Below, piece after piece: positions 1-64,000 of a stretch of 64,000 bases of DNA; position 1 is the stretch's first letter, and the number at the start of each line of letters is the position of its first letter. Under the pieces are notes generated by a model. That model searched no databases, was not told the origin of the DNA, and worked only from the letters and a program-made list of their open reading frames with translations. Made by a program: the position numbers and the translations under genes. The stretch is from Myxococcaceae bacterium (GTDB taxonomy: Bacteria > Myxococcota_A > Polyangia > Polyangiales > Ga0077539), in the NCBI GenBank assembly GCA_004297725.1, contig SCUS01000084.1, positions 1 through 64,000 of the forward strand. Direction: 5' to 3'.

Positions 1-103
1 GCCATCCACACCGCGAGGCACACGAGGACGTTGCAGAGCACCCCGAGCGTGAAGGCCTCGACGAAGCTCTCGTGCAGCTTGCCGTTGGCGATCGCGATGG
101 CCG
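1..103 (-). pseudogene. Formate/nitrite transporter (FNT family) remnant, cut by repeat copy 1 and by the window edge
   Basis: Read on the minus strand, this stretch gives AIAIANGKLHESF followed by VEAFTLGVLCN and VLVCLAVWM. That is the mid-protein FNT signature (FocA/NirC family, pentameric channels for formate, nitrite or hydrosulfide in the inner membrane). In intact FNT proteins roughly 130-150 residues precede this point. Here the upstream side is the 123-bp repeat, joined in frame, and no FNT N-terminal half follows in 227-374, which is followed at once by the stop of another gene. The 3' part lies outside the window, so whether the C-terminal half is intact is unknown. The N-terminal truncation makes a working channel unlikely. 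Family call is by motif recognition. Confidence 0.6.
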
Positions 104-226
104 GGGATGAGTCGTCCAACGCGGCACCCTCGCTGGCGCAGATCCGCTCGGGTTTACGGAGCATCCCGTGTACGAAGCACGCGCTCCCGCGAGCATTGGC
201 GGGAGCGCCCGGGACGCCACCTTGGC
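104..226. repeat. 123-bp dispersed direct repeat, copy 1
   Basis: First of three copies of a 123-bp sequence starting GGGATGAGTCG and ending CCACCTTGGC. Hand comparison finds no indels among the copies. Copy 1 differs from copy 3 at about four positions and from copy 2 at about six. It has no evident terminal inverted repeats and no flanking target duplication. Its left edge abuts the formate/nitrite transporter remnant. See the copies at 4175-4297 and 5109-5231. Confidence 0.9.
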
Positions 227-374
227 AGCAACGGGAGGGGGCCTGGGGCGGAGAGGTCGTTCGGTCGCCGCGGTGCTGATCCGTGCCCGGGAGAGCGCCG
301 CGTTGCTCTCTCAATACCGTCCATCCCGCGGTCATGGCGTCACGAACGTGCGCGCGGCCGCCCGGTATACCGCC

Positions 375-1733
375 TCAGTCGAGCCGCTCGACGGCGGGCA
401 TCGACCACGTGCCGCGCAGCGCCTCGGGTCGGGGCCAGTAGAGCCGCGCGTTCAGGAGGAAGGGCGCCCCCGCGCGCACGGGCAGCCAGTTGGCGCGCGC
501 TTCTCCGCGGGGGGGCGTCGCCTGCACCCAGAGGTCGAGCGAGCCGTCGGGGTTGGGGCGCAGCGCGTCGCGGTCGCCCACCGCGAAGCGTCCGGTGCCG
601 GTGTCGAGCAGCGCCTCGTCGGCGCCGTAGGCCGTCACCGACCAGAAGGCGTTCACGGGCGGCAGCGCACCGGCCGCGAAGTGAATGCGGTACCGATGGC
701 TCCCATCGAGGGCGTCGCCGCGGGCGTCTACGCGCGCGTTGGGGTACATCGCGTCGACGGGGAGGTTGGCCCCGAGGCCCGCCATCGCCACCGCGCCGCG
801 CACCGCGTAGTTCGTGCCGTAGCGCCCGAGGATCGATGGCGGCGTCGACCAGCCTCGCACGAGGTTCGGCGGGTTCTGTAGGCGACGCGCGATGGCGCGG
901 TCGGCGACCCAGCGGCCGATGCTCGCGCTCCAGCGGTCGAGCGCGTTCCAGCGGAGCGGGCGACCGGGCGCGACGCCCAGCGCGGCGAGCCGTCGCATCA
1001 TGGGCGCGTCGGCGGGCGTCGGCGGGTTGTCGACCATGAGCGCGGCGAGGCGCGTGAAGAAGGCCTCGGTGCTCATCGCGCGCACCTGCTCCACCGGCGG
1101 AGCGGGGCGCTGCGAGGCGGGGCGCCACGCGGGCGTCACGCGCGGCGCGAGGGGGCGCAGGGTGACGGCATCTTGCAGGCGGTGCACGAGGGGGTAGTCC
1201 GCGGCGCCGTTGGTCTGCGTGCGACCGATGAGCCACACGATGCGCGTCGGCGCGCGGAGCACGGCGAGCCCGTCGGGAGGTGTTCCCTGCCACGCGGGGC
1301 CCACGAGGAGGTAGCGGCCGCCCGCGGTGCCCGCGGTGCGCGTGCCGGGCGAGGCGAAGACGTTGGTCCACGCGTCCATGAAGGGGAAGAGCTCGTAGCG
1401 CACGGCGTTGGGGGCCATTTCGAAGACGAAGGGCCCGTCGTTCATGTCGATGAAGGCCGTGGTGTAGAGCGTGTCGACATTGGGCCGCACCACGCCGCGA
1501 AAGCGCGCGTCGGGAAACGCACGAACACGGAGCAGCCCGTTCGTGGGGCCCACGGTGAGCGCCGCGGCGGCGCGGGTCACGTCCATGATGACCAGGGGGT
1601 AGCCGAAGACGTAGGCCCGCGCGCCGTCGAGGGTGACCTTGAGGAGCACCCCGAGCACGATGACCGTGAGCGCGAGGAGCACCCGCGCGGAGCGTCGGCT
1701 CCGCTTCGGTACGAGGGGGCTCGGCTCGCGCAT
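375..1733 (-). CDS. DUF1254/DUF1214 domain-containing protein
   Basis: A 452-residue protein. Residues 17-36 form one hydrophobic N-terminal segment, a membrane anchor or signal. A DUF1254-type region follows at about 45-165, with the family phrase NVDTLYTTAFIDM near residue 85. A DUF1214-type region lies near the C-terminus at about 325-440, where VNAFWSVTAYG and LYWPRPEAL are typical. Proteins with both domains are widespread in proteobacteria and myxobacteria as envelope proteins of unknown biochemistry; some plant-cell-wall or lipid-related roles have been guessed but not shown. The gene is divergent from the membrane protein starting near 1760, and the region upstream of its ATG is very short. 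It lies between repeat copies 1 and 2 but is itself intact. Confidence 0.85.
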   Translation of the reverse strand: MREPSPLVPKRSRRSARVLLALTVIVLGVLLKVTLDGARAYVFGYPLVIMDVTRAAAALTVGPTNGLLRVRAFPDARFRGVVRPNVDTLYTTAFIDMNDGPFVFEMAPNAVRYELFPFMDAWTNVFASPGTRTAGTAGGRYLLVGPAWQGTPPDGLAVLRAPTRIVWLIGRTQTNGAADYPLVHRLQDAVTLRPLAPRVTPAWRPASQRPAPPVEQVRAMSTEAFFTRLAALMVDNPPTPADAPMMRRLAALGVAPGRPLRWNALDRWSASIGRWVADRAIARRLQNPPNLVRGWSTPPSILGRYGTNYAVRGAVAMAGLGANLPVDAMYPNARVDARGDALDGSHRYRIHFAAGALPPVNAFWSVTAYGADEALLDTGTGRFAVGDRDALRPNPDGSLDLWVQATPPRGEARANWLPVRAGAPFLLNARLYWPRPEALRGTWSMPAVERLD

Positions 1734-1759
1734 CCGGTGAGGGTCGCGCGGTCGCGGGC

Positions 1760-3571
1760 GTGGTGTACAGGACCGCTCGGCGCTGCGTGATGGTCGCCCC
1801 TGATGTGCGCCCCGTACTGCCCGGCGCCGCGGCCGCAGCCGACGCGCGGCGATTCGTCCTTCCCCGCCGCGCCCGCGGTCCTCGATTGCGTCGCCGCCGC
1901 CTCGCGGTCTACGACCGTGCGGTGGCGCCCGGCATCGACCTCCAGCTCCTGGGCCTGCGCGCGGCGTCCCTGCCCCTCACGCTCATCGTGCTGATGGTGC
2001 TCGCCGTCCCGGTCGCGCTGCCCTCCGCGGCGGTCGAGCTCGGGCGCCTCCCGACCTGCCGCCGCCGCGACGCCCTCTTCGCCGCCGCCCTCTTCGCCGT
2101 CGCGCTCGCGCTGCGCACGGCGCTCGGCTCGCACGCGCTCATCCACGAGAACCACCACGGGTACCGCTACCTCGCGTGGTCGTCGGCCCTCAACGTGCTC
2201 GCCGACGCGCACGGCGTCCCGTCGGCGCACCTCGTCCTCGTCCGCCTGGCCGGTGGGGGCGACTCCGGGGCCTTCGCCCTCGGTGCCGTGCTCTCCGCCG
2301 TCGCCGCGGTCGCGCTCGCGGCCTACACCGCGCAGGTCACCCGGTCGCGCCTCGCGGGCGCCGCCGCCGGCGCGCTGCTCGCGCTGCAACCCCTCGCCAT
2401 CGCCCTCGCGACCACCGAGGAGTTCATGGTCTCCGCGTCGGCGCTGTGCCTCGCGGGCGTCGCGCTGCTCCATGTCGGCGCCGCGCGCGGCCTCCGGGCG
2501 ACCACGGCCCTGGGCGTCCTGTGCCTCTCGCTCGCCGCGTGCGCGCGGGAGATCACGCTGCCCCTCGCCGCGCTCGCGGTGCCCGCGATGCTCTCCGCGC
2601 GCCGCCCCGACGGCACCACCCCGTGGCGCGCGACCGCGGCGGTGGTCGCGGCCATGACGGCGCTGCTGCTCCCGCAGGCGGCGCGGGTGGTGGCCGCGTG
2701 GCGCGCGCTGCCGTCGACGCCCGGCTACATGGGCGCGCCCAACCTGCCGTGGTCGGACGGGATGCACCGCAACGCGGCGTGGGTGGGCTGGATGGAGCCG
2801 TACATCCCGCGCGCCGAGGGCTGGGCCATGGTGCTCGCGCTCGCGGCGCTCGTCGCCTGGAGCCTCCGCACGAAGGACGCCCGCCTCGCGCTCGGCGCCG
2901 CGGTGGTGCCGCTGATCGCGCTCGCGCAGGGCGGCCTCGTGCGCACCGGGTGGTTTCCCACCGGGCTGCGCCACCAGCTGTTGTCCATGGCGATGCTGCT
3001 CATTCCGGTCGGGTGGGCCGTCGCCGCGGGGGCCGCGCGCCTCCCTCCGACGTGGCGTCGCGGCGCGCTCGCGGCCGTCGTCGCGCTCGCGGCCGTCGCG
3101 CTCTGGCGCCGACCCGCGGGCTACCGCATCGACGCCCCGCACACGCGCGAGTACCGCTTCTTCCACGACGCCCTCGCGACGCTCCCGGCCGACGGCTCCG
3201 TGGTGGAATTCTCCGACGAGCCGCTGCCCCACGTCGGCGCGGGCTGGGTGCGCGCGCAGCGCCCGCGGTGGGGCGCCGTCGACGCCGCCGCGCTCTCTCG
3301 GGAGCCTCCCCCGGGGCCGCTGTTTCTGCTGCTCGACCGCGTCTGCTTCGTCGACCCCGCCCGCTTCGAAGGCACCGCCCGTCCCGGCTCGGTCGTTCCC
3401 CGCGCCACGCCCTTCGGTCGCATGCTCCCGGAGTGCGCCGACGCCCTCGCCGCGCTCCCGTGGCGCACCGTCGCGATGCGCTCCATCTCCCGCGCGACGC
3501 CCCGCACCTACGACATCCCGAGCACCGACCCCGTCGCGCACCTCGCCATCCTCCGGTGGGACCACCCGTGA
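1760..3571 (+). CDS. Multi-pass membrane protein, possibly GT-C type glycosyltransferase
   Basis: About 600 residues. At least eight hydrophobic segments lie between residues 65 and 440, and a soluble C-terminal tail of about 150 residues follows. Acidic residues in the first loop (HALIHENHHGYRY) and the overall build resemble GT-C/GT39-like lipid-linked sugar transferases, but no decisive catalytic motif was recognised. The first 54 codons are Arg-rich and not convincing as protein, so the real start may be the GTG at 1922, which would place the first membrane segment at the N-terminus. The stop overlaps the GTG start of the next gene by four bases (GTGA), suggesting translational coupling. 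Function is inferred from topology only. Confidence 0.6.
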   Translation: MVYRTARRCVMVAPDVRPVLPGAAAAADARRFVLPRRARGPRLRRRRLAVYDRAVAPGIDLQLLGLRAASLPLTLIVLMVLAVPVALPSAAVELGRLPTCRRRDALFAAALFAVALALRTALGSHALIHENHHGYRYLAWSSALNVLADAHGVPSAHLVLVRLAGGGDSGAFALGAVLSAVAAVALAAYTAQVTRSRLAGAAAGALLALQPLAIALATTEEFMVSASALCLAGVALLHVGAARGLRATTALGVLCLSLAACAREITLPLAALAVPAMLSARRPDGTTPWRATAAVVAAMTALLLPQAARVVAAWRALPSTPGYMGAPNLPWSDGMHRNAAWVGWMEPYIPRAEGWAMVLALAALVAWSLRTKDARLALGAAVVPLIALAQGGLVRTGWFPTGLRHQLLSMAMLLIPVGWAVAAGAARLPPTWRRGALAAVVALAAVALWRRPAGYRIDAPHTREYRFFHDALATLPADGSVVEFSDEPLPHVGAGWVRAQRPRWGAVDAAALSREPPPGPLFLLLDRVCFVDPARFEGTARPGSVVPRATPFGRMLPECADALAALPWRTVAMRSISRATPRTYDIPSTDPVAHLAILRWDHP

Positions 3572-4101
3572 CGCGCCTCGCCCTGCTGCTGTGCCTCGCG
3601 CTCACGGCGTGTCGACCGACCCCCGAGGCGTGCGTCGACTGCGTGCTCCCGCCCGGTCAGGAGCCCGCCGTGGTGGCGATGCTCGGCGGCCGCGACACCC
3701 TCGGCGACGGGTGCCGGCTCGACCGCGCACGCATCGAGGGGGCCGTCGTGCGGGCGTTCTACCGGTGCGCCCCGGGGGAGGTCGCGCTCGCGCTGCACCA
3801 CGTCGGTCGGGCGCCCCGCGGGGCTTCGCGCGCCGGAGAATTCGCGCTGTCGACGGACGACCCGCGGGCGCGCCCGACGGGGCTCTTCGACGCGCTGCGG
3901 GCGCGGGTGCTGGCGCGCGGAGCGACGGTGCGCTGGGCCTCCGCGCGGCGCGACCGCGAGCACCACACGGTGGTGTCGGCGCGCGGGGCGTGGCTGCTCG
4001 CGCTGGCGCTCGGGGTGGCGATCGCCGCGCGGTCCGCGGTCGGGCGTCGCGGGGCTGCCGCTCCTCGTCGGTCGGCACCTCGAGGGTCTCGTCGAGGGTG
4101 A
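3568..4101 (+). CDS. Small lipoprotein of unknown function, 3' end possibly replaced
   Basis: Starts at a GTG overlapping the previous stop (GTGA). The N-terminus VTRLALLLCLALTACRP is a clear lipoprotein signal with lipobox LTAC, followed by CVDCVLPPG. The body of about 130 residues has no recognised domain. A hydrophobic stretch, WLLALALGVAIAA, lies near the end, giving a possible C-terminal membrane segment. The last 20 residues are Arg/Ala-rich, and from about 4040 the opposite strand looks more like coding. The gene's original 3' end may therefore have been lost where a foreign fragment joins, just before repeat copy 2. Signal peptide is seen directly; the truncation is inference. Confidence 0.5.
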   Translation: MTRLALLLCLALTACRPTPEACVDCVLPPGQEPAVVAMLGGRDTLGDGCRLDRARIEGAVVRAFYRCAPGEVALALHHVGRAPRGASRAGEFALSTDDPRARPTGLFDALRARVLARGATVRWASARRDREHHTVVSARGAWLLALALGVAIAARSAVGRRGAAAPRRSAPRGSRRG

Positions 4102-4172
4102 CCGCGCGGTTGACCGTGACGCGCAGCCGGGCCTCGCGGCGGGTCAGCGGCGGGCGCACGCCGGCGGTGTTA
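4040..4172 (-). pseudogene. Unrecognised coding remnant next to repeat copy 2
   Basis: The minus strand reads TAGVRPPLTRREARLRV, then TVNRAVTLDETLEVP and TDEERQPRD. This has protein-like composition, unlike the Arg-rich shadow frames nearby. It has no start of its own, begins within a few bases of repeat copy 2, and runs into the antisense side of the lipoprotein gene. It is best read as a fragment of an unknown gene left at a recombination junction. Family not recognised. Confidence 0.3.
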
Positions 4173-4174
4173 GG

Positions 4175-4297
4175 GGGATGAGTCGTCCAACGCGGCACCC
4201 TCGCTGGCGCAGATCCGCTCGGGTTTACGGAGCATCCAGTGTACGAAGCACGCGCTCCCGCGTGCATTGGCAGGAACTCCCGGGACGCCGCCTTGGC
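4175..4297. repeat. 123-bp dispersed direct repeat, copy 2
   Basis: Second copy, same orientation and length as copy 1, with about two differences from copy 3 and six from copy 1. On the minus strand the internal frame that begins at an ATG (MLRKPERICASEGAALDDSS) ends at a TAA just past the repeat here, unlike in the other two copies. The bases from 4298 to 4461 hold no recognisable gene. Confidence 0.9.
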
Positions 4298-4461
4298 GGG
4301 TCTCCGTGCGCGGGAGCGCGTGCGGCGCGGTGCTACGGCCCGCGCGTGTGCGCCGTGGGGGCGCGGGTCGTTCGGTCTTCACGGACCGTGAACTCTTGGG
4401 GAGGGCCTGCGCGTTGAACAGGCGGGGATTGAGCGCTGAGAGGCGCGAGCGAGGGGACGGG

Positions 4462-5040
4462 TCAGACCGAGAGGTAGATCGAGAGAGCGATGTGTTCTGG
4501 AACCTGGACCGGATCGGTGATCTCCCAGAAGCGCGCGGGGTCGTCCTCGATCGACGTGTCCTGTCGGAACTCGAGGTCGATGGCCTCGAACGGATCGTCG
4601 GTCAGCATCACCCAGCCCCAGTTGTAGCCGACGGTGATGGTCTTCCAGTCCTCGCGAAGGAACATCATCTCGTCGTTCATCATGCCGATAGGGAAGGCGG
4701 GCGGCCGGGTCTTCTTCCTCCCCCTTTCCCCAAGGAGGTACTCCTCGACCTCGTAGGGGCGGACGATCTTGAGAGTGCGCGCGGTGGTAAACGCGCCGCA
4801 TCCGAAGTCGAGGCTCCGCGGGCCGAGCACGTTCATGCCGAATCCGCCGAATCGCTCAAGCAACTGGCGCGCGAGCGCGTGCATCGGAAGGAACGGCTCG
4901 CGGAAGTAAGGCTCCCGCGCGAGAGAGTGAGGGTCCGCGCGCCACTGCTCGCTCCACCCCGCGGCTCGAAACGCCGAGAAGAGTTCGGGATACTTCTCCG
5001 ACTTCCCGCGCAGGTAACCGTCAAAGGGATTGCCCTCCAT
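4462..5040 (-). CDS. SUKH-3-like (SMI1/KNR4 superfamily) immunity-type protein
   Basis: A 192-residue soluble protein starting MEGNPFDGYLRGK. The phrases FRAAGW near residue 25, LLERFGGFGMNVLG at about 60-73, FPIGMMNDEMMFL at about 115-127 and NWGWVMLTDDPFEAI fit the SUKH-3 branch of the SUKH superfamily. Those proteins commonly act as antidotes to secreted or contact-dependent polymorphic toxins. No toxin gene is visible beside it. It lies between repeat copies 2 and 3 like a cassette. Its base composition is lower than its neighbours: bases 4621-4680 are 53% G+C by hand count, which fits transfer. The reading frame stays open upstream through repeat copy 3, but the ATG at 5040 is the natural start. 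Domain call is by eye; a non-immunity SUKH role is possible. Confidence 0.6.
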   Translation of the reverse strand: MEGNPFDGYLRGKSEKYPELFSAFRAAGWSEQWRADPHSLAREPYFREPFLPMHALARQLLERFGGFGMNVLGPRSLDFGCGAFTTARTLKIVRPYEVEEYLLGERGRKKTRPPAFPIGMMNDEMMFLREDWKTITVGYNWGWVMLTDDPFEAIDLEFRQDTSIEDDPARFWEITDPVQVPEHIALSIYLSV

Positions 5041-5108
5041 CGCTGGAACCTCGCATCGCCGGAGTATCGCCGGAGAGATTATCAAGGGGCTTTGGCTCGT
5101 TTGGCTGT

Positions 5109-5231
5109 GGGATGAGTCGTCCAACGCGGCACCCTCGCTGGCGCAGATCCGCTCGGGTTTACGGAGCATCCAGTGTACGAAGCACGCGCTCCCGCGAGCA
5201 TTGGCAGGAACTCCCGGGACGCCACCTTGGC
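5109..5231. repeat. 123-bp dispersed direct repeat, copy 3
   Basis: Third copy, again 123 bp and in the same orientation. Its minus-strand ATG frame (MLRKPERICASEGAALDDSS) continues without a stop into the SUKH-3-like gene, adding about 25 linker residues. Its right edge abuts another orphan coding fragment on the plus strand. Confidence 0.9.
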
Positions 5232-5235
5232 GGTC

Positions 5236-5434
5236 CGACGACACCTTCGAGGGCCTCGTCGGCGGCGGGATTCCGGCCGCGGGCATGATCGCCGCGACGG
5301 GGACGCTGCTCATCGGGTCCGACCTGATGAGGCTCGTGCGGCGGCTGATCCTGTCGATCACCGACCTCGACCCTGACGACGATGGCAACTGCCGGTCGTT
5401 CTCGGCGGCGGTGGCCTTCGACGGGCGCGCGGCG
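5236..5434 (+). pseudogene. Unrecognised coding remnant next to repeat copy 3
   Basis: The plus strand reads DTFEGLVGGGIPAAG, MIAATGTLLIGSDLM and RLVRRLILSITDLDPDD, then GNCRSFSAAVAFDG. This is natural-looking protein sequence with no start codon of its own. It begins at the right edge of repeat copy 3 and ends in the tandem palindrome array. It is probably the 3' part of a gene whose 5' part was lost at the junction. No family recognised. Confidence 0.35.
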
Positions 5435-5492
5435 TTCACAGACTCTGTGAACGCAGTCACAGACTCTGTGAACGCAGTCACAGACTCTGTGA
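5435..5492. promoter_or_regulatory. Three tandem 15-bp palindromes in 21-bp phase (candidate operator array)
   Basis: The palindrome TCACAGA-C-TCTGTGA occurs perfectly at 5436-5450, 5457-5471 and 5478-5492; the first extends to 17 bp (TT...AA). The spacing is exactly 21 bp, two helical turns, so all three face the same side of the helix. The array ends 78 bases before the ATG of the ferritin-like lipoprotein gene at 5571. Dyad symmetry with helical phasing suggests cooperative binding of a dimeric repressor or activator; no regulator was identified. An alternative is a chance tandem duplication of a coding heptapeptide (TDSVNAV) in the preceding remnant. Confidence 0.5.
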
Positions 5493-5570
5493 CCGTCCGA
5501 CCTGACCTCGACCGCTCGGGACGGCGCTCGTGCTGTCGCGGGAGGCGCGTCCCGCGTAGAGTCCCGCGCG

Positions 5571-6554
5571 ATGAGAACCATGGGGATGGGGACCCTGCTC
5601 GCGCGCCTGGTCGCGCTGGCGCTGCCGCTCGCCGGATGCTGCGAGACGACGCACCACACCGCGTACGTCGACGCCGACGGTGGCACCGTCGCCGGCCCCG
5701 CGAGCGGCGACGCCGGCGTCGGTGACGCCGCGACGACCGGGCCGCTCAACTGCCAGGCGCTCTGCCTCCAGCCCATCATCGGCCGGTGCCTCGGCTGGGA
5801 GATCGAGTCCTGCGAGCGGGCCGATCCGTCGGGCAACACGATCACCTGCCGCTACGTCGACACGCAGTGCCCCGACATGCTCCCGCTTCCCAGGACGACC
5901 TGCGGTCGGCGCACCGACGGCGTCGCGCCCGCGAGCGCGGTCGGTGACGATGCGACCGGTCGCGCGCTCGCGCAGATGGCGGCGCTCGAGGCGGCGTCGA
6001 TCCCGGCGTTTGCGCGGCTCGGGCGGGAGCTCGCCGCGCACGGTGCGCCCGCGTCGCTGCGACGTTCGGTCGAGCGCGCGCGACGCGACGAGGTGCGCCA
6101 CGCGGCGACGATGCGCGGCCTCGCGCGAGCGCACGGCGCGGCCGTGGGGAGGGTGACGGGCCGCGCCGCCGGCGGGGTGCGGCCGCTCGCGACGCTGGCG
6201 ATCGAGAACGCCGTCGAGGGGTGCGTGCGCGAGACCTGGGGCGCGGCGGTGGCGAGGTTTCAGGCCGAGCGCGCGGTCGACCCGGCGCTGCGTCGGGCGA
6301 TGGCGACGATCGCGCGCGACGAGGCGCGGCACGCGGCGCTCGCGTGGCGGGTGCGCGCGTGGGCGCAGACGAGGCTCGACGCGACGGCGCGGGCGGCCTG
6401 CGCGCGGGCGCTGCGCGAGGAGGTGAGCGCGTTGCGGCGCGAGCTCGATGGGTGCTTCGACGACGCGACGGCGCGGGCGCTCGGCGTACCGACGGGCGCG
6501 GCGGCGCGGGCGCTGGCGGGCGCGATCGACGGCGCCCTGTGGGGCCGGGCGTGA
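5571..6554 (+). CDS. Ferritin-like domain lipoprotein
   Basis: A 327-residue protein with a lipoprotein signal ending PLAGC (Cys23). A Cys-containing linker follows at 24-111 (six Cys between 61 and 111), then a four-helix ferritin-like region from about 127 to 300. The expected di-iron ligands are visible: Glu140, a Glu174-x2-His177 pair (DEVRHA), Glu residues near 212-221, and Glu251-x2-His254 (DEARHA). Surface-tethered ferritin-like proteins are common in myxobacteria, usually of unknown substrate. The domain could oxidise iron or another small molecule in the periplasm; this is inference. Alternative ATG starts exist at 5580 and 5586. The stop overlaps the GTG start of the next gene (GTGA). 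The palindrome array lies upstream. Confidence 0.75.
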   Translation: MRTMGMGTLLARLVALALPLAGCCETTHHTAYVDADGGTVAGPASGDAGVGDAATTGPLNCQALCLQPIIGRCLGWEIESCERADPSGNTITCRYVDTQCPDMLPLPRTTCGRRTDGVAPASAVGDDATGRALAQMAALEAASIPAFARLGRELAAHGAPASLRRSVERARRDEVRHAATMRGLARAHGAAVGRVTGRAAGGVRPLATLAIENAVEGCVRETWGAAVARFQAERAVDPALRRAMATIARDEARHAALAWRVRAWAQTRLDATARAACARALREEVSALRRELDGCFDDATARALGVPTGAAARALAGAIDGALWGRA

Positions 6555-7069
6555 GCGCGCGGCGCGCGGCGGCGCTGTCGCTGTCGACGGTGCTGATGGG
6601 CGCGGCGGGGGCGCAGGCTGATCCGCGCTTCACGGTGACGTGGCACCCGCTCGCGGCGCTCTCGTACGGCTGGCAGTTCGAGTTCGAGGCCGCGCCCTCG
6701 CGCTGGATCTCCGTGCACGCGACGCCGACCACGGTGTTCACCGTCGACGATGGGGTCCCTCGCCCGCTGGGCTTCGCGATGGATGTCGGCGTGCGGGCGT
6801 TTCCGTTCGCGCGCGCCCCGTCGGGCTTCCTGCTCGGCGCGCACGTCGGCGCCGCCACCTGGAACGTCGCGGGCCTCACGCCCACCGCGGATGGCCTCGC
6901 GCTGCGCGGCGGCGTCACGGTCGGGTACACGTTCGTGTTCGCGCGACGTTTCGTGCTCTCGGTGGGCGGCGGCGGGGAGTACGTGCGCTTCACGTCGTCC
7001 CGGCAGCGGGCCGAGAGCGATGGGTGGGTGTGGCCCTTCGTGCGCCTGGCCGCGGGCGTGGCGTTCTGA
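6551..7069 (+). CDS. Small outer-membrane beta-barrel-like protein
   Basis: 172 residues from a GTG overlapping the previous stop. The signal-like N-terminus VSARRAAALSLSTVLMGAAGAQA ends in AQA. The mature part alternates hydrophobic and aromatic residues in beta-strand style (FTVTWHPLAALSYGWQFEFE, LLGAHVGAATWNVAGL, GVTVGYTFVFARRF) and ends VRLAAGVAF with a terminal Phe, the usual signal for outer-membrane barrel assembly. Length suits an eight-stranded barrel. It is translationally coupled to the ferritin-like lipoprotein gene, so the two may act together at the outer membrane. Confidence 0.6.
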   Translation: MSARRAAALSLSTVLMGAAGAQADPRFTVTWHPLAALSYGWQFEFEAAPSRWISVHATPTTVFTVDDGVPRPLGFAMDVGVRAFPFARAPSGFLLGAHVGAATWNVAGLTPTADGLALRGGVTVGYTFVFARRFVLSVGGGGEYVRFTSSRQRAESDGWVWPFVRLAAGVAF

Positions 7070-8527
7070 TCGGCGCGGGCGGCGCCAGCGCAGGGCCCCG
7101 TCAGCGGCGCGCCCGGGGCCGTACCCGTCGTCGTCGCGCCGTCCGCGAGCGCGCAGCGGTCCCGGCACGACCCGCGGTCGCAGTACGAGCCCGTGGGGCA
7201 GGTCACGGCGAGGCAGTCGTCGGTGACGCAGCGACCATCGGGCGCGCAGACGAGTCCCGCCGGACACGACGCGCACGTGCAGCTGTACTGGCACTGCCCG
7301 AACCCCGGCAGTCGCCCATCGTTCTGGCAGACCTGGTCGCCCTCGCAGAACGCCTCGTCGCACGCGTCGACGCACCCGCCCGCGCGGCACTGCTGACCGA
7401 AGGGGCACGTCACACCCTCGCAGAGGCCCACGCAGGCGCCTGCACGGCAGCGTTGTCCGGTCGGGCACGCGACCGACTCGCACCCGTCGTCGACGCACGT
7501 CTCGCGCGCGGAGCACACGCGCCCGGCAGGGCAATCACGGCCGGTCGGACAGCGGGCCGCGCACCGCCCTCGATCGCAGACCTCGCCCTCGCCGCAGAGG
7601 GCTGCGCTGTCGTCGACGCGCCCGTCGCAGTCGTTGTCGAGGCCGTTGCAGCGCGCGGCCTGCGGTCGCCGCAGCGGTTGGCAGTACGTGTCGAAGCTCC
7701 CGCGGCAGAGCGTGACCCCGTCGGCGCAGACGCCCGCCCGACCGGGGACCACGCACGGCGTCCCCGCGCCGACGCACCCACCGTAGTCGGAGACGCCGAC
7801 GATGGAGAAGCGATGGAGCCCGGCCTCGCCGCCGGGGACGTTCGAGGTCTGGCAGAGCTCGCCGATGGCCGCGGTGCGCGAGGTCGGGAGCGCGTAGAAG
7901 TTTCGTCGGTTGCCCGCGTCGAAGCCGACCTGGGCGTGGGCGCCGTCGGCCCCGGCGGTCCATTCGCAGCGGTGGTAGCGAAACTCGAGGTCGACGCGGT
8001 CGACGTTGGGGCAACGGAACGACGTCGTCACGATGAGCTGGAAGTCGTCGCGCGCGCCGTCGCGGTCGGCGCTGCGTCGCACGTCGTGCCAGGTCACGAC
8101 CAACCGCCCGGGCTCGAGGTGGAAGCAGACCGCGTTGCCGCCCGGGCGCGGCCCCGCCGCGCGTGTCGACATCCGCCCACCAGGGCGCGATCATCGGCCG
8201 TCCAGCGACCGGAAAGACGGCGGGCGTCGGATCGACGAGGGGCGCGGCGAAGGTGATGTTGCCGTTGGTGTTGACGAAGAAGTGATCGACCCGCGCCTCG
8301 AACAGAGACAGCCCCTCGGGGAAGGCCGCGCGGAGGTCGATGGCCACCGGCGTCGCGCGCGCATCGGGGTGCGGACCGGCATAGGAGCCGTCGTCGCTCG
8401 GATGCACGCAGTGCTCGGCGAGACCGTACCCGTCGGGTCCGCCGAAGCCGCGCAGCAGCGGGATCGCGCCGACCGGGGAGATCCGCAGCGCGAGGGAGGC
8501 CGCGACGAGCAGTGGGGTCGGGCGCAT
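7070..8527 (-). pseudogene. NIDO-like / MXAN-type Cys-rich surface protein, frameshifted
   Basis: The ATG at 8527 opens a signal-like N-terminus (MRPTPLLVAASLALRISPVG). A NIDO-type region follows (DHFFVNTNGNITFAAP, MIAPWWADVDTR). The matching continuation, GGNAVCFHLEPGRLVVTWHDV, then FRYHRCEWTAG and FSIVGVSDYGGCVG, is one frame away. The shift lies within about 8140-8172, a GC-rich run. Downstream is a Cys-rich segment with a MopE-like phrase (CNGLDNDCDGRVDDSA) and repeated CPxGxxCxxGxC units. The second frame has no stop until 5842, across the antisense genes, so the true C-terminus is unclear; recognisable protein ends near 7140. This is either a decaying gene or a base-call error. Such proteins are normally exported surface or matrix proteins of unknown role. 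Confidence 0.6.
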
Positions 8528-8628
8528 GGGTGAGCGCGCACCGTCGCACGAGCGCGAGCGGGTCGAAAGCGAACGCCGGGCGTCGTCACCTCCCCTCTCC
8601 CGCGCTGGGCCCCCGCGTTGCATCTGCG

Positions 8629-10126
8629 ATGACCATGCGACGTCTCTCTCGCGGCTGCGCGATCGTGCTGCTGGCCGGATGCCTCGACCGCGAGCCCATC
8701 GAGGCGCCGTCCTGCGTGCACGCCGACGTGCAGCTGCATCTCGCGAACAACGGCCCCAACCTGCTCGACCTCCTTCTCGTGCTCGATGACTCCGCGCCGA
8801 TGGGTCCCCGCGCGGCGGCACTCTCCCGCGCGCTCGCCGGCGTGGCCGAGGCCGTCGTTCACCCGGTCGGCGCGGAGGCCCTCGCGAGCGCCCACGTCGC
8901 GGTCGTCTCCGCCGACCTCGGAACCCACGGCACCGCCGTCGCGGGCTGCACCGACGCGGGCGACGACGGCGCGTTCAGCCCGCGGGCGTGCCCCGCCGCG
9001 CGGGTTCCGCTGCCGGCCTTCCTGCGCTTCGGCACCGACGAAGACGACTCTCCGCAGGGCCTCGCGGACTTCGCGTGCGCGACCGACCTCGGCGCCGAGG
9101 GCTGCGCCGTGCAGCAGCCGCTGGAGGCCGCGTGGCGCGCGCTGACCGTTCACGCCGCCCAGCCCGGCGCCGACCCGGCCGCGGGCTTCCGGCGACCCGA
9201 CGCGTGGCTCGCCATCGTGGTCATCTCTCCGCAGGACGACGCCTCGGTGCGCGACTGTCGCCGCGCCGACCCCGGCGCGCCGTGCGACGACGCGACCGAC
9301 GTCTTCGACCCGGCGAGCTCGCGCTGGGCCGAGGCCTCCCTCCGCGACCGCCTGACCCGCTACGCCGACGGATCACCGCAGGACCCCACCTGGTCGCTCG
9401 ATCGGTACATCGAGCGCAGCCACCCCGACCGGGGATTCACCGGACTCCATCCCTTCCACCCGGAGCGAGTCGTCTTCGCGGTCGCGACCTCCGTTCCGCT
9501 CGACCCGCCGACCACGCCGTGGGGCACCGTCGACTGGGACGCGCTGCTCGCCACCACGACGGTCGAGCGCCCGCTCCCGCGACGGCTCATCGAGACGGCG
9601 CGCCGCTTCGCCGAGACGTACAACACGGGCTTCCTCCTCTCGATCGAGCGCGACGACTACGCGCCGCTGGTGCGCCCGCTGCTCGATCGACTGCTCGCGA
9701 CGCCATGGGGGCGATGCCTCCCGCTGGTTCTTCCGACCCAGGCATCACCGACGTGCTGCGATCCCATGGGGCGACCGCTGGGCTGCGTAGAGCCACCGTC
9801 GTGTCGCGATCCGACCGCGACGACGGTGCGCTGCGACGTGACCGGAGCTGCTGAGCGCGACGACCGACCCGGCCGAGTGGTGCACGGCCGCGCACGGGCG
9901 ACGGCGCGTGGCCGACCGCGAGGGGCACGCCGCGTGTCGCATCGACCAGATCCCCGTGCCGGCCGGAACCTCCCCGCCGCGCGGCGCGCACGGGTTCTAT
10001 TCGGACACCGTCCGCGACGCGCAGACGCAGTGTGCGCAGCGCATCTCGTATACCCGCGGCGATGGCTTGCGGCCGCGCAGCCAGGCGGTCCTCGACTGCG
10101 TTCGCGCCACGCCCGACGGCTGTTGA
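8629..10126 (+). pseudogene. VWA-like lipoprotein, frameshifted near its 3' end
   Basis: The ATG at 8629 (or 8635) gives a lipoprotein signal ending LLAGC. A von Willebrand A-like start follows (LLDLLLVLDDSAPMGPRA, a MIDAS-like D-x-S arrangement). About 400 residues in total have protein-like composition to CDVTG near 9840. The natural continuation, LLSATTDPAEWCTAAHG then HAACRIDQIPVPAGT, is in the next frame and ends at 10126, so one extra base (or two missing) lies within about 9836-9850. Myxobacterial relatives are surface lipoproteins of unknown ligand. The gene diverges from the equally frameshifted Cys-rich gene, 101 bp away. The damage may be real decay or a sequence error. Confidence 0.6.
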
Positions 10127-10287
10127 CGGCGCCTACCGGCGTTGGCGATCGGTCGCCGCGCCGGCCACCGCGGTTGCCTGCGTCGTCACGCCCCGGCGGG
10201 CGGCTGCGCCGACCCCCACTCCGAAGCTCAGGCCCTCAAAGGGGCCCTTGCCCGCGCATGGGGCACTGTGGCTCCCTCGCGCCCGTC

Positions 10288-11409
10288 ATGGTGGTCCCTT
10301 CGCAGGCCCGCGGGCGGCGACGCCCCCTCCTCGCGCTGCTGTTGGCGGCGCTGTCGGGGTGTTCCAACCAGCAGCAGGTGGTGCTCGACGAGGAGCGCGT
10401 CGCGAGGCGCGTGGTGGCGCTGCTGCGACAGCAGGGGCTGGTGGTACGGCGCTCCCCGGACGGCGGGCGCCCCTCGGAAGAAGAGGGCGCCGAGGCCGAC
10501 GAGGAGAGCGGCGACGGGGAGTCGGCGGAGGCGGGCGACGACGGCGATCCCTCGCGGCCCGAGGAGGGGGATGGCTCAGCGAGGGCGGACGCCGACGCCG
10601 CGGCCGATCGGGTGAGGGCGATGGCGCTCGCGGCGCTTCAGCGGGCGCAGGCGAGCGCAGCGGCGGTCCCTGCGGCGAGGCGAGCGGGGAGGGCGAGGCC
10701 CGCGCTGCCGACGACCACCAGCACCCCGGCGGTCGCGACCGGGGCGGGTGATTCGCGGCGGGTGTGGGTCCCGGTGGCGGACGCTCCCTCGCTCGGGCCG
10801 GCCGACGCGCCCGTCACCGTCGTGGCCTTCCTCGACCCCGAGTGCCCCTTCTGCGCGCGGCTCCTCCCGGCGCTGCTGGCGGCCCGCGAGGCGCATCCCT
10901 CGGACGTGCGCCTGGTGGTGCGGCTGCGCCCTCTGGCGCACCACCGCGGAGCCTGGGGGGCCTCGGTGCTGCTCGGGCTCGCGAAGGCACAGCGGGGCAG
11001 CGAGGGCTTCTTCGCGGCGCTGAGCTACCTCTACGCCGACGCCAACCAGCGCTCGCTCGACCGCGCCTCGCTCGACCGCCACGCCGCCGCCCTCGGGCTC
11101 GACGTGCTGCGCCTCGCCGACGCCCTCGACTCGCCGACCCCGACGGACCTCGACCGCGCCATCGCCAACGACGACGCCATCGCCGAGTCGGTGCCCGTGC
11201 TGGGCACGCCCTCGATGCTCATCAACGGGGCCTTCGTCTCCGGCGCCATCCCCCGGGAGCGCATCGAGGAGCACATCGCCCACGAGCTCCGCCGCGCCCG
11301 CGCGGCCCTCGCCTCCGGCGCTCGCCGCGCCGCCCTCTACGACACCCTCGCGCGCACCGCCGCGCCCGGCCTCGCCAACCCGCAGCCCCGGAACCGTCGC
11401 ACCCCGTGA
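10288..11409 (+). CDS. DsbA/DsbG-like thioredoxin-fold lipoprotein
   Basis: 373 residues. The lipoprotein signal ends ALSGC (Cys25). An acidic low-complexity spacer follows at about 65-110, then a thioredoxin-fold domain from about 165 to 345. The active site is CPFC (Cys186, Cys189) in FLDPECPFCARLLP, and the cis-proline loop is GTPSM (Pro308). A helical insert between them fits the DsbA class rather than plain thioredoxin. It should oxidise or isomerise disulfides of exported proteins, apt here because several neighbouring gene products are Cys-rich. Gene start is chosen at the ATG giving the signal peptide. Its TGA overlaps the GTG start of the next gene. Confidence 0.8.
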   Translation: MVVPSQARGRRRPLLALLLAALSGCSNQQQVVLDEERVARRVVALLRQQGLVVRRSPDGGRPSEEEGAEADEESGDGESAEAGDDGDPSRPEEGDGSARADADAAADRVRAMALAALQRAQASAAAVPAARRAGRARPALPTTTSTPAVATGAGDSRRVWVPVADAPSLGPADAPVTVVAFLDPECPFCARLLPALLAAREAHPSDVRLVVRLRPLAHHRGAWGASVLLGLAKAQRGSEGFFAALSYLYADANQRSLDRASLDRHAAALGLDVLRLADALDSPTPTDLDRAIANDDAIAESVPVLGTPSMLINGAFVSGAIPRERIEEHIAHELRRARAALASGARRAALYDTLARTAAPGLANPQPRNRRTP

Positions 11410-13709
11410 GCACCCACTCCCCCCGCCTCCCCATCGGCCCGATCGCGCTGCTCGCGTCCCTCCTGTACGCCGCCGCCGCGCTCTCGCAGCCCGCGCCTCC
11501 CACGCCGCCCGCCGCGACGCCCGCCGCGACGCCCGCCGCGACGCCCGCGCCCGCGGTGACGGTGCTCGCGGCGCCGCCAATCATCACGGCGCCGCTGACC
11601 TGCTCGCACGGCGCGCTGCGCTCGCTGGTGATGAGCGACCTCTGGTCGCGCTTGCCCGCGGTGTGCGCTCGGGTGCAGGCCATCGAGCCCTTGCGCTTCG
11701 AGCCCGCGCCCGGGGTCGATCGGGCCACCCACGCGGGCCTGCTGGCCCTCTGCGCCGAGGGGCGCTCGGCCCGCTTCGTCTGCGGCCTCGACGCATACCG
11801 CCGCGACCTGCTGATCGCCCGCTTCGACGCGCACGTCACCGCGGTGACCCAGCGCGCCGAGACCGCGCGCAGGCTCTGCCCCGAGGTGGAGCTCGCCGCG
11901 GCCTTCGCGGAGAGCGCGCCGGAGCCCGTCCGCGCGGAGGTGCGCGCGGCCCTCACGGACACCGCGGCCTTCTGCAACGTGGTCGACGGCTTCGTCCCGA
12001 CGGCGGCGCAGCTCGCGCTGGTGCGGCGCGCCCGCGAGGTGGCCGTCGCCGCCCGGGGGCGCAACCTCACCCCCGACGCCTCCGGCGTCACCGCCCTCTG
12101 GACCGCCTCCGGACCGCTCCCTGGCGCGCCGCCTCCCATCGGCGGCGCCGACCGCGGCGAGGGCCACGGCGCCCAGAGCGGCGGCGCGGAGTCCTCCGCC
12201 GAGAGGGACACCACCACCCTCCCCGGCGCCGCGGGCCTGGTGGAGGTGGCGCTCCGGGGCATCGCCAACCTCCTGGTGTCGCGGGCCCAGGCGGAGGTCG
12301 AGGGCTTCATGCTCGACCAGCTCCGGGACATCATCTGCACCGGCGACGCTAGGCCGTGGTTCGAGCACACCTGCGCCTATCTGGTCGCGCCCGACGCTGC
12401 CCTGCGCATCACCGCGGGGTCGGCGCTGCGCACGGCCTTCCAGGCCGACGTGGTGGGCTTCCCGAGGCAGGTCGCGAGCCGCACTCCCCGCGAGGGAGAG
12501 GCGCGCACGCTCACCGGTCGGCTGTGGTTCCAGCTGCTGGCGGCGGCGACGGAGTCGCGGGTGCTCATCGACCTGGGAGACCGCTTCTCCCAGGTGGGAT
12601 CGGACTTCACCTGCACCGGCCGGGAGCCCGAGCTCTGCCAGCAGGCGAAGCTGGCCGTCGAGGGCAGCGGGCTCCTCATGGCCTACGCGATGAACCGGGC
12701 AGACCTGGAGACCATGTCTCCGACGATGTTCCACGCGATGCTGGAGACGGTGTACGCGCGCTCGCTGAGCGTCGACGCCATGGGCCCGGTGGAGGCGCTG
12801 CGCCCCTCGCTCCTCGAGCTCCGCAACACCCTCTCCTTCGCGCAGACCCCTCGCCTCAGCAACAACGCCCGCATCCCCCGCGTGGGCGCGCTGCTCACCG
12901 CCATGGGGGTGGTCTTCGACCGCGGCGTCGAGGTGGCCTTCTTCGACCGCCGCGGAGGAGAGCGGGTGCGCCTGCACGAGGGCATCCCGGCGATGTACGC
13001 CGCGGTGATGCGGGGGGAGCTCACGGAGATCGCCGTGCTCTCCCAGCGGGCGCTGGTGGTGGTGCTTCCCGTCGCGGGGCTCTCTCCGGACGTCACCCGC
13101 GGCATGGTGCTGGCGGCGGAGATCGCCCAGGCCCGCACGCCCGAGCAGATCAGGGTGGCGCTGGAGTCGGTGGTGACGCCGCCGGGGGCGTGGAGGCTCA
13201 AGCGCCGCCGGCCGATGCTCTCCATCACCGGCCTCGTGGGCGTGGCGGGCGGCGGAGAGATCATCCTCGCGAGCGGCGTCTCCGGTGGGGCGATGGTCCC
13301 GAGCGTGGGGCTGGTCGGGGCGCTGGGGCTCGACGTGAGCTTCCCGGTGCGCTCCTCCACGCTGGGCTTCTACGTGTCGGTCATCGACCTCGGGGCGCTG
13401 CTCTCGCTGCCGCTCGGCGACGCCAGCGTGCGCCTCCGCGGCGCCGACGGCGTCGAGCGGTCGGCCACCCTCGACGTGACCAGCCGCATCTCCCCCGAGC
13501 AGGTGCTCTCTCCAGGGATCTTCTTCCGCTGGGGCATCGGTCGCTCTCCCTTCGTGTTCGCGGCGGGCGCCTCGATGGTGCCCTTCGGCCGCCACGTGCA
13601 GGAGACCCGCGCCGCGGCCAACGGGCCGGAGGCGGCCTTCAGCGCCGACGCCAGCGTCTTCCGGCTGAGCGCGATGCTGGCGGTCGACCTGACGCTGTTC
13701 CCGTTCTGA
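11406..13709 (+). CDS. Large exported protein of unknown function
   Basis: 767 residues from a GTG overlapping the previous stop by four bases. A signal-like N-terminus is followed by a Pro/Ala tandem (PAATPAATPAATPAP, about residues 33-50). A long, mostly helical region with scattered Cys pairs spans about 60-590. The final 150 residues look like beta-strands (LGFYVSVIDLGALLSLPLG, FVFAAGASMVPFG) and end MLAVDLTLFPF with a terminal Phe, suggesting an outer-membrane barrel. No family recognised. Coupling to the DsbA-like gene suggests that the latter may help fold this Cys-containing product. Confidence 0.55.
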   Translation: MSTHSPRLPIGPIALLASLLYAAAALSQPAPPTPPAATPAATPAATPAPAVTVLAAPPIITAPLTCSHGALRSLVMSDLWSRLPAVCARVQAIEPLRFEPAPGVDRATHAGLLALCAEGRSARFVCGLDAYRRDLLIARFDAHVTAVTQRAETARRLCPEVELAAAFAESAPEPVRAEVRAALTDTAAFCNVVDGFVPTAAQLALVRRAREVAVAARGRNLTPDASGVTALWTASGPLPGAPPPIGGADRGEGHGAQSGGAESSAERDTTTLPGAAGLVEVALRGIANLLVSRAQAEVEGFMLDQLRDIICTGDARPWFEHTCAYLVAPDAALRITAGSALRTAFQADVVGFPRQVASRTPREGEARTLTGRLWFQLLAAATESRVLIDLGDRFSQVGSDFTCTGREPELCQQAKLAVEGSGLLMAYAMNRADLETMSPTMFHAMLETVYARSLSVDAMGPVEALRPSLLELRNTLSFAQTPRLSNNARIPRVGALLTAMGVVFDRGVEVAFFDRRGGERVRLHEGIPAMYAAVMRGELTEIAVLSQRALVVVLPVAGLSPDVTRGMVLAAEIAQARTPEQIRVALESVVTPPGAWRLKRRRPMLSITGLVGVAGGGEIILASGVSGGAMVPSVGLVGALGLDVSFPVRSSTLGFYVSVIDLGALLSLPLGDASVRLRGADGVERSATLDVTSRISPEQVLSPGIFFRWGIGRSPFVFAAGASMVPFGRHVQETRAAANGPEAAFSADASVFRLSAMLAVDLTLFPF

Positions 13710-13721
13710 GACGGGGGGCGC

Positions 13722-14792
13722 TCACTCCAGCGGGCGGCGCTCTCCGTGGTCGTCGACCAGCTCGCGCTCGGGCCAGCGCACCGCCGCGAGCCGGGTGCGC
13801 CACGGCGCCGTGCGCCCGATCTCCCGCTCCTTGTAGCGGGCCCCCACGCTGAAGTCGGTGCAGAAGGCGTTGCGGCGCTTGCCGATCCACGCGTTGGGCG
13901 CGGCGCCCTCGAAGAGGTCGGGCTCGCCCTTGGAGTAGCTGCCTCGCGCGACCGGATCCATCCAGCGCCAGTAGTGGCCATAGAGCACCGGGATCTCGTC
14001 CTCGTAGTGCTCCCACCACTTCACCCGGTCGGTCATGCGCCAGGTGCCGCCGGCGAAGTACGGCCGCGCCGCGAGCGTCTCCAGCCCGGAGGTGACCACG
14101 CGCATCGGGTTGCCCCGCTGCCAGAGCGCGTCGCTGCGCCCCACCGCCTCGAGCAGCGGGAGCACCTCGTCGCGGTCGTTGAGCCTCGCCCCGTAGCGGC
14201 CCAGCTCCACGGCCCTCGCGGGCTCCAGGCTCGCCAGCTCGGCCTGCAGCGCCGGCGGACCAGGATCATCCCGGTGGATTCGCTCCGGCGGCCACGACGC
14301 GAGCTCGGCCCCGAGGCGCTCGAAGGAGGGGTCGTCCCACACCGCGTGCACCACCCGGAGGTCTTCTCGCGACAGCGCCACCGGAAGCTCCCTGAGGAAG
14401 TCGAGCGCCCCCTCGCGCTCGTCGCCCGCCATCCTCCGCGAGGCGGCAAACTCCCCCCTCGCCCGGTCGTGGTCGTCCTCGAAGAACCACCCGTTGCCGT
14501 GCTTCGGAACCTCCCTCAGCAGGTTGAGCTCGTGGTTGCCCAGCACGGCCTGCGCCCTGCCTTCCTCGATCATCCGCCGCGCCAGCGCGAGCACCCCGGG
14601 GCTGTCGGGGCCGCGGTCGCAGAGGTCCCCCAGCAGCACCAGTCGGCGACCCCTCGGGTGCTCGCCGCGCTCGTCGTAGCCCAGCACCCGCATCAGCGAG
14701 AGCAGGGCGTCGAGCTCGCCGTGCACGTCGCCCACGACGTCGATCGGCCCGTCGAAGAGGCGCTGCAGGTAAGGGGTCTTACGGGAGGTCAT
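13722..14792 (-). CDS. Calcineurin-like metallophosphoesterase
   Basis: 356 residues, cytosolic. The phosphoesterase signature is complete at the N-terminus: GDVHG (21-25), GDLCDRG (55-61) and GNHE (85-88). These supply the usual Asp, His, Asn and Asp ligands for a dinuclear metal centre. Histidines further on (VVHAVWDD, YGHYW) fit the remaining ligands. The family includes protein phosphatases and ApaH-like dinucleotide hydrolases; the C-terminal part does not tell which. The gene is convergent with the large exported protein gene, 12 bp between stops, and divergent from the next gene with 160 bp between. Confidence 0.85.
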   Translation of the reverse strand: MTSRKTPYLQRLFDGPIDVVGDVHGELDALLSLMRVLGYDERGEHPRGRRLVLLGDLCDRGPDSPGVLALARRMIEEGRAQAVLGNHELNLLREVPKHGNGWFFEDDHDRARGEFAASRRMAGDEREGALDFLRELPVALSREDLRVVHAVWDDPSFERLGAELASWPPERIHRDDPGPPALQAELASLEPARAVELGRYGARLNDRDEVLPLLEAVGRSDALWQRGNPMRVVTSGLETLAARPYFAGGTWRMTDRVKWWEHYEDEIPVLYGHYWRWMDPVARGSYSKGEPDLFEGAAPNAWIGKRRNAFCTDFSVGARYKEREIGRTAPWRTRLAAVRWPERELVDDHGERRPLE

Positions 14793-14952
14793 CGCCGTGG
14801 AATCTTCGCTGCTGGAGGTGCTACCACACCGACGGCCCGACGGCGCCCGTCCTCCCCCCCTCGACACTGGACGCGGGCCCCGCGCCGTTTCATAGAGCCC
14901 ACGTCGGCGTCGCGCGGCTCGTGACGGCGGCACCTGAGATCCCTGTCCCCTG

Positions 14953-15570
14953 ATGACCGCACCGCTCGCTGATGCGCTCGCGCAGCTCGGCCTCTCGGCC
15001 CCGGAGTACGCCGTGCTGTGGCATGTGCAGGACACCGTCGTCGCCCGCCGCCCGGTGCTCGCCGAGTGGAGCGCGCGCAACCTCCCCAACGTGCTCCCTT
15101 CGACGATCACCCACGACGACTGCGACGCGGCCATCGGGTCGCTCCTCGCCCGGGCTCTGCTGGTCGAGCTCACCGACGACGACGTCGCGCGCGACCTCGC
15201 CCGCTGGCGCTCCGAGGCGCACCCGGTGTGCGTCGGCGTCGACCTCCGCCGCGAGCCCGGCGACGTCGACCTCACCGAGCGCGGCGCCGAGGCGATGCGG
15301 GCCGTCGAGGCGCTGACCGCGACCTCCCCCCGCGCCCCGCTCTCCGGCTACATCGACGAGCACGGCGGGGTCTTCCGCGCCCTCGGCGAGACCGTCGAGA
15401 GCTGCTCCCGGGTCGCGCGCGGGCTCATCGCCTACCCCCCGCACAACGTCCGAGGCGCCTCGATCATGCCCCCGGAGGTGAGCCCCGCGCAGCCCATCGG
15501 CCCGTGGTGGCACTCGCGCTACGAGCGCGTCGAGCGCGGCTACGAGATCGTCATCCGCTTCGCATGCTGA
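14953..15570 (+). CDS. Hypothetical protein
   Basis: 205 residues, soluble and acidic, with no signal or membrane segment. The first 110 residues look helical with a possible winged-helix outline (a DALAQLGLSAPEYAVLWHVQ start and an LTERGAEAMRAVEAL helix resembling the end of MarR/PadR-like folds), but no family was recognised. The ATG at 14953 directly follows a GATCCCTGTCCCCTG leader. The gene stands alone between the divergent phosphatase gene and the acyltransferase gene 84 bp downstream. Confidence 0.55.
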   Translation: MTAPLADALAQLGLSAPEYAVLWHVQDTVVARRPVLAEWSARNLPNVLPSTITHDDCDAAIGSLLARALLVELTDDDVARDLARWRSEAHPVCVGVDLRREPGDVDLTERGAEAMRAVEALTATSPRAPLSGYIDEHGGVFRALGETVESCSRVARGLIAYPPHNVRGASIMPPEVSPAQPIGPWWHSRYERVERGYEIVIRFAC

Positions 15571-15654
15571 CTCCCCCGATGGTTGACAGGTCCCCCGTCG
15601 GGGTAGTCAGGTCCGCGCCCCGAATCCCTCCCCTCGGATCTTAGCCCCCGGACG

Positions 15655-16764
15655 ATGAACCCTCCGCCCCGCCCACGGTATGTCCTCATCGACGCGCTGC
15701 GAGGCATCGCGGCGTGCGCGGTGATGCTCTACCACTTCACCGGCGGCGACCTGCGCCCGGGCCTCGCCAGCCTCTTCGGCGACACGGTGCTGCGCGCCTG
15801 GCACCACGGCTGGCTCGGGGTGCAGGTCTTCTTCGTGCTCTCCGGCTTCGTCATCGCCAACACCATCGGCGACCGCACCATCACCCCCGGCGACGCGGCG
15901 CGCTTCGCCTTACGCCGCCAGGTAAGACTCGACCCGCCCTACTGGGTCGCCATCGCCTTCGCGGTGCTGGTCCCGTGGATCGTCTCCGCGATGGGCTTCC
16001 GCGGCCGCCCCCCGCCGCCGCTGCACGTCATCGGCGGGCACCTGCTCTACCTCCAAGGCATCCTGCGGCTCCCGACGATCCAGCCCATCTTCTGGACCCT
16101 CGCCATCGAGGTGCAGTTCTACATGGTCTTCGTGGTGGCGCTGGCGCTCCTGCGCTACGCCCCGAAGGCGGCGATCCCGTGGGTGCTGCTGGCCTCCGCG
16201 CTCCCCTCGCTCGACGCGGGGATGCACTGGCGCTTCATCCACGGGTGGTTCATCCCGCACTGGTACCTCTTCGCGCTGGGCGCCTCGACCTACTGGGTCA
16301 CCAGGCGCCGTCTGCCGCTCGCGCCGCACCTCGCGCTGGCCGCCTGGGTCGCGTGGCAGGGCGTGCACTTCGACCGGCTCGAGCCCCTCGGCGGCGTCGC
16401 GACCGCGCTGCTGCTCACCGTGGCGGGCCGCGTCGGCGGCCTCGAGACCTGGCTGCGCGCCCGCTGGCTGCAGTTCGTCGGGCGCGTCTCCTACGGCGTG
16501 TACCTGCTGCACCCGCTGGCCGGCGCGCAGGCCCGCTGGCACGTCGGCGTGCACGTCAACGTGCGCAGCGGGCCGGGCGCCCTCGCGGTGCTCGTCTCCG
16601 CCATCGCCTTCACCATGGTCCTCGCGTGGGCGCTGCACCGCTGGGTCGAGGCGCCGGCGATGCGGCTCGCCTCGAAGATCCGCTGGTGGCACGGCGACCG
16701 CGAGGCCAGGGAGCTCGGCGCGACGCCCTACCGGGCCGCCACCGCGCGCCCTTCGGACGGCTGA
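15655..16764 (+). CDS. Acyltransferase 3 family membrane protein
   Basis: 369 residues with about nine or ten hydrophobic segments. Hallmarks of the AT3/OatA-type family are present: IDALRGIAACAVMLYHF at 13-29, including the conserved His; VQVFFVLSGFVIANT at about 58-72; and RRQVRLDPPYWVAI near 90-103, the conserved R-x10-like motif. Such proteins move acyl groups across the inner membrane onto exported glycans, peptidoglycan, lipopolysaccharide or antibiotics. The substrate is not evident. No SGNH domain is fused at the C-terminus. It is convergent with the HutF-like gene, 10 bp between ends. Confidence 0.85.
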   Translation: MNPPPRPRYVLIDALRGIAACAVMLYHFTGGDLRPGLASLFGDTVLRAWHHGWLGVQVFFVLSGFVIANTIGDRTITPGDAARFALRRQVRLDPPYWVAIAFAVLVPWIVSAMGFRGRPPPPLHVIGGHLLYLQGILRLPTIQPIFWTLAIEVQFYMVFVVALALLRYAPKAAIPWVLLASALPSLDAGMHWRFIHGWFIPHWYLFALGASTYWVTRRRLPLAPHLALAAWVAWQGVHFDRLEPLGGVATALLLTVAGRVGGLETWLRARWLQFVGRVSYGVYLLHPLAGAQARWHVGVHVNVRSGPGALAVLVSAIAFTMVLAWALHRWVEAPAMRLASKIRWWHGDREARELGATPYRAATARPSDG

Positions 16765-16774
16765 GCCCGGGCGG

Positions 16775-17941
16775 TCACCGCCGCACGCAGCCCGGGTGCC
16801 CGCTGAACACCAGCGCGTCGAGCACCCGCTCCGGCGCCACTCCCCGCAGCGGCGCCGACTCCAGGTCCACCACCGTGTCCGCGTCCCACGCCGTCTCCCG
16901 GCCTCGCACCGCCGCGTCCCAGCCGCAGGCCAGCGCGCCGTGGGCGCTGCCCTCCACCAGGAGCTGCTCGGCCAGCGTGCGCCCCTCCGCGCCCGCGAAG
17001 GTCACCCTGCGCCGCAGCCGCAGCCGCTCGTGCGTCTCGAGCGCGCGCATCTCCTCCACCGGGTCGGTCACCACGTGCGAGTCGATGCCCACGCAGAGCC
17101 GCACGCCCGCCTCTCGCAGCGCGGCGATGTCCGCGAGGCCGTCTCCCAGGTCGCGCTCGGTGGTGGGGCAGAGGCACGCGAAGGCCCTCGCCTCGCCCAG
17201 CAGCCTCGCCTCGTGGGGCTCCAGGTTGGTGGCGTGCACGGCCACGAAGCGCTCGTTGAGCACCCCCGCCTCGGAGAGCAGCTCCACCGGGCGGCGGCCG
17301 TGCTCGGCCAGGCACGACTCCACCTCGCCGATCACCTCCGCCACGTGCATGTGGAAGGGCAGCGCATACCTCGTCGCGTATTCGTCGAGCGGGCCGAGCC
17401 ACTCCCTCGGCACCGCCCGCACCGAGTGCGGCGCCACGCCGACCCTCACCCGCGCGTCGGCGCCCCAGCGTGAGCGCAGCGCGTCGAGGTCGCGCAGCAC
17501 GTCGTCGACGTCGCCGTCGCAGAAGCGCCGCTGGGCCCCCTCCGGCGGGCGCCCGTGCGACGAGCGGGCGTAGGCCACCCGGAGCAGCGTCACCCGCAGG
17601 CCCTCGGCGAGGGCGGCCTCGATCACCACGTCGGAGAGCAGCGTGCGCTGCGCGTACGCCCCGCCGCCCCGCGGGTGGTGCACGTAATGGAACTCCCCCA
17701 CGCACCGCACCCCCGAGCGGTAGAGCGCCCGGAAGGCGTCGCGCGACACCGCCGCGAGGGACTCCGGGGTGAGCGAGTCGGCCAGCGAGAACATCGCCTC
17801 TCGCCACGACCAGAAGGTGCCGGTCTCGCCCGGGGCGCGCTGGGTGTGGCCGCGCAGGCCGTACTGGAAGGCGTGGGAGTGGGCGCTCACCCAGCCGGGG
17901 AGCACGAGGGAGGTGCCGTCGATGGCGCGCAGCGGTCTCAC
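16775..17941 (-). CDS. hutF: N-formimidoylglutamate deiminase-like amidohydrolase
   Basis: 388 residues, amidohydrolase superfamily. Metal ligands are visible: His21 and His23 (HSHAFQ), His199 (HMHVAE), His236 (AVHATN) and Asp287 (GIDSHV). FWSWRE at 43-48 and FHYVHH at 84-89 are typical of HutF, which converts N-formimidoyl-L-glutamate to N-formyl-L-glutamate in one branch of histidine degradation. It starts at GTG 17941 and is 50-60 residues shorter at the N-terminus than usual, so most of the small beta-sandwich is missing. No in-frame upstream start was seen. No other hut gene lies nearby, so a related deaminase activity remains possible. Confidence 0.7.
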   Translation of the reverse strand: MRPLRAIDGTSLVLPGWVSAHSHAFQYGLRGHTQRAPGETGTFWSWREAMFSLADSLTPESLAAVSRDAFRALYRSGVRCVGEFHYVHHPRGGGAYAQRTLLSDVVIEAALAEGLRVTLLRVAYARSSHGRPPEGAQRRFCDGDVDDVLRDLDALRSRWGADARVRVGVAPHSVRAVPREWLGPLDEYATRYALPFHMHVAEVIGEVESCLAEHGRRPVELLSEAGVLNERFVAVHATNLEPHEARLLGEARAFACLCPTTERDLGDGLADIAALREAGVRLCVGIDSHVVTDPVEEMRALETHERLRLRRRVTFAGAEGRTLAEQLLVEGSAHGALACGWDAAVRGRETAWDADTVVDLESAPLRGVAPERVLDALVFSGHPGCVRR

Positions 17942-18049
17942 GCGGCGACGCTAGCACGGCCCGTTTTCCACGGAGCGAGCGCCTTCGCGGCGCCCCGACG
18001 AAGGGGCGAGCGAGGGGAGGTCAGCGATGGGAGGGGAGGAGAGGCGGAA

Positions 18050-18517
18050 TCAGGAGGCGGACCTGGCGTCGGCGACCACGTTCACCTTGAAGGTCGCGGA
18101 GACCTCCGGGGCGAGCTTGGCGGTGACGGCGTAGGTGCCGGTCGAGCGGATGTTGTCCACCGACAGCTTCTTGCGGTCGATGTCGTAGCCCTTGGCCTTG
18201 AGGGCCGCCTCGATGTCCTTGTGGGTCACCGAGCCGTAGAGCTTGCCTTCGCCGCCGACGGTGCGGGCGATGGTCAGCTCGAGCGTGCCGAGCTTCGTCG
18301 CGAGCGCCGCGGCGTCCGAGCGGATCTTCGCGGCCTTCTCGCCGGCGACCTTCTTGTTGTGCTCGAAGCGAGCGACGTTGCCCTCGCTCGCGGAGAGCGC
18401 GAAGCCCTCCGGGAGGAGGTAGTTGCGCGCGTAGCCGGAGGCCACCTTCACGACCTCGCCGCCCTTGCCGAGCTTGGCGACGTCGCGCTGCAGAATCACA
18501 TGAACAGTCTTGCTCAC
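18050..18517 (-). CDS. rplI: 50S ribosomal protein L9
   Basis: 155 residues. The N-terminal domain has the standard HVILQRDVAKLGKGGEVV and KVASGYARNYLLPEGFA signatures, followed by the long connecting helix and a C-terminal domain (GKLYGSVTHKDIEAALKAKG). L9 binds the L1-stalk region of 23S rRNA and supports reading-frame fidelity. Start codon is GTG at 18517, with GAGAGG upstream. It is the last gene of the rpsF-rpsR-rplI operon, 10 bp after rpsR. A short tail (ADARSAS) extends beyond the usual end. Confidence 0.97.
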   Translation of the reverse strand: MSKTVHVILQRDVAKLGKGGEVVKVASGYARNYLLPEGFALSASEGNVARFEHNKKVAGEKAAKIRSDAAALATKLGTLELTIARTVGGEGKLYGSVTHKDIEAALKAKGYDIDRKKLSVDNIRSTGTYAVTAKLAPEVSATFKVNVVADARSAS

Positions 18518-18527
18518 GGTAGACCTC

Positions 18528-18851
18528 TCACTTACCCGACGTCGTAAACGGCAGCAGGGCGATCATGCGGCCGCGCTTGATCGCGCCGATGAGCATCCGC
18601 TGGTGAAGCGCGCACGTCCCGGAGATGCGGCGCGGGACGACCTTGCCGCGGTCGCTGAGGAAGTAACGCAGGAGCCCGGCGTCCTTGTAGTCGATGCCCT
18701 CGACCTTCTCGACGCAGAACTTGCAGACGCGCTTGCGCCCGCCGCGACGACGGGCCGCGATGTTCTCGGCCGCGATCTCGGCCGCGCCGCCCTCGCTGTA
18801 GCCGCCGCGATCGTCGAAGGGATCCATCCCACCACCTGAAAAGCGTGCCAT
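18528..18851 (-). CDS. rpsR: 30S ribosomal protein S18
   Basis: 107 residues. The conserved core runs [32 protein letters not shown] and [15 protein letters not shown]. The CxxC pair plus a later Cys and His look like the zinc-binding form of S18. The first 35 residues are a Gly/Glu-rich extension not needed for the fold. S18 pairs with S6 on the platform of the 30S subunit. The gene is 14 bp downstream of rpsF, with AAAGGAAC ahead of its ATG. Confidence 0.97.
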
Positions 18852-18865
18852 GGTCGTTGTTCCTT

Positions 18866-19438
18866 TCAGGCCTCGGCCGCGGGGGGAGCCCCGGCGCCGT
18901 CATCGGAGTCCTTGGGTGCCTCGGCCGCCGCGGGGGCAGCCTGCTCGCGGTCACGATCGCGGTCGCGATCGCGGTCACGGTCGCGGTCGCGGTCGCGGCG
19001 GGGCTCGTCGGCCAGGCCGAGCTGGGCCTCGTAGCTCTCGTCGCGCTCGTCGTCCTCGGCGGACAGCTCGATGCGACGGACCTTGACCTCCTCGGGGTCG
19101 ACGGTGACCGACGAGACGTCGACGTCCTTGGCCAGCACCACGGTCATGTGGCGGATGACGGTGTCGAGCATGCGGAGGTTACGCTCGAGCTCCGCCACTG
19201 TGCCCTTGGCGCCGAGGTAGCGGAGGTAGACGTAGACGCCCTTGCGCTGCTTCGCGATCGGGTAGGCGAGGCGACGCTTGCCCCAGCTCTCGATCTTGGT
19301 GAGCTTCGCGCCGGTGCTCTCGAGGGACGAGATCGCGCGGGAGATGACCTTCTCCGACGCCTCGCCATCGATGTCCGGGCGAAGGATGAACACGGTCTCG
19401 TAATCCGAGGCCCGCGTGCTCCGTGCTTCCGTTGCCAT
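18866..19438 (-). CDS. rpsF: 30S ribosomal protein S6 with a long Arg-Asp-repeat tail
   Basis: 190 residues against about 100-135 in most bacteria. The S6 fold occupies about 12-108 ([44 protein letters not shown]-like strand). A C-terminal extension follows: an acidic part ([11 protein letters not shown]), nine consecutive Arg-Asp pairs at about 150-167, then an Ala/Pro/Asp end. The repeat is a hexanucleotide-type run at about 18950-19003. The start chosen is the ATG at 19438, behind AGGAGG at 19450-19455. First gene of the rpsF-rpsR-rplI operon, preceded by a likely autoregulatory hairpin. Confidence 0.95.
18950..19003 (-). repeat. Arg-Asp-coding hexamer-like tandem repeat in rpsF
   Basis: CGxGAC-type six-base units (CGCGAC, CGTGAC, CGATCGCGAC variants on the minus strand) repeat about nine times and encode alternating Arg and Asp. 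Such arrays can change length by slippage in whole codons pairs without breaking the frame. Confidence 0.75.
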
Positions 19439-19449
19439 AGATGTGTTGT

Positions 19450-19455
19450 CCTCCT
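19450..19455 (-). promoter_or_regulatory. Strong Shine-Dalgarno of rpsF
   Basis: AGGAGG on the minus strand, 11 bases before the ATG at 19438. It fixes the S6 start at [16 protein letters not shown] rather than at upstream in-frame codons. Confidence 0.7.
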
Positions 19456-19496
19456 GGACCTTCACGTTGGCCCCCGCGTCTTGCGCGGGAGCGAGG

Positions 19497-19527
19497 ACCG
19501 ACCGGACGTTCAACAGCGAACGTCGGT
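19497..19527 (-). promoter_or_regulatory. Putative S6:S18 leader RNA motif (r-protein autoregulation)
   Basis: On the minus strand the leader reads ACCGAC, GTTC, loop GCTGTT, GAAC, bulge GTCCG, GTCGGT. ACCGAC pairs with GTCGGT and GTTC with GAAC, leaving a five-base 3' bulge that contains CCG. A hairpin with a protruding CCG in a 3'-side bulge is the published hallmark of the S6:S18 leader, which mimics the 16S rRNA site and lets the S6-S18 complex repress its own operon. It lies 58 bases before the rpsF start, on the correct strand. Pairing was checked by hand; binding is inferred. Confidence 0.7.
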
Positions 19528-19644
19528 ACGGGGGCGCGGTGACTATCACGCCCTCGCTCCCGAAGGAAGGCCCTCCCCCGGGAAGTCTTCCCGCACCGAT
19601 GCCATCTTGACCCCGGCGGCGCAGCGCGCGAAGTGTGCGCCGCC

Positions 19645-20307
19645 ATGACCAAAGCCCTCGATGACAAGCTGACCACCGTGTTCGCCGCCGACCGCGCCCT
19701 GCGCGCCGCGGAGATGGAATTCCTCGACGGCAGCGGCCCGGCGCACCTCGCCGCCATCGGCCGCGCCATCGACCACGCGCTCACCCTCGACGACGACGAG
19801 GACTCCGCCATCCGCCTGATGCGCGCGGCCGACCTGCTGGGCGAGTTCACCGGCCCCGAGGTCCCGGTGCTGCTGCTCCGGCTGCTCGACCACGACGAGC
19901 CCGCGGTGCGCGACGCCGCCGGCACCACCCTGCTCGACCTCGGGTACTCCCGCTACGCCGAGGTGGCCCGCGCCATCGAGAAGCTCATCGACGACGGCAA
20001 GGCCCTCACGGCCCTCAAGGAGGTGCCCTTCGTGCTGGCCGAGATCGGCGAGCCGGGCGGCGTGAAGCTCTGCCTGCGGCTCATCAAGCACGCCGACGCG
20101 GGCGTCACGGCGGCCGCCGTCGAGGCCCTCGCCATGCTGGGCGACCCGTCGGTCATCAAGGACCTCGAGAAGCTCCGCAGCGACAAGCGCGTGGTCGACG
20201 TCGACGCCGGCGACGACGAGGGAGCTCCCTCCGAGGGCGGCGGCGGCCCGACCGTGGGCGACCTCGTCAACGAGGCGCTCGAGCACCTCCGCTCGCTCAA
20301 GGGCTGA
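19645..20307 (+). CDS. HEAT-repeat-like protein
   Basis: 220 residues, soluble and acidic, built of short helical pairs (EVPVLLLRLLDHDEPAVRDA, AAGTTLLDLGYSRYAEVARA, GGVKLCLRLIKHADAGVTAA, AVEALAMLGDPSVIKDLEKL) in the style of HEAT/PBS-lyase-type scaffolds. No catalytic residues are evident; a protein-binding role is likely. The ATG at 19645 is preferred over one four codons upstream. The gene is divergent from the rpsF operon with a 206-bp gap, and a long palindrome follows its stop. Confidence 0.7.
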   Translation: MTKALDDKLTTVFAADRALRAAEMEFLDGSGPAHLAAIGRAIDHALTLDDDEDSAIRLMRAADLLGEFTGPEVPVLLLRLLDHDEPAVRDAAGTTLLDLGYSRYAEVARAIEKLIDDGKALTALKEVPFVLAEIGEPGGVKLCLRLIKHADAGVTAAAVEALAMLGDPSVIKDLEKLRSDKRVVDVDAGDDEGAPSEGGGGPTVGDLVNEALEHLRSLKG

Positions 20308-20316
20308 TGACTCAAC

Positions 20317-20471
20317 CGGCCCCCTCTCTGCGCTGCCGCGCGCCCTCACCCCCGCGGGGCGGGGGCAAGGGCTCAGGGGTGCTGACAGGTTCGCGCTTGC
20401 GTTGCCAGCGTCGGAGCCCTTGCCCCCGCCCCGCGGGGGTGAGGGCGCGCGGCAGCGCAGAGAGGGGGCCG
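20317..20471. repeat. Long intergenic palindrome 1 (58-bp arms)
   Basis: The arm at 20317-20374 is repeated as its reverse complement at 20414-20471 with no mismatch seen, around a 39-base loop. Each arm holds GCGCTGCCGCGCGCCCT followed by CACCCCCGCGGGGCGGGG. The element sits between two plus-strand genes. It shares the core CGCTGCCGCGCGCCCT with palindrome 2. The stem is far longer than a terminator needs, and no T-run follows. Confidence 0.9.
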
Positions 20472-20506
20472 ACGGCGCCTCGCGCTCCAGACCTCCCCAC
20501 CTTCCA

Positions 20507-21346
20507 ATGACCATCAACCCCCACGACGCGGCCATCGAGCAGGCCCTGGCCTACGACGCCGCGTTCGTCCCCCGCTTCGCCCAGCGCTTCGGCGAGCGGC
20601 TGCTGCTCGCCCTCGACCTCCCTCCCCGCGCCAACGTGCTCGACCTCGTGTGCCGCACCGGATACCCCGCGGTGCAGGTGCTCGACCGGGTGCGCGACGG
20701 CCGGGTCATCGCCCTCGACCAGGACGGCCGCTTCCTCGAGCTCGCCCGAGCCCGCGCCGGCACCGACCTCGGCCGACGGATCTTCTTCAAGCAGGGCTCG
20801 CCCACCTCGCTGGGCTTCTCCGACGAGATCTTCACCAACGTCATCGGCAACCTCATCGACCGGGTGACCACCGACCGCGGCGCGGTGCTCGCCGAGAGCG
20901 CCCGGGTGCTGCGCCCCGGAGGGCAGCTCGCCCTCACGCTCCCGCTGCGAGGGAGCTTCCTGGAGGTCATCGACCTGCTGCGGGAGATCGCCCTGCGCCA
21001 CGACCTGGGGCGCCTCGCCGAGCGCGTGGAGCAGTACGTCCAGACCATGCCCACGGTGGAGTCGCTGCGGGTGGAGTTCGAGGCCCACGGCTTCGAGCGG
21101 GTGTCCGTCGACGCCTGGGAGTTCTCTCTCGACTACGCCTCCTCGGGCGACCTGCTGGGCGACCCCCTGGTGCAGGCCGCGGCGCTCTCCGAGTGGCGCG
21201 CCTGCGCCGAGGCGACGGAGCACGCCGACGAGGTGATGGCCGAGCTACGGCGGTGCATCGACACCTATTTCGAGGGCCGGCGCTTCATGCTGAGCGTGGT
21301 GGGCGGCTGCGTCGTCGGGCAGCGCGGCGACGAGCGCGTCGAGTAG
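20507..21346 (+). CDS. Class I SAM-dependent methyltransferase
   Basis: 279 residues. The Rossmann methyltransferase order is visible: VLDLVCRTGYPAVQVL (motif I, with Cys-Arg where Gly is usual), VIALDQDGRFLELAR (acidic residue for the ribose), a motif IV-like NVIGNLIDRV, and LRPGGQLALTLPL (post-motif). A helical C-terminal part follows. The substrate is unknown. The degenerate motif I leaves it uncertain whether S-adenosylmethionine is bound normally. It follows palindrome 1 by 35 bp. Confidence 0.7.
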   Translation: MTINPHDAAIEQALAYDAAFVPRFAQRFGERLLLALDLPPRANVLDLVCRTGYPAVQVLDRVRDGRVIALDQDGRFLELARARAGTDLGRRIFFKQGSPTSLGFSDEIFTNVIGNLIDRVTTDRGAVLAESARVLRPGGQLALTLPLRGSFLEVIDLLREIALRHDLGRLAERVEQYVQTMPTVESLRVEFEAHGFERVSVDAWEFSLDYASSGDLLGDPLVQAAALSEWRACAEATEHADEVMAELRRCIDTYFEGRRFMLSVVGGCVVGQRGDERVE

Positions 21347-21414
21347 GCTTTTTCGCATGTGCATCGCGTACTACGCGGCCCATAGTGGGATTGTCAGAAG
21401 GGCGGGACTGACCT

Positions 21415-22122
21415 ATGAGCGCACCCGTGCAGACCACCGTTGAAGAGACGCCCGTGATCGATGGGAGCCCGCTCGCCGGGCCGTACATCGGTGACATCAA
21501 CGCGACGCACCGCTTCGTCCATCCGAGGATGTTCCGGAGCGACTTCGTGGAGTTCTTCTCCAAGGTCCACCCCGCGGTGCCGGGCTTCGTGTTCGCGCCG
21601 GTGATCGCGTACTTCGTCTGGCGCAGCGCCGCCCTCGCGGGCGCCCCGCGCATGGTCGGCACCCTCCTCGGCGGCTTCCTCTTCTGGACCCTGATGGAGT
21701 ACGTGCTCCATCGATTCTATTTCCACCTCGCGCCCACCACCAACCTGCGCAAGTGGCTCTACTTCTACTCCCACGGCATCCACCATCAGTACCCCGATGA
21801 CTACTATCGGCTGCTGATGCCGCCGGTCCTGAGCGTCGGCGCGGCCTCCCTCTTCTACGGCCTCTTCGCGCTGCTGCTCCCCGCGACGGTGGTGCCGGGA
21901 ATCTTCGCGGGCCTGCTGCTGGGCTACCTCTATTACGACTACGTGCACTTCGCGACGCACCACGTGAAGCCCCCGCGCGCCGCGTGGCTGAGCCCCATCG
22001 CCAACCTGATGAAGGAGCAGCGCCGCCGCCACATGAAGCACCACTTCCAGGACCACACCAAGGGCTTCGGCGTCTCCATGCCCTTGTGGGACCGGGTGTT
22101 CGGCACGCTCGAAGATCGCTGA
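21415..22122 (+). CDS. Fatty acid hydroxylase / sterol desaturase family membrane protein
   Basis: 235 residues with four hydrophobic segments. The full set of histidine motifs for a membrane di-iron centre is present: HRFYFH at about 99-104, HGIHH at about 119-123, HFATHH at about 181-186 and HMKHH at about 209-213. Spacing resembles the 2-hydroxylases that act on fatty acyl chains of sphingolipids or related lipids. Sphingolipids occur in some myxobacteria, so a lipid 2-hydroxylase is plausible. The gene lies 46 bp upstream of frmA and may share its transcript. Confidence 0.8.
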   Translation: MSAPVQTTVEETPVIDGSPLAGPYIGDINATHRFVHPRMFRSDFVEFFSKVHPAVPGFVFAPVIAYFVWRSAALAGAPRMVGTLLGGFLFWTLMEYVLHRFYFHLAPTTNLRKWLYFYSHGIHHQYPDDYYRLLMPPVLSVGAASLFYGLFALLLPATVVPGIFAGLLLGYLYYDYVHFATHHVKPPRAAWLSPIANLMKEQRRRHMKHHFQDHTKGFGVSMPLWDRVFGTLEDR

Positions 22123-22160
22123 CCCGAGCGCCTTGGGTCGCCCCCCCGCTCTCATGTAGA

Positions 22161-22168
22161 GAGGAGGG
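22161..22168 (+). promoter_or_regulatory. Unusually close purine-rich ribosome site before frmA
   Basis: GAGGAGGG abuts the ATG at 22169, leaving about two bases from the GGAG core, shorter than the usual five to nine. The family-conserved N-terminus (MKTRAAVAYGPGQPL) nevertheless supports this ATG. Confidence 0.4.
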
Positions 22169-23278
22169 ATGAAGACCCGCGCAGCAGTGGCCTACGGGCC
22201 CGGTCAGCCCCTGGTGATCGAACAGGTCGAGCTCGAAGGCCCCCGCGCCGGAGAGGTGCTCGTCGAGATGAAGGCCACGGGGGTGTGCCACACCGACGAG
22301 TTCACCCGCTCCGGGGCCGACCCGGAGGGCTTGTTCCCGGTGATCCTCGGGCACGAGGGCGCCGGCGTGGTGCTGGAGGTCGGGGCGGGGGTCACCTCGC
22401 TCAAGCCCGGCGACCACGTGATCCCGCTCTACACCCCCGAGTGCCGGGGCTGTAAGTCGTGCCTGAGCCGCAAGACCAACCTCTGCACCGCCATCCGCGC
22501 CACGCAGGGCAAGGGGCTCATGCCCGACGGCACCAGCCGCTTCCGCATCGGCGACACCCCGATCCATCACTACATGGGCTGCTCGACCTTCGCGCAGCAC
22601 TCGGTGCTCCCGGAGATCGCCCTCGCCAAGGTTCGCCCCGACGCGCCCTTCGACAAGATCTGCTACATCGGCTGCGGGGTGACCACGGGCATCGGCGCGG
22701 TGATCTACACCGCGAAGGTCGAGCCCGGCGCCAACGTGGTGGTCTTCGGCCTCGGGGGCATCGGGCTCAACGTGATCCAGGGCGCTCGCATGGCGGGCGC
22801 CGACAAGATCATCGGGGTGGACATCAACCCCGCGCGAGAGCACATGGCGCGGCGCTTCGGGCTCACGCACTTCGTCAACCCGACGGAGGTCGAGGGCGAC
22901 CTCGTGGCCTACCTGGTGGAGCTCACCGGCGGCGGCGCGGACTACAGCTTCGAGTGCGTGGGCAGCACGAAGCTGATGCGCCAGGCGCTGGAGTGCTGCC
23001 ACCGAGGCTGGGGCGAGAGCATCATCATCGGCGTGGCGGGGGCGGGGCAGGAGATCTCCACGCGGCCCTTCCAGCTGGTGACCGGGCGCGTCTGGAGGGG
23101 CTCGGCCTTCGGAGGGGCGCGAGGCCGCACCGACGTGCCGCGCATCGTCGACTGGTACATGGAGCACAAGATCGAGATCGACCCGCTCATCACGCACAAG
23201 CTCCCGCTGGAGCGCATCAACGAGGCCTTCGAGCTGATGCACTCGGGCGAGTCGATTCGCACCGTGGTGGAGTTCTGA
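22169..23278 (+). CDS. frmA: S-(hydroxymethyl)glutathione dehydrogenase / class III alcohol dehydrogenase
   Basis: 369 residues, cytosolic zinc enzyme. Catalytic zinc ligands Cys40 (GVCHTDE), His62-Glu63 (LGHEGAG) and Cys169-region (CYIGCGVTTGIG); structural zinc Cys92, Cys95, Cys98 and Cys106. The NAD site is VFGLGGIGLNVIQGA at about 191-205, and VDINPARE supplies the acidic NAD-selective residue. It oxidises S-(hydroxymethyl)glutathione, formed from formaldehyde and glutathione, to S-formylglutathione. The next gene, overlapping by one base, is the matching hydrolase, which confirms the pathway. No frmR-like repressor gene is visible. Confidence 0.93.
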   Translation: MKTRAAVAYGPGQPLVIEQVELEGPRAGEVLVEMKATGVCHTDEFTRSGADPEGLFPVILGHEGAGVVLEVGAGVTSLKPGDHVIPLYTPECRGCKSCLSRKTNLCTAIRATQGKGLMPDGTSRFRIGDTPIHHYMGCSTFAQHSVLPEIALAKVRPDAPFDKICYIGCGVTTGIGAVIYTAKVEPGANVVVFGLGGIGLNVIQGARMAGADKIIGVDINPAREHMARRFGLTHFVNPTEVEGDLVAYLVELTGGGADYSFECVGSTKLMRQALECCHRGWGESIIIGVAGAGQEISTRPFQLVTGRVWRGSAFGGARGRTDVPRIVDWYMEHKIEIDPLITHKLPLERINEAFELMHSGESIRTVVEF

Positions 23279-24132
23279 TGAGCGCCGGGTACACCGTTCG
23301 GGGCGAGCACCGCTGCTACGGCGGCGTGCAGGGCTTCTACGAGCACCCGAGCGCCTCGGTGGGAGGAACGATGCGCTTCGCGGTGTACCTGCCGCCCGCG
23401 GCGCTGAAGGGCGAGCGCGTCCCGGCGGTGTACTTCCTCGCGGGGCTCACCTGCACCGAGGAGACCTTCGCGGCCAAGGCGGGGGCGCAGCGCGTGGCGG
23501 CGGAGCTGGGCCTCGCGCTGGTGACCTGCGACACGAGCCCGAGGCACGCGCGGCACCCGGGCGACGACGCCTCGTGGGACTTCGGGCAGGGCGCCGGGTT
23601 CTACGTCGACGCGACGGAGGCCCCGTGGTCGGGGTCGTACCGGATGTACAGCTACGTGACGCGCGACCTGCGCGCCGTGGTGGGCGACGGCTTCCCCATC
23701 GACCCGGAGCGGCGCGGCGTGATGGGGCACTCCATGGGAGGCCACGGCGCGCTGGTGATGGCGCTGCGGGAGGCGGGCGCGTGGCAGAGCGTGTCGGCGC
23801 TGGCGCCCATCGTGGGGCCGAGCGCGGTCCCGTGGGGCGAGAAGGCCTTCACGGGCTACCTCGGGAGCAACCGGGAGGCGTGGCGCTCCTACGACGCCGT
23901 CGAGCTGGTGAAGCGGGCGTCGGTCTTCCCTGGTGAGGTGCTCATCGACCAGGGGACGACGGACAGGTTCCTGGAGGTGCAGCTTCAGCCCGAGCGCTTC
24001 GCGGAGGCCTGCGCGGCGGCCGGGCAGCGGCTGTCACTGCGGATGCGCGACGGCTACGACCACAGCTACTACTTCATCGAGACCTTCATCGAGGAGCACC
24101 TGAGGCACCACGCGAAGGCGCTGCTGGGCTGA
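23278..24132 (+). CDS. fghA: S-formylglutathione hydrolase
   Basis: 284 residues, alpha/beta hydrolase of the esterase D family. The nucleophile elbow is GHSMGGHG (Ser152), the acid is likely the Asp of DQGTTDRFL, and the base is the His of RDGYDHSYYF. Phrases such as FLAGLTCTEETFAAKAGAQR and TSPRHARHPGDD are characteristic of the family. It releases formate and glutathione, completing formaldehyde detoxification begun by the adjacent dehydrogenase. TGATG junction: its ATG overlaps the stop of frmA, so the pair is coupled. Confidence 0.93.
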   Translation: MSAGYTVRGEHRCYGGVQGFYEHPSASVGGTMRFAVYLPPAALKGERVPAVYFLAGLTCTEETFAAKAGAQRVAAELGLALVTCDTSPRHARHPGDDASWDFGQGAGFYVDATEAPWSGSYRMYSYVTRDLRAVVGDGFPIDPERRGVMGHSMGGHGALVMALREAGAWQSVSALAPIVGPSAVPWGEKAFTGYLGSNREAWRSYDAVELVKRASVFPGEVLIDQGTTDRFLEVQLQPERFAEACAAAGQRLSLRMRDGYDHSYYFIETFIEEHLRHHAKALLG

Positions 24133-24162
24133 GCGAGGCGGGCGCTCGCGCTCGCGGGCGCG

Positions 24163-24338
24163 GGCCCCCATCCCCGCTGCCGCGCGCCCTGCCCCCGCCT
24201 CGGGGGCAGGGCTACGACGACTGCCGCATCGGGGTCGTACTGGAAGGCGTCTCGCTTCCAATTCAATGATCAGTCTTCGGTACGCCAAGCCCTGCCCCCG
24301 AGGCGGGGGCAGGGCGCGCGGCAGCGGGGATGGGGGCC
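24163..24338. repeat. Long intergenic palindrome 2 (51-bp arms)
   Basis: The arm at 24163-24213 is repeated as its reverse complement at 24288-24338 around a 74-base loop. Each arm has an inner hairpin (CCCTGCCCCCG...CGGGGGCAGGG), and the loop holds GGAAGGCG...CGCTTCC. It lies between convergent genes, so it could end transcription from both sides. It shares the core CGCTGCCGCGCGCCCT with palindrome 1, which marks the two as one repeat family. Confidence 0.9.
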
Positions 24339-24396
24339 TGAGCTTCGAGGCTTCACCCAGGATTTCAAGCGCGCTCGAAGGGCCCTCGAAGCCCCC

Positions 24397-25827
24397 TCAC
24401 AGGTAGCTGCTGTTGAACCACCACTCGGTGCCCACGCCGAGGAAGTGCTCCACGCTGTTGAAGCCGAAGGGATCATCCGGCGCATACAGCCGGCGCGCCC
24501 CGTCGTCGCGAAGGCTCGCGGCGTAGATGATCTGCAGGTGCGGCCGCGTGTAGCTGCCCCGCCCGCCCGGCGTCACGAAGGGCATCGCCGCGAAGCGCAG
24601 CACCGAGCCCGCGAGCGCCCCGTTGCCCGTCACCGGGTCGATGGCGTTGTAGGTCACCCGCTGGTAGCTGACCTCGCCCGCGAAGCCCACGTGGTTGCCG
24701 AACCACACGATGGGCCTCGCGGCCACCGCGCCCTCGACCAGCGCGTCGCGGGAGAACACCCCCGCGTCGGCGTCGCGGAAGTACCGGAAGTACGCGCCCA
24801 CCATCAGCGCGAAGGGCCCGCGCTCCCAGTTGGCCGAGAGCGCCAGGCGGAAGTCCAGCGCGCGGGCCGAGGTGCGAGCGCTCGCCAGCGTCACCGGGAC
24901 GTCGAGGTCGCCGTAGGCCCCGAGGCCCTGCGCGTAGCGCACGAACACGTTGACGAAGGACGGGCCCCGGTAGAGCCCCGCCTGCGCGCCCATCACCCAG
25001 CCGGAGTCGCTCGGGAGCTCGACCCGTGAGCCCGCGTCGTTGAGCTGCCGCACCCCCGCCGCCATCGCGTGGTACTCGCCGTAGACCGAGAGCTTCAGGC
25101 CCTCGCGCGCGGTGCGACCCACCGAGTACCAGGTGGCCTTGGCCGAGGCGAGCACCCGGGGACGGTCGAGCAGGAAGGCCGTCTGCGGGCCGAAGCCCTC
25201 GCGGGGCGCGACGCTGATCGTCTGGAGCTGGTAGGGATCGTCCAGGCGGTTCATGCCGACGGCGGCCTGCAGCACCACGTGCTCGCCGGCGTGGTAGCGG
25301 GCGCCGCCGCCGACCATGTTGAGGTTGTCCATCGGCCAGAAGTTGAGCAGGTAGACGTCGTCGCCGCGGTACATCCGGGAGCCCACCCAGAGCGTGAGGT
25401 CGTCGCTGCCGATGCCCGTCTCCTCCAGGTAGAGGTTGCGCACCGCGAAGGCCCCGCCGAAGCGGCCGGTGAAGTGGAAGAGGTCCTCGTTCATGGCGAG
25501 GGTGGTCACCGCGCGCCAGCGCGCCGAGCCGAAGCGGGCGTCGTAGTTGAACTGAAGCTCCGCGTAGGGAGGCGCCTGCAAGCGCGGGCCGAAGGCCACG
25601 ATGTTGGTCGAGCGCCCGGTGCGCCCCCGCAGGTCGCTCGCCACCCCGACGCGGCCGTAGGACCCGAAGGAGAAGCCCGTCGGCGAGGCGGCCGTGGTCT
25701 CCCTCGCCGCGACGACGGCGGGCGACGGGACGGGAGCGCTCGGAGGCAGCGGCTGCGCGCCGGAGGCCGAGGCGAAGAGACCCGCGCCCAGGGCGCACGC
25801 GAAGGGGAGCAGCGACGGTCGGTTCAC
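24397..25827 (-). CDS. Maltoporin-like (LamB family) carbohydrate porin
   Basis: 476 residues with a signal peptide (cleavage near ASGAQP). The mature start FSFGSYGRVGVASDLRGRTG and the C-terminal EHFLGVGTEWWFNSSYL resemble LamB/ScrY-type porins, and many alternating aromatic strands lie between. The protein would form an outer-membrane channel for sugars. No sugar ABC or PTS genes are nearby, so the substrate is open. It lies 33 bp downstream of the GGT-like gene and may be the last gene of that transcript. Confidence 0.7.
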   Translation of the reverse strand: MNRPSLLPFACALGAGLFASASGAQPLPPSAPVPSPAVVAARETTAASPTGFSFGSYGRVGVASDLRGRTGRSTNIVAFGPRLQAPPYAELQFNYDARFGSARWRAVTTLAMNEDLFHFTGRFGGAFAVRNLYLEETGIGSDDLTLWVGSRMYRGDDVYLLNFWPMDNLNMVGGGARYHAGEHVVLQAAVGMNRLDDPYQLQTISVAPREGFGPQTAFLLDRPRVLASAKATWYSVGRTAREGLKLSVYGEYHAMAAGVRQLNDAGSRVELPSDSGWVMGAQAGLYRGPSFVNVFVRYAQGLGAYGDLDVPVTLASARTSARALDFRLALSANWERGPFALMVGAYFRYFRDADAGVFSRDALVEGAVAARPIVWFGNHVGFAGEVSYQRVTYNAIDPVTGNGALAGSVLRFAAMPFVTPGGRGSYTRPHLQIIYAASLRDDGARRLYAPDDPFGFNSVEHFLGVGTEWWFNSSYL

Positions 25828-25860
25828 GCGCGGGACGATACTTCCCCCGCGCTCGAAAAC

Positions 25861-26937
25861 CTACGAGGAGAGTAGCGCCCCGATGGAGACCATCGAGCCC
25901 TCGACGTTGTCGCCGGAGGCCTCGCGGATCATCCAGAGCGCCACGGCGTCTCGGCTCGCGGCGGCGCTGTCGTCGCCGAGGGAGCAGTCGATGCCCACGC
26001 TGGAGAGCCGGGCGCTCACGGCCTGGTCGCGGAGCGTCACCACGTCGCCGTGGCCGGAGATGCCGACGCCCGCCCACGCCCTCGCCTCGGCCCGGCAGAT
26101 GGCCAGCGGCAGCGGCGACGGGAGCGGCGTCCCGGGGCGCCACCGGGGGACGCCCTTGCGGGGCGCCGGGAGCAGCGCCGCGAGCGCGAGGCCGGGCACC
26201 CCGGGCAGCGCGATGGCGGGCGGCGCCACCAGCCACGAGGCGGTGACGATCACGCCGTGCATGTCGGCCACCACGATGCTCTCCACCCCCACCGCGGGCA
26301 GCGGCTCGGGGGCGTGGACGCTCGGCCGGGCGTGGTAGCGCGGAGGCACCGCGACCTCGTGCGAGCCGTCGGTGCAGGGGATGGGCGAGACCACCGGGGC
26401 CGCGCGGGGGGCGAGGTCGTCGGGGGTGAAGGTGCCGGCGGCCACGGGGCCCACGGACTCGAGGATGGCGCGCAGCACCCCCACCCGCTCGAGCACCGCG
26501 ATGCCCGTGCGATGAAACTGCTCCAGCACCGCAAGGCGCTGCCTGGTCCCGGCGTCGGGGCCCGACTCGCGGATCGCCGCGATGGCCGACTTGGTGATCA
26601 CCGAGAGCGGCAGCGAGCCGAAGCGCGCGTGCGCCGCCAATACACACTCGAGTAATCCGGGCACCACCGCGCGGGTGGCGTCGTTCGGGGCCTCGACGGA
26701 CTTCGGTCGCACGGTGCCGATGCCCGGGGCGCGGGCGCGGCCGTCGACGAAGTGCAGCCCCATCCCCGGGCCGCCGAGGAGCACCCCGGCAGCGCCCAGG
26801 AGAGACGCCGACGAGGCGCGCGCGGCGCCCGCGAGCAGGCCCGCGAGGGCCATGTCTACGGCAGTGCCCTGGTCGGCGAGGATCGCCTGGGCTGCCGCCT
26901 GGGCGACGGTGTCGCGAGCGATGACGGCGTTGCGCAT
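25861..26937 (-). CDS. Gamma-glutamyltranspeptidase-like protein lacking the catalytic Thr
   Basis: 358 residues. The N-terminal part (TVAQAAAQAILADQGTAVDMALAG, LLGGPGMGLHFVDG) follows the Ntn-hydrolase GGT pattern. The segment that aligns by eye with the autoprocessing site of true GGTs (G-T-T-H-x-S-V-V-D) reads GVESIVVADMHG, so the nucleophilic Thr appears replaced. The total is also shorter than the usual 530-580. No signal peptide is seen. It is probably a non-processing relative with an unknown role. Seven bases separate it from the DUF72 gene upstream, so the two are co-transcribed. The family call is tentative. Confidence 0.5.
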   Translation of the reverse strand: MRNAVIARDTVAQAAAQAILADQGTAVDMALAGLLAGAARASSASLLGAAGVLLGGPGMGLHFVDGRARAPGIGTVRPKSVEAPNDATRAVVPGLLECVLAAHARFGSLPLSVITKSAIAAIRESGPDAGTRQRLAVLEQFHRTGIAVLERVGVLRAILESVGPVAAGTFTPDDLAPRAAPVVSPIPCTDGSHEVAVPPRYHARPSVHAPEPLPAVGVESIVVADMHGVIVTASWLVAPPAIALPGVPGLALAALLPAPRKGVPRWRPGTPLPSPLPLAICRAEARAWAGVGISGHGDVVTLRDQAVSARLSSVGIDCSLGDDSAAASRDAVALWMIREASGDNVEGSMVSIGALLSS

Positions 26938-26944
26938 CGTGGGC

Positions 26945-27694
26945 TCAGCCGTCCTCGTCGAGGTCGTCTTCGTCCTCGCCGTCCTCGTCTTCGTCTTCGT
27001 CTTCGTCTTCGTCGAGCTCGTCGCCCTCGTCGCTGGGGCCGAGCAGCTCGCCGACCAGCTTGGCGAAGCCGACGGCCTCTCGCCACGCGGAGCCCGAGTC
27101 GAAGACCACGAAGGCCTCGTCGGCCCCGGAGATGCGCTCGGCGAGGGCCTCGAGGCGGCCCATGGTGTAGCGCTGGTCGGTGCCGAGCCCGCGCATGTGG
27201 GCGTAGACGATGTTCTCTTCGGGCTCGTTCTGCAGCGGGTCACCCGCGACGACGGCGTTGAAGTCGCTGGCGACGGCGACGGCCTCCTCGCGCTCCCAGA
27301 GCCCGGAGGGCTCCCACACCAGAACGGCGCCGAAGCTGCGGGCGCGCTCGAGCACCGGGAGGAAGCGCTTGAGGGCGACGCTGCCCGGGGAGATGGCGAT
27401 GGGGGTGCGCAGCACCACCACGCGGGCCTTGAGGGCGTTGACCTGGTTGGCGAAGCGGTCGAGCTCGGACTGCAGCTTCACCGGGTCGCGCAGCGGCCAG
27501 TCGCGCTCGCCGTAGAGCGAGTCGGGCGCCACGGCGGCGAAGGTGAAGCCCTCGGGGGCGGTGCGCTGCCAGCCCGCGAGGACCTTCGGCGAGGGCACCG
27601 GGGGGCGCAGGGTGTACTCCACGAAGCGGAGCTTGGACTGATAACGTTCCCGCTGGACTACGAAGCCCGCGGTGCCGACGCGTACATTGCTCAT
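26945..27694 (-). CDS. DUF72 domain-containing protein with acidic repeat tail
   Basis: 249 residues. The DUF72 TIM-barrel-like outline is present: VRVGTAGF at the start, FVEYTLRPPVPSPKVLAGWQ, WPLRDPVKLQSELDRF and AHMRGLGTDQRYTM. A C-terminal tail of some 25 residues is almost only Glu and Asp (ELDEDEDEDEDEDGEDEDD), encoded by a GAxGAC repeat at about 26947-27020. The biochemical role of DUF72 is not established. The ATG is at 27694. It heads the likely transcript running into the GGT-like gene and perhaps the porin. Confidence 0.8.
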   Translation of the reverse strand: MSNVRVGTAGFVVQRERYQSKLRFVEYTLRPPVPSPKVLAGWQRTAPEGFTFAAVAPDSLYGERDWPLRDPVKLQSELDRFANQVNALKARVVVLRTPIAISPGSVALKRFLPVLERARSFGAVLVWEPSGLWEREEAVAVASDFNAVVAGDPLQNEPEENIVYAHMRGLGTDQRYTMGRLEALAERISGADEAFVVFDSGSAWREAVGFAKLVGELLGPSDEGDELDEDEDEDEDEDGEDEDDLDEDG

Positions 27695-27772
27695 GAGAAG
27701 GGCGCGGAAGCTACTCCACTCCGGCCGTCGGCTCCACCCGCCTTGGGGCCCCCGCCGGACGATTGGTGCCGA

Positions 27773-29215
27773 TTAGAGCACCAGCACCTGGAGCGCCACC
27801 AGCGCCCCCACCGCCGCGATGCCCGCCGCGGCGACCCCGCGGGCCACCCCCCCCGCGCTGGTGCGCCCCGCCGCCGCCATGGCGAAGGCGAAGCACGCGC
27901 ACAGCGGAACCGCCGTGTTGAGGGCGTAGTTGGCCTTGATCACCGGGTGGTGGTCGAAGGGGTAGGCCGCGCCGAAGGCCATCAGCAGCAGCACCGTCGC
28001 CGCGACGCTGGCGGGCACCACCAGGGAGCCGTTGCGGCCGCGCGTGCGGAGATACTGCCGGGCGAGCGCGAACATCCCCCAGACGCTGAGGGCCGTGAGG
28101 AAGCAGCCGATCCAGATGCAGACGCGGGAGGCGTCGAGGCAGTGGAGGTTGACCCTCGTGGCGTCGCGCCAGGCGACCACCGTGGGCCCCGGGAGCCGCG
28201 ACCGGCAGAGGCCGCGGTCGAGGATGTCCGACCAGGTTCCGGCGATGAGGTTGGCCCAGAAGTTGGGGCGGCTCCACGGGCCGTAGGGCCAGCCCAGCCA
28301 CTCGAACTGCACCGGCAGCGCCCAGCCGATGGGGCGGCGGTACGAGAGGGGCTCGGCCACGATGGGGTGGTCTCGAAGCACCGCCACCTGACGGAGCATG
28401 TACTGGTGCGGAAAGGGGTGGCCGAACTTGCGCCAGTTGCGGAGGCACCACCACCCGGCGACGGCGATCCAGCCCCCGAGGCCGGTGAGCGCGAGCTCCG
28501 AGAGGGGGCGGGCGACGCTGCGCAGGCGACCGGGGCCGGCGCGCCACGCCCAGGCGACGAGCAGCGCCGCGAAGCTGACGAGCAGCACCAGGGCGGTGGT
28601 CTTGGTGAGCATCGCGAGGCCCGCGAAGAGGCCGAAGAGGAGCGCGTCGCGGCGTCGCACCGGGTGCGGGTCGACCGCCCCCTGCCGCTCGATCTTGAAG
28701 AGGAACCAGAGCGCGACCGCGAAGAAGGCCGCGTGCAGCGACTCGTTGTAGATCTTGCCGTCGACCAGCACGCTGATGGGCAGCGCGGCGGAGAGCGAGA
28801 GCGCGAGCAGCGCCGCGGAGGGGCTCTGCGGGAGCGCGGCTCGGACGATCTTCGAGAGCGCCCACTGGCGCACCAGCCACGCGCCCACGGAGAGGTAGGC
28901 GATGGGGCGCACCGCGTGGCAGGCGCTCAGGATGCCCGCCGCGAGGACGTACCAGAGCGGGGCGTGGTAGCCCGCGTGGAGGTCTTCGCCTGCGTCGAAG
29001 AGCCGGCGGTTGGTGAGCAGCCAGCGCACCGCCTCCATGGCCGACTCGTAGTCCGAGGCGTGGCCCGCGGAGAGGAAGCTGCGCGCGTGGACGAAGCGCA
29101 GCGCGAGCCCGAGGGCGGTCACCGCGAGCGCGAGCGCGGAGTGCCACGGCATCCACCGCCCCTCCGGGGGAGCGGCGCCCGGAGGGCGCGAAGGCGGCGC
29201 GGATGGTCGCTGCAT
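27773..29215 (-). CDS. GT39-like integral membrane glycosyltransferase
   Basis: About 480 residues with ten or more hydrophobic segments. The first periplasmic loop contains acidic residues (SAGHASDYESAMEAV), and a KIYNESLHAAFFAVA segment and a LFGLFAGLAMLTKTTALVLL segment follow the ArnT/PMT pattern of lipid-linked sugar transferases (GT-C fold). Donor and acceptor are unknown. Start chosen at MQRPSAPPS; longer in-frame starts exist upstream but overlap the divergent gene. It diverges from the discoidin-like gene with 37 bp between. Confidence 0.7.
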   Translation of the reverse strand: MQRPSAPPSRPPGAAPPEGRWMPWHSALALAVTALGLALRFVHARSFLSAGHASDYESAMEAVRWLLTNRRLFDAGEDLHAGYHAPLWYVLAAGILSACHAVRPIAYLSVGAWLVRQWALSKIVRAALPQSPSAALLALSLSAALPISVLVDGKIYNESLHAAFFAVALWFLFKIERQGAVDPHPVRRRDALLFGLFAGLAMLTKTTALVLLVSFAALLVAWAWRAGPGRLRSVARPLSELALTGLGGWIAVAGWWCLRNWRKFGHPFPHQYMLRQVAVLRDHPIVAEPLSYRRPIGWALPVQFEWLGWPYGPWSRPNFWANLIAGTWSDILDRGLCRSRLPGPTVVAWRDATRVNLHCLDASRVCIWIGCFLTALSVWGMFALARQYLRTRGRNGSLVVPASVAATVLLLMAFGAAYPFDHHPVIKANYALNTAVPLCACFAFAMAAAGRTSAGGVARGVAAAGIAAVGALVALQVLVL

Positions 29216-29252
29216 CGCGCCGTGGAATAGGGTATCTCGGCGGCGAGATCCA

Positions 29253-30137
29253 ATGATGAAGCTCGGGGGTGCAGCGTCCATCGGCGACGACGCGGGCGGC
29301 GGATCGTGGAGGAGGTTGCTCGAGTGGCTGTGGCGCTCTGCGGCCATCCGGCAGGCCCGCGCGGACGCCCGTCCCCTCGACGCGAGCCAGCGAGCCAGCG
29401 CCGGGCGGGCCCGCACCTTCGCGGCGCTGGCCGAGCGCCACCTCGCCGAGCAGGAGCCGTGGACCCACGGCGCCGACGACACCCCGGAGGCCGCGGTGGA
29501 GGTCGCGTCGGCGCTCTACCGCGACGCCGCGGCGGAGGCGCGAGCCGCGCTCGGGGAGCCCCCCTCGACGGAGCCCGCGGAGCTCGACGCGCTGCGCGCC
29601 TCGGTGCGCTCGCAGCTCGAGGAGATCGCGCGACGGAGCGGCGACGTCGAGGCCCTGCTGGCGCAGCGCTTCGTGCGGGCCGGCGGGGTGCTCGCGGCGC
29701 TGGCGCTGCTGGCGCTGTCGCCGAAGCTCGCGTGGTACGCCGTGCACCCCGACATGGCGCCCGACGCGCCGTGGGCCAGCAGCAGCGCGGCCGTGGGCTA
29801 CCAGAGCGCGGGGCGGGGGTTCGCGCCGCCGGACTTCAAGATCCCGGTGTTCTTCCACACGATGGTGGAGGACTCGCCCTTCGTGAGCTTCGACCTCGCG
29901 CGCATCGTCGACGTCCGCGCGGTCACCGTGGTCAACCGCGGCGACTGCTGCGACGAGCGAGCGCTGCCGATGGTGATCGAGGTCTCCGAGGACAACGTGA
30001 GCTGGCGCGAGGTCGCGCAGCGCACGGCCACCTTCCGTCGCTGGGAGGCGCGCTTCGCCCGCACCGCCGCCCGCTGGGTGCGGCTGCGCTCGACGCGGCG
30101 GACGCACCTTCACCTGGAGTCGGTGGCGATCCGCTGA
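29253..30137 (+). CDS. Membrane-anchored F5/8 type C (discoidin)-like protein
   Basis: 294 residues. A charged helical N-terminal half (about 20-135) contains a RARTFAALAERHLAEQEPW segment. One membrane span follows at about 144-160 (VLAALALLALSPKLAW), then a C-terminal discoidin-like beta-sandwich (about 185-294) with FDLARIVDVRAVTVVNRGDC, VIEVSEDNVSWREVAQRT and RWVRLRSTRRTHLHLESV. F5/8C domains usually bind carbohydrate or lipid headgroups. The soluble sandwich probably faces the periplasm. Its partner gene across the short divergent promoter is a membrane glycosyltransferase, so both may serve surface glycans; this is inference. Confidence 0.7.
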   Translation: MMKLGGAASIGDDAGGGSWRRLLEWLWRSAAIRQARADARPLDASQRASAGRARTFAALAERHLAEQEPWTHGADDTPEAAVEVASALYRDAAAEARAALGEPPSTEPAELDALRASVRSQLEEIARRSGDVEALLAQRFVRAGGVLAALALLALSPKLAWYAVHPDMAPDAPWASSSAAVGYQSAGRGFAPPDFKIPVFFHTMVEDSPFVSFDLARIVDVRAVTVVNRGDCCDERALPMVIEVSEDNVSWREVAQRTATFRRWEARFARTAARWVRLRSTRRTHLHLESVAIR

Positions 30138-30159
30138 GCGGGGGGAGGAGCGCGCGGCG

Positions 30160-31236
30160 CTACTGGCAGACGTTGGCCGCGCCGGGCGTGCCGAAGTCGC
30201 CGCGCCCGAAGGCGGGGCCTCCGGGGCACCAGGCCGAGGAGGTGTCGTTCATGAGCGCATCGAGGATCGCCGGACGCAGCGACTTGGAGCGCCCTGCGAT
30301 GACCGGCCACCCGGAGGCGACGGTGTTGGCGTAGCTCACGCTGTCGATCACCGTGGAGCCGTCGCTCGCCAGCAGCGTCAGCGAGTCGGGGGACGAGGTG
30401 CTGTTGGAGAGGTCCATCGCGCTGCCGTAGGCGAAGAGCACGGTGACGCCGCCGTTGGTCACCGAGTCGCCGTTCTTGCCCAGCACCGCGTAGCCGCGGC
30501 CCGGCACCAGCAGCGGGCCCGACGCCGTCACCTCGAACATCTCCGTGCCGCTACCCCGCACCCGCATCCCCCGCAGGTCGACCGGCGTCGCGGAGCGGTT
30601 GTAGACCTCGAACCACTCGCCCTGCATGTCGCCCACCACGTCGGGGTCGTTCATGATCTCCGTGATCACCAGCGCTCCCATCGCAGGGCCCGCCGAGCAG
30701 GCGCCGCCCACGCAGGCCGCGCCGATGGAGCACCAGCCCGAAGGGGCCGTCGGAGCGCACGCACACAGCGGCCCGGTGCACGGCGGCGGACCCGTGTCGG
30801 GCGTCCCCACGTCCACAGGCCCGGTGTCCCTCGGACCCGTGTCCACGGGCCCGGTGTCCCTCGGACCCGTGTCGGGCGTCCCGAGGTCCATCGGTCCGGC
30901 GTCGCGAGGGCCCGTGTCCATCGGCCCGGTGTCCAGGGGCCCGGTGTCCAGGGGCCCGGTGTCCAGGGGCCCGGTGTCCATCGGCCCGGTGTCCAGGGGC
31001 CCGGTGTCCGTCACCACGTCCATCGGGACATCGGTGCCCGCGTCGGTGCCTGTCTCTGCGACGGCGTCCCTCGCTCCGCTGTCGGTCGCGACGTCCACGA
31101 CCGCGTCCCCTGGCGATCCGAGGTCGACGGGGACCCCGCTGTCCGGCCCGGGACGCAGCGCGTCCCACTCGTAGGAGCAGCCGCCCAGCGCCAGCGCCGC
31201 CACCAGCGCGCCCACCCCGAGCCGCTCAGAACGCAC
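30160..31236 (-). CDS. Lipoprotein with DTGP-repeat tether and lamin-tail domain
   Basis: 358 residues from a GTG at 31236. The signal ends LALGGC (lipobox). Residues 30-150 are an Asp/Thr/Gly/Pro tether with many DTGP, MDTGP and RDTGP units. A short Cys motif (CTGPLCACAPTAPSGWC) follows. A lamin-tail domain lies from about 188: ALVITEIMNDPDVVGDMQGE, WFEVYNRSATPVDLRGMRV and LVPGRGYAVLGKNGDS. Lamin-tail domains in bacteria occur in exported proteins, often with nucleases or adhesins; the role here is unknown. Its start overlaps the end of the upstream gene by 11 bp, so it is the third gene of the kinase operon. Confidence 0.8.
   Translation of the reverse strand: MRSERLGVGALVAALALGGCSYEWDALRPGPDSGVPVDLGSPGDAVVDVATDSGARDAVAETGTDAGTDVPMDVVTDTGPLDTGPMDTGPLDTGPLDTGPLDTGPMDTGPRDAGPMDLGTPDTGPRDTGPVDTGPRDTGPVDVGTPDTGPPPCTGPLCACAPTAPSGWCSIGAACVGGACSAGPAMGALVITEIMNDPDVVGDMQGEWFEVYNRSATPVDLRGMRVRGSGTEMFEVTASGPLLVPGRGYAVLGKNGDSVTNGGVTVLFAYGSAMDLSNSTSSPDSLTLLASDGSTVIDSVSYANTVASGWPVIAGRSKSLRPAILDALMNDTSSAWCPGGPAFGRGDFGTPGAANVCQ
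30887..31012 (-). repeat. DTGP-coding tandem repeat
   Basis: Units of about 15 bases with GGGCCCGGTGTCC on the plus strand recur eight or more times in exact or near-exact form and encode DTGPL/DTGPM in the lipoprotein tether. The run is prone to length change by slippage in codon multiples. Confidence 0.85.
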
Positions 31237-32245
31237 CGCGCACCCCTACGGTTCCGAGCGACGGGTCGACGTAGGCCTGCGCCCTGCCCTCGCTCACCAC
31301 TCTTGGCCCGCCCACGGCGATCATCACCACGCCGGCCACCACCGCCGCCGCGCCCACGCCGAGGGCCACGTTGGCCATCGTGGTGAGCTGTACGCCGTCG
31401 TCGATCTCCCTCACCCGCGCGGCCGTGCAGAAGGGCCGCGGGCACACCCGGGAGAGGTCGTCGTACTGCGACGAGGCCATCGATCCCAGCACGGCGAAGG
31501 CCGCCAGCGACGCGACCCCGAGGCCGCCCACCACGAAGCCCGCCACCCGCACTGCCCCGCCGCGCCTCGCGGGCGACGGCTCGGGCGGCCGCACCGTCAC
31601 CGTCACCGGCCCCGCGGCAGGCGCGGCCCGCAGCGCGAGCTCGATGGAGGCTCGGCCGCCCGCGGTGAGACGCACCGACTGATGCGAGGGCAGGAAGCCC
31701 GGCGCCTCGGCCAGCACCGTCACCTCGGCCGGGTCGTAGGGGAGCAGCACGCCCAGCGCCTCGGCGTCGAGGGTCGTGCGGCCGACGTGCACCGTCACCC
31801 CCGGCGGGGGATTGATCACCTGCACGGAGAGCTGCGCCACGCGGGGCTCGATCTCCGCGAGGGCGCGGCGGGCGAGGTCTCGGGCGCTCTCGTAGCGACG
31901 GTCGGTGGCGAGCATGGCGCCGGCCTCGGAGACGGTGCGGGACAGCGCCGCGGAGGACTCGGCGTAGCGCTCCATGCGCTGGAGGCACAGGCCCACGTAG
32001 AGCAGGGTGTTGGGGCTGCGAAACAGCTCCAGCGAGGCGCGGAACTCCGGCAGCGCGTCGGCGAAGCGGCCCTGCTGGAAGAGCTCGCGGCCGCGGTCGA
32101 AGCGGGCCTGCGCGGCGACGGCGGCAGAGGGCGCCTCGGCGGCCGGAGGGGTCTGCGCGAGGGCGGCCGAGGGAATACCCGAGAAGGTAAGCAGCGCCGT
32201 GAGGACCGCGGCGCGCGACGGGGAGCTACGGCGGGCTGTGGTCAT
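31226..32245 (-). CDS. Exported TPR protein with PEGA-like domain
   Basis: 339 residues with a signal peptide cut near SAALAQ. TPR-like helices follow at about 45-130 (ARFDRGRELFQQGRFADALP, NTLLYVGLCLQRMERYAESS). Next is a PEGA-type strand segment at about 140-215 (LSVQVINPPPGVTVHVGRTT), then two hydrophobic spans at about 233-255 and 290-312. This architecture is common in Polyangiales, usually beside Ser/Thr kinases, and is thought to connect envelope sensing to surface structures. It lies 13 bp after the kinase gene and overlaps the lamin-tail lipoprotein gene by 11 bp. Confidence 0.75.
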   Translation of the reverse strand: MTTARRSSPSRAAVLTALLTFSGIPSAALAQTPPAAEAPSAAVAAQARFDRGRELFQQGRFADALPEFRASLELFRSPNTLLYVGLCLQRMERYAESSAALSRTVSEAGAMLATDRRYESARDLARRALAEIEPRVAQLSVQVINPPPGVTVHVGRTTLDAEALGVLLPYDPAEVTVLAEAPGFLPSHQSVRLTAGGRASIELALRAAPAAGPVTVTVRPPEPSPARRGGAVRVAGFVVGGLGVASLAAFAVLGSMASSQYDDLSRVCPRPFCTAARVREIDDGVQLTTMANVALGVGAAAVVAGVVMIAVGGPRVVSEGRAQAYVDPSLGTVGVRGAF

Positions 32246-32258
32246 CGGGGCGCTGGGC

Positions 32259-34289
32259 TCAAATCGAGGTGGGGAGCGGAGGGACCGACGGCGCGGCGGG
32301 CGCGGCCGGCTGGGTCGACGGCGGAGTCGGAGGAGCGGGAGGCGGCGCAGGGACCTCGACGGCCGCCGGTCGACGCGGAAGAGGCGGCGCGGGCAGCGGT
32401 CGGGGACGGACCGGAACGCGAGCGGCCGCAGGCGCAGGGGACGGCGCGGCGGGCGCGACCGCGGGGGGCGGTGCCACGACGGGCGGCGCGACGGGCGGCG
32501 GCGTCACGGACTCCATCTCGACGGGGGGAGGCGCGGGCGGCGCGGGCGGCGGCTCGAGCGGCGGAGGGGCGGCGATGGGGACGACCGGGCGCGCCGCGAG
32601 GGGAGGAGCGTACTCCGACGGGTCGTTGCTGACGCCCACCCGCCAGATGGCCACGCCGAGCAGCGCGCCCAGCAGCACCACCCCGGCGACCAGCCACCCG
32701 AAGTGGCGGGACTCCGGCTGGGGCTTCGGCGCGACCGGACCGGGCCTGGAGACGAGCGCGAACACCGGCTCGGGGCTGGCGCCCTGCGTCTCGGCGCGGG
32801 CCGTGGCCGCCGCCTCGGCGAGGGCCGGCGAGGAGACGAGCGTCGGGGGGACCTCCACGACCTCGGCGGCCGGGGGGTGCGGCGCATCGCTCGCGGCGGC
32901 GCCCGAAGGCGGGGTCGGGCTGGCGTTGGGGTGCGGGAGCGGCGGGAGCGGCGGGAGCACCCGCGAGCCGGAGATGCGGTGGTCGGCCGGCGCCGGGGGC
33001 CTGACGGTGGGCGCCTCCGGGCTGGAGGTGACCATCTTGGACGAGGCCGGCAGCGGGGCGGGGGGCTGGATGCCTCGCGCCGTGGGCATCGTCGGCGGGA
33101 GCATGGCGGGCTGCATCTGCGTCGGCGCCTCGTCGGCCTGGGCCTCCGACGGCTGCGAAGGCGGCGGCTCCGGGGGGATCGACGAGCGGCCCGGCGAGGG
33201 GATGGCGCTGATGGCGCGCAGCGACTCGGCGCTGGGGCGGTAGACCGGCAGGTCGCGGGTGGTGGCGCGGCGGCGGGCGTGCTCGGCGATGATCTTCGGC
33301 GCGGCGACCTGCTTCACGTGCTCGGCGACCACGCGGTAGGAGGCGATGTCCGAGGCGGAGACCGCGCCCTCGAGGGCGTCGGCGAACTCCCGGGCGCTCT
33401 GCCAGCGCCGCGCGGGGTCGCGGTCGAGCGCGCGGGCGAGCACGCCGTCGAGGGCCTCGGGGAGGTCGTGGTCGACCGCGCGCAGCCGGGGGATGGGGCG
33501 GTTGAGCAGGGCCTGCAGCACCTCCGCGTCGGTCTTTCCGGGGAAGAGCCTGCGGCCGGTGAGGCACTCCCAGAGCACGGTGCCCAGCGAGAACAGGTCG
33601 GCGCGCCGGTCGATGGGCGCGTCGTTGGGCTGCTCCGGGGCCATGTACGAGAGCTTGCCCTTCACGATGCCGGAGCGGGTGTCGGCGATGCGCTCTTCGG
33701 CCTTGGCGATGCCGAAGTCGGTGATGCGGGTGATGCCGTCGGAGCCGACGAGGATGTTGTGCGGAGAGACGTCGCGGTGGACGATGCGGAGCGCGGTGCC
33801 GAGGTCGTCGGTGAGGTCGTGGGCGGCCTGGAGGCCGGCGAGCACGTCGAGGGCGATGCGCAGCGCGATGGGCCGAGGGATGCGCTGCTCGGTGGCGCGC
33901 GCGGACTTGTAGAGCCCGAGGAGCTGGTCGCCCTCGATGTACTCCGAGACGATGTAGAGCCCCTCGGGGGAGCGCTCGAGGTCGAGGGTGCCGACGACGT
34001 TGGGGTGGTGGATGCGCGCCGCGAGCCGCCCCTCGTCGAGGAACATCTGCACGAAGGTCTCGTCGCGCAGCAGGTGCGGGTGCAGGAGCTTGATGGCCAC
34101 GAGGCGCTGGAAGCCGGCGACGGAGAGAGCGCGCCCGAGGTAGACGGTGGCCATGCCCCCGGCGCCGAGGTCGGAGACGATCTCATAGCGCCCGAGGCGG
34201 GTGCCCGCGGCCATCACCCCGGGGACAGCCATGGCCGGCGCCCCCGTGGCTTCGGGGGGAGCAGGCGGAGGCGGCGTGGGAGAGGGCAT
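32259..34289 (-). CDS. Transmembrane Ser/Thr protein kinase
   Basis: About 676 residues from the ATG at 34289; a longer start at 34364 would leave only 22 bp to the divergent gene. The kinase domain at about 25-310 has LGRYEIVSDLGAGGMATVYLG (glycine loop), VAIKLLHPHL (Lys), IVHRDVSPHNILVG (catalytic loop), ITDFGIAK (DFG) and YMAPEQ. A Pro/Ala/Ser-rich linker follows, then one membrane span (FGWLVAGVVLLGALLGVAIW, about 520-540). A second proline-rich tail of over 100 residues extends into the periplasm. Typical myxobacterial Hanks-type kinase. It heads an operon with the TPR/PEGA protein and the lamin-tail lipoprotein. Confidence 0.88.
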   Translation of the reverse strand: MPSPTPPPPAPPEATGAPAMAVPGVMAAGTRLGRYEIVSDLGAGGMATVYLGRALSVAGFQRLVAIKLLHPHLLRDETFVQMFLDEGRLAARIHHPNVVGTLDLERSPEGLYIVSEYIEGDQLLGLYKSARATEQRIPRPIALRIALDVLAGLQAAHDLTDDLGTALRIVHRDVSPHNILVGSDGITRITDFGIAKAEERIADTRSGIVKGKLSYMAPEQPNDAPIDRRADLFSLGTVLWECLTGRRLFPGKTDAEVLQALLNRPIPRLRAVDHDLPEALDGVLARALDRDPARRWQSAREFADALEGAVSASDIASYRVVAEHVKQVAAPKIIAEHARRRATTRDLPVYRPSAESLRAISAIPSPGRSSIPPEPPPSQPSEAQADEAPTQMQPAMLPPTMPTARGIQPPAPLPASSKMVTSSPEAPTVRPPAPADHRISGSRVLPPLPPLPHPNASPTPPSGAAASDAPHPPAAEVVEVPPTLVSSPALAEAAATARAETQGASPEPVFALVSRPGPVAPKPQPESRHFGWLVAGVVLLGALLGVAIWRVGVSNDPSEYAPPLAARPVVPIAAPPPLEPPPAPPAPPPVEMESVTPPPVAPPVVAPPPAVAPAAPSPAPAAARVPVRPRPLPAPPLPRRPAAVEVPAPPPAPPTPPSTQPAAPAAPSVPPLPTSI

Positions 34290-34386
34290 CGGTGAGGTGA
34301 CCAACGGGACCTTCAGGGGGGAATGGCGCTCTATACCACTGGTAGCGTCGGCGCGGGGAGTCATGGCAGCATCGCGCGCTGCAACG
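34290..34386. promoter_or_regulatory. Divergent control region between kinase and cyclic-nucleotide-binding genes
   Basis: 97 bp between the two starts. It contains the perfect 11-bp palindrome TACCACTGGTA at 34334-34344, next to a minus-strand TATAGA that could serve as the -10 box of the kinase promoter. No -35 box was recognised. The assignment is tentative. Confidence 0.3.
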
Positions 34387-34923
34387 ATGACCGACCACCT
34401 GACGACGGATGAAGGCGCGACGACCGGCTCGGACACCCTGGACTCCCTGCGAAACGGGGTGGAGGCGGTGGTGACGGGGTCGTTTCTGTTTCGCTCGCTG
34501 GAGCCCGAGGCGAGGCGCGACCTGGCCGACCGGGGGGTGGTGATGGTCTTCCCCCCGGCCAAGGTGGTGCTGACGGAGGGAGATCCCAGCTCGGACTTCT
34601 ACCTCGTCGACCAGGGGGTCGTGGAGGTCACCACCACGACGCCCGACGGCGCCCCGGTGGTGCTCGCGACGCTGCAGCACGGGGCCTTCTTCGGCGAGGT
34701 CGCGCTGTTGAAGGGGCTCCCCCGCACGGCCACGGTGACCGCGCTCACCGACGTCAGCGTGGTGCGCTTCGACCAGGCCGACATCGAGGACGTGCTCAGC
34801 CGCAACCCGGGAGCGCGGCGCATCCTGGAGGCGATGGTCGAGGGCCGCGCCCGGGACACCGTCGAGAAGGTCGTGCGGGCCCTCTCCAACCCCGCCCCGG
34901 CGGACCCCGACCCCGCGACGTGA
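34387..34923 (+). CDS. Cyclic nucleotide-binding domain protein
   Basis: 178 residues, cytosolic. A single CNB (cAMP-receptor type) domain spans about 20-145: LFRSLEPEARRDLADRG, LTEGDPSSDFYLVDQGVVEV, HGAFFGEVALLKGLPRTATV and VVRFDQADIEDVLSRNPGA. The phosphate-binding cassette FGEVALLKGLPRTA is conserved, including Glu and Arg, so it should bind cAMP or cGMP. No DNA-binding helix-turn-helix follows. It is likely a signalling adaptor, translationally coupled (GTGA) to the next gene and divergent from the kinase operon. Confidence 0.85.
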   Translation: MTDHLTTDEGATTGSDTLDSLRNGVEAVVTGSFLFRSLEPEARRDLADRGVVMVFPPAKVVLTEGDPSSDFYLVDQGVVEVTTTTPDGAPVVLATLQHGAFFGEVALLKGLPRTATVTALTDVSVVRFDQADIEDVLSRNPGARRILEAMVEGRARDTVEKVVRALSNPAPADPDPAT

Positions 34924-35642
34924 TCCCGTACGCCGTCACGCTGCACCCCTTCGAGGAGCGCGCGTACATCAACGCGTGGATGCCCGCGCTGGTCGATCGG
35001 CGGCCCCTCAACGTGCTGCTCGACCTCGCGGGGGAGCACCACTCGCTGAGAGAGCGCCTCGCGGCCTGGGTGCCCACGATGCGCTCCGCGGTCGAGTCGC
35101 TGCGCGCGGGCGACGGCATCCCGTGGAGCACCTCGGTCAACTTCGCCTTCGGCATCGTCGCCGCCCACCATCACCCGTCGTACCTCCTCGGCAACATCGG
35201 GCTCTCCTACTGGCACCACAACTCGGAGTGCCCGATCCGGCCGTACACCCGCTCGGCGTCGATCCTCGCGGCGCGCACCAGGGAGCTGGGCGCGGCGGTG
35301 GGGGAGATCCGCGAGGGCTTCGCCGGGCCCGCGACGGCGGGGTCCTTCGTGGCCGCGGGGGAGGTGTTCCTGCTGGTGCGGGACATCGAGCGGCGCACCC
35401 GGTACTTCCTCGATCGGCTCCAGGAGGCCGGCTACGACGGCTACGCCGAGCTGCGCGTGCTGCTGGAGGTGATGCACTACGCCAGGGCCAACCACCTGGG
35501 CGTGATGGAGCTCACCCACGCCGTCGACGACTTCGGCCGGCCGCAGCACTTCCCCGAGGCCAACCTCCGGGGCGGCCTCCGGGGGGGGCTGAGCCCCGCC
35601 GTCGACGAGCGCCTCCGGCAGTGCCTTCAACGAGTGAGCTGA
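34920..35642 (+). CDS. Conserved hypothetical protein coupled to the CNB gene
   Basis: 240 residues from a GTG overlapping the stop of the CNB gene. The sequence is soluble, with no signal. His-rich spots (GIVAAHHHPSYLL, LSYWHHNSECPIRPY) could bind metal or a cofactor. The C-terminal half is helical (RRTRYFLDRLQEAGYDGYAE, LLEVMHYARANHLG). No family recognised. Its strict coupling to a cyclic-nucleotide-binding protein suggests the two form a complex or a common response. It is convergent with the FG-GAP lipoprotein gene, 17 bp between stops. Confidence 0.6.
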   Translation: MIPYAVTLHPFEERAYINAWMPALVDRRPLNVLLDLAGEHHSLRERLAAWVPTMRSAVESLRAGDGIPWSTSVNFAFGIVAAHHHPSYLLGNIGLSYWHHNSECPIRPYTRSASILAARTRELGAAVGEIREGFAGPATAGSFVAAGEVFLLVRDIERRTRYFLDRLQEAGYDGYAELRVLLEVMHYARANHLGVMELTHAVDDFGRPQHFPEANLRGGLRGGLSPAVDERLRQCLQRVS

Positions 35643-35659
35643 GAGGGGCCAGCGTCGGG

Positions 35660-37741
35660 TCAGAACGCGGTGCCGAGCGCGTCGCCGAAGCGGGCCTCGG
35701 TGAGCCCGTCGAAGGTCGCCAGCAGCTCCACCCGCTCGCCGCTGCCGCTGAGGGCGGGCAGCACCTGGAACACGGTCACGAACTGGTTGCCCAGGCGCCC
35801 GCGCCAGGACACGGCGACGTCGTCCCGGCCGTCGCCGTCCAGGTCGCCGACGCCCGCCACGGCCCTCACCGTGGCGCCGAGGGTGCCGAGCGCGGAGAGC
35901 GCCAGCGGCGTCGCAGGGTTGAGCCCGCTGCGGACGGAGGCGGTGGTTCCTCCGGGGCTCCAGCGGACGAGGTCGTCGGAGCCGTCGGCGTTGACGTCCC
36001 CGACGGGGGTGAGCAGCGAGCCCGCGAGGCCGCTCGCAGGCTCGAAGGGGCTGGCGGTGAGCGCAGGCGAGGTGATGTTGGCGACCCAGACGGGGGGTGG
36101 GCTGCCCTGCATCCCGAGGACCTCTCCGAAGCCGTCGCCGTCGAGGTCGCCGGCCGCGGACACGGCGCGCCCGAAGTCCGCCGCGAAGGCCACTCCCGTG
36201 GGAGAGGTGACCGTCCGAGAGCTGCGGCCCTGGCTCACCCAGAGGCCCATGTGCCCGATGGTTCCGCCGCGGGCGGGGTTGGCGGGGCTGCCCTCCAGGT
36301 AGTCGCCGCGGCCGTCGCCGTCGACGTCGCCCGCGGGAGCGATCGCGTAGCCGTAGAACACGTCCGGGCGGATGTCCCCGCCGGTGGGGCCCAGGGTGAT
36401 CGCCCTCGGGCCGCCGCGGAAGAAGTTGATGTAGCCGTTGAGCGCGCCGGAGGTCACCGGGACGCCCGCGACGATGTCGCAGAACCCGTCGCCGTCGAAG
36501 TCCCCGACGCCCGCGACCGGCGGCGTCGGAGGGAGCGCGGCCGGGACCTCGATGGACAGCGTCGCGACGTCATCGCCGAAGCCCGCGCGCGAACCGAAAT
36601 GGACGAAGACGCGGGGGCCCCGCGAGGCGACCACCAGGTCGGGGAAGCCGTCGCCGTTGAGGTCCCCTCCTCCGGTGACCCGGGCGCCGTAGGTGGCGCG
36701 AGAGCCCGGGTCGGCGCCGATCGGAGGGGAGAGCACCCTGGCGCCCACCAGGGAGAGCGACGAGAAGCCCGGTCCTCCGGGGATCACCAGGACGCGGCCC
36801 GCCGCGACGCCCGCGTCGACGGGCGACTCCTGGGCGGGCGCGCCGATCACCAGGTCGGGGTGGCCGTCGCCGTTGCCGTCGGTGAGGGTCCCGAAGACGC
36901 TGCCGTCGCCTGCGCGAGAGGGGAGTCCCGCGGGTCTCGCGGCCACGCGAAACTCACCGACCGGGGAGAAGCTGAGCGTCGCGTCGGGCGAGCCGGGGAC
37001 CCTCACCCGCCAGAACCAGGTCACCCCCCGGGTGAGGGCCCTGTCCGCCGGAGGCGAGGCCGACGGAACGCCGGGGCCGACCGAGGTCGTCCAGTGGACG
37101 GTCGCGAAGTCGCGGCGGCGGCTGACCTCCAGCACCCCGCCCTCGTCGCAGGCGCGAAGACTGAAGCGGAGAAAGGGCCGGTCGGAGCGCACCACGGAGC
37201 CCGACCACGGAGAGCGAAGCAGCGGAGCTTCGGTGATGACGCAGGGCCCGACCTCGGCGTCGGGCACGTCACGGGGGACATCCATCCCGACGTCACGAGG
37301 GACGTCCATCGCGACGTCACGGGGGACGTCCGTCGCGACGTCACGGGGGACATCCATCGGGACATCCATCGCGACGTCACGGGGGACATCGATCGCAACG
37401 TCCGTGGCGGTGTCGCGGGGGACGTCCGTCGCGTCATCGAGCGGGACATCCATCGCGACATCCATCGCGACATCCATCGCGACATCCACCGCGACATCCA
37501 CCGCGACATCCATCGCGACATCCATCGGGACATCCACCACGGCGTCGACGCGGTCCTGGGTCGCAGCGTCCGTCGTGGCATCGACGCGATCCTGCGAGGG
37601 GACATCCGCCGTGGTGTCCGCCGCGGCGTCGACGGTGGCGGGCGACGCGTCGTAGGGGATCTCGGGCTCGATGAGCAGGCCGCATCCGGAGCCCAGGAGC
37701 GCGACGAGGGGGAGCATCGACGACCGGGTGGAGAGGCGCAT
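35660..37741 (-). CDS. FG-GAP (integrin-alpha-like propeller) lipoprotein with DV-repeat tether
   Basis: 693 residues from the ATG at 37741. The signal ends LLGSGC. Residues 25-160 are an Asp-Val-rich tether built of DVPMDVAMDV and DVPRDVATDV units. A fibronectin-like stretch follows (PLLRSPWSGSVVRSDRPFLR). From about 275 come at least six FG-GAP blades with calcium-loop phrases such as DGNGDGHPDLVIG, DLNGDGFPDLVVA, DFDGDGFCDIVAG, DVDGDGRGDYLEG and DLDGDGRDDVAVS. These make a calcium-binding beta-propeller on the outer surface, commonly used in adhesion. It is convergent with the coupled hypothetical gene. Confidence 0.85.
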   Translation of the reverse strand: MRLSTRSSMLPLVALLGSGCGLLIEPEIPYDASPATVDAAADTTADVPSQDRVDATTDAATQDRVDAVVDVPMDVAMDVAVDVAVDVAMDVAMDVAMDVPLDDATDVPRDTATDVAIDVPRDVAMDVPMDVPRDVATDVPRDVAMDVPRDVGMDVPRDVPDAEVGPCVITEAPLLRSPWSGSVVRSDRPFLRFSLRACDEGGVLEVSRRRDFATVHWTTSVGPGVPSASPPADRALTRGVTWFWRVRVPGSPDATLSFSPVGEFRVAARPAGLPSRAGDGSVFGTLTDGNGDGHPDLVIGAPAQESPVDAGVAAGRVLVIPGGPGFSSLSLVGARVLSPPIGADPGSRATYGARVTGGGDLNGDGFPDLVVASRGPRVFVHFGSRAGFGDDVATLSIEVPAALPPTPPVAGVGDFDGDGFCDIVAGVPVTSGALNGYINFFRGGPRAITLGPTGGDIRPDVFYGYAIAPAGDVDGDGRGDYLEGSPANPARGGTIGHMGLWVSQGRSSRTVTSPTGVAFAADFGRAVSAAGDLDGDGFGEVLGMQGSPPPVWVANITSPALTASPFEPASGLAGSLLTPVGDVNADGSDDLVRWSPGGTTASVRSGLNPATPLALSALGTLGATVRAVAGVGDLDGDGRDDVAVSWRGRLGNQFVTVFQVLPALSGSGERVELLATFDGLTEARFGDALGTAF
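37260..37545 (-). repeat. DV-coding tandem repeat in the FG-GAP lipoprotein gene
   Basis: A long run of 12- to 18-base units (GACATCCATCGCGACATCC and variants on the plus strand) encodes MDV, RDV and TDV tripeptide steps. Some blocks are identical over 24 bases or more. It is a likely slippage site. Confidence 0.85.
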
Positions 37742-37899
37742 CACGGACGATCGTACGCACATCCCGTTGCAGGGCACAGGCGCTCGTGAGTGGGCGGGTG
37801 CGTTGACCCTGAGGGTGCGACGGAGAGAGCATCACAACAGTTGACGATCGCCCCGGTGGTGTCGGGGGTGGACGGTCGATCATTGAGGGGTGCTGCGAC

Positions 37900-39018
37900 A
37901 TGTTGAAGGTCAAGGTCGAGGGCGGAAGCACGCTGCGCTTCCTGGATCAGCGGTCGAACACGGGCCTCGGGGTGGTGTTCCAGCGCACGCTGCGCATCCC
38001 CGATGATGGGAAGAAGTACCCGCTGCCGCCGGGGCTCGGGTCGTTTCCGGTGCGGCGCGTGCTCGACTACAAGGACCGCGTCCCGCCGGCGTGGCTGAAG
38101 TCCTCGGGGGTGTTCATCCCGATGTACCAGCGCGAGGCCATGTGGATCTCCTTCCAGTCGCGGCACTGGCGGCCCAACGCGGTGAAGGTGGCGGCGGGCA
38201 AGATCAACGCGGTCTCCGGGAGGCCCTGGTCGCAGGCCCTCGAAGCCCCGTCGCAGCCCGAGCGGGGCGGGCTGCGGGCGATGTTCGGGGCCGGGTCCTC
38301 GGAGCCCGAGCAGGACTACCTCACGGTGCCACCGCAGCCCTGGCTCGACGGGTTCAACTCGGGCAAAGGGGTGATCCGGCAGTTCGTCGCGATGCCCCTC
38401 GGCATGGGCTACACGGTCGAAGGTCAGGTCACCGGCAAGGAGGAGCACGGCGGCATCCAGCTCATCGTCTACGAGCCGAAGCCCGGACGCTTCCCCGAGC
38501 AGCCCCCTCCCCCGCCCCCGCCGATGGCGGCGATGGCGCCGGGCGGCTTCGGGGGGCCGGTGTACAGCAGCGCGGCGATGCCGAGCATGGCGATGCCGAT
38601 GGCGGTGCCGAGCCCCGCGCCGAAGGCGCAGTCCATGGGCCTCGGCGCGGGCGGCAAGATGGAGCAGAAGATCTACCCCGACCCGCACGGCCTCGACACC
38701 TGGAACCCCGACGACTACGGCCGGGTGTTCGTGCACATCGTCAACAGCGTGATGTGGCGGGAGATCACCGGGGAGGCGGTTCCGCCGTCGCCGGTCGACG
38801 CGAGGGCGTACTCCCACGCGGGCTATCCGTGGTTCAAGATCTACGACGACGAGAAGGGCGACGTGGCCCCGTCGGAGGTGCTCTCGGCGGTGAAGTCCAT
38901 CGCCCAGATGGACGAGAAGCACGGCTTCGTGGGCCTCGACGACAACGACTCGATCGAGCTCTCCGCGAAGCAGGTGAAGGGCATCGGCAAGGACGACGTG
39001 CCCGACGGCGACTGGTGA
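37900..39018 (+). CDS. Conserved hypothetical protein with Pro/Met-rich linker
   Basis: 372 residues, no signal peptide. The N-terminal part (about 1-185) is rich in beta-strands with recurring Trp (PPAWLKSSGVFIPMYQREAM, FQSRHWRPNAVKVAAGKINA). A PPPPPPP run and a Met/Pro/Ala-rich linker occupy about 203-250. The C-terminal part (about 255-372) includes NPDDYGRVFVHIVNSVMWRE and a YPWFKIYDDEKGDV segment. The arrangement suggests a two-domain cytosolic protein joined by a flexible linker. I do not recognise the family with confidence. It diverges from the FG-GAP lipoprotein gene (158 bp between). Confidence 0.65.
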   Translation: MLKVKVEGGSTLRFLDQRSNTGLGVVFQRTLRIPDDGKKYPLPPGLGSFPVRRVLDYKDRVPPAWLKSSGVFIPMYQREAMWISFQSRHWRPNAVKVAAGKINAVSGRPWSQALEAPSQPERGGLRAMFGAGSSEPEQDYLTVPPQPWLDGFNSGKGVIRQFVAMPLGMGYTVEGQVTGKEEHGGIQLIVYEPKPGRFPEQPPPPPPPMAAMAPGGFGGPVYSSAAMPSMAMPMAVPSPAPKAQSMGLGAGGKMEQKIYPDPHGLDTWNPDDYGRVFVHIVNSVMWREITGEAVPPSPVDARAYSHAGYPWFKIYDDEKGDVAPSEVLSAVKSIAQMDEKHGFVGLDDNDSIELSAKQVKGIGKDDVPDGDW

Positions 39019-39081
39019 TCCTGCGAGGCGATCGACGCCCGACAGTTGCCGCCGTCGCCCCGACCGGTGCATCCATCGACG

Positions 39082-40818
39082 ATGCGCGCCCACCAGCTCC
39101 TCCTCCCCCTCGGTCTCGCGCTCGCCAGCGCCTGTAGCAGCAACGAGAGCGTCGTCGGCGGCGACGCGGCAGCCGACCTCGGCGCGCTCGACCTCGGCGC
39201 GCTCGACCTCGGAGCGAACGCACCGGACGAGGGCGTCGCCGACGCGGGCTCCCCCGACGCGGGCACCCCCGACGCGGGCGCCCCCGACGCGGGCTCCCCC
39301 GTGGACGTGGGCGAGCTCGACGCCTCCGTCGACGCGGGCGTGGACGCCGCCGCGGACGTCCCGGTCGACCGCGGCCCCATGTGCGCCTCGCCGCAGGTCG
39401 TCTGCGCAGACCGCTGCGTCACCACCGCCAACGACCCGGCCCACTGCGGCGCCTGCAACAACGCCTGTCGCGCGGGCGAGGTCTGCGCCGAGGGTTCGTG
39501 CCGCATCGCGTGCCCGGCGGGGCAGTCGGTCTGCGGCGCGTCGTGCGTGACCCTCGACCGCGACCCCCAGCACTGCGGCCGCTGCGACACCGCCTGCGGC
39601 GCGGGAGCGAGCTGCGAGATGGGCACCTGCCGCTGCCCGAGCGGCCAGGCGCTCTGCGGCGACCGCTGCGTGGACACCGCGACCTCGACCTCCCACTGCG
39701 GCGTCTGCGGGCGCGCGTGCGCCCTCGCCCGCGCCACCCAGGCCTGCGTGGCGGGAGCGTGCCGGGTGGCCGGCTGCGAGGCGGGCTTCGGCGACTGCGA
39801 CGGCATGGCGGACAACGGCTGCGAGACCGCCGTCGCCGCCAACCCCTCTCACTGCGGGGCGTGCGGTCGGGTGTGCGCTCCGGCCCACGCCACGGCGAGC
39901 TGCGCCGCGGGCGCCTGCGCGGTGGCGGCCTGCGAGGCGGGCTACGCGGACTGCGACGCCATGGCGGCCAACGGCTGCGAGGTGGACGCTCGCTCCGATG
40001 CGCGCCACTGCGGCGCCTGCGGAACGACCTGCCTCACGGGCGCCTGCGCGGCGGGACGGTGCGTGGCGCCGAGGAGCTGCCTGGAGCTGAAGACGCTGCG
40101 GCCGACGTCGACGGACGGGCGCTACACCATCGACCCCGACGGAGCGGGCGGGGCCGAGGCCCTGGAGGTGTACTGCGACATGACCACGGCGGGCGGCGGC
40201 TGGACCTACGTGGCCACGGTCACCAACAACGGCGACGCGGCCAACACGGGGCGCTGGCTGATGAGCTCCCCGACGCCCAACGCGTGGGAGAGCGCGACGG
40301 CGACCTTCGGGATGCTCGATCCGAGCGCCAACCAGGACTACCGCTCGCTGGCCTTCGCGAGCGTGGCGGCGAGGGCGGTGATGATCACCCACCGCAACCT
40401 CTTCCTGCTGGCGACGGACGACGGCTGCCTCCAGGGGCGCTCGCTGCAGGCCTCGCTCACCCGCCTCGACTGGACCTGCGGCGGCTCGGAGGTCTTCACC
40501 CGCCACCCGGACTGCACCCACGCGTGCGTGATCGCGAGCGCGACGCCCCGCGCCGGGGACACCGCGCTGCTCAACGGCGTGTCGCGCGCGAGGCTGTACC
40601 TGAAGGCCGGCGAGGCGGACGGCGCGCAGGACACCAACCGCGACCGCGCGTACCTGTCGACCAGCTACCGGGACAACGTGGACTACCCCACCGGGCTCGG
40701 GGCCTTCTGCAGCGGGAGCTCGTGCAGCCCTCGCACCGGCGAGGCGGACGTCAACGACCGCTCGGACGCCATCACCCCGAGCGCGGGCTCGGAGTACTAC
40801 GGCATCTGGGTGCGCTGA
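39082..40818 (+). CDS. Cys-rich lipoprotein with fibrinogen-like C-terminal domain
   Basis: 578 residues from the ATG at 39082. The signal ends LALASAC. An Asp/Ala/Gly/Pro tether follows (DAGSPDAGTPDAGAPDAG, about 50-105). Six or more Cys-rich units of the type NxxHCGxCxxxC span about 115-330. A fibrinogen-like region starts near 335 with SCLELKTLRPTSTDGRYTID, EVYCDMTTAGGGWTYVAT and a late TSYRDNVDYPTGLGAFC. Fibrinogen-like domains bind sugars or other surface ligands. This is a typical myxobacterial surface lipoprotein; its Cys load makes it a likely client of a DsbA-type oxidase. Confidence 0.85.
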   Translation: MRAHQLLLPLGLALASACSSNESVVGGDAAADLGALDLGALDLGANAPDEGVADAGSPDAGTPDAGAPDAGSPVDVGELDASVDAGVDAAADVPVDRGPMCASPQVVCADRCVTTANDPAHCGACNNACRAGEVCAEGSCRIACPAGQSVCGASCVTLDRDPQHCGRCDTACGAGASCEMGTCRCPSGQALCGDRCVDTATSTSHCGVCGRACALARATQACVAGACRVAGCEAGFGDCDGMADNGCETAVAANPSHCGACGRVCAPAHATASCAAGACAVAACEAGYADCDAMAANGCEVDARSDARHCGACGTTCLTGACAAGRCVAPRSCLELKTLRPTSTDGRYTIDPDGAGGAEALEVYCDMTTAGGGWTYVATVTNNGDAANTGRWLMSSPTPNAWESATATFGMLDPSANQDYRSLAFASVAARAVMITHRNLFLLATDDGCLQGRSLQASLTRLDWTCGGSEVFTRHPDCTHACVIASATPRAGDTALLNGVSRARLYLKAGEADGAQDTNRDRAYLSTSYRDNVDYPTGLGAFCSGSSCSPRTGEADVNDRSDAITPSAGSEYYGIWVR

Positions 40819-41397
40819 TCAGCCGCAGCGGCCGCCGAGGAGCCCCCGCTTGAGCCCCGCGTTGGGGGGCGTCGAGCCCAGCCAGATGCTGAAGAACACC
40901 CGGGCGAAGTCGTCGCCCTCGATGGTCCCTCGAACGGTGCTGCCCGTCTGCACCTGGACTCCCGCTCCCGCGGTGTACGTGAAGGTCAGCACCGAGCCAT
41001 CTCGGAGCTCGGGCATCCAGGCGTTGAGGCGGTTCATCCGGGCGGTGAGCGCCGGGAGGGCGCCCCCGGCGTTGCGAGCGAAGCCCTGCTGCAGCGCCTC
41101 GACCATCTCCTCGCGGGAGACGTCTCTCACGAAGCGCAGCACCAGCCGCCGGGTCTCCGTCGACTGGATGATCGCCGCGCCGCTGGTCGAGCGGTGCTCC
41201 AGGTAGAGCCCGGCGACATAGACGTCGACGTTGAACACCGTCGCCTCGCGGATGCCGAGGCCGTTGAGCGTCAGCGCCGTGCCGTTGACGGTAACAGTGT
41301 CGGGCAGCCGCACGCCGCCGCATTCGGCCGCATGGGCGGGCATCGCCATCGCGAGGCAGAGGGTGAGCGAGGTAAGGCTCGATGCGATCTTCTTCAT
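40819..41397 (-). CDS. Exported chalcone isomerase-like protein
   Basis: 192 residues with a clean signal peptide (MKKIASSLTSLTLCLAMAMPAHA). The mature part follows the chalcone-isomerase-like fold seen in bacterial exported members: GLGIREATVFNVDVYVAGLYLE, TRRLVLRFVRDVSREEM and DFARVFFSIWLGSTPPN at the end. Bacterial relatives bind fatty acids or lipids rather than act on flavonoids; no catalytic role is assumed. The gene is on the same strand as the nitroreductase gene, 114 bp upstream. Confidence 0.8.
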   Translation of the reverse strand: MKKIASSLTSLTLCLAMAMPAHAAECGGVRLPDTVTVNGTALTLNGLGIREATVFNVDVYVAGLYLEHRSTSGAAIIQSTETRRLVLRFVRDVSREEMVEALQQGFARNAGGALPALTARMNRLNAWMPELRDGSVLTFTYTAGAGVQVQTGSTVRGTIEGDDFARVFFSIWLGSTPPNAGLKRGLLGGRCG

Positions 41398-41511
41398 GGG
41401 GGTCCGTCCTCTGGTCGGTGATCTCCAACCGGTCGGGGCTTGTCAATCCGAGCGCCGCCTTCGGCGACATGGGGTGCGTCCTTCGTGCAACGGGTGCATC
41501 GCCACCGCGCT

Positions 41512-42081
41512 TCAACGGGTCCAGCTCAGCACCCTTGGCTCGTCCCGGGACATCGGATCGGGCATCGCGAGGGGGTATCCGACGAGGATGGGCGCGAGCG
41601 CCGCGCCGGACTCCGGCAGGCCGATCTCGGCCTTGATCTCCGGCGTGTTGAGCACCCCGACCGCGAAGCCGATGGCGCAGGTGCCGAGCCCGGCGTCGCA
41701 CGCGGCCAGCATCAGGTTCTGCGCCGCCAGCCAGCAGTCCGCGTCGCTGTAGGTCGTGCGCGTCTCCACCCCGATGACCACCAGGGTGCCCGCGTCGTAG
41801 AAGATGTTGAACGCCGGGTCTTCGAGCAGCTCCATGAACTGGGCGGCGCGAGGGTCGGTCGCGGCATGGGCCCTGGCGAGCATGGTCTCCTTGGCCCGAT
41901 CGGAGTAGTGCCTCAGCCGGGCCTTGCTCTGGACGATGGAGAAGCGCCACGGCTGGGTGTTGATCGCGCTCGGCGCCTGCACCGCCGCGTGGAGCAGCGC
42001 CCGGATGGTCGCCTCGTCCACCTCGCGATCGGTGTACGCACGGACCGAACGACGGGAATGAATGGCTTCGAGGAGTTGCAT
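41512..42081 (-). CDS. Nitroreductase family flavoprotein
   Basis: 189 residues. The FMN-binding start IHSRRSVRAYTDREVD (Arg-Arg-Ser motif), PSAINTQPWRFSIV and the late AACDAGLGTCAIGFAV are characteristic. It should bind FMN and reduce nitro compounds, quinones or other acceptors with NAD(P)H as a dimer. The natural substrate is not evident. The ATG is at 42081. It lies 45 bp downstream of the small lipoprotein gene on the same strand. Confidence 0.88.
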   Translation of the reverse strand: MQLLEAIHSRRSVRAYTDREVDEATIRALLHAAVQAPSAINTQPWRFSIVQSKARLRHYSDRAKETMLARAHAATDPRAAQFMELLEDPAFNIFYDAGTLVVIGVETRTTYSDADCWLAAQNLMLAACDAGLGTCAIGFAVGVLNTPEIKAEIGLPESGAALAPILVGYPLAMPDPMSRDEPRVLSWTR

Positions 42082-42126
42082 GGTGGCCCGCTGGAGAGCA
42101 GCAACCGCCGTGCCTTCGGGTCGACG

Positions 42127-42753
42127 CTACGAGCCCAGGGCCGCGCACTCGGGTCGGGCGAGCTGCTGGACCCTGAGGGTGGTGAGCACGGTCTGGAGGC
42201 GCGTGAGCCCCGCGGGGATCGCCCTGCAGCCGGACGCTCCAGCGCACTCGGCTCCGACCTCGAAGTGCCGCCCGTCGCCGCGGGTGACCACGAAGACCTG
42301 GCCGTCGGCCGGGCGGGTGTCGCGCCCGTAGAGGGTGCTGGTCTGGTCGGCGAAGGCCGCCCTCACGTCGTCGTCGTTGAAGGCGACGATCACGTGCAGG
42401 GTGTCGACGGTGCCGCCGTCGCTGGTGGCGCAGTAGTCGATCATCGCCGAGCAGGAGCACATGCACGGCCCCGCATCGAGGCCGCCCAGCGGGGTGCGGG
42501 TGAAGGTGAACTGCCGCCCCGGCCCGATCTGCACCGTCTCGCGGACCGGCGTGAATCCGCCGTCCATGCCGTAGGTGTAGAGCGCGGGGATGTCGCAGAA
42601 GGGCTGGGCGTCCACGGAGACATCCAGCGTCACGTCGCGAGCGACGTCGACGGCGGTGTCGACCGGGGCATCGACGGAAGCATCCGGGGAGCTCGACGAG
42701 CTGCACGCGGAGAGCGCGAGCAGCAGCAGCAGGGCGGGAGCGCGTGGGTTCAT
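42127..42753 (-). CDS. Lipoprotein of unknown function with DV-rich tether
   Basis: 208 residues from the ATG at 42753 (an alternative lies 12 bases upstream). The signal MNPRAPALLLLLALSAC ends in a lipobox. It is followed by SSSSSPDASVDAPVDTAVDV, a short version of the DV tether seen elsewhere in this window. The mature domain has clustered Cys (GPCMCSCSAMIDYC) and mixed strands. No family recognised. It belongs to the row of minus-strand genes between 40819 and 43598. Confidence 0.7.
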   Translation of the reverse strand: MNPRAPALLLLLALSACSSSSSPDASVDAPVDTAVDVARDVTLDVSVDAQPFCDIPALYTYGMDGGFTPVRETVQIGPGRQFTFTRTPLGGLDAGPCMCSCSAMIDYCATSDGGTVDTLHVIVAFNDDDVRAAFADQTSTLYGRDTRPADGQVFVVTRGDGRHFEVGAECAGASGCRAIPAGLTRLQTVLTTLRVQQLARPECAALGS

Positions 42754-42830
42754 GGGAGCCTCCATCGCAGGGACTATGGTCCCTCGAGGACGGTCTGGCA
42801 TCGCCCCCGATGAGGGCCCTCTCCCCCCGC

Positions 42831-43598
42831 TCAGGCCCGCTTGGACTTCGCGTGCTCCATCATCAGGGCCTCGGCGACCTTGAGCGCCGCGTCGTCGATC
42901 TCCCAGGTCTTCTTCGCACCGTAGCGCTCGTGGAGCAGCTTGAAGAGGGCGTCGTCGATGAAGGGCGTCACGTTGCCGCTCTGGTACTCGCGCTCCTTCT
43001 CCACGTAGAGCCCGAGGAAGGTCTCGTCGCGGAACCACTTGCGGTTCTGGCTGTTGAGCCGCTCCACGGTCTGGTCCGACGGGTCGCGCTGAAGGAACTC
43101 GAAGAACATCCCGCTGGGCTTCGTGCCCGGGAAGTACCACTCCCCGCTGAACACCTGGATGAGGTTCTCCTCGTCGTCCTTGAGGATGGGGGTGATGAAG
43201 TTCACCCCGCGCTCGAGGGCGTGCTGGTGGAAGGCCAGCAGGTCGGGCGTGCGCAGCGCGATGTGCTGCCAGTGCGAGGCGGCCTCGTGCGAGTCGAGCA
43301 TGGTGCGCACGTGCGACGGCTGCCCGGCGGGCTCCGAGGGCTGCACCACGGCGATGATGGTGTTGGTGAGCTTGGGGTCGTCGGCGCCGTGCCCGAGGCG
43401 CACGGCGTAGGTCATCGACTGCTCGCCCTGGCCCGGGACCCACTCCTTGCGCTTGTCATAGAGGAGGTCGTCCGGCCCGACGCCGAACACCGTCTTGAAG
43501 AGGACATACGCCACATTGTAAAGCGCCGGCTGTAGCAGCAGCGTCATGTGGTCGACCCGGAAGTTGAGGAACGCGGGCTTCGTCGTCGTGGTCGTCAT
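42831..43598 (-). CDS. HPPD-like VOC superfamily dioxygenase-type protein
   Basis: 255 residues, soluble. It resembles the catalytic C-terminal half of 4-hydroxyphenylpyruvate dioxygenase. The probable Fe(II) ligands are His17 (VDHMTLL), the His of HWQHIALRTPDLLAF and the Glu of GMFFEFLQRD. The family stretch NLIQVFSGEWYFPG fits the active-site strand. Full HPPD is about 350 residues with a second, non-catalytic VOC half, absent here. The substrate may be an arylpyruvate or a different compound. It is divergent from the luciferase-like gene with 89 bp between. Confidence 0.65.
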   Translation of the reverse strand: MTTTTTKPAFLNFRVDHMTLLLQPALYNVAYVLFKTVFGVGPDDLLYDKRKEWVPGQGEQSMTYAVRLGHGADDPKLTNTIIAVVQPSEPAGQPSHVRTMLDSHEAASHWQHIALRTPDLLAFHQHALERGVNFITPILKDDEENLIQVFSGEWYFPGTKPSGMFFEFLQRDPSDQTVERLNSQNRKWFRDETFLGLYVEKEREYQSGNVTPFIDDALFKLLHERYGAKKTWEIDDAALKVAEALMMEHAKSKRA

Positions 43599-43687
43599 GG
43601 CGCGCGGAGACTAAGCCCTCGCCGCGGGCGATGTGAAGGGTCGAGGCACTGGCGCCCTCCCTCGCGAAGCGCCACAACGCGGGCTGC

Positions 43688-44755
43688 ATGACCGCCACGA
43701 ATGCCCTCCCCCTGTCGATCCTCGACCTGGTCCCGCTCGCCAACGGGATGACCAGCGCCCAGGCGCTCGCCAACAGCCTCGACCTGGCCCGCCGCGCCGA
43801 CGCCCTCGGCTACACGCGCCTCTGGTACGCCGAGCACCACAACATGCCCGCCATCGCGAGCACCACGCCGGAGATCATGATCACCCGCGCGGGCATGGTG
43901 ACCTCCCGCATCCGCCTCGGATCGGGCGGCGTGATGCTCCCCAACCACTCCCCCCTGAAGGTCGCCGAGACCTACCGGCTGCTCGAGGCCATGCTCCCCG
44001 GGCGCGTCGACCTGGGCCTCGGCCGCGCCCCCGGCACCGACCCCACCACCGCCCTCGCCCTGCGCCGCTCCCGCGAGGCCGTGTACGCCGACGACTTCCC
44101 CGCCCAGCTCGGCGAGCTGCTGGCCTTCGGGGGGCGCCGTGAGTTTCCCCGCGGCCACGCCTTCGCGGGCGTCTCCGCGCAGCCCGACGACGTCCCGCTG
44201 CCGCCCGTCTGGCTGCTCGGGTCGAGCGACTACAGCGCCCACCTCGCCGCGCAGACCGGCCACGCCTTCTCCTTCGCGGCGCACTTCAGCCCCACCTCCC
44301 CGGAGGGCCCGATGCTCGACTACCGCCGGCGCTTCCGGCCCGGGGCCATCGAGCGACCGCACGCCATGCTCGCGCTCTCGGTCTTCTGCGCGCCCACCCG
44401 CGAGGAGGCCGAGCTCATGGCCATCCCCACGCTGGTGGCCTTCGCGCGGCTTCGCACCGGGCGCCCGTCGAGGCTGCTCAACGCCGACGAGGCGCGCACC
44501 TACCGCTTCACCCCGGGAGAGGCCGCGGCGGTGGAGAGCATCCGCTCGGCGCAGATCATCGGCACGCCGGGCTCGGTGAAGGCGCGCATCGATGAGCTCG
44601 CGGCGCTCACCCGGGCCGACGAGGTGATGGTCGCCATGTTCGCCGCCGACCACTCCGAGCGGCTGCGCTCCTTCGAGCTGCTGGCCGAGGCCTACGCGCT
44701 GCCAAAGACCGCTCCCGCCACGGGAGAGGTTGCCGCCCCGCCGCCCGATCGATAG
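43688..44755 (+). CDS. LLM-class flavin-dependent oxidoreductase
   Basis: 355 residues, bacterial luciferase-like TIM barrel. Typical phrases: SILDLVPLANGM at the start, GYTRLWYAEHHNMPAIASTT, IRLGSGGVMLPNHSPLKVAE, GRVDLGLGRAPGTDP and VWLLGSSDYSAHLAAQTGHA. Members use reduced FMN or F420; which one cannot be told here, although the HHNMP/GGVMLPNHSPL pattern is that of the FMN-type group without known substrate. A small lipoprotein gene follows 11 bp downstream. Confidence 0.87.
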   Translation: MTATNALPLSILDLVPLANGMTSAQALANSLDLARRADALGYTRLWYAEHHNMPAIASTTPEIMITRAGMVTSRIRLGSGGVMLPNHSPLKVAETYRLLEAMLPGRVDLGLGRAPGTDPTTALALRRSREAVYADDFPAQLGELLAFGGRREFPRGHAFAGVSAQPDDVPLPPVWLLGSSDYSAHLAAQTGHAFSFAAHFSPTSPEGPMLDYRRRFRPGAIERPHAMLALSVFCAPTREEAELMAIPTLVAFARLRTGRPSRLLNADEARTYRFTPGEAAAVESIRSAQIIGTPGSVKARIDELAALTRADEVMVAMFAADHSERLRSFELLAEAYALPKTAPATGEVAAPPPDR

Positions 44756-44766
44756 CGTCCGCGGCC

Positions 44767-45105
44767 ATGAACCACTCGCGCCTCCTGCTCGCGGCCGTGC
44801 TCTCCCTCAGCGTCGCCGGGTGCGGCTCGGCGATCGCGTCCGGCCAGACCGACGGCCAGGACTGCAACGTCGCCCTCGCCGCCAGCGCGTGCAGCGCGAC
44901 CTCCTACTGCGACCCGGGCGTCGCCTCCTCCAACGGGGTCTATCCCCGCAACCGCAGCTACGGCCTGCTCGGCGACAAGAAGCACGCGGTCGGCACCTGC
45001 CGCCCGAAGGGCGCCGCGGGCGCGGCCTGCGCCGGGATCGATCAGTGCCTGAGCGGTCGCTGCGTGCACCGCGACGCGCCCGCGGCCCCGGGCGTCTGCG
45101 AGTAG
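44767..45105 (+). CDS. Small Cys-containing lipoprotein
   Basis: 112 residues. The signal ends LSLSVAGC (lipobox). The short mature part has eight or more Cys in pairs (GQDCNVALAASACSATSYC, GTCRPKGAAGAACAG, DQCLSGRCVHRD), a pattern seen in the repeated Cys units of larger myxobacterial surface proteins. Function unknown. It is probably co-transcribed with the oxidoreductase gene and is convergent with the quinone-reductase-like gene, four bases between stops. Confidence 0.7.
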   Translation: MNHSRLLLAAVLSLSVAGCGSAIASGQTDGQDCNVALAASACSATSYCDPGVASSNGVYPRNRSYGLLGDKKHAVGTCRPKGAAGAACAGIDQCLSGRCVHRDAPAAPGVCE

Positions 45106-45109
45106 CGCC

Positions 45110-46108
45110 TCACCCCACCCGGATCACGATCTTCCCCCGGGTGCGCCCGGACTCCACCCGCCGGTGCGCCTCGGCGATCTCCTCGAGCGGCAGCACCGCG
45201 TCGATCACCGGCGTCACCGCCCCGGACTGCACCACGTCCGCGAGGCGCTGCAGCATCGCCCCGCTGGTGGGGCGCACCACCATCTTCACCGCCACGCGCC
45301 GTCGCCACCACGCGCCCACGATGAACGCCGCCTGCGCCCCGATCGCCCTCGCGGTGCCGGCGTAGGCGCCGTGCTTCTTCACCGCCTCGGGGATGCCGCT
45401 CACCACCAGGGCCATGCGCCCGCCGCGCTTCAGCACCGTCAGCGTCCGCTCGTTGGCCTCGCCCCCGATGGACTCGAGCGCGGCGTCCTGCTCGTACAGG
45501 AGGTCGTCGTACTGCTCCTCGTGGTAGTCGATGACCGTGTCGGCCCCGAGCGAGCGGACGAAGTCCACGTTGCGCGCGCTGCACGTCGTCGCCACCACCG
45601 CGCCCAGGTGCTTCGCCAGCTGGATGGCGAGCGTTCCGACGCCGCCGGCTCCGGCCTGGATGAACACCTGCTGCCCCGGTCGCAGCCTCGCCGCGTCGAC
45701 CAGCGAGGCCCACGCCGTGAGCCCCGCCAGCGGGAGCGCCGCGGCCTGCAGGTGGTCGAGTCTCGCGGGCTTGCGCGCCACCTGGGACTCGTCGATGGCC
45801 ACCAGCTCGGCGCAGGTGCCGGGGCGGCGGTGCGTGGGCGAGGAGAAGACCTCGTCGCCTGGCTTGAAGCGCGTCACCCGCGAGCCCACCGCGACGACCT
45901 CGCCGGAGACGTCGAGCCCGGTGATCTGCGGCAGGCGGTAGTGGATGAGGGCCCGCTGCGCCCCCTGGCGGATCTTGCAGTCGATGGGGTTGACGCTCGC
46001 GGCGCGCACCCGGATGAGCAGGTCGCGCGCCCCGGGGATGGGGTCGGCGACCTCCTCCACGCGCAGCACGTCGGCCTCGCCGTAGCGGCGGAAGAGGGCG
46101 GCCTTCAC
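45110..46108 (-). CDS. Quinone oxidoreductase-like MDR-family dehydrogenase
   Basis: 332 residues from a GTG at 46108. It belongs to the medium-chain dehydrogenase/reductase family without zinc ligands: RVRAASVNPIDCKIRQGAQR, PGTCAELVAIDESQVARKP, AALPLAGLTAWASLVDAARL and the NADPH loop FIQAGAGGVGTLAIQLAKHL. Such enzymes reduce quinones or enones with NADPH. The product is cytosolic. It is divergent from the SDR gene (72 bp between). Confidence 0.85.
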   Translation of the reverse strand: MKAALFRRYGEADVLRVEEVADPIPGARDLLIRVRAASVNPIDCKIRQGAQRALIHYRLPQITGLDVSGEVVAVGSRVTRFKPGDEVFSSPTHRRPGTCAELVAIDESQVARKPARLDHLQAAALPLAGLTAWASLVDAARLRPGQQVFIQAGAGGVGTLAIQLAKHLGAVVATTCSARNVDFVRSLGADTVIDYHEEQYDDLLYEQDAALESIGGEANERTLTVLKRGGRMALVVSGIPEAVKKHGAYAGTARAIGAQAAFIVGAWWRRRVAVKMVVRPTSGAMLQRLADVVQSGAVTPVIDAVLPLEEIAEAHRRVESGRTRGKIVIRVG

Positions 46109-46180
46109 GGCGCGTCGCCGGGCGGGAGGATCATCCGCGGGAGCGTACCGGAGGTTGGGAGGTGATAGACCATCGACCGC

Positions 46181-46951
46181 ATGGACCTCGAACTGAAGGG
46201 TAGGACGGCCCTGATCATCGGCGGGAGCCGCGGCATCGGGAGGGCGATCGCCGCGAGCCTGGCGAGGGAGGGCGCTCGGGTGGCGCTGGTGGCGCGAGGC
46301 GAGGAGGCGCTGCGGGCGACGGTGGCGGCGCTGCGCTCGACGGGGGCGGAGGCGCACGCCATCGTCGGGGACGTGTCGACCGAGGCGGGCGCGCAGGCGG
46401 CCGTCGGGGTGGCCATCGAGACGCTGGGGAGCGTCGAGGTGCTGGTGAACAACGCCGGGGGAAGCCTCGGGTCGGGCACCTTCGAGAAGGCCACCGCGGC
46501 GCAGTGGCGCGAGGTGCTCGACCTCAACCTGATGGCCGCGGTGTGGTGCAGCCAGGCCGTGGTGGGGTGGATGCGCGAGCACGGCGGAGGGGCGATCGTG
46601 AACGTGTCGTCGATCTGCGGGCGGGAGTACTGCTCGACGGCGCCGTACATGGCCGCGAAGGCGGCGCTCATCGCCATGACCAAGGAGATGTCCGTGAGCC
46701 TCGCGAGGCACCACATCCGGGTGAACAGCGTGGCGCCGGGGTCGGTGATGTTCCCCGGGGGGTCGTGGGACCGGCGGGCGAAGTCCGACCCGGAGCGCAT
46801 CGAGAAGATGCAGCGCGACGAGCTCCCCATGGGGCGCTTCGGCACGCCCGAGGAGGTGGCCGACGTGGTGACCTTCCTCGGCTCCGCCCGCGCGAGCTGG
46901 ATGACCGGCGCCTGCGTCCCGGTCGACGGCGCCCAGGGGCGGGCGCTCTGA
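46181..46951 (+). CDS. SDR family oxidoreductase
   Basis: 256 residues. Classical short-chain dehydrogenase motifs are in order: LIIGGSRGIGRAIAASLARE (cofactor loop), a Arg-rich ALVARGEEALRAT that favours NADPH, VLVNNAGGSLG, NVSSICGREYCSTAPYMAAK (Ser, Tyr and Lys of the active site) and VNSVAPGSVMFPGGSWD. It resembles 3-oxoacyl-reductase-type enzymes; the true substrate is unknown. The 215-bp gap after its stop shows no gene. Confidence 0.9.
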   Translation: MDLELKGRTALIIGGSRGIGRAIAASLAREGARVALVARGEEALRATVAALRSTGAEAHAIVGDVSTEAGAQAAVGVAIETLGSVEVLVNNAGGSLGSGTFEKATAAQWREVLDLNLMAAVWCSQAVVGWMREHGGGAIVNVSSICGREYCSTAPYMAAKAALIAMTKEMSVSLARHHIRVNSVAPGSVMFPGGSWDRRAKSDPERIEKMQRDELPMGRFGTPEEVADVVTFLGSARASWMTGACVPVDGAQGRAL

Positions 46952-47166
46952 CCCGTCGGTGAGTTCCTAGGGCAAAGCTGCCACGCCGCCGCGGAGGGCT
47001 GTACCTCGCGGCCACAGGGGGTGGGCGCTCCTGCCACCGCGCCCGAGCGCGCAAAGCCCAGTGTTTCGCGCTCATCCCTCGCGTGGAACGCCCTTCGCAG
47101 AGCCCGTGCCCCGTCAGCTCCAACGAAGGCGCCGCCGAGCGCTCCACCGACGAGGACCCCTAAACC

Positions 47167-47727
47167 ATGAGCAACGCCCCCAAGGATCCCTTCCTCACCG
47201 ACGTCCGCGAGCTGCGCAAGCGCGCCCGCAGGCACATCGAGAACGGCGCCGTGGTCGAGAACTACCGCGGCGACCGCGAGAACGTGATCAAGCTGCTCAA
47301 CGTCGCGCTGGCGACGGAGATCGTCTGCGTGCTGCGCTACAAGCGGCACTACTTCATGGCCTCCGGGCTGGAGGCCAGCTCGGTGGCCGCCGAGTTCCTG
47401 GTGCACGCCAACGAGGAGCAGCTTCACGCCGACGAGATCGCGACGCGCATCACGCAGCTCAACGGCGCGCCCGACCTCAACCCCGAGGGGATGCTCTCCC
47501 GCTCCCACTCGGAGTACGTCGAGGGCGAGTCGCTGAAGGACATGATCCGCGAAGACCTGGTCGCCGAGCGCGTGGCCATCGAGTCGTACAGCGAGATCAT
47601 CCGGTACATCGGCGACAGCGACCCGACCACGCGGCGCATGCTGGAGGGCATCCTCGCCAAGGAGGAGGAGCACGCGCAGGACATGGCCGACCTCCTCGCG
47701 CGCTACGGCGAGGCCTCGAAGAAGTGA
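47167..47727 (+). CDS. Ferritin-like (bacterioferritin-type) protein
   Basis: 186 residues, cytosolic, four-helix bundle. Di-iron ligands appear as Glu51 (ALATEIVCVLRY), Glu84-x2-His87 (NEEQLHADE), Glu134 (DLVAERVAIESY) and Glu166-x2-His169 (KEEEHAQD). The spacing matches bacterioferritin/Dps-like ferroxidase centres, but no haem Met is evident. It is a likely iron-oxidising or iron-storage protein. Its TGA overlaps the GTG start of a low-affinity iron permease-family gene, which strengthens an iron role. Confidence 0.82.
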   Translation: MSNAPKDPFLTDVRELRKRARRHIENGAVVENYRGDRENVIKLLNVALATEIVCVLRYKRHYFMASGLEASSVAAEFLVHANEEQLHADEIATRITQLNGAPDLNPEGMLSRSHSEYVEGESLKDMIREDLVAERVAIESYSEIIRYIGDSDPTTRRMLEGILAKEEEHAQDMADLLARYGEASKK

Positions 47728-48179
47728 CCCCCCGCCCCTCCCGCGAATCGCTGCGGAGCGAGAGCCCCCCGAAGCCGAGGCACCCGGTCTCGCGCTTCAC
47801 GGCCTTCGCGAGGAGGGCGTCGCACCTCGCCGGCCGGCCGCTGACCTTCCTCCTGGCGGTGGTGGTCATCGTCGCCTGGGCGGCGTCGGGGCCGCTCTTC
47901 CGCTTCAGCGACACCTGGCAGCTGGTGATCAACACCAGCACCACCATCATCACCTTCCTGATGGTGTTCCTCATCCAGAACACCCAGAACCGCGACAGCG
48001 AGGCGATGCACCTGAAGCTGGACGAGCTGATCCGCGCGGTCTCCGAGGCCGACAACGCGATGCTCAACCTGGAGGAGCTCGAGGACGAGGCGCTGGCGGA
48101 GATCCACGCCCGCTACACCGCGATGGCCGAAGCGGCGGGCCAGCACCTGCACCGGCGCGGGGTCCGCCCGAGGCCGTGA
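47724..48179 (+). CDS. Low-affinity iron permease family protein
   Basis: 151 residues from a GTG overlapping the previous stop. Two membrane spans lie at about 39-57 and 66-85, followed by the family signature FLIQNTQNRDSEAMHLKLDE at about 82-101 and an acidic helical tail. The family is named after fungal Fet4-type proteins; bacterial members are much shorter and their transport has not been generally demonstrated. Coupling to a ferritin-like gene suggests uptake or export of ferrous iron linked to its storage. Confidence 0.75.
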   Translation: MTPRPSRESLRSESPPKPRHPVSRFTAFARRASHLAGRPLTFLLAVVVIVAWAASGPLFRFSDTWQLVINTSTTIITFLMVFLIQNTQNRDSEAMHLKLDELIRAVSEADNAMLNLEELEDEALAEIHARYTAMAEAAGQHLHRRGVRPRP

Positions 48180-48255
48180 GCGCGACACTCGCCCCCGGGA
48201 GAGGCGGGCGTTGCCAAGCGCCCGGTCGCGGTGCACCTTGCGCCCCTACGACGAC

Positions 48256-49029
48256 ATGGCTCTGATCGAATTTCAAGGCGTAGACAAGGCCTTCGGCCCG
48301 AAGGTGATCTACACCGGCCTCGACCTGGCCATCGAGCAGGGCGAGGCCCTCACGATCCTGGGCGGCTCCGGCGTGGGCAAGAGCGTGATGCTCAAGATGC
48401 TCATCGGGCTGCTCAAGCCCGACCGGGGGGACATCCTCTTCGACGGCAAGAGCATCGTCGGCATGAGGCCCGCCGAGCTGGCCAGGGTGCGGCAGCGCAT
48501 CGGGATGGTGTTCCAGGGGGCGGCGCTCTTCGACTCGCTGAGCGTGAGGGAGAACGTCGCCTACGGGCTGCGCGAGCACTTCCACATGAACGAGTCGGAG
48601 ATCTCCGAGCGCGTCGACTGGGCCCTCTCCCTGGTGGGCCTGCCCGGCATCGAGGCGATGAACCCCGCCGACCTCTCCGGCGGCATGCGCAAGCGCGTGG
48701 GCCTGGCGCGCACCATCGCGCTGCGCCCCGAGGTGCTGCTCTACGACGAGCCCACCACCGGCCTCGACCCGATCAACACCACCCGCATCAACAACGTGAT
48801 CGTCTCGCTCAAGGCGGCGCTCAGCGTCACCAGCGTGGTGGTCACGCACGACATGAAGACGGCCTTCGCCGTGTCCAACCGCCTCGCGATGGTGCACAAG
48901 GGCCGCATCGTCGCCAGCGGCTCGGTGGAGGACTTCCGCAACACCGACAACCCGATGGTGCACAACTTCGTCACGGGTCAGGCGCCCGAAGACGAGGACA
49001 TGGCCGCGCTCATGGCCCGCTCCCAGTAA
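48256..49029 (+). CDS. mlaF: ABC transporter ATPase, MlaF-like
   Basis: 257 residues. Walker A GGSGVGKS at 36-43, Q-loop VFQGAALFDSL, signature DLSGGMRKRVGLAR and Walker B VLLYDEPTTGLDP. The signature followed by RKR and the PTTGLDPI phrase are typical of MlaF/Ttg2A, the ATPase of MCE lipid-transport systems that move phospholipids between the inner and outer membranes. The next gene encodes the matching MCE substrate-binding protein. No MlaE-type permease gene is present on either side, so the membrane part must come from elsewhere. Confidence 0.88.
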   Translation: MALIEFQGVDKAFGPKVIYTGLDLAIEQGEALTILGGSGVGKSVMLKMLIGLLKPDRGDILFDGKSIVGMRPAELARVRQRIGMVFQGAALFDSLSVRENVAYGLREHFHMNESEISERVDWALSLVGLPGIEAMNPADLSGGMRKRVGLARTIALRPEVLLYDEPTTGLDPINTTRINNVIVSLKAALSVTSVVVTHDMKTAFAVSNRLAMVHKGRIVASGSVEDFRNTDNPMVHNFVTGQAPEDEDMAALMARSQ

Positions 49030-49114
49030 CGCGGCCCGCCGACGACCCACGGACGAGCGCCTCACCCCCTTCTCTTAACTCTCCCTCCAATCCCCTCCGC
49101 GAGCGACACCCACC

Positions 49115-50305
49115 ATGGTCAGGAACGTCAAGGTCGGCATCTTCCTCCTCCTCGGCCTCGTGGTCGCCGGGGTGCTCATCTTCCTGGTGGGCGACGAGCG
49201 GCACATGTTCCAGCGGCACGCGACGCTGCACGCGACCTTCCGCGACGTGGCGGGCCTCAAGGTCGGCTCTCCGGTGCGCATGGGCGGCCTCGACGTGGGC
49301 CAGGTCGAGACCATCACCTTCGGCGACAGCGACCGCGACCGGCTCATCCACGTGTACTTCACGATGATCGCCGAGCAGCTCCAGCGGGTCCGCTCGGACA
49401 GCCGGGTGAGCATCGTCAGCAAGGGCCTCCTCGGCGACAAGGCCCTGGACATCACCATGGGCACCGCCGCGGGCCGCGCCCTGGCCTCCGGGGCGACCAT
49501 CGTCTCCGAGGAGTCCGACGACATGGCCGGCGCGCTGCGGGCCGCGTCTCAGGCGGCGGTGCGGGTCAACACCGTGCTGGAGGACATCTCCCGGGTCACG
49601 GCCACCCTCGCCGCGCCGCAGACCACCGCGGACCTCCAGTCGGCCCTTCACGACCTCAGCGCCATCACCCACCAGATCGCCGTGGGCCCCGGCCCCGCCC
49701 ACGACATGCTCACCAGCGAGCCCATGGCCCGTCGCATCGACGCCACGCTGGCCTCGGTGCAGTCCACCGCCACCCGCGCCTCCAGCACCATGGACAACGT
49801 CGACGGCCTGATGCGCGACGCCCGCCACGGCAACGGGCTGCTGCACGCCCTCGTCTACGACCGCCAGGGCGGCCAGATGGTGCAGCGCCTCGCCGCCGCG
49901 GCCGACGAGGTGGGCGCCATCACCCGCGACGTGCGCACCGGCAACGGCGGCCTTCACCAGGTCATCTACGGCACCGACCTCTCGCAGGCCCTGGCCAACG
50001 TGAACCAGCTCTCCTCGCAGACCAACGCGCTCATGACGGACATCCGCGCGGGCCGCGGCACCCTCGGGGCGCTGCTGGTCGACCCGTCGCTCTACGAGGA
50101 CATCAAGACCCTCGTCGGCAACGTGCAGCGCAACGAGGTGCTGCGCGCGCTGGTGCGCTACTCCATCCACCAGGACGAGGGCGCGAGGCCCGCCGTGGCG
50201 GCCACCCCGGCGCCCGCAGGAGCCAACCAGCGGACGCTCCCCCGACCGGCGGCGCGACCGGCGCCCGCGGCGCGACCCGCGGCGCGACCCGCGGCGGCGC
50301 CGTAG
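49115..50305 (+). CDS. mlaD: MCE-domain lipid transport protein, MlaD-like
   Basis: 396 residues. One N-terminal membrane anchor (GIFLLLGLVVAGVLIFLVG, about 7-25) and an MCE domain at about 35-120 (HATFRDVAGLKVGSPVRMGG, RVSIVSKGLLGDKALDITMG). A long helical region follows with two repeats of a GNGLLHALVYD/GNGGLHQVIYG type, and then GRGTLGALLVDPSLYEDIKT. The Pro/Ala-rich end is low complexity. It should form the periplasmic hexameric ring of a lipid transporter with the upstream ATPase. Confidence 0.88.
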   Translation: MVRNVKVGIFLLLGLVVAGVLIFLVGDERHMFQRHATLHATFRDVAGLKVGSPVRMGGLDVGQVETITFGDSDRDRLIHVYFTMIAEQLQRVRSDSRVSIVSKGLLGDKALDITMGTAAGRALASGATIVSEESDDMAGALRAASQAAVRVNTVLEDISRVTATLAAPQTTADLQSALHDLSAITHQIAVGPGPAHDMLTSEPMARRIDATLASVQSTATRASSTMDNVDGLMRDARHGNGLLHALVYDRQGGQMVQRLAAAADEVGAITRDVRTGNGGLHQVIYGTDLSQALANVNQLSSQTNALMTDIRAGRGTLGALLVDPSLYEDIKTLVGNVQRNEVLRALVRYSIHQDEGARPAVAATPAPAGANQRTLPRPAARPAPAARPAARPAAAP

Positions 50306-50309
50306 GCCC

Positions 50310-51704
50310 TCACACCGGCTCGTCGTCCCCTTCGATCTCCTCGCCCGCCGTCGAGCCGTCGCGCTCCTCGGCGAGCCGCCGGTAGATGGTGCGCGTCGCG
50401 ATGCCCAGGAGCTGCGCCGTGAGCCGCTTGTCGCCGTGGGTCACCCGCAGCGTCTCCCGGATCACCATCCGCTCGATCTCCTCCAGCGGCGTCCCGATGG
50501 GGACCACCAGCTCGGAGCGCGCCTGCTCGCTCTCCACCACGCTCTTCGGGAAGTCCCCCACGTCGAGGGTTCCGCTTCGGGAGAGCACCACCGCGCGCTC
50601 GATGGTGTTCTCCAGCTCGCGCACGTTACCCGGCCAGGTATAGCGGGTGAGCTTCTCCATCGCCGCGGGCGACACGGTGAAGGGCCCCTTGCCGTTGCGC
50701 TGCCCGAACACCCTCAGGAAGTGCTCGACCAGCATCGGCACGTCCGCGGGGCGGGCCCGCAGCGGAGGCGCCGTGATGGCGATGACGTTGAGCCGGTAGA
50801 AGAGGTCTTCCCGGAAGCGGTTGGCGCCCACCTCCAGGGAGAGGTCGCGGTTGGTGGCCGCCACGACGCGCACGTCCGCCCGCTGCGTGCGCCCCCCGAG
50901 GGGCTCGTACTCGCCCTCCTGCAGCACCCTCAGCAGCTTCACCTGCACCGCCGGGGAGAGCTCGCCGATCTCGTCGAGGAAGAGCGTCCCCCCGCGGGCC
51001 TGGGCGAAGCGACCGTCGCGCTTGGCCACCGCCCCGGTGAAGGCCCCGCGCTCGTAGCCGAACAGCTCCGCCTCCAGGATGCTCTCCGGGATCGCCGCGC
51101 AGTTGACCGCGATGAAGGGCGCCGCCGCCCGCCCCGAGCGCGCGTGGACATAGCGGGCCAGCAGCTCCTTGCCGGTGCCCGACTCGCCCAGGATGAGCAC
51201 CGTCGCCATGGAGGGCGCCGCCTGCCCGGCCACCTCCAGCACCTGCCGCAGCGCGGGCGAGGTGCCGACGATCTCCCGCTTTCGCAGCGCGGAGATCTCC
51301 TCCCGCAGCACCCGGTTCTCGGCCACCAGCGAGGCCTTCTCCGCGGCCTTGGCCACGCTCTTCACGATCTGCACCCGCTTCAGCGGCTTCTCGACGAAGT
51401 CGTACGCGCCCCCGCGCATCGCCTCCACCGCGGTCTCCACGGTGCCGTACGCGGTCATCACGATGACCTCCGTCTCCGGCGCCACGGTCTTCACGGCCTT
51501 GAGCAGGTCGATGCCCGAGGCCCCGGGCATCATCAGGTCGGTGACCAGCACCTCCACCCGCTGGCGCCGCAGCATGTCGAGCGCGGTCTTGGCGTCCGGC
51601 GCCGTGGACACCCGGTACCCCTCCCTGGAGAGCAGCCGCTCCAGGGATTCAAGGTTCGACCGATCGTCCTCCACCACCAGCACCGAGGTCTCGCTAGCAT
51701 TCAC
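50310..51704 (-). CDS. Sigma-54-dependent response regulator (NtrC family)
   Basis: 464 residues from a GTG at 51704. Receiver domain about 5-120: acidic pair Asp13-Asp14, phospho-acceptor Asp56 (LVTDLMMPG) and Lys in FVEKPLK. AAA+ domain about 140-375: Walker A GESGTGKE, sigma-54 contact loop GAFTGA, and Walker [14 protein letters not shown]-terminal Fis-type helix-turn-helix ends [18 protein letters not shown]. Phosphorylation by a sensor kinase should drive open-complex formation at sigma-54 promoters. No cognate kinase is adjacent. It diverges from the PPC-like lipoprotein gene (122 bp between). Confidence 0.93.
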
Positions 51705-51826
51705 GGGGCGCAGCGTAGCCCTGAGCGCCGTCCGCCGCGACCTCCGCGCCTCATCTCCCGGCGGGGAGTTCCGGTGTACATAGGGCGTCGAAGGTTTCTT
51801 GAAGGCGGCGCGCGAGGAGATGGCCG

Positions 51827-53848
51827 ATGCTTCCATGGCGTGGGTGGGTCCTGGGTTTGCTGGTCGGCTCGCTGAGCGCCTGCGGCTCCACGCTGCTCGT
51901 GCTGCCTCCGGTCGACGCCGGCGAGGATGCCCTCGGCCCCGATGCAGCCCCCGACGGCGCCCTTCCCGACGACGCGGAGATCAGCCCCGACGCGGACGGC
52001 CCCCTCGACGCGACGGCCACCCCCGACCTGCCCGAGGGCCCTGACGCCTTCCCCTCCGACGAGCCCCTGCTCGACTCCGGCACCGACGCGGGTCCCCCCT
52101 CCGAGCTCCCCACCGACGCGCCCGCTCCCCTCGACCTCCCTGCGACCTCGGACGCCCCTGCCGAAGACCTCCCCACCGCGGATGTCCCTTCCGTAGACGT
52201 CCCCTCCGTGGACGCCCCTCCGTCCTGCCCCAACGGGCTGACCGACCGCTGTCCCGCGAGCTTCCCCGGCACCTGCGCCAATCTCTCCGACGGCGCTGCC
52301 CACGCGGTGACCTTCGGCGGGCTCACCACCGGCCTGCCCGCGAGCTGCGAGGGGACCATGACGGCCGCCGGCCCCGACGGCGTGGTGCCGCTCACCATCA
52401 CCACCCCGAGCGACGTGGTCGTCACCGCGAGGCCCACCGGAGGCGACGCGGTGGTGCTCACCCTCAGCCCCGCCTCCGGGTGCGGCCAGCGCGCCGAAGA
52501 ACTCCGCTGCTCCAACAGCAGCGCCTCGAGCTCCGGCGGCGTGGCCACCCTGCGCGCCAGCACCCTCGGCCCCGGCACCTACGCCGTCACGGTCTCCGCC
52601 ATGCGAGGCAGCCCGGCGATCGTCCAGGCCATGATCACCCCTGCGCGCCCTCGCTCCCGCGGCGACGTGTGCCCTGGCGTGGTGGTCACCCCCGACGGCG
52701 TGCCCGTCTCGCTCTCCACCGCGGGCTTCGCCGGGGAGGCCGACCACGGCACCTCCTGCGGCTCCAACGGCAGCTCCGCGGGCTGGGTCGACTCGGTCTT
52801 CTCGTACACCCTCACCACCGCGAGAGACGTGACCCTCTCCGTGAGCGCCACCGGCTCCGGCGATGTCGCCCTCGCGGTGGAGTCCACCTGCGGCGTCCGC
52901 ATGAGCGCCGTGCCCGGCTGCGTCACCGGCAACCCCGCCCGGAGGATCATCCGCAACCAGCAGCCCGGCACCTACTACGCCGTCGTCGAGCACCGCAGCG
53001 CGGGCGCCGCGGGCCGCACGCTCGTCACCTCGCTGACCACCGCCGCCCCGACGCTCCCCGGCCGGGCCGACACCTGCCCCGGCCTGCCGCTCTCCCCGTC
53101 GATGCCCTCGCAGGCGGATGTCGCCGGGCTCACCGCAGGCTCCGCGGCGCTGAGCTGCTTCACCACCTCTCGCGCCGACGCGGTGTTCGGCTTTACCGCA
53201 CCGGGTATGGGCTCGGACGTGCTGGTGAACGTCTCGGGCCCCAGCGGATCACGGGTGGGCTACACCCTCCAGTCGCCCTGCGGCGGCGCCGCGGTGGGCG
53301 GCTGCACCGGCCCTGCGGCGAGCGTGTGGCGGAGGTTCCAGGGGCTGACGCCGGGGCAGGTGTACAGCCTGGTGGCCGGCACCGAGGCGATGTCGGGCAA
53401 CGTCAGCGCGCTGTACCTCACGGTCCCCTCGGCGGCGGCGACGGCGGTGTCGGGCAACGAGACCTGCGACACCCGGCGCACCATCCCGGCCACCGGGGGA
53501 GTCTTCCGCGGCAACTCCTCGAGCGCCCGGCAGGTGATCGCCGCGCCTCCCTGCGGCGGCCTCGGCTGCGCGGGCGGCCGGGCGGTGTACTTCCAGCTCG
53601 CGCTGCCCTCGCGGAGCCGGGTGATCGCCAACACCCTCGGCTCGGGCTTCGACACCATCCTCACGGTGAACTCCGGATCGAGCTGCCCGGGCCGCCCGGT
53701 GGCCAACGGCTGCAACGACGACAACGTCGGCCAGGCCTCGCAGGTGGACGTCACCCTCGACGCCGGAACCTACTTCCTCGTGGTGCAGGGCTGCGGCTTC
53801 GGCCGCGGGGGCGACTACACCCTCGACGTGGCGGTGGTCGCTCCCTGA
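51827..53848 (+). CDS. Large surface lipoprotein with Asp/Pro tether and PPC-like repeats
   Basis: 673 residues. The signal ends GSLSAC. An Asp/Pro/Ala tether of about 100 residues follows (DAGEDALGPDAAPDGALPDD and similar). The rest is made of about four beta-sandwich repeats with Cys pairs, each with phrases such as LGPGTYAVTVSAM, QQPGTYYAVVEHRS, LTPGQVYSLVAG and LDAGTYFLVVQGCG. These are the hallmark of bacterial pre-peptidase C-terminal (PPC)-like domains. A role in surface binding is likely; no catalytic residues are seen. Confidence 0.8.
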   Translation: MLPWRGWVLGLLVGSLSACGSTLLVLPPVDAGEDALGPDAAPDGALPDDAEISPDADGPLDATATPDLPEGPDAFPSDEPLLDSGTDAGPPSELPTDAPAPLDLPATSDAPAEDLPTADVPSVDVPSVDAPPSCPNGLTDRCPASFPGTCANLSDGAAHAVTFGGLTTGLPASCEGTMTAAGPDGVVPLTITTPSDVVVTARPTGGDAVVLTLSPASGCGQRAEELRCSNSSASSSGGVATLRASTLGPGTYAVTVSAMRGSPAIVQAMITPARPRSRGDVCPGVVVTPDGVPVSLSTAGFAGEADHGTSCGSNGSSAGWVDSVFSYTLTTARDVTLSVSATGSGDVALAVESTCGVRMSAVPGCVTGNPARRIIRNQQPGTYYAVVEHRSAGAAGRTLVTSLTTAAPTLPGRADTCPGLPLSPSMPSQADVAGLTAGSAALSCFTTSRADAVFGFTAPGMGSDVLVNVSGPSGSRVGYTLQSPCGGAAVGGCTGPAASVWRRFQGLTPGQVYSLVAGTEAMSGNVSALYLTVPSAAATAVSGNETCDTRRTIPATGGVFRGNSSSARQVIAAPPCGGLGCAGGRAVYFQLALPSRSRVIANTLGSGFDTILTVNSGSSCPGRPVANGCNDDNVGQASQVDVTLDAGTYFLVVQGCGFGRGGDYTLDVAVVAP

Positions 53849-53867
53849 GCGCCGCCGCGGGGCTTCG

Positions 53868-54737
53868 CTACGGGATGATGGGACCCGCGTCGGCCGGGGG
53901 CCCCGGCGGTCGCACGGCGGAGGGGGGCAGCGGGGAGAGCGCGAAGTCCTGCCGGGCGGTGGCGCCCGCGGTGACGGTGACGGTGGCGTCGACGGGGCCT
54001 ACGCCGGGAAACCAGGCGTGCATGGTGTGGGTGCCCACCGGGACCCCATCGACCCGGTAGTGCCCCTCTCGGTCGGTCTGGTCATAGAACCAGTTGGGCG
54101 TGACCACGAGCGGGGTCTGCATCCACCGCGGGAAGAGCACCGAGTGGATGATGTACCGGCCGGGGCGGCTCAGGTGCTTCTCCTGATCCTCGTTGGGCAT
54201 GAGCATCTGGGCGATGGTGGCGCCCATGCCGTCGACCTTGGTGAGGTGGTGGGCGTCCGTCGAGGCGTGCAGCACCAGCACGTCGTTGAGGCTCATCGCC
54301 ATGATGCGCGGCTCGATGGAGCAGTCGTGGAAGGTGACGTGGCGACGGCGCGGCCGCGGGGGCGTCGTGGAGTGCGCGTCGACGGTGACGAGCGCCTCGG
54401 GCAGGAGACCCGGTGCGGTGATGCCGAAGGGGTTGGCGTAGTAGCCGCGGGCGCTCTCGGCGCAGCCGCGCATCCGGGAGACGTCATCGTCGATCACCAC
54501 GGGCTGCGGCGCAGGAACGCTCCCGGTGAGGCGCACGAAGCCCTCGACGGCGCCGGTCGCCCCGGCGGGCGCGGGCGTCTCCGGATGCGCCGTCGCAGCG
54601 TCCGCAGAGACCGACGGGGTCGGGCGCGAGGGCTCCGGGGTGGGGCGGTTGCACCCGGGCAGCGCCAACCAGGTTGACAGCGCGGCCGCGGCGGCGAGGC
54701 GGAAGGGGCGGAGGTCGTGGGCGATCGGGTGGGTCAT
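53868..54737 (-). CDS. Lipoprotein with cupredoxin-like and carboxypeptidase-regulatory-like domains
   Basis: About 289 residues; starts at ATG 54737 or six codons earlier at 54755. The signal ends WLALPGC. A tether (PTPEPSRPTPSVSADA) is followed by a domain with His and Cys in RRRHVTFHDCSIEPRIM and STDAHHLTKV, possible copper ligands in a cupredoxin-like fold. It continues with HYRVDGVPVGTHTMHAWFPG, a carboxypeptidase-regulatory-like beta segment. Similar proteins accompany redox enzymes of the envelope, but no partner is visible. Domain calls are by eye. Confidence 0.6.
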   Translation of the reverse strand: MTHPIAHDLRPFRLAAAAALSTWLALPGCNRPTPEPSRPTPSVSADAATAHPETPAPAGATGAVEGFVRLTGSVPAPQPVVIDDDVSRMRGCAESARGYYANPFGITAPGLLPEALVTVDAHSTTPPRPRRRHVTFHDCSIEPRIMAMSLNDVLVLHASTDAHHLTKVDGMGATIAQMLMPNEDQEKHLSRPGRYIIHSVLFPRWMQTPLVVTPNWFYDQTDREGHYRVDGVPVGTHTMHAWFPGVGPVDATVTVTAGATARQDFALSPLPPSAVRPPGPPADAGPIIP

Positions 54738-54892
54738 GGGATGGGGGTGTTCCATGGAGTGTGCCGGAGGAGGGGGCGGCAGTGCGAGGGGATCGTTGCG
54801 GGAGGCCGGTCGTGCGAGGGAGCGGAGCCCCGGGGCACCCCTGAATGTGTCCGCCCTGGTAGCCCTTCTGTTAGACCCGCGCGAGACCCCGC

Positions 54893-56194
54893 ATGGACAC
54901 ACCTCACCTCTCGTTGCTGGCCCGCCTCACCACGATCGGCGTCGCGCTCTCCCTGACCGCCTGCGGGGCGCGCACGTCGCTCCGCGGCGAGGCCGCCGAC
55001 CAGCTCCCCGATGCCGCTCCCCTCGACGCGCCCGCCGTCGACACCCCGCTCGTCGACACCCCCGCCGCGACCGACGTCTTCGTCAGGCCCGATGTGCCTC
55101 CCGCGCCCGACGTGCCCATCCCCACGGACATCGTGGGCCTCGCCGCAGGCGGATCGCACACCTGCGCGCTGCGCTCCTCCGGGGTCGTCGTGTGCTGGGG
55201 CTCCAACCGCTCCGGGCAGCTCGGCGATGGCTCGCGGGAGCCCCGCCGCCCCTCCCCCGTCGCCGTGACGGGCGTGACCGACGCCGTCGCCATCGCCGCG
55301 GGCGAGCAGCACTCCTGCGCGGTGCGCCGCGACGGGCAGGTGCTCTGCTGGGGCAACGGCCAGAGCGGCGAGCTCGGCGACGGACGGAGGGGCAGTCGCG
55401 CCACGCCCGCGCTGGTGCGCAACCTCACGGAGGCGGTGGAGGTCGCCGCCGGCCGCAACCACACCTGCGCCCGCCGCCGTGACGGGCAGGTGTGGTGCTG
55501 GGGGTCGAACGGCTCGGGGGAGCTCGGCCGTGTCGCCACCGGCGGCATCAGCCTGATCCCCGTCGTGGCCGGCGTCCCCAACGACTCCTTGCAGCTCGTG
55601 GCGGGCCTCGGCCACACGTGCTCGCGCTCGAGCTCGCGCACCGGCCTGGTGCTGTGCTGGGGCCGCAACTTCGAGGGCCAGCTCGGCAACGGCCTCACCG
55701 AGGTGCTTCGGAGCCCCGAGGCGAGCCCCGTCGCCGGGCTCAACAGCGTGGAGGAGATCACCGCGGGTCAGGCCCACACCTGCGCGCGTCGCAGCACCGG
55801 GGAGGTGCGCTGCTGGGGCTTCAACGCCAACGGCCAGCTCGGCGACGGCACGCGGTCGCTGCGTGCGCAGGCGACGAGCGTGCGCGACCTCACCGACGCC
55901 GCGGGCATCGCGGCCGGGGCCAACCACACCTGCGCGCGCGTCGCGGGTGGACAGGTGTTCTGCTGGGGCAGCAACGGGGTCGGCCAGTTCGGCGACGGCT
56001 CGCGCACCGACGCGCTCGTGCCCACACCCACGCGGAACCTCCCCGACGCGGACGAGGTCGTCGCGGGGCTCACCCACACCTGCGCGCGCCGCACCAACGG
56101 TCAGGTGCTGTGCTGGGGCCACAACGAGGAGGGACAGCTCGGCGACGGCACCACCGAGCGCAGGCTCGTCCCGACGCCCGTGCTCGGGCTGTAG
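54893..56194 (+). CDS. RCC1-repeat lipoprotein
   Basis: 433 residues. The signal ends LSLTAC. A short Asp/Pro tether (DAPAVDTPLVDTPAATDV) precedes seven RCC1 blades, each with HTCA...CWG and GQLGDG-type phrases (SGQLGDGS, SGELGDGR, EGQLGNGL, NGQLGDGT, VGQFGDGS, EGQLGDGT). Seven blades would close a full beta-propeller on the cell surface. Each blade carries a Cys pair, probably disulfide-bonded. The domain mediates binding in known cases. It diverges from the cupredoxin-like lipoprotein gene (155 bp between). Confidence 0.9.
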   Translation: MDTPHLSLLARLTTIGVALSLTACGARTSLRGEAADQLPDAAPLDAPAVDTPLVDTPAATDVFVRPDVPPAPDVPIPTDIVGLAAGGSHTCALRSSGVVVCWGSNRSGQLGDGSREPRRPSPVAVTGVTDAVAIAAGEQHSCAVRRDGQVLCWGNGQSGELGDGRRGSRATPALVRNLTEAVEVAAGRNHTCARRRDGQVWCWGSNGSGELGRVATGGISLIPVVAGVPNDSLQLVAGLGHTCSRSSSRTGLVLCWGRNFEGQLGNGLTEVLRSPEASPVAGLNSVEEITAGQAHTCARRSTGEVRCWGFNANGQLGDGTRSLRAQATSVRDLTDAAGIAAGANHTCARVAGGQVFCWGSNGVGQFGDGSRTDALVPTPTRNLPDADEVVAGLTHTCARRTNGQVLCWGHNEEGQLGDGTTERRLVPTPVLGL

Positions 56195-56297
56195 CCGCGA
56201 CGGAGGGGGTGCGCCGGAGCGCGCCGTGTCGAGAGCCCGCGATTGTTACACCGGTCGGTATGATCGCCCCGCGGCGCTTCGACTACGCTCCGGCGCG

Positions 56298-57338
56298 ATG
56301 AACACTCCTGTCGACGTCTCCGTCGCGATCGACCCTGGGCCCCGCGACGTCCTCGCTCCGGTCGCCGAGCTGCTCGCTCCCGGGACGCTCGGGTTCCTCC
56401 CCGACGGCAACCTGCTCGTGATGGAGCGGCGCGGCGGCGCCAACGGCGTGGTCGCCCGCGAGTATGCGCCGGGCGGCGCCGGGCCGTGGAGCGAGGTGCG
56501 CTCGGTGCCTCTCAAGGGCGTCCGCGGCAGCCCCATCGGCTGCGCCGTCAGCGCCGACGGGGCCCTGCTCGCCGCCGGCCAGAAGACCGCCCGGGTCTAC
56601 GCCTGGCCCTCGGGGTCCATGGTCGCGTCGCTGCCGGGGGTGCGCTACCAGCTCGAACGCAGCTCGCTGGGGTTCTCGCCGAGCGGCGCGCGCGTCGCGG
56701 TGGCCGACGGCGGGTACGTCTCCCCGCGCAACCGCGCCGTCACGGTCTGCGACGGCTCCACCGGGGCGAAGCTCGCGGCGATCAAGACCGACGAGTGGAG
56801 CTTCCAATGGGCGGCGATGCCCGACGAGTCGACGGTGCTCACCCTCGGCCTCGCGCACGACTGGGTGTCCGGTGACGACGAGACCGACGGCCAGCGCGTT
56901 CTCGGCTGCTACGACGTCGCCAGCGGCGCGGTGCGCTGGCGGCGGACGCTGCGCGCCGATCAGTGGCCGGGCGTCGACCGCGCGACGGGCCGCGTCTGGG
57001 TCGCGGGCGACGAGGGTCCGTACGCCACGAAGCACCTGCTGGCGCTCTCCCTCGCCGACGGGGCGGTGCTGCGCACCGTGGGCTTCGGCGACGACTGGCG
57101 CCCCGGCACCGCGGCGCCGGCCGTGGTGGGGCCGTCGACGCTCGCGCTCCCCGTGAGCTCGTACAAGCACGGCGCGACGCGCTACGTGGTCGCCGACGTC
57201 GAGCGCGGCCGCGTGATCGCCGAGCTGGGGCACGGCGGCGCGCGGCTGGGTGGGGTCTTCCCCCTGACGGCGCACGCCGACACCCGGCGCGTAGCCGCCG
57301 AGGTCGACAGCTTCACCCTCGTCTGGCAGCTGCCGTAG
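56298..57338 (+). CDS. Cytosolic WD40-like beta-propeller protein
   Basis: 346 residues without signal peptide. Repeating strands such as LGFLPDGNLLVMERRG, IGCAVSADGALLAAGQKTAR, LGFSPSGARVAVADGG and WAAMPDESTVLTLGLAHD give a six- or seven-bladed propeller of WD40/YVTN type. It probably binds another protein or a ligand; no enzyme motif is seen. The ATG at 56298 follows the RCC1 gene by 103 bp. A 430-bp imperfect palindrome starts right at its stop. Confidence 0.65.
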   Translation: MNTPVDVSVAIDPGPRDVLAPVAELLAPGTLGFLPDGNLLVMERRGGANGVVAREYAPGGAGPWSEVRSVPLKGVRGSPIGCAVSADGALLAAGQKTARVYAWPSGSMVASLPGVRYQLERSSLGFSPSGARVAVADGGYVSPRNRAVTVCDGSTGAKLAAIKTDEWSFQWAAMPDESTVLTLGLAHDWVSGDDETDGQRVLGCYDVASGAVRWRRTLRADQWPGVDRATGRVWVAGDEGPYATKHLLALSLADGAVLRTVGFGDDWRPGTAAPAVVGPSTLALPVSSYKHGATRYVVADVERGRVIAELGHGGARLGGVFPLTAHADTRRVAAEVDSFTLVWQLP

Positions 57339-57767
57339 TACCTCGCCACAGGGGACCTGAAGGGTTGAGACGGTCGCGGGCTCCGCGCGCGGAGAGAGAA
57401 GAACCGCAAGGGTCGCAACGGTCGCAAGGGCTCGAAGGCATGGGCCGTGGGACGCTCGCGCTCTTCGCCGCGTCGCCCCTTCAGGGCCACCACCCCCTCT
57501 CAAGGTCTCAAGGGACACTTTGATCGTCGGTCACACCACTCAGGCCTGGGGTACGGCGTGGGGCCTCTGCATCGTCGTGCAGCGCCTGACCCCAGGCAGG
57601 AGTGGTCCAAGGTGTCCCTTGAGACCTTGAGAGGGAGAGCCCTTCAGGGCCCGACGATCTGCTCTTCCTCCTCCCTTGTGGCCCTAAGCGACCCTTGCGG
57701 TTCTGCTCTCTCCGCGCATGGAGCGCGACCGCCTCAACCCTTCAAGTCCCCTGTGGAAAGGTACCAG
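57338..57767. repeat. Long imperfect palindrome 3 filling the gene-free stretch 57339-57776
   Basis: The left side and the reverse complement of the right side match in long blocks with interruptions: CACAGGGGACCTGAAGGGTT (left, about 57349) against CACAGGGGACTTGAAGGGTT (right), GAACCGCAAGGGTCGC in both, and CTCTCAAGGTCTCAAGGGAC (57499-57518) against its complement (about 57615-57634). The centre is CTGCATCGTCGTGCAG (57568-57583). No gene is seen in the gap. It lies between convergent genes. The arms share no core with palindromes 1 and 2. Confidence 0.8.
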
Positions 57768-57776
57768 GTGCGAGGC

Positions 57777-59156
57777 CTACGCCCCGGCGGGGCCCGCGGC
57801 CTTCGCGACGAGCTCGCGGTGCTTCTGCGGCGAGCGCAGCGCCTGGTAGCGCAGCACCTTGTCGCGGATCAGCGGGCGCACCCGGAAGGCCTCCGCCGCC
57901 GGGTCGCGGATGGAGGGCTCGCGCTCGAACCAGTCCTGCACCGGGGCCACGAGCTCCTCGGGGAAGAGCCGCGCGAGGGTGTCCTCGTTGACCACGTCGA
58001 GGTAGCAGACGCGCACGAACCAGCCCTGCTCCGTCGGGGTCATCCAGCGCGTCGTGCGGTCGTGGAACTTCTTCAGGAACAGCGCCGAGTCGGCCCCCTC
58101 GCGACCCGCCTCGTCGAGCACCAGGCTGAGCAGGTAGGGGAAGCCCTGCGTGGCCTCGAAGAGGGCCTCGCGGCGCTCCGGCGGCACCTCCGCGCGCTCC
58201 AGCATGGCGAGCGCCGTGGCCCGGTCGAAGGGCGCGAGGCGCACCTGCGCGGCGACGTAGCGCTGGCAGTGCTGCGCCCACGAGGGGCTCATCGCGTCGA
58301 GGTCGTCGCGCCCGGCGATCACCAGCACCGTCTTGAAGGGCGCCCTCGCCAGCCTGGGAATCAGCGCCCCCACCAGGAACTCCTCCAGCGTCGGCGCCAG
58401 CGCCTCGAAGTCGTCGACGACCAGCAGCAGGTCGTTGGTGTGCGGTCCGATGGGGTCGTGCGTGATGCGGTGCCAGTCGTCCTTGCGGTAGCCGCGCAGG
58501 GCCGCCGAGAGGTCCGTGAGCATCGCGTCGGCGGTGACGCCGTAGAGGTCGCCTCGCACCCGGTTGTGGAAGGTCACTCCCAGCAGGTCGCGCAGCGGAC
58601 CGGGCAGCCGCGTCGACTGCCGCAGCGGAGCGAGGGTCTCCAGCAGGTCCCACGCCGCGTCGAGCGTCGCGCTCACGTTCGTCTCGGAGAGCCCGATGGC
58701 CCTCACGTCGAGGTAGCCGCGGGTCCTGGGCACCGTCTCGTTGAGCCGGTGGCCCGCCCGCAGCAGCGCCACGGCGACCTTCTTCACGTCGTCCCGGGCG
58801 CTCCCGAGCTCCTCGGCCACCTCGTCGAGGAGGGCGCGGTGCGCGGCCGCCACGCGGCGCACCTGGGGGAAGTAGTCCGCCTCGGGGCGCGCCGGGGCCT
58901 CCAGGCTGCGCGGCATGAGCTGGTCGAGCAGCGCGAAGAAGTCCCCCACCGAGGAGCGGTTGGAGCCGTCCACCCGCAGCCGCAGGTAGCCAAGCGCCTC
59001 CGGGTCGGCCGCGGCCAGCGCGTCGTCGATGAAGAACGACTTGCCCACGCCCCCCGGCCCGCTCACCCCGACGATGGACACCTGCGTCGGCGGGCGAGCG
59101 ACCACCGCCGTGAGCTGCGCGACCTCGGAGCGGTGGATGGTGTCCATGACGCTCAT
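57777..59156 (-). CDS. AAA-type ATPase of unknown process
   Basis: 459 residues. Walker A is VGVSGPGGVGKSFF at about 31-44, Walker B is LLLVVDDFEAL, and a sensor-like LVIAGRDDL follows. The order resembles STAND/Orc-type P-loop proteins that use a single ATPase domain followed by helical repeats. The final 120 residues (FLKKFHDRTTRWMTPTEQGW onward) are a helical winged-helix-like region. No transmembrane segment. The start at 59156 is preferred over 59147. It lies 76 bp downstream of the hybrid kinase gene on the same strand, so the two may be linked. Confidence 0.75.
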   Translation of the reverse strand: MSVMDTIHRSEVAQLTAVVARPPTQVSIVGVSGPGGVGKSFFIDDALAAADPEALGYLRLRVDGSNRSSVGDFFALLDQLMPRSLEAPARPEADYFPQVRRVAAAHRALLDEVAEELGSARDDVKKVAVALLRAGHRLNETVPRTRGYLDVRAIGLSETNVSATLDAAWDLLETLAPLRQSTRLPGPLRDLLGVTFHNRVRGDLYGVTADAMLTDLSAALRGYRKDDWHRITHDPIGPHTNDLLLVVDDFEALAPTLEEFLVGALIPRLARAPFKTVLVIAGRDDLDAMSPSWAQHCQRYVAAQVRLAPFDRATALAMLERAEVPPERREALFEATQGFPYLLSLVLDEAGREGADSALFLKKFHDRTTRWMTPTEQGWFVRVCYLDVVNEDTLARLFPEELVAPVQDWFEREPSIRDPAAEAFRVRPLIRDKVLRYQALRSPQKHRELVAKAAGPAGA

Positions 59157-59232
59157 CGTGCCACGGCCGTCGTGGACGCCATCGATCGCTCCGTCGGTTG
59201 CGGGTCCCGCCGACACGGGTGAGCGGAGGCCG

Positions 59233-62217
59233 TCACTCCGGCAGCAGGGCCTCGAGGGCGGCCAGGTCCGGCGGCTTCGTCAGGTGGTGGTCGAAGCCCG
59301 CCTCGCGGGCGCGGCGGCGGTCGTCCTCCTGGCCGAAGCCCGTCACGGCGATGAGCCGCGTCGCCGCGAGGCCCTCGTCCGCCCGTATCGCGCGCGCCAC
59401 CTCGTAGCCCGAGAGGTCGGGCAGGCCCACGTCGCAGATCACCACCCGCGGCGAGAGCGCCCGCGCCTGCCGCAGCCCCTCGGTCGCGGTCGACGCCACG
59501 GTCACCGAGTGCCCGCGCAGCGTCAGCACGGCGTACAGGGTCTCCGCGATGTCGGGGTTGTCCTCGATGATCAGGATGCGGTGCGTACCGCCCCGGGGCG
59601 CGGGCGCGGGCGCCGGTGCGGCGGGCGCGGGCGCGGGCGCCACGGGCAGCCACACGGTGAAGGTCGCGCCGAGGCCGAGCCCGGGGCTCTCGACGCGCAC
59701 GCCGCCGTCGTGCAGTTCGGCGAGGCCGCGCACGAGGGCCAGGCCGAGCCCGAGGCCGCCGGCCCCCTGCGCGGTGGCGTGGCCGCCCTGGCTGAAGGGC
59801 ACGAAGATCATCCCGAAGGACTCGGGCTCGATGCCCACGCCGTCGTCGCGCACCGCGACCTCGGCGACGGCCCCGTCGGTGCGCAGGCCGACCGCGACCG
59901 TGGAGCCCGCCGGGCTGAAATTGATCGCGTTCTGAACCAGGTTGATGACGATCTGCCGCAGCCGGGCCTCGTCCCCGAAAACCAGCACGGGCGCCGCCGG
60001 GAGGTCGACCTCGACCCGTTGCCGGGCCTTCTCCGCCGCGGGCGCCATGTCGGCGACCGTCGCGGCGACCAGGGCCGCGAGGTCGAGCACCTCGCGCCGC
60101 AGCGAGACCTTCGCCCGGGAGATGCGCGAGACGTCCAGCAGGTCGTCGATGAGCCGGGTCATGTGGGTGACCTGCCGGTCGATGATGTCTCGCGAGCGGG
60201 CGAGGGCGGCGGCGTCCGGCCCGGCGAGCTTCATCATCTGCACGGCGTAGCGGATGGGCGTGAGCGGGTTGCGCAGCTCGTGGCCGAGCACGGCGAGGAA
60301 GTCGTCCTTGCGGCGGTCGGCCTCGCGCAGCGACTCCTCGGCCACCTTGCGGTCGTGGATGTCCGTCGCCGTGCCGAACCAGCGGGTCACCGCGCCGGGG
60401 TAGCGCGCGAGCGAGGCGCGGCTCAGGTGCCAGCGGTACGAGCCGTCGGCCATCTGCATCCGGTGCTCGACCTGGAAGGGCGCGCCGCGGGCGAGCGCCT
60501 CGGCCCAGGCCCGCGCCGTCCCGGCGAGGTCGTCGGGGTGCACCACGTCCGGCCACGACCAGTGGTCGGCCGTCGCCGCCGCGGGCCGGAACTCCCGGGC
60601 CCTCGAGTTCTGGTAGTCGATCGCGCCCTCCGCGGTGGCCGTCCAGACGAGCTGCGGCATCGCGTTGGCCAGGTCGCGGAAGCGCTGCTCGCTCTCGCGC
60701 AGCGCCTGCACGCTTCGCTCGCGCTCGCTGGTGTCGGCGGTCATCCCGGTGAGGCGAGCGAGCCGGCCCTGGGCGTCGAAGAAGCCGTGCGCCCGCTCCT
60801 CGAGGAGCACCGCCTCGTCGCCGCGCCGGAAGCGGTAGAGCAGCGCGTAGTCCGGCTGCGAGGGGGTGAGCGCGGCGATCGACTCGCCCAACCGGGGACG
60901 GTCCGCGGGATGGACCCTCTGGACGAAATTGGCGCCGGTGTCGTGCGTGGCCTCGACGCCGTCGAGCCCGAGGATCGGCCCGCAGTCCGGCGAGCGCAGC
61001 ACCCGGTCGCTGGCGACGTCCCAGTCGAACGCGAACATGCTCGCCGTGCGCATCGCGAGCCGCAGCCGCGCCTCGCTGGCCCGCAGCTCCGTGAGGGCGC
61101 GGTGCCGCTCGGTGACGTCCTCGAAGGTGGCGTACGCCTCGTAGGGAAGGGGGTCGCCGGGCGCGCAGAGCGGCACCGCGTCGATGCTGATCAGCCGGTA
61201 CTCGCCCGCCCGCGGGTTGAACACCTGCATCAGCACGCCCCGCACCGTGCGCCCGGTGCGAAGCGCGACCGAGGTCGGGTGCTCGTCGCCCGGGAAGAGG
61301 CTCCCGTCCTCGCGCAAGGTCCCCTGGACCATGGCGGCCGACACGGGCCCGAGGAGCTCGTCGCGCGTGCGGCCCAGGATGCGCTCCGCGGCGGGGTTGA
61401 GCTCGATGATCCTGCCGTCGCGGTCGTGGTGCACGGCGCCGTGCACCATGGTCTCGAAGAGCAGCCGGTAGCGCCCCTCGGAGGCGCGCCGCGCCTCGTC
61501 CGCCTGCCAGCGCTCGGTCAGGTCGCGCACGACGGCGGTGTAGACCCGGCGGCCGTCCGCCGCGGCGCTGGAGATGGACACCTCCACGGGGAAGCTCGTG
61601 CCGTCGGCCCGCAGCGCCGTGAGCGGCCCGCGGCCGCCCATCGGCCGGCCGGCCTCGCGCCCCCGCCCGAAGGCCTCGATGAGCGTGCCGTGCCCTGGCC
61701 GCTGCACCTCGGGGATGAAGCGGTCGATCGGGGCCCCGAGCACCTCCGCCGCGCGGCACCCGAACATCTCCTCCGCCGCGCGGTTGAAGAGCACCACGCG
61801 CTGCGCCTCGTCGATGGACACGATCGCGTCCATCGCCGCGTCGACGAGGCTCCTGCTCGCCGCCCGCTCGTCGCGCAGCGCGTCCTCCGCCGCGTGCGCC
61901 CGCGCCAGCGCCGCCACCACCGCCGCGAGGGCGCCCGGCCCGACGCCGTCCGACGCCGAGGCGCGCTGCACCGGCACGTGGGCGGCTTCCGGGGCCCCCG
62001 CGAGGGCCGCGGCGAGCGCGTCCGCCGCGTCGTCAGCGAGCCCGGGGCCCAGCACGACCACCGCCGGGTGGAGCGAGCGCGCGAGGCGCTCGGCCTCCGC
62101 GGCGTCCGCGGCGAAGCGCACCTCGAGGCCCGCCGCCGTCAGCGCCGCCGCGGCGGGCGCGCCGGGGCCATCCCCGACATACAAGACACGGTATGGGACG
62201 GAGAGCGTGGGTGGCAC
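59233..62217 (-). CDS. Hybrid sensor histidine kinase with four PAS domains
   Basis: 994 residues from a GTG at 62217. A degenerate receiver-like region occupies about 1-110. Four PAS/PAC units follow to about 630 (phrases such as AAMDAIVSIDEAQRVVLFNR, FETMVHGAVHHDRDGRIIEL, AMPQLVWTATAEGAIDYQNS). The kinase core has H-box GHELRNPLTPI, N-box NLVQNAINFSP, and G-boxes DDGVGIEP and GGLGLGLALV. A C-terminal receiver domain contains the phospho-acceptor Asp in VVICDVGLPDLSG. No membrane segment is seen, so it probably senses cytosolic cues. No output regulator is adjacent. Confidence 0.92.
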   Translation of the reverse strand: MPPTLSVPYRVLYVGDGPGAPAAAALTAAGLEVRFAADAAEAERLARSLHPAVVVLGPGLADDAADALAAALAGAPEAAHVPVQRASASDGVGPGALAAVVAALARAHAAEDALRDERAASRSLVDAAMDAIVSIDEAQRVVLFNRAAEEMFGCRAAEVLGAPIDRFIPEVQRPGHGTLIEAFGRGREAGRPMGGRGPLTALRADGTSFPVEVSISSAAADGRRVYTAVVRDLTERWQADEARRASEGRYRLLFETMVHGAVHHDRDGRIIELNPAAERILGRTRDELLGPVSAAMVQGTLREDGSLFPGDEHPTSVALRTGRTVRGVLMQVFNPRAGEYRLISIDAVPLCAPGDPLPYEAYATFEDVTERHRALTELRASEARLRLAMRTASMFAFDWDVASDRVLRSPDCGPILGLDGVEATHDTGANFVQRVHPADRPRLGESIAALTPSQPDYALLYRFRRGDEAVLLEERAHGFFDAQGRLARLTGMTADTSERERSVQALRESEQRFRDLANAMPQLVWTATAEGAIDYQNSRAREFRPAAATADHWSWPDVVHPDDLAGTARAWAEALARGAPFQVEHRMQMADGSYRWHLSRASLARYPGAVTRWFGTATDIHDRKVAEESLREADRRKDDFLAVLGHELRNPLTPIRYAVQMMKLAGPDAAALARSRDIIDRQVTHMTRLIDDLLDVSRISRAKVSLRREVLDLAALVAATVADMAPAAEKARQRVEVDLPAAPVLVFGDEARLRQIVINLVQNAINFSPAGSTVAVGLRTDGAVAEVAVRDDGVGIEPESFGMIFVPFSQGGHATAQGAGGLGLGLALVRGLAELHDGGVRVESPGLGLGATFTVWLPVAPAPAPAAPAPAPAPRGGTHRILIIEDNPDIAETLYAVLTLRGHSVTVASTATEGLRQARALSPRVVICDVGLPDLSGYEVARAIRADEGLAATRLIAVTGFGQEDDRRRAREAGFDHHLTKPPDLAALEALLPE

Positions 62218-62440
62218 CGGTGCCGGGACGATACTCCACGCCGATGCGCGGCGGGCCGGGCACCTGGGGCCTCCAGGTCGATCGCTTCTTCACATCCCGG
62301 CCCTGGTACCGGTGCGTTCGAAACCACCGGGGAGAGCGGTGGAGGAGCGCAGCTCGTGCGTGACGCCGGGGAGCACGGGCGCGAACCTCGGCCCTCCGGG
62401 CGCGCGACTGAGCGATCATCGCGCGAGAGGATCCAATCGC

Positions 62441-63793
62441 ATGGAAGACACGGACTGTCTCGTCATCGGTGCAGGCGTCTCCGGGCTCACGGCGGCGCAT
62501 GAGCTGAAGAAGCGCGGCGTCGACGTCCGCGTGCTCGAGGCGCGAGAGCGCGTCGGCGGCCGCACCTGGAGCGGCGTGCTCGACGGCGCCGAGGTCGACT
62601 GGGGCGGCGAGTGGATCGGCCACGGCCAGCCGCGCATCTACGCGCTCATCAAGGAGCTTGGCCTGCGCACCTTCGCCACGTACGACCAGGGCAGGAAGGT
62701 GCTCGAGGTGGGGGGCCGCATCTCGACGTACACCGGCACGATCCCGTGGATGGCGCCGTGGAAGCTCATCCAGATCCAGGCGGGCATCTGGCGGCTCGAC
62801 GGGCTCGCGCGAGGGCTCGCCCGGGACGCCTCGTGGACGCACCCGCGCGCCGGGGAGTGGGACGCCACCACCCTCGACGCCGCGCGCCGCTCGGTCATGT
62901 GGAGCGCCGACGCGCGGGGCGTGATGGACGCCGCGATGCGCACCATCTTCGGCGCGGAGTCCGGCGAGCTCTCGCTGCTTCACGCGCTCGCGTACATCCG
63001 CTCCGCGGGCAGCCTCAACAACCTCATCGCCACCGAAGGGGGCTTCCAGCACGAGCGCATCCACGGCGGCGCGCAGGCCATCAGCACCGCCCTCCGCGCC
63101 TCCGTCGGCGAAGACCGCGTGCACCTCGGCCGACCCGTCACGCGCATCACCCACGACGCCTCCGGCGTGGTCGTGCGCGACGCCCGCGGCGACGAGTGGC
63201 GCGCCCGCCGGGTGGTGGTCTCCGTGCCCATCGCGCTGGGCGCCCGCATCGAGTTCGAGCCCGCGCTGCCGTCGCTGCGCACGCAGCTCATGGAGCGCGC
63301 GTACATGGGCTCCGCGGTGAAGTGCTTCGTGCGCTACGAGGCGCCGTTCTGGCGCGCGCAGGGCCTCTCCGGCGAGGCCGCCAGCGCCGACGGGCCGATC
63401 TCCGTCACCTTCGACCAGTGCTCCGAAGACGGCTCCGTCGCGTGCCTGCTGGCCTTCGTCGGCGGCAGGGCCGCGCGCACCTGGCACCAGCGCGACCCCG
63501 AGGCGCGCAAGCAGCTCGTGATCGATCGCCTCGCGGCGTACTTCGGCCCCGAGGCCCGCAAGCCCGTCGCGTACGCCGAGGCCGACTGGAGCGCCGAGCG
63601 CTGGAGCGGCGGCGGCCCCATCGCGATCTTCCCCACCGGGACGCTCTCCACCCACGGCGCCGCCCTCCGCGCGCCCATCGGCCGCGTGCACTGGGCGGGC
63701 ACCGAGACCGCCCGCGAGTGCATGGGGTTCATCGAGGGCGCCGTGGAGTCGGGCCAGCGCGTCGCCGACGAGGTCGCCCTCGCCGCGGGCTGA
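62441..63793 (+). CDS. Flavin-containing amine oxidase
   Basis: 450 residues. FAD dinucleotide fold at the N-terminus: CLVIGAGVSGLTAAHELKKR and VLEARERVGGRTWSG (the GRT motif). WGGEWIGHGQPRIYAL contacts the substrate side. The C-terminal FAD segment is IGRVHWAGTETARECMGFIE followed by GAVESGQRVADEVA. It fits the monoamine oxidase-like family that oxidises amines or amino acids to imines with oxygen. The substrate is unknown. It is divergent from the hybrid kinase gene (223 bp between). Confidence 0.9.
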   Translation: MEDTDCLVIGAGVSGLTAAHELKKRGVDVRVLEARERVGGRTWSGVLDGAEVDWGGEWIGHGQPRIYALIKELGLRTFATYDQGRKVLEVGGRISTYTGTIPWMAPWKLIQIQAGIWRLDGLARGLARDASWTHPRAGEWDATTLDAARRSVMWSADARGVMDAAMRTIFGAESGELSLLHALAYIRSAGSLNNLIATEGGFQHERIHGGAQAISTALRASVGEDRVHLGRPVTRITHDASGVVVRDARGDEWRARRVVVSVPIALGARIEFEPALPSLRTQLMERAYMGSAVKCFVRYEAPFWRAQGLSGEAASADGPISVTFDQCSEDGSVACLLAFVGGRAARTWHQRDPEARKQLVIDRLAAYFGPEARKPVAYAEADWSAERWSGGGPIAIFPTGTLSTHGAALRAPIGRVHWAGTETARECMGFIEGAVESGQRVADEVALAAG

Positions 63794-63865
63794 CCCGGTG
63801 GCCCTTTCGAGGGGATGAAGTCCGCGCGCTAGGTCCGGGGGGTTGATCTGGTAGCGTCGCCGTCG

Positions 63866-64000
63866 ATGCGGCTCGCTCGTGGATCTTCCTGGCTCGGCGC
63901 GGCGCTGGCGATGCTCACCTCGTGCGCGGACAACACCGTCACGCCGATCGTCGAGGCGCCCGAAGACGCCGGTCCGCCGCCGGGGTGCGACGGCCTCGGT
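63866..64000 (+). CDS. Lipoprotein, N-terminal part only
   Basis: 45 codons to the window edge. MRLARGSSWLGAALAMLTSC is a lipoprotein signal with lipobox LTSC, followed by ADNTVTPIVEAPEDAGPPPG, a Pro/Asp tether like those of the other lipoproteins in this window. The mature domain lies beyond the edge. The ATG at 63866 is 72 bp after the amine oxidase stop. Confidence 0.65.
   Translation, partial: MRLARGSSWLGAALAMLTSCADNTVTPIVEAPEDAGPPPGCDGLG

Follow-up and report, generated by a model that had tools for sequence, protein, structure and literature searches.

The 123-bp direct repeat found three times near the start of the window (the whole 64,000-nucleotide stretch analysed here) very probably derives, as a miniature, non-autonomous form, from a rolling-circle insertion sequence (IS) of the IS91/ISCR-like kind. 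Judging from sequence comparisons, it consists of the terminal approximately 125 bp of the right (oriIS) end and lacks both the transposase and the left end of the IS. An earlier sequence-only reading did not know the repeat from described families; a place outside such families is not supported, since the repeat is best read as an IS91/ISCR-type oriIS end. Such mobile DNA is known in kind, but its form here is new, unusually uniform, and numerous; it is not a new gene-capture system. With a previously unexplained repeat turned into a concrete IS91/ISCR derivative, our results suggest that right-end, one-ended miniatures of the type experimentally known for IS801 can multiply into a uniform, numerous population throughout a genus. 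The many natural junctions of this population allow testing where IS91-type transfer ends and whether gene fragments are assembled by solo oriIS copies, which is usually asked for ISCR1 and resistance genes only.

A repeat search of the window recovered 3 direct copies of about 123-125 bp (104-228, 4175-4299, and 5109-5233) in one orientation and with 94-98% identity (94% for copy 1 and 98% for copy 3, with copy 2 as reference). When the third copy served as query, the window copies were matched with BLAST E-values of 8e-57 and 3e-53, far past chance. The tip motif of copy 1 (GCGTTGGACGACTCATCCCC) recurs at 4174-4193 and, with a changed last base, at 5108-5127. Each copy borders a truncated gene, and, as the sequence-only reading had stated, no transposase or integrase gene was seen between the 3 copies; that reading had missed that minus is the informative reading strand and that an additional inverted piece of the repeat follows copy 1 (Table 1). 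The gene fragments at the borders have counterparts elsewhere: Window positions 1-100 are 98% identical to an intact formate/nitrite transporter gene in G000:C48, positions 4074-4170 of the FecR-domain piece are 78-80% identical to sequences in G000:C132 and G002:C173, and positions 5228-5437 with the lipoprotein-like piece are 89% identical to G003:C647 and 82% identical to C99 of the own genome. No match to the 192-aa ORF was found in Pfam, NCBIfam, PHROGs, or viral contigs.

Table 1. Features of the window at and around the 3 repeat copies.
Feature	Positions	Strand	Remarks
Formate/nitrite transporter gene, internal fragment	1..103	-	truncated where copy 1 has its right end
Copy 1 tip, oriIS-like, GCGTTGGACGACTCATCCCC	103..122	-	compared with ISCR1, ISVsa3, ISPps1
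Miniature IS right end, copy 1 (probable)	104..226	-	extends from right/oriIS tip (104) to left end (226)
Inverted, diverged piece of the repeat's distal half	272..316	+	E 0.0025, weak profile match
FecR-domain protein gene, C-terminal piece	4020..4174	-	truncated where copy 2 has its right end
Miniature IS right end, copy 2 (probable)	4175..4297	-	extends from oriIS tip (4175) to left end (4297)
192-aa ORF	4462..5040	-	start ~68 bp downstream from the right end of copy 3; located between copies 2 and 3
Miniature IS right end, copy 3 (probable)	5109..5231	-	extends from oriIS tip (5109) to left end (5231)
Conserved lipoprotein-like gene, C-terminal piece	5232..5440	+	cut at left end of copy 3

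Three further observations concern the same region of the window. Four contig ends (the ends of G000:C48 and C134 and the starts of C58 and C121) carry pieces of the formate/nitrite transporter gene, so that the assembly breaks there, with the window's first 103 bases in a repeat. Directly after the lipoprotein-like fragment, a 21-bp unit (TCACAGACTCTGTGAACGCAG) stands 3 times in tandem at 5436-5498. A weak Rfam match to Xoo5 at 656-751 (-) within a DUF1254 gene (30.2 bits, gathering threshold 50) is probably due to chance.

The repeat is by no means confined to the window. Its own genome holds 20 matches and each of the 5 genomes of the genus (5/5) between 9 and at least 40, in both cases among the matches listed and with partial copies included. 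A degenerate pattern of the conserved half occurred at 10 + 20 sites in the own genome, compared with 1 + 1 for the reversed control, and gave only background in 8 genomes from other genera of the family; a search of a plasmid collection with the repeat DNA returned no match. In the genus genomes, copies are often spaced 1-4 kb apart in the same orientation; these genomes hold some 20-40 such ends but few transposases, most of them decayed. The sequence-only reading had proposed a short mobile unit or recombination target, possibly a non-autonomous element or a site used by an unlinked recombinase, and had suggested searching for many copies beside variable genes. Such copies were indeed found in all 5 genomes, and together with transposase-linked versions they support a short non-autonomous mobile unit with its enzyme encoded elsewhere; the outcomes named there as refuting (only 3 copies, conserved flanks, or a known gene) did not refute the idea.

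The link to a transposase is provided by loci at which the C-terminus of the transposase gene, a 3' module of approximately 500 nt, and the repeat run contiguously (L069, L070, L063/L115, L106, and L108). These loci span 4 or 5 genomes and were mapped for both halves of the repeat; at L105 and L107 this arrangement is broken up or nested. IS91-type transposase ORFs lie in G004:C88, and a family search located Y2_Tnp in every genome of the genus. The transposase combines a Y2 HUH domain with an IS91 zinc-binding domain (PF04986, E 2.5e-29; PF14319, E 5.7e-21; both over the cut-off) and is 38-40% identical to the transposases of ISCR1 and ISVsa3. It scores 282 bits against its best NCBIfam model, NF052416 (ISCR clade Ia), below the curated cut-off of 925, and 115.8 bits against NF033538 (IS91), under the cut-off of 125. 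We read the right ends of ISCR1 (GGTGGTTTATACTTCCTATACCC), ISVsa3 (GGCGTTTATTCTTCCTATACG), and ISPps1 (GCGGTTGAATTTCCTATCCG) from plasmid records. All 3 share with the repeat a G-rich-GTT-N5-8-CCTAT arrangement, CCTAT lying 179-224 nt past the transposase stop, and are resembled by the repeat tip GCGTTGGNNNNCCTATCCCC, which across the genus takes the form GCGTTGGATTTCCTATCCCC or GCGTTGGTTCGCCTATCCCC. Given transposase contiguity, domains, identity, and the shared tip, the repeat is best read as an ISCR-like oriIS end. The left region of the transposase-bearing IS, a candidate terIS (L058, L071/L125, L113/L130, and L067), is conserved and CCGCCACC-rich with an approximate border, and because its sequence is unlike the repeat we regard the minis as right-end pieces and not as internally deleted IS copies. 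Right ends linked to a transposase were distributed over several clades of a quick tree, each time next to minis from their own genome, which may hint at repeated formation or lineage-specific mobilisation of minis; this evidence is weak, since the sequences are short and support values were not considered.

Two side observations concern the relatives of this transposase. A second IS91-like lineage, with a Y2 transposase beside a tyrosine recombinase gene, is present in at least 3 genomes (G000:C163:4698-6536, G002:C151:301107-302943, and G004:C144:5279-7111), and some of its Y2 members share the distal half of the right end. Among the contigs returned, the only transposase relatives came from 2 MAGs titled Bordetella parapertussis (L176-L181), titles that may be wrong.

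A profile built from repeat copies gave a unit that reads GCCAAGGYGGCGTCC...GTGCCGCGTTGGNNNNYCTATNNNC on the minus strand of the window, starts as G/CCAAGG (the slash marking the boundary), and ends with CCTATNNNC on its 3' side. The 5' start is sharp in 60 distinct copies, with C at -1 in 55/60 and G at -2 in 48/60 followed by CAAGG or CAGGG, and almost no information lies farther outward; the start reads CCAAG, with CAAG, one of the IS801 target tetranucleotides, one base in, or, in a sizeable minority of copies, CCAGG. Where both ends were readable (39 copies), the preceding base is G in 36 and the base following CCTATNNNC is C or T in 32. In these 39 copies, all of them minis, direct repeats shared by the two flanks did not exceed the lengths seen for shuffled pairs, and target duplication was thus not found. 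Comparison with uninterrupted genes placed right-end junctions mostly at G/C, in agreement with 4 left-end junctions.

An integrase-less gene-cassette array (CALIN) with the repeats as its attC sites had been our first candidate. Same-orientation copies 1-4 kb apart with genes in between would fit such an array, as would the agreement of GTTGGAC, with which the window copies end, with the attC R' box, and a broken integron-integrase-like gene in G000:C194. Yet the repeat hairpin is no more stable than shuffled sequences (z 0 to +1, at best -1), the repeat alignment has neither a conserved paired structure nor convincing covariation, the R' box is limited to the window's subfamily, and the repeat runs on from a Y2 transposase gene, and no repeat copy was found in the 14 kb around the G000:C194 gene. 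Fold, box consensus, and transposase linkage therefore led us to reject this candidate, and we give it next to no credence. Hardly more credible is a regulatory leader or structured RNA ahead of genes, as might be imagined from the start of the 192-aa ORF shortly downstream of copy 3 and from the outward promoters in the oriIS region of ISCR1 (PMC6218425). An Rfam search of window positions 1-8000 left the repeat without a family match, which together with the missing covariation speaks against this idea, as do the lack of a sigma-70-like site at 4000-5400 and a downstream side that is frequently mid-gene; outward promoter activity is possible as a side effect. A coding origin was considered as well, given an open frame through the window copies, and rejected because the subfamilies, as far as inspection by eye can tell, differ by indels and in the first and second positions of codons. 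A MITE of a DDE transposon would be expected to show a target-site duplication, which was not found for the minis. As an observation in its own right, the integron-integrase-like gene (G000:C194:74547-75483, L065) contains a frameshift or stop, scores 203 + 172 bits in 2 frames, and sits near a contig end.

For the miniature right end of an IS91/ISCR-like element, a course of events can be proposed. A Y2 (HUH) transposase acting in trans would nick at the tip, displacement of one strand would run across the 125 bp until a ter-like CCAAGG signal cut transfer short, and the released piece would join a target between G and C. Read-through would bring along neighbouring DNA, dispersed copies could serve as sites for homologous recombination, and read-through, recombination, or both might then have produced the mosaic of gene fragments in the window. 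Movement of the minis is only inferred, because no relative was found with both flanks contiguous. Further points count against the miniature-IS reading: The G/C target is outside the IS801 set (GAAC/GGAC/CAAG/CGAC), the transposase stays under both curated NCBIfam cut-offs, intact transposases are few, and some linked loci (L105, L107) have a disrupted or nested join. A more far-reaching version seems improbable to us, in which CCAAGG would act as a genuine internal terminator conserved in several IS91-like lineages and would sustain a dedicated, fixed-size population of solo oriIS ends that trap and move DNA between same-orientation neighbours in integrase-less, cassette-like arrays.

How the mosaic arose can be approached through the junctions. 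Both ends of the repeat abut truncated genes with uninterrupted forms in the own or related genomes, and many junctions match uninterrupted genes on one side only. Two-sided empty sites, sought with the window, G000:C31, and G004:C67 as well as locally, were not found, so the empty-site alleles in relatives envisaged by the sequence-only reading did not materialise. Its idea that the repeat collects DNA in cassette fashion is at most possible: One-sided matches occur at many junctions, and read-through capture and inter-copy recombination fit the mosaic about equally. Because no site with both flanks intact was found, transposition capture and later recombination are not distinguished. At G004:C67 (L069:6549-8892), a mini plus approximately 1.5 kb of other DNA, and a BrnT-like ORF (by eye), have on both sides the tail of one gene, whose ortholog stands intact in the window at 49115-50305 (MCE/MlaD-like by eye), and each of the 2 tail copies has its own internal deletion. 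With the gene tail on both sides of the mini and this additional DNA, the event must have been more than a simple insertion.

The minis could instead be old, immobile IS remnants, with the mosaic formed mainly by homologous recombination, through which a copy's left flank became joined to a right flank from a different copy. We consider this reading rather unlikely but clearly the most serious competitor, given that all junctions with uninterrupted-gene matches are one-sided and that most natural IS801 fragments result from reorganisation (PMC3189936). It is opposed by the single sharp 5' start across several subfamilies, by the G that precedes the element without target duplication, and by near-identical copies in G004 and in the window (tree), all of which point to insertion of a defined unit. 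Reciprocal gene halves were also not found in the own genome, which yielded no other half of the lipoprotein-like gene and, for the transporter gene, only C-terminal pieces at contig ends.

The closest known parallel to a miniature IS91/ISCR-like right end comes from IS801 of Pseudomonas syringae pv. phaseolicola 1448A, for which right-end pieces of 229, 360, and 679 nt, each bounded by a tetranucleotide, transposed in vivo, and longer events took neighbouring DNA along, while reorganisation was favoured for most natural fragments (PMC3189936). Like the genus minis, these pieces represent only the right end of a Y2 rolling-circle IS, keep an intact right end and a short left-end motif without a transposase, and are found beside gene fragments, and the parent IS can transport adjacent DNA. 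The IS801 minis differ in having 3 sizes and GAAC-like targets, whereas here one size of approximately 125 bp dominates with G/C targets and tens of copies across 5 species; moreover, movement was measured for IS801 but is inferred for the genus minis. With ISCR1 and ISVsa3/ISCR2, the genus elements have in common the Y2 and IS91 zinc domains, the level of transposase identity given above, and an oriIS-type tip about 180-260 nt past the transposase stop. They are set apart from them by a transposase far under the ISCR clade Ia cut-off, a different host group, and solo ends far more numerous than transposases. Non-autonomous eukaryotic Helitrons likewise belong to HUH rolling-circle elements, outnumber their autonomous counterparts as enzyme-less copies, and lie with gene fragments. 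We see this as kinship at the level of mechanism only; no helicase domain was seen in the genus transposase, and we claim no membership.

Some copies of the repeat may have been targets themselves. Its first 20 nt are doubled in tandem at L066:13830, L072:3163, and L107:12192, as if a mini had inserted between the GGGAG and C of another. In at least 5 elements (L058:7203-7254, L064:7175, L061:119, L040:1618, and L150:1198), a sequence beginning with GGCTCATGGGCCC lies within the oriIS tip at about the same point, as if another element were targeting oriIS; the insert at L058 is a 37-bp palindrome with an 8-bp flanking repeat (GGACGTCT).

What the first reader, a model, noticed from the sequence alone, without database searches (positions are those of the whole stretch)
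5435..5492. Three perfectly phased palindromes before a ferritin-like lipoprotein gene
TCACAGAcTCTGTGA occurs three times at an exact 21-bp step. Identical dyads on one helix face are what cooperative binding of a dimeric regulator needs, and the array is 78 bp before the start of an operon with a di-iron domain and a barrel protein.
Basis: partly seen in the sequence, partly recalled or inferred. Interest (0 to 1): 0.55.

Follow-up and report, generated by a model that had tools for sequence, protein, structure and literature searches.

The report
Dispersed helix-phased intergenic palindrome repeat
The three neat palindromes are real, but they are one copy of a small repeat that is scattered between unrelated genes in this bacterium and some relatives, so they are more likely a mobile-type genomic repeat than the switch of the neighbouring iron-protein gene.

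Summary
In detail: TCACAGACTCTGTGA stands three times at an exact 21-bp step (5436-5492). The operator reading mostly fails. Genome-wide the 15-mer occurs seven times, only in three arrays, each with a 21-bp step. Two of these arrays lie between the 3' ends of convergent genes. A looser search found two more arrays in this genome and twelve in three other genomes: 17 arrays, 36 units. The unit is GTTYAC-N7-GTRAAC (19 bp) plus a 2-bp spacer, mostly GC. The arrays are intergenic, in convergent, codirectional and divergent settings, next to genes without a common theme. In one relative, mostly unrelated flanks share only the ~40-bp element. At one orthologous site two relatives differ by exactly one 21-bp unit. 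At the murB site three sister genomes have no array. In the window the array replaces the last codons of a gene fragment; the one close orthologue of the ferritin-like gene lacks it upstream. Best reading: a REP/BIME-like dispersed palindromic element, probably undescribed, without the usual REP tags and in low copy. Why the step is always exactly two helix turns is open; binding of a dimeric protein is the main rival. Transposase association was not tested.

The parts
5434..5452 (.). unit 1 of the array, perfect 19-bp palindrome GTTCACAGACTCTGTGAAC
5453..5454 (.). 2-bp spacer GC
   Evidence: GC in 14 of 19 spacers of 17 arrays
5455..5473 (.). unit 2, AGTCACAGACTCTGTGAAC
5474..5475 (.). 2-bp spacer GC
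5476..5494 (.). unit 3, AGTCACAGACTCTGTGACC
5446..5461 (.). junction of units 1 and 2, TGTGAACGCAGTCACA (CRP-consensus-like TGTGA-N6-TCACA); the second junction is 5467-5482
   Evidence: 5 such places in the genome, 4 of them inside the three same-core arrays and the fifth inside another array of the family (C28)
5246..5434 (+). 3' fragment (63 codons) of a gene; relatives end ...AFVNP-stop; the array replaces the last three codons and the stop
5571..6554 (+). ferritin-like (di-iron type) lipoprotein gene downstream; neighbour, not shown to be controlled by the array
   Evidence: orthologue in G001 without the array

Best explanation
The array is a three-unit member of a family of short dispersed intergenic repeats of this bacterial family. 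The module is a 19-bp palindrome with arms GTTYAC/GTRAAC and a 7-bp core, followed by a 2-bp spacer; 2 or 3 modules make an element of 40 or 61 bp. Shown: copies sit between unrelated genes with mostly sharp edges, a site occupied here is empty in three sister species, and the number of modules at one orthologous site differs by exactly 21 bp between two species. Inferred: the element spreads like REP/BIME/REPIN elements, perhaps as single-stranded hairpins moved by a transposase acting in trans; modules are gained and lost by slippage or recombination between units; copies survive mainly where insertion is harmless, i.e. between genes and often just after a stop codon, where a transcript would carry a strong hairpin. 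Any effect on the ferritin-like operon would be incidental.
For: Own genome: 7 of 7 core copies in three arrays with 21-bp step; two further arrays with other cores, C28 and C41. Order-wide search: 22 places in 8 of 183 genomes against 4 places in 4 genomes for the reversed control; the single hits in G004, G091, G120 and G123 are at the control rate and were dropped. Kept: 17 arrays, 36 units. In G009 most pairs of arrays share only 32-53 bp at 88-100% identity between unrelated flanks; exceptions are L168/L169 (163 bp), the two L166 copies (67 bp, 88%) and the L167 copies (63 bp at 97%, 82 bp at 82%). G009:C295 and G011:C607 are orthologous (92% over 1965 bp) and hold the same two arrays; one has 2 units in G009 and 3 in G011. 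Empty murB site in G001, G003 and G004, with 1 bp between the two stop codons. Settings with a crude gene caller: 4 convergent, 6 codirectional, 3 divergent, 4 with only one neighbour found. Array edge within 40 bp of a gene's 3' end in at least 9 of 17 arrays. Arms covary: C-G/T-A exchange at the fourth position, no broken pair there in 21 distinct units; covariation score above all 500 shuffles and all slid controls. REPs are reported mainly in convergent and codirectional gaps, near 3' ends, and as dimers, some with 1-2 bp spacers (PMC3733652, sections 14 and 15 read).
Against: Copy number is low (5 arrays in 9.4 Mb here; 7 found in G009), against >100 usual for REPs (PMC2817692, start of abstract in a search listing). 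No GTAG tag at 34 of 34 ends; CGTC at only 5. No transposase was linked; none was sought genome-wide. No target-site duplication was seen at the murB site, where about 51 bp differ, more than the element itself. The strict 21-bp step is not explained by mobility. The other four genomes of the genus have no copy beyond chance with the patterns used. G009 and G044 share a 115-bp stretch at 100%, in G009 near a transposase gene, so some copies may have moved inside larger elements or may be MAG contamination.
Confidence: 0.68

Rival explanations
1. A helix-phased binding array for a dedicated dimeric DNA-binding protein (CRP/FNR-like or nucleoid-type) with a dispersed, not promoter-bound role.
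For: 19 of 19 steps are 21 bp in 17 arrays (the pattern fixed the step, the searches did not). The arms and the junction GTRAAC-GC-GTTYAC are more conserved than the cores. TGTGA-N6-TCACA occurs 5 times in the genome and all five lie in such arrays, 0 in the reversed control. The 21-bp indel keeps phase.
Against: Positions have no promoter logic and neighbours no theme. Sites are gained and lost between close species. No isolated single sites with the window core exist at up to 1 mismatch, unlike a usual regulon. The MrpC consensus TGTYN8RAC (PMC4320627, passages) is not met at the G after TGT.
Confidence: 0.2
2. An operator array that regulates the ferritin-like operon.
For: 78 bp before the start codon, phased palindromes; some other arrays (C41, G011:C180, G009:C1787:1713) lie between divergent genes.
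Against: The orthologue in G001 lacks it; same-core arrays lie between convergent genes; no sigma-70-type promoter match in 5000-7400, though such a scan says little for this group.
Confidence: 0.06
3. Transcription terminator or mRNA 3'-end hairpin, bidirectional between convergent genes.
For: RNA folding z-scores of -4.9 to -8.0 for three arrays on both strands; position at or just after gene ends at C10, C106, C28 and the window.
Against: No T-run (for the window; none visible in the flanks). Invariant core letters at three loci are not needed by a hairpin. Three arrays lie between divergent genes. Hairpins of this size are rare elsewhere in the sampled genome.
Confidence: 0.15
4. Chance, assembly artefact or a coding heptad repeat.
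For: 21 bp is seven codons and frames through the array are open; the genome is a draft in 197 contigs.
Against: Expected count 0.002; spacers and flanks differ between loci; intact relatives end the upstream gene before the array; related arrays in other genomes.
Confidence: 0.01

Closest known systems
REP / BIME / REPIN elements (PMC3733652: abstract and sections 14-16 read; PMC3116915 and PMC2817692: search listing only)
   Same: Small palindromes, intergenic, dispersed, paired, unit number variable, mostly in convergent and codirectional gaps near 3' ends; dimers with 1-2 bp spacers are reported.
   Different: Low copy number, no consistent GTAG or CGTC tag, fixed 21-bp step, units of two kinds in genus g2 (fully palindromic GTTCAC-AGGWCCT-GTGAAC and GTTTAC-ATGANNN-GTAAAC); no transposase linked so far. 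PMC3733652 does not mention the myxobacterial names searched.
CRP-family operators, e.g. MrpC of Myxococcus (PMC4320627, passages)
   Same: The junction matches TGTGA-N6-TCACA, the CRP consensus as recalled.
   Different: Not tied to promoters; gained and lost between species; MrpC consensus TGTYN8RAC not met.
Bidirectional intrinsic terminators
   Same: Strong hairpin between convergent genes in some copies.
   Different: No T-run; letters conserved beyond pairing; also between divergent genes.

Membership tests
REP elements | short palindrome (20-40 bp), dispersed, extragenic | tested here: met
   17 arrays in intergenic stretches of four genomes, one overlapping a gene call by 15 bp
REP elements | arrangement in pairs or clusters | tested here: met
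   15 arrays of two and 2 of three units; most were found by a two-unit pattern, but the single-site search also gave only arrays
REP elements | GTAG or CGTC tag at one end | tested here: not met
   GTAG 0 of 34 ends, CGTC 5 of 34
REP elements | high copy number | tested here: not met
   5 arrays in the own genome; strict patterns may miss diverged copies
REP elements | RAYT transposase flanked by the repeat | not tested
Promoter operator of the ferritin-like operon | conserved in front of orthologues | tested here: not met
   one close orthologue (G001), no array
Promoter operator of the ferritin-like operon | overlaps the promoter | not testable with these tools
   no transcription start data
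CRP-type binding site | TGTGA-N6-TCACA | tested here: met
   binding itself not testable
Intrinsic terminator | hairpin followed by a T-run | tested here: not met
   hairpin yes, T-run no

The most novel reading that the evidence does not exclude
A new kind of bacterial interspersed element whose unit length is set by the DNA helix: each module carries a dimeric protein site, modules are added or lost only in whole 21-bp steps so that all sites stay on one face, and the element spreads with the protein that binds it, giving a mobile, self-phasing nucleoprotein array.
Probability: 0.15. Interest if true: 0.7.

Novelty: new variant of a known kind. Interest (0 to 1): 0.42.

Why it matters
REP-like elements are well known in Pseudomonas and enterics. 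Searches of the open paper library found no description for this group (only CC-licensed papers). A low-copy family with an exact two-turn step makes it testable whether such repeats are protein sites, RNA hairpins or both. It also warns that a neat dyad array in front of a gene need not be its operator.

Tried and rejected
Exact two-copy core pattern in GTDB contigs, IMG/VR, plasmids and phages by BLAST: no match. Order-wide with up to 3 mismatches: only the own genome. Core letters in the paper library: 0 papers. Looser CACAGNNNCTGTG pairs in GTDB: 14 stretches; by eye mostly heptad-like tandem or terminator-like sequence (not tested further), plus two loci in Pseudonocardia spinosispora. 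General unit pattern in IMG/VR and a G009 copy against plasmids and phages: none. Twenty sites with 2-3 mismatches were read and look like coding sequence by eye, not tested formally. Comparison with the gene before the C106 array gave only distant paralogues. Rfam: no match in 1-12000. Scan of 615,635 bases for similar palindrome pairs at any step from 17 to 26: five pairs, all at 21, four printed and belonging to the arrays, the fifth not printed. Scan for any 19-bp units with six paired arm positions at steps 19-23: 11 array hits at 21, and 3 unrelated hits at other steps; the own-genome arrays have imperfect outer arms in one unit and are not counted by that scan. Integron attC was considered for the 125-bp repeat near the array and left open.

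Full report
What is there. Three copies of TCACAGACTCTGTGA stand at 5436, 5457 and 5478 with a 21-bp step. As 19-bp units with 2-bp spacers the array spans 5434-5494.

Genome-wide. The window is part of a 9.39-Mb draft genome in 197 contigs. The core, with up to one mismatch, occurs seven times and only in arrays: three here, two at C10:50847-50882 and two at C106:502199-502234, all at 21-bp steps, with 0 matches of the reversed control. This search did not fix the step. With up to three mismatches there are 63 sites against 22 for the control; the 20 such sites that I read look coding by eye (not tested formally).

The other arrays. The C10 array lies between the stop codons of a multihaem cytochrome-type gene (gap 6 bp) and murB (gap 1 bp), pointing at each other; C106 is also convergent, gaps 12 and 42 bp. 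In G001, G003 and G004 the same murB gap is 1 bp and empty; G002 gave no murB match. So the C10 array was probably gained in the lineage of this genome. C10 and C106 share 43 bp with three differences, two of which exchange a T-A for a G-C pair across the palindrome. The search for the CRP-like junction TGTGA-N6-TCACA gave five places, four in these arrays; the fifth led to an array with another core at C28.

The family. The general pattern TCACA-N5-TGTGA-N6-TCACA-N5-TGTGA, up to three mismatches, gave 22 places in 8 of 183 genomes of the order; the reversed control gave 4 places in 4 genomes. Dropped as chance-like: the single three-mismatch hits in G004, G091, G120 and G123. Kept, with one more array seen on a fetched contig (L170:2456): 17 arrays, namely 5 in the own genome, 7 in G009, 4 in G011 (same family) and 1 in G044 (another family, identical over 115 bp to G009:C49). 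The 36 units align without gaps as GTTYAC-N7-GTRAAC; 14 of 19 spacers are GC. Over 21 distinct units the arms covary: pair 4 is C-G in 16 and T-A in 5 with none broken, and the covariation score exceeds 500 of 500 shuffles and every slid control. Two of the five measures did not exceed the shuffles: pairs with a change on both sides (151 of 500 as high) and further pair types (461 of 500). Relatedness can inflate shuffle results; the slid controls keep it.

Dispersed and dynamic. Within G009 most pairs of arrays share only the element itself, 32-53 bp, between unrelated flanks; exceptions are L168/L169 (163 bp), the two L166 copies (67 bp, 88%) and the L167 copies (63 bp at 97%, 82 bp at 82%). 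G009:C295 and G011:C607 are 92% identical over 1965 bp and carry the same two arrays; one differs by exactly one 21-bp unit. By a crude codon-usage gene caller 4 arrays are convergent, 6 codirectional, 3 divergent and 4 have one neighbour only (the window counted with its upstream gene fragment, L170:2456 placed from the genes listed there). Neighbours include DnaB, AAA ATPases, transposases, a 5'-nucleotidase, an alcohol dehydrogenase, murB and a cytochrome: no theme.

In the window. 5246-5434 is the 3' end of a gene; six of six relatives read here (G001, G003, two in G004, two own paralogues) end ...AFVNP-stop, and here the array begins in place of the last three codons and the stop. The fragment starts where a ~125-bp dispersed repeat ends. 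The ferritin-like gene follows after 78 bp. Its one close orthologue, in G001, has another upstream gene and no array.

How it most likely works. Shown: dispersal, gain, unit-number change, intergenic placement. Inferred: spread like REP-type elements and unit gain or loss by slippage. Single strands fold strongly: as long hairpins in the own genome and as two separate hairpins in a G009 copy; RNA folds likewise for the own-genome arrays. Known REPs sit mainly in convergent and codirectional gaps close to 3' ends, and some dimers have 1-2 bp spacers (PMC3733652, abstract and sections 14-16). But tags are missing, copy number is low, and a RAYT was not sought. I therefore call it REP-like, not a REP.

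What stays open. The step is 21 bp in 19 of 19 cases. Most arrays were found with a pattern that fixed it, so the unbiased support is the own genome. A dimeric protein reading half-sites on one face would explain it; a hairpin would not need it. That is the main rival and the basis of the novel case. The contigs of G009, G011 and G044 that carry arrays are short, so contamination is possible for some copies. A placement near Polyangiales-type myxobacteria is recalled from gene content and genome size; no call names the genome.

Noticed in passing
window 104-226, 4175-4299, 5100-5240: A ~125-bp dispersed repeat, 97-100% identical in the window; 20 matches in the genome at 71-100% identity; on the five other contigs with several listed copies all copies share one orientation, cassette-array-like; GTCCAAC near its start resembles an attC R'' box (recalled).
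   Followed up: partly
window 5246-5434: A truncated 3' gene fragment that starts where the third copy of that repeat ends; full-length paralogues at C99 and C10 in the same genome.
   Followed up: partly
L006:6428-7187: The gene before the C106 array is split over two frames, perhaps a frameshift or assembly error.
   Followed up: no
L066:3100-3260, L073:4900-5000 (Pseudonocardia spinosispora): A different intergenic repeat, TTCACAGACGCTGTGGCTGAG, also in 21-bp tandem steps in a distant phylum; two arrays and a third single site with two mismatches.
   Followed up: partly
L168:3616-3730 and L173:1-115: 115 bp around an array are identical in two genomes of different families, in G009 near a transposase gene: recent transfer or contamination.
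   Followed up: no
window 5571-6551: The ferritin-like lipoprotein belongs to a family with 8 matches in this genome and 9 in G001.
   Followed up: no
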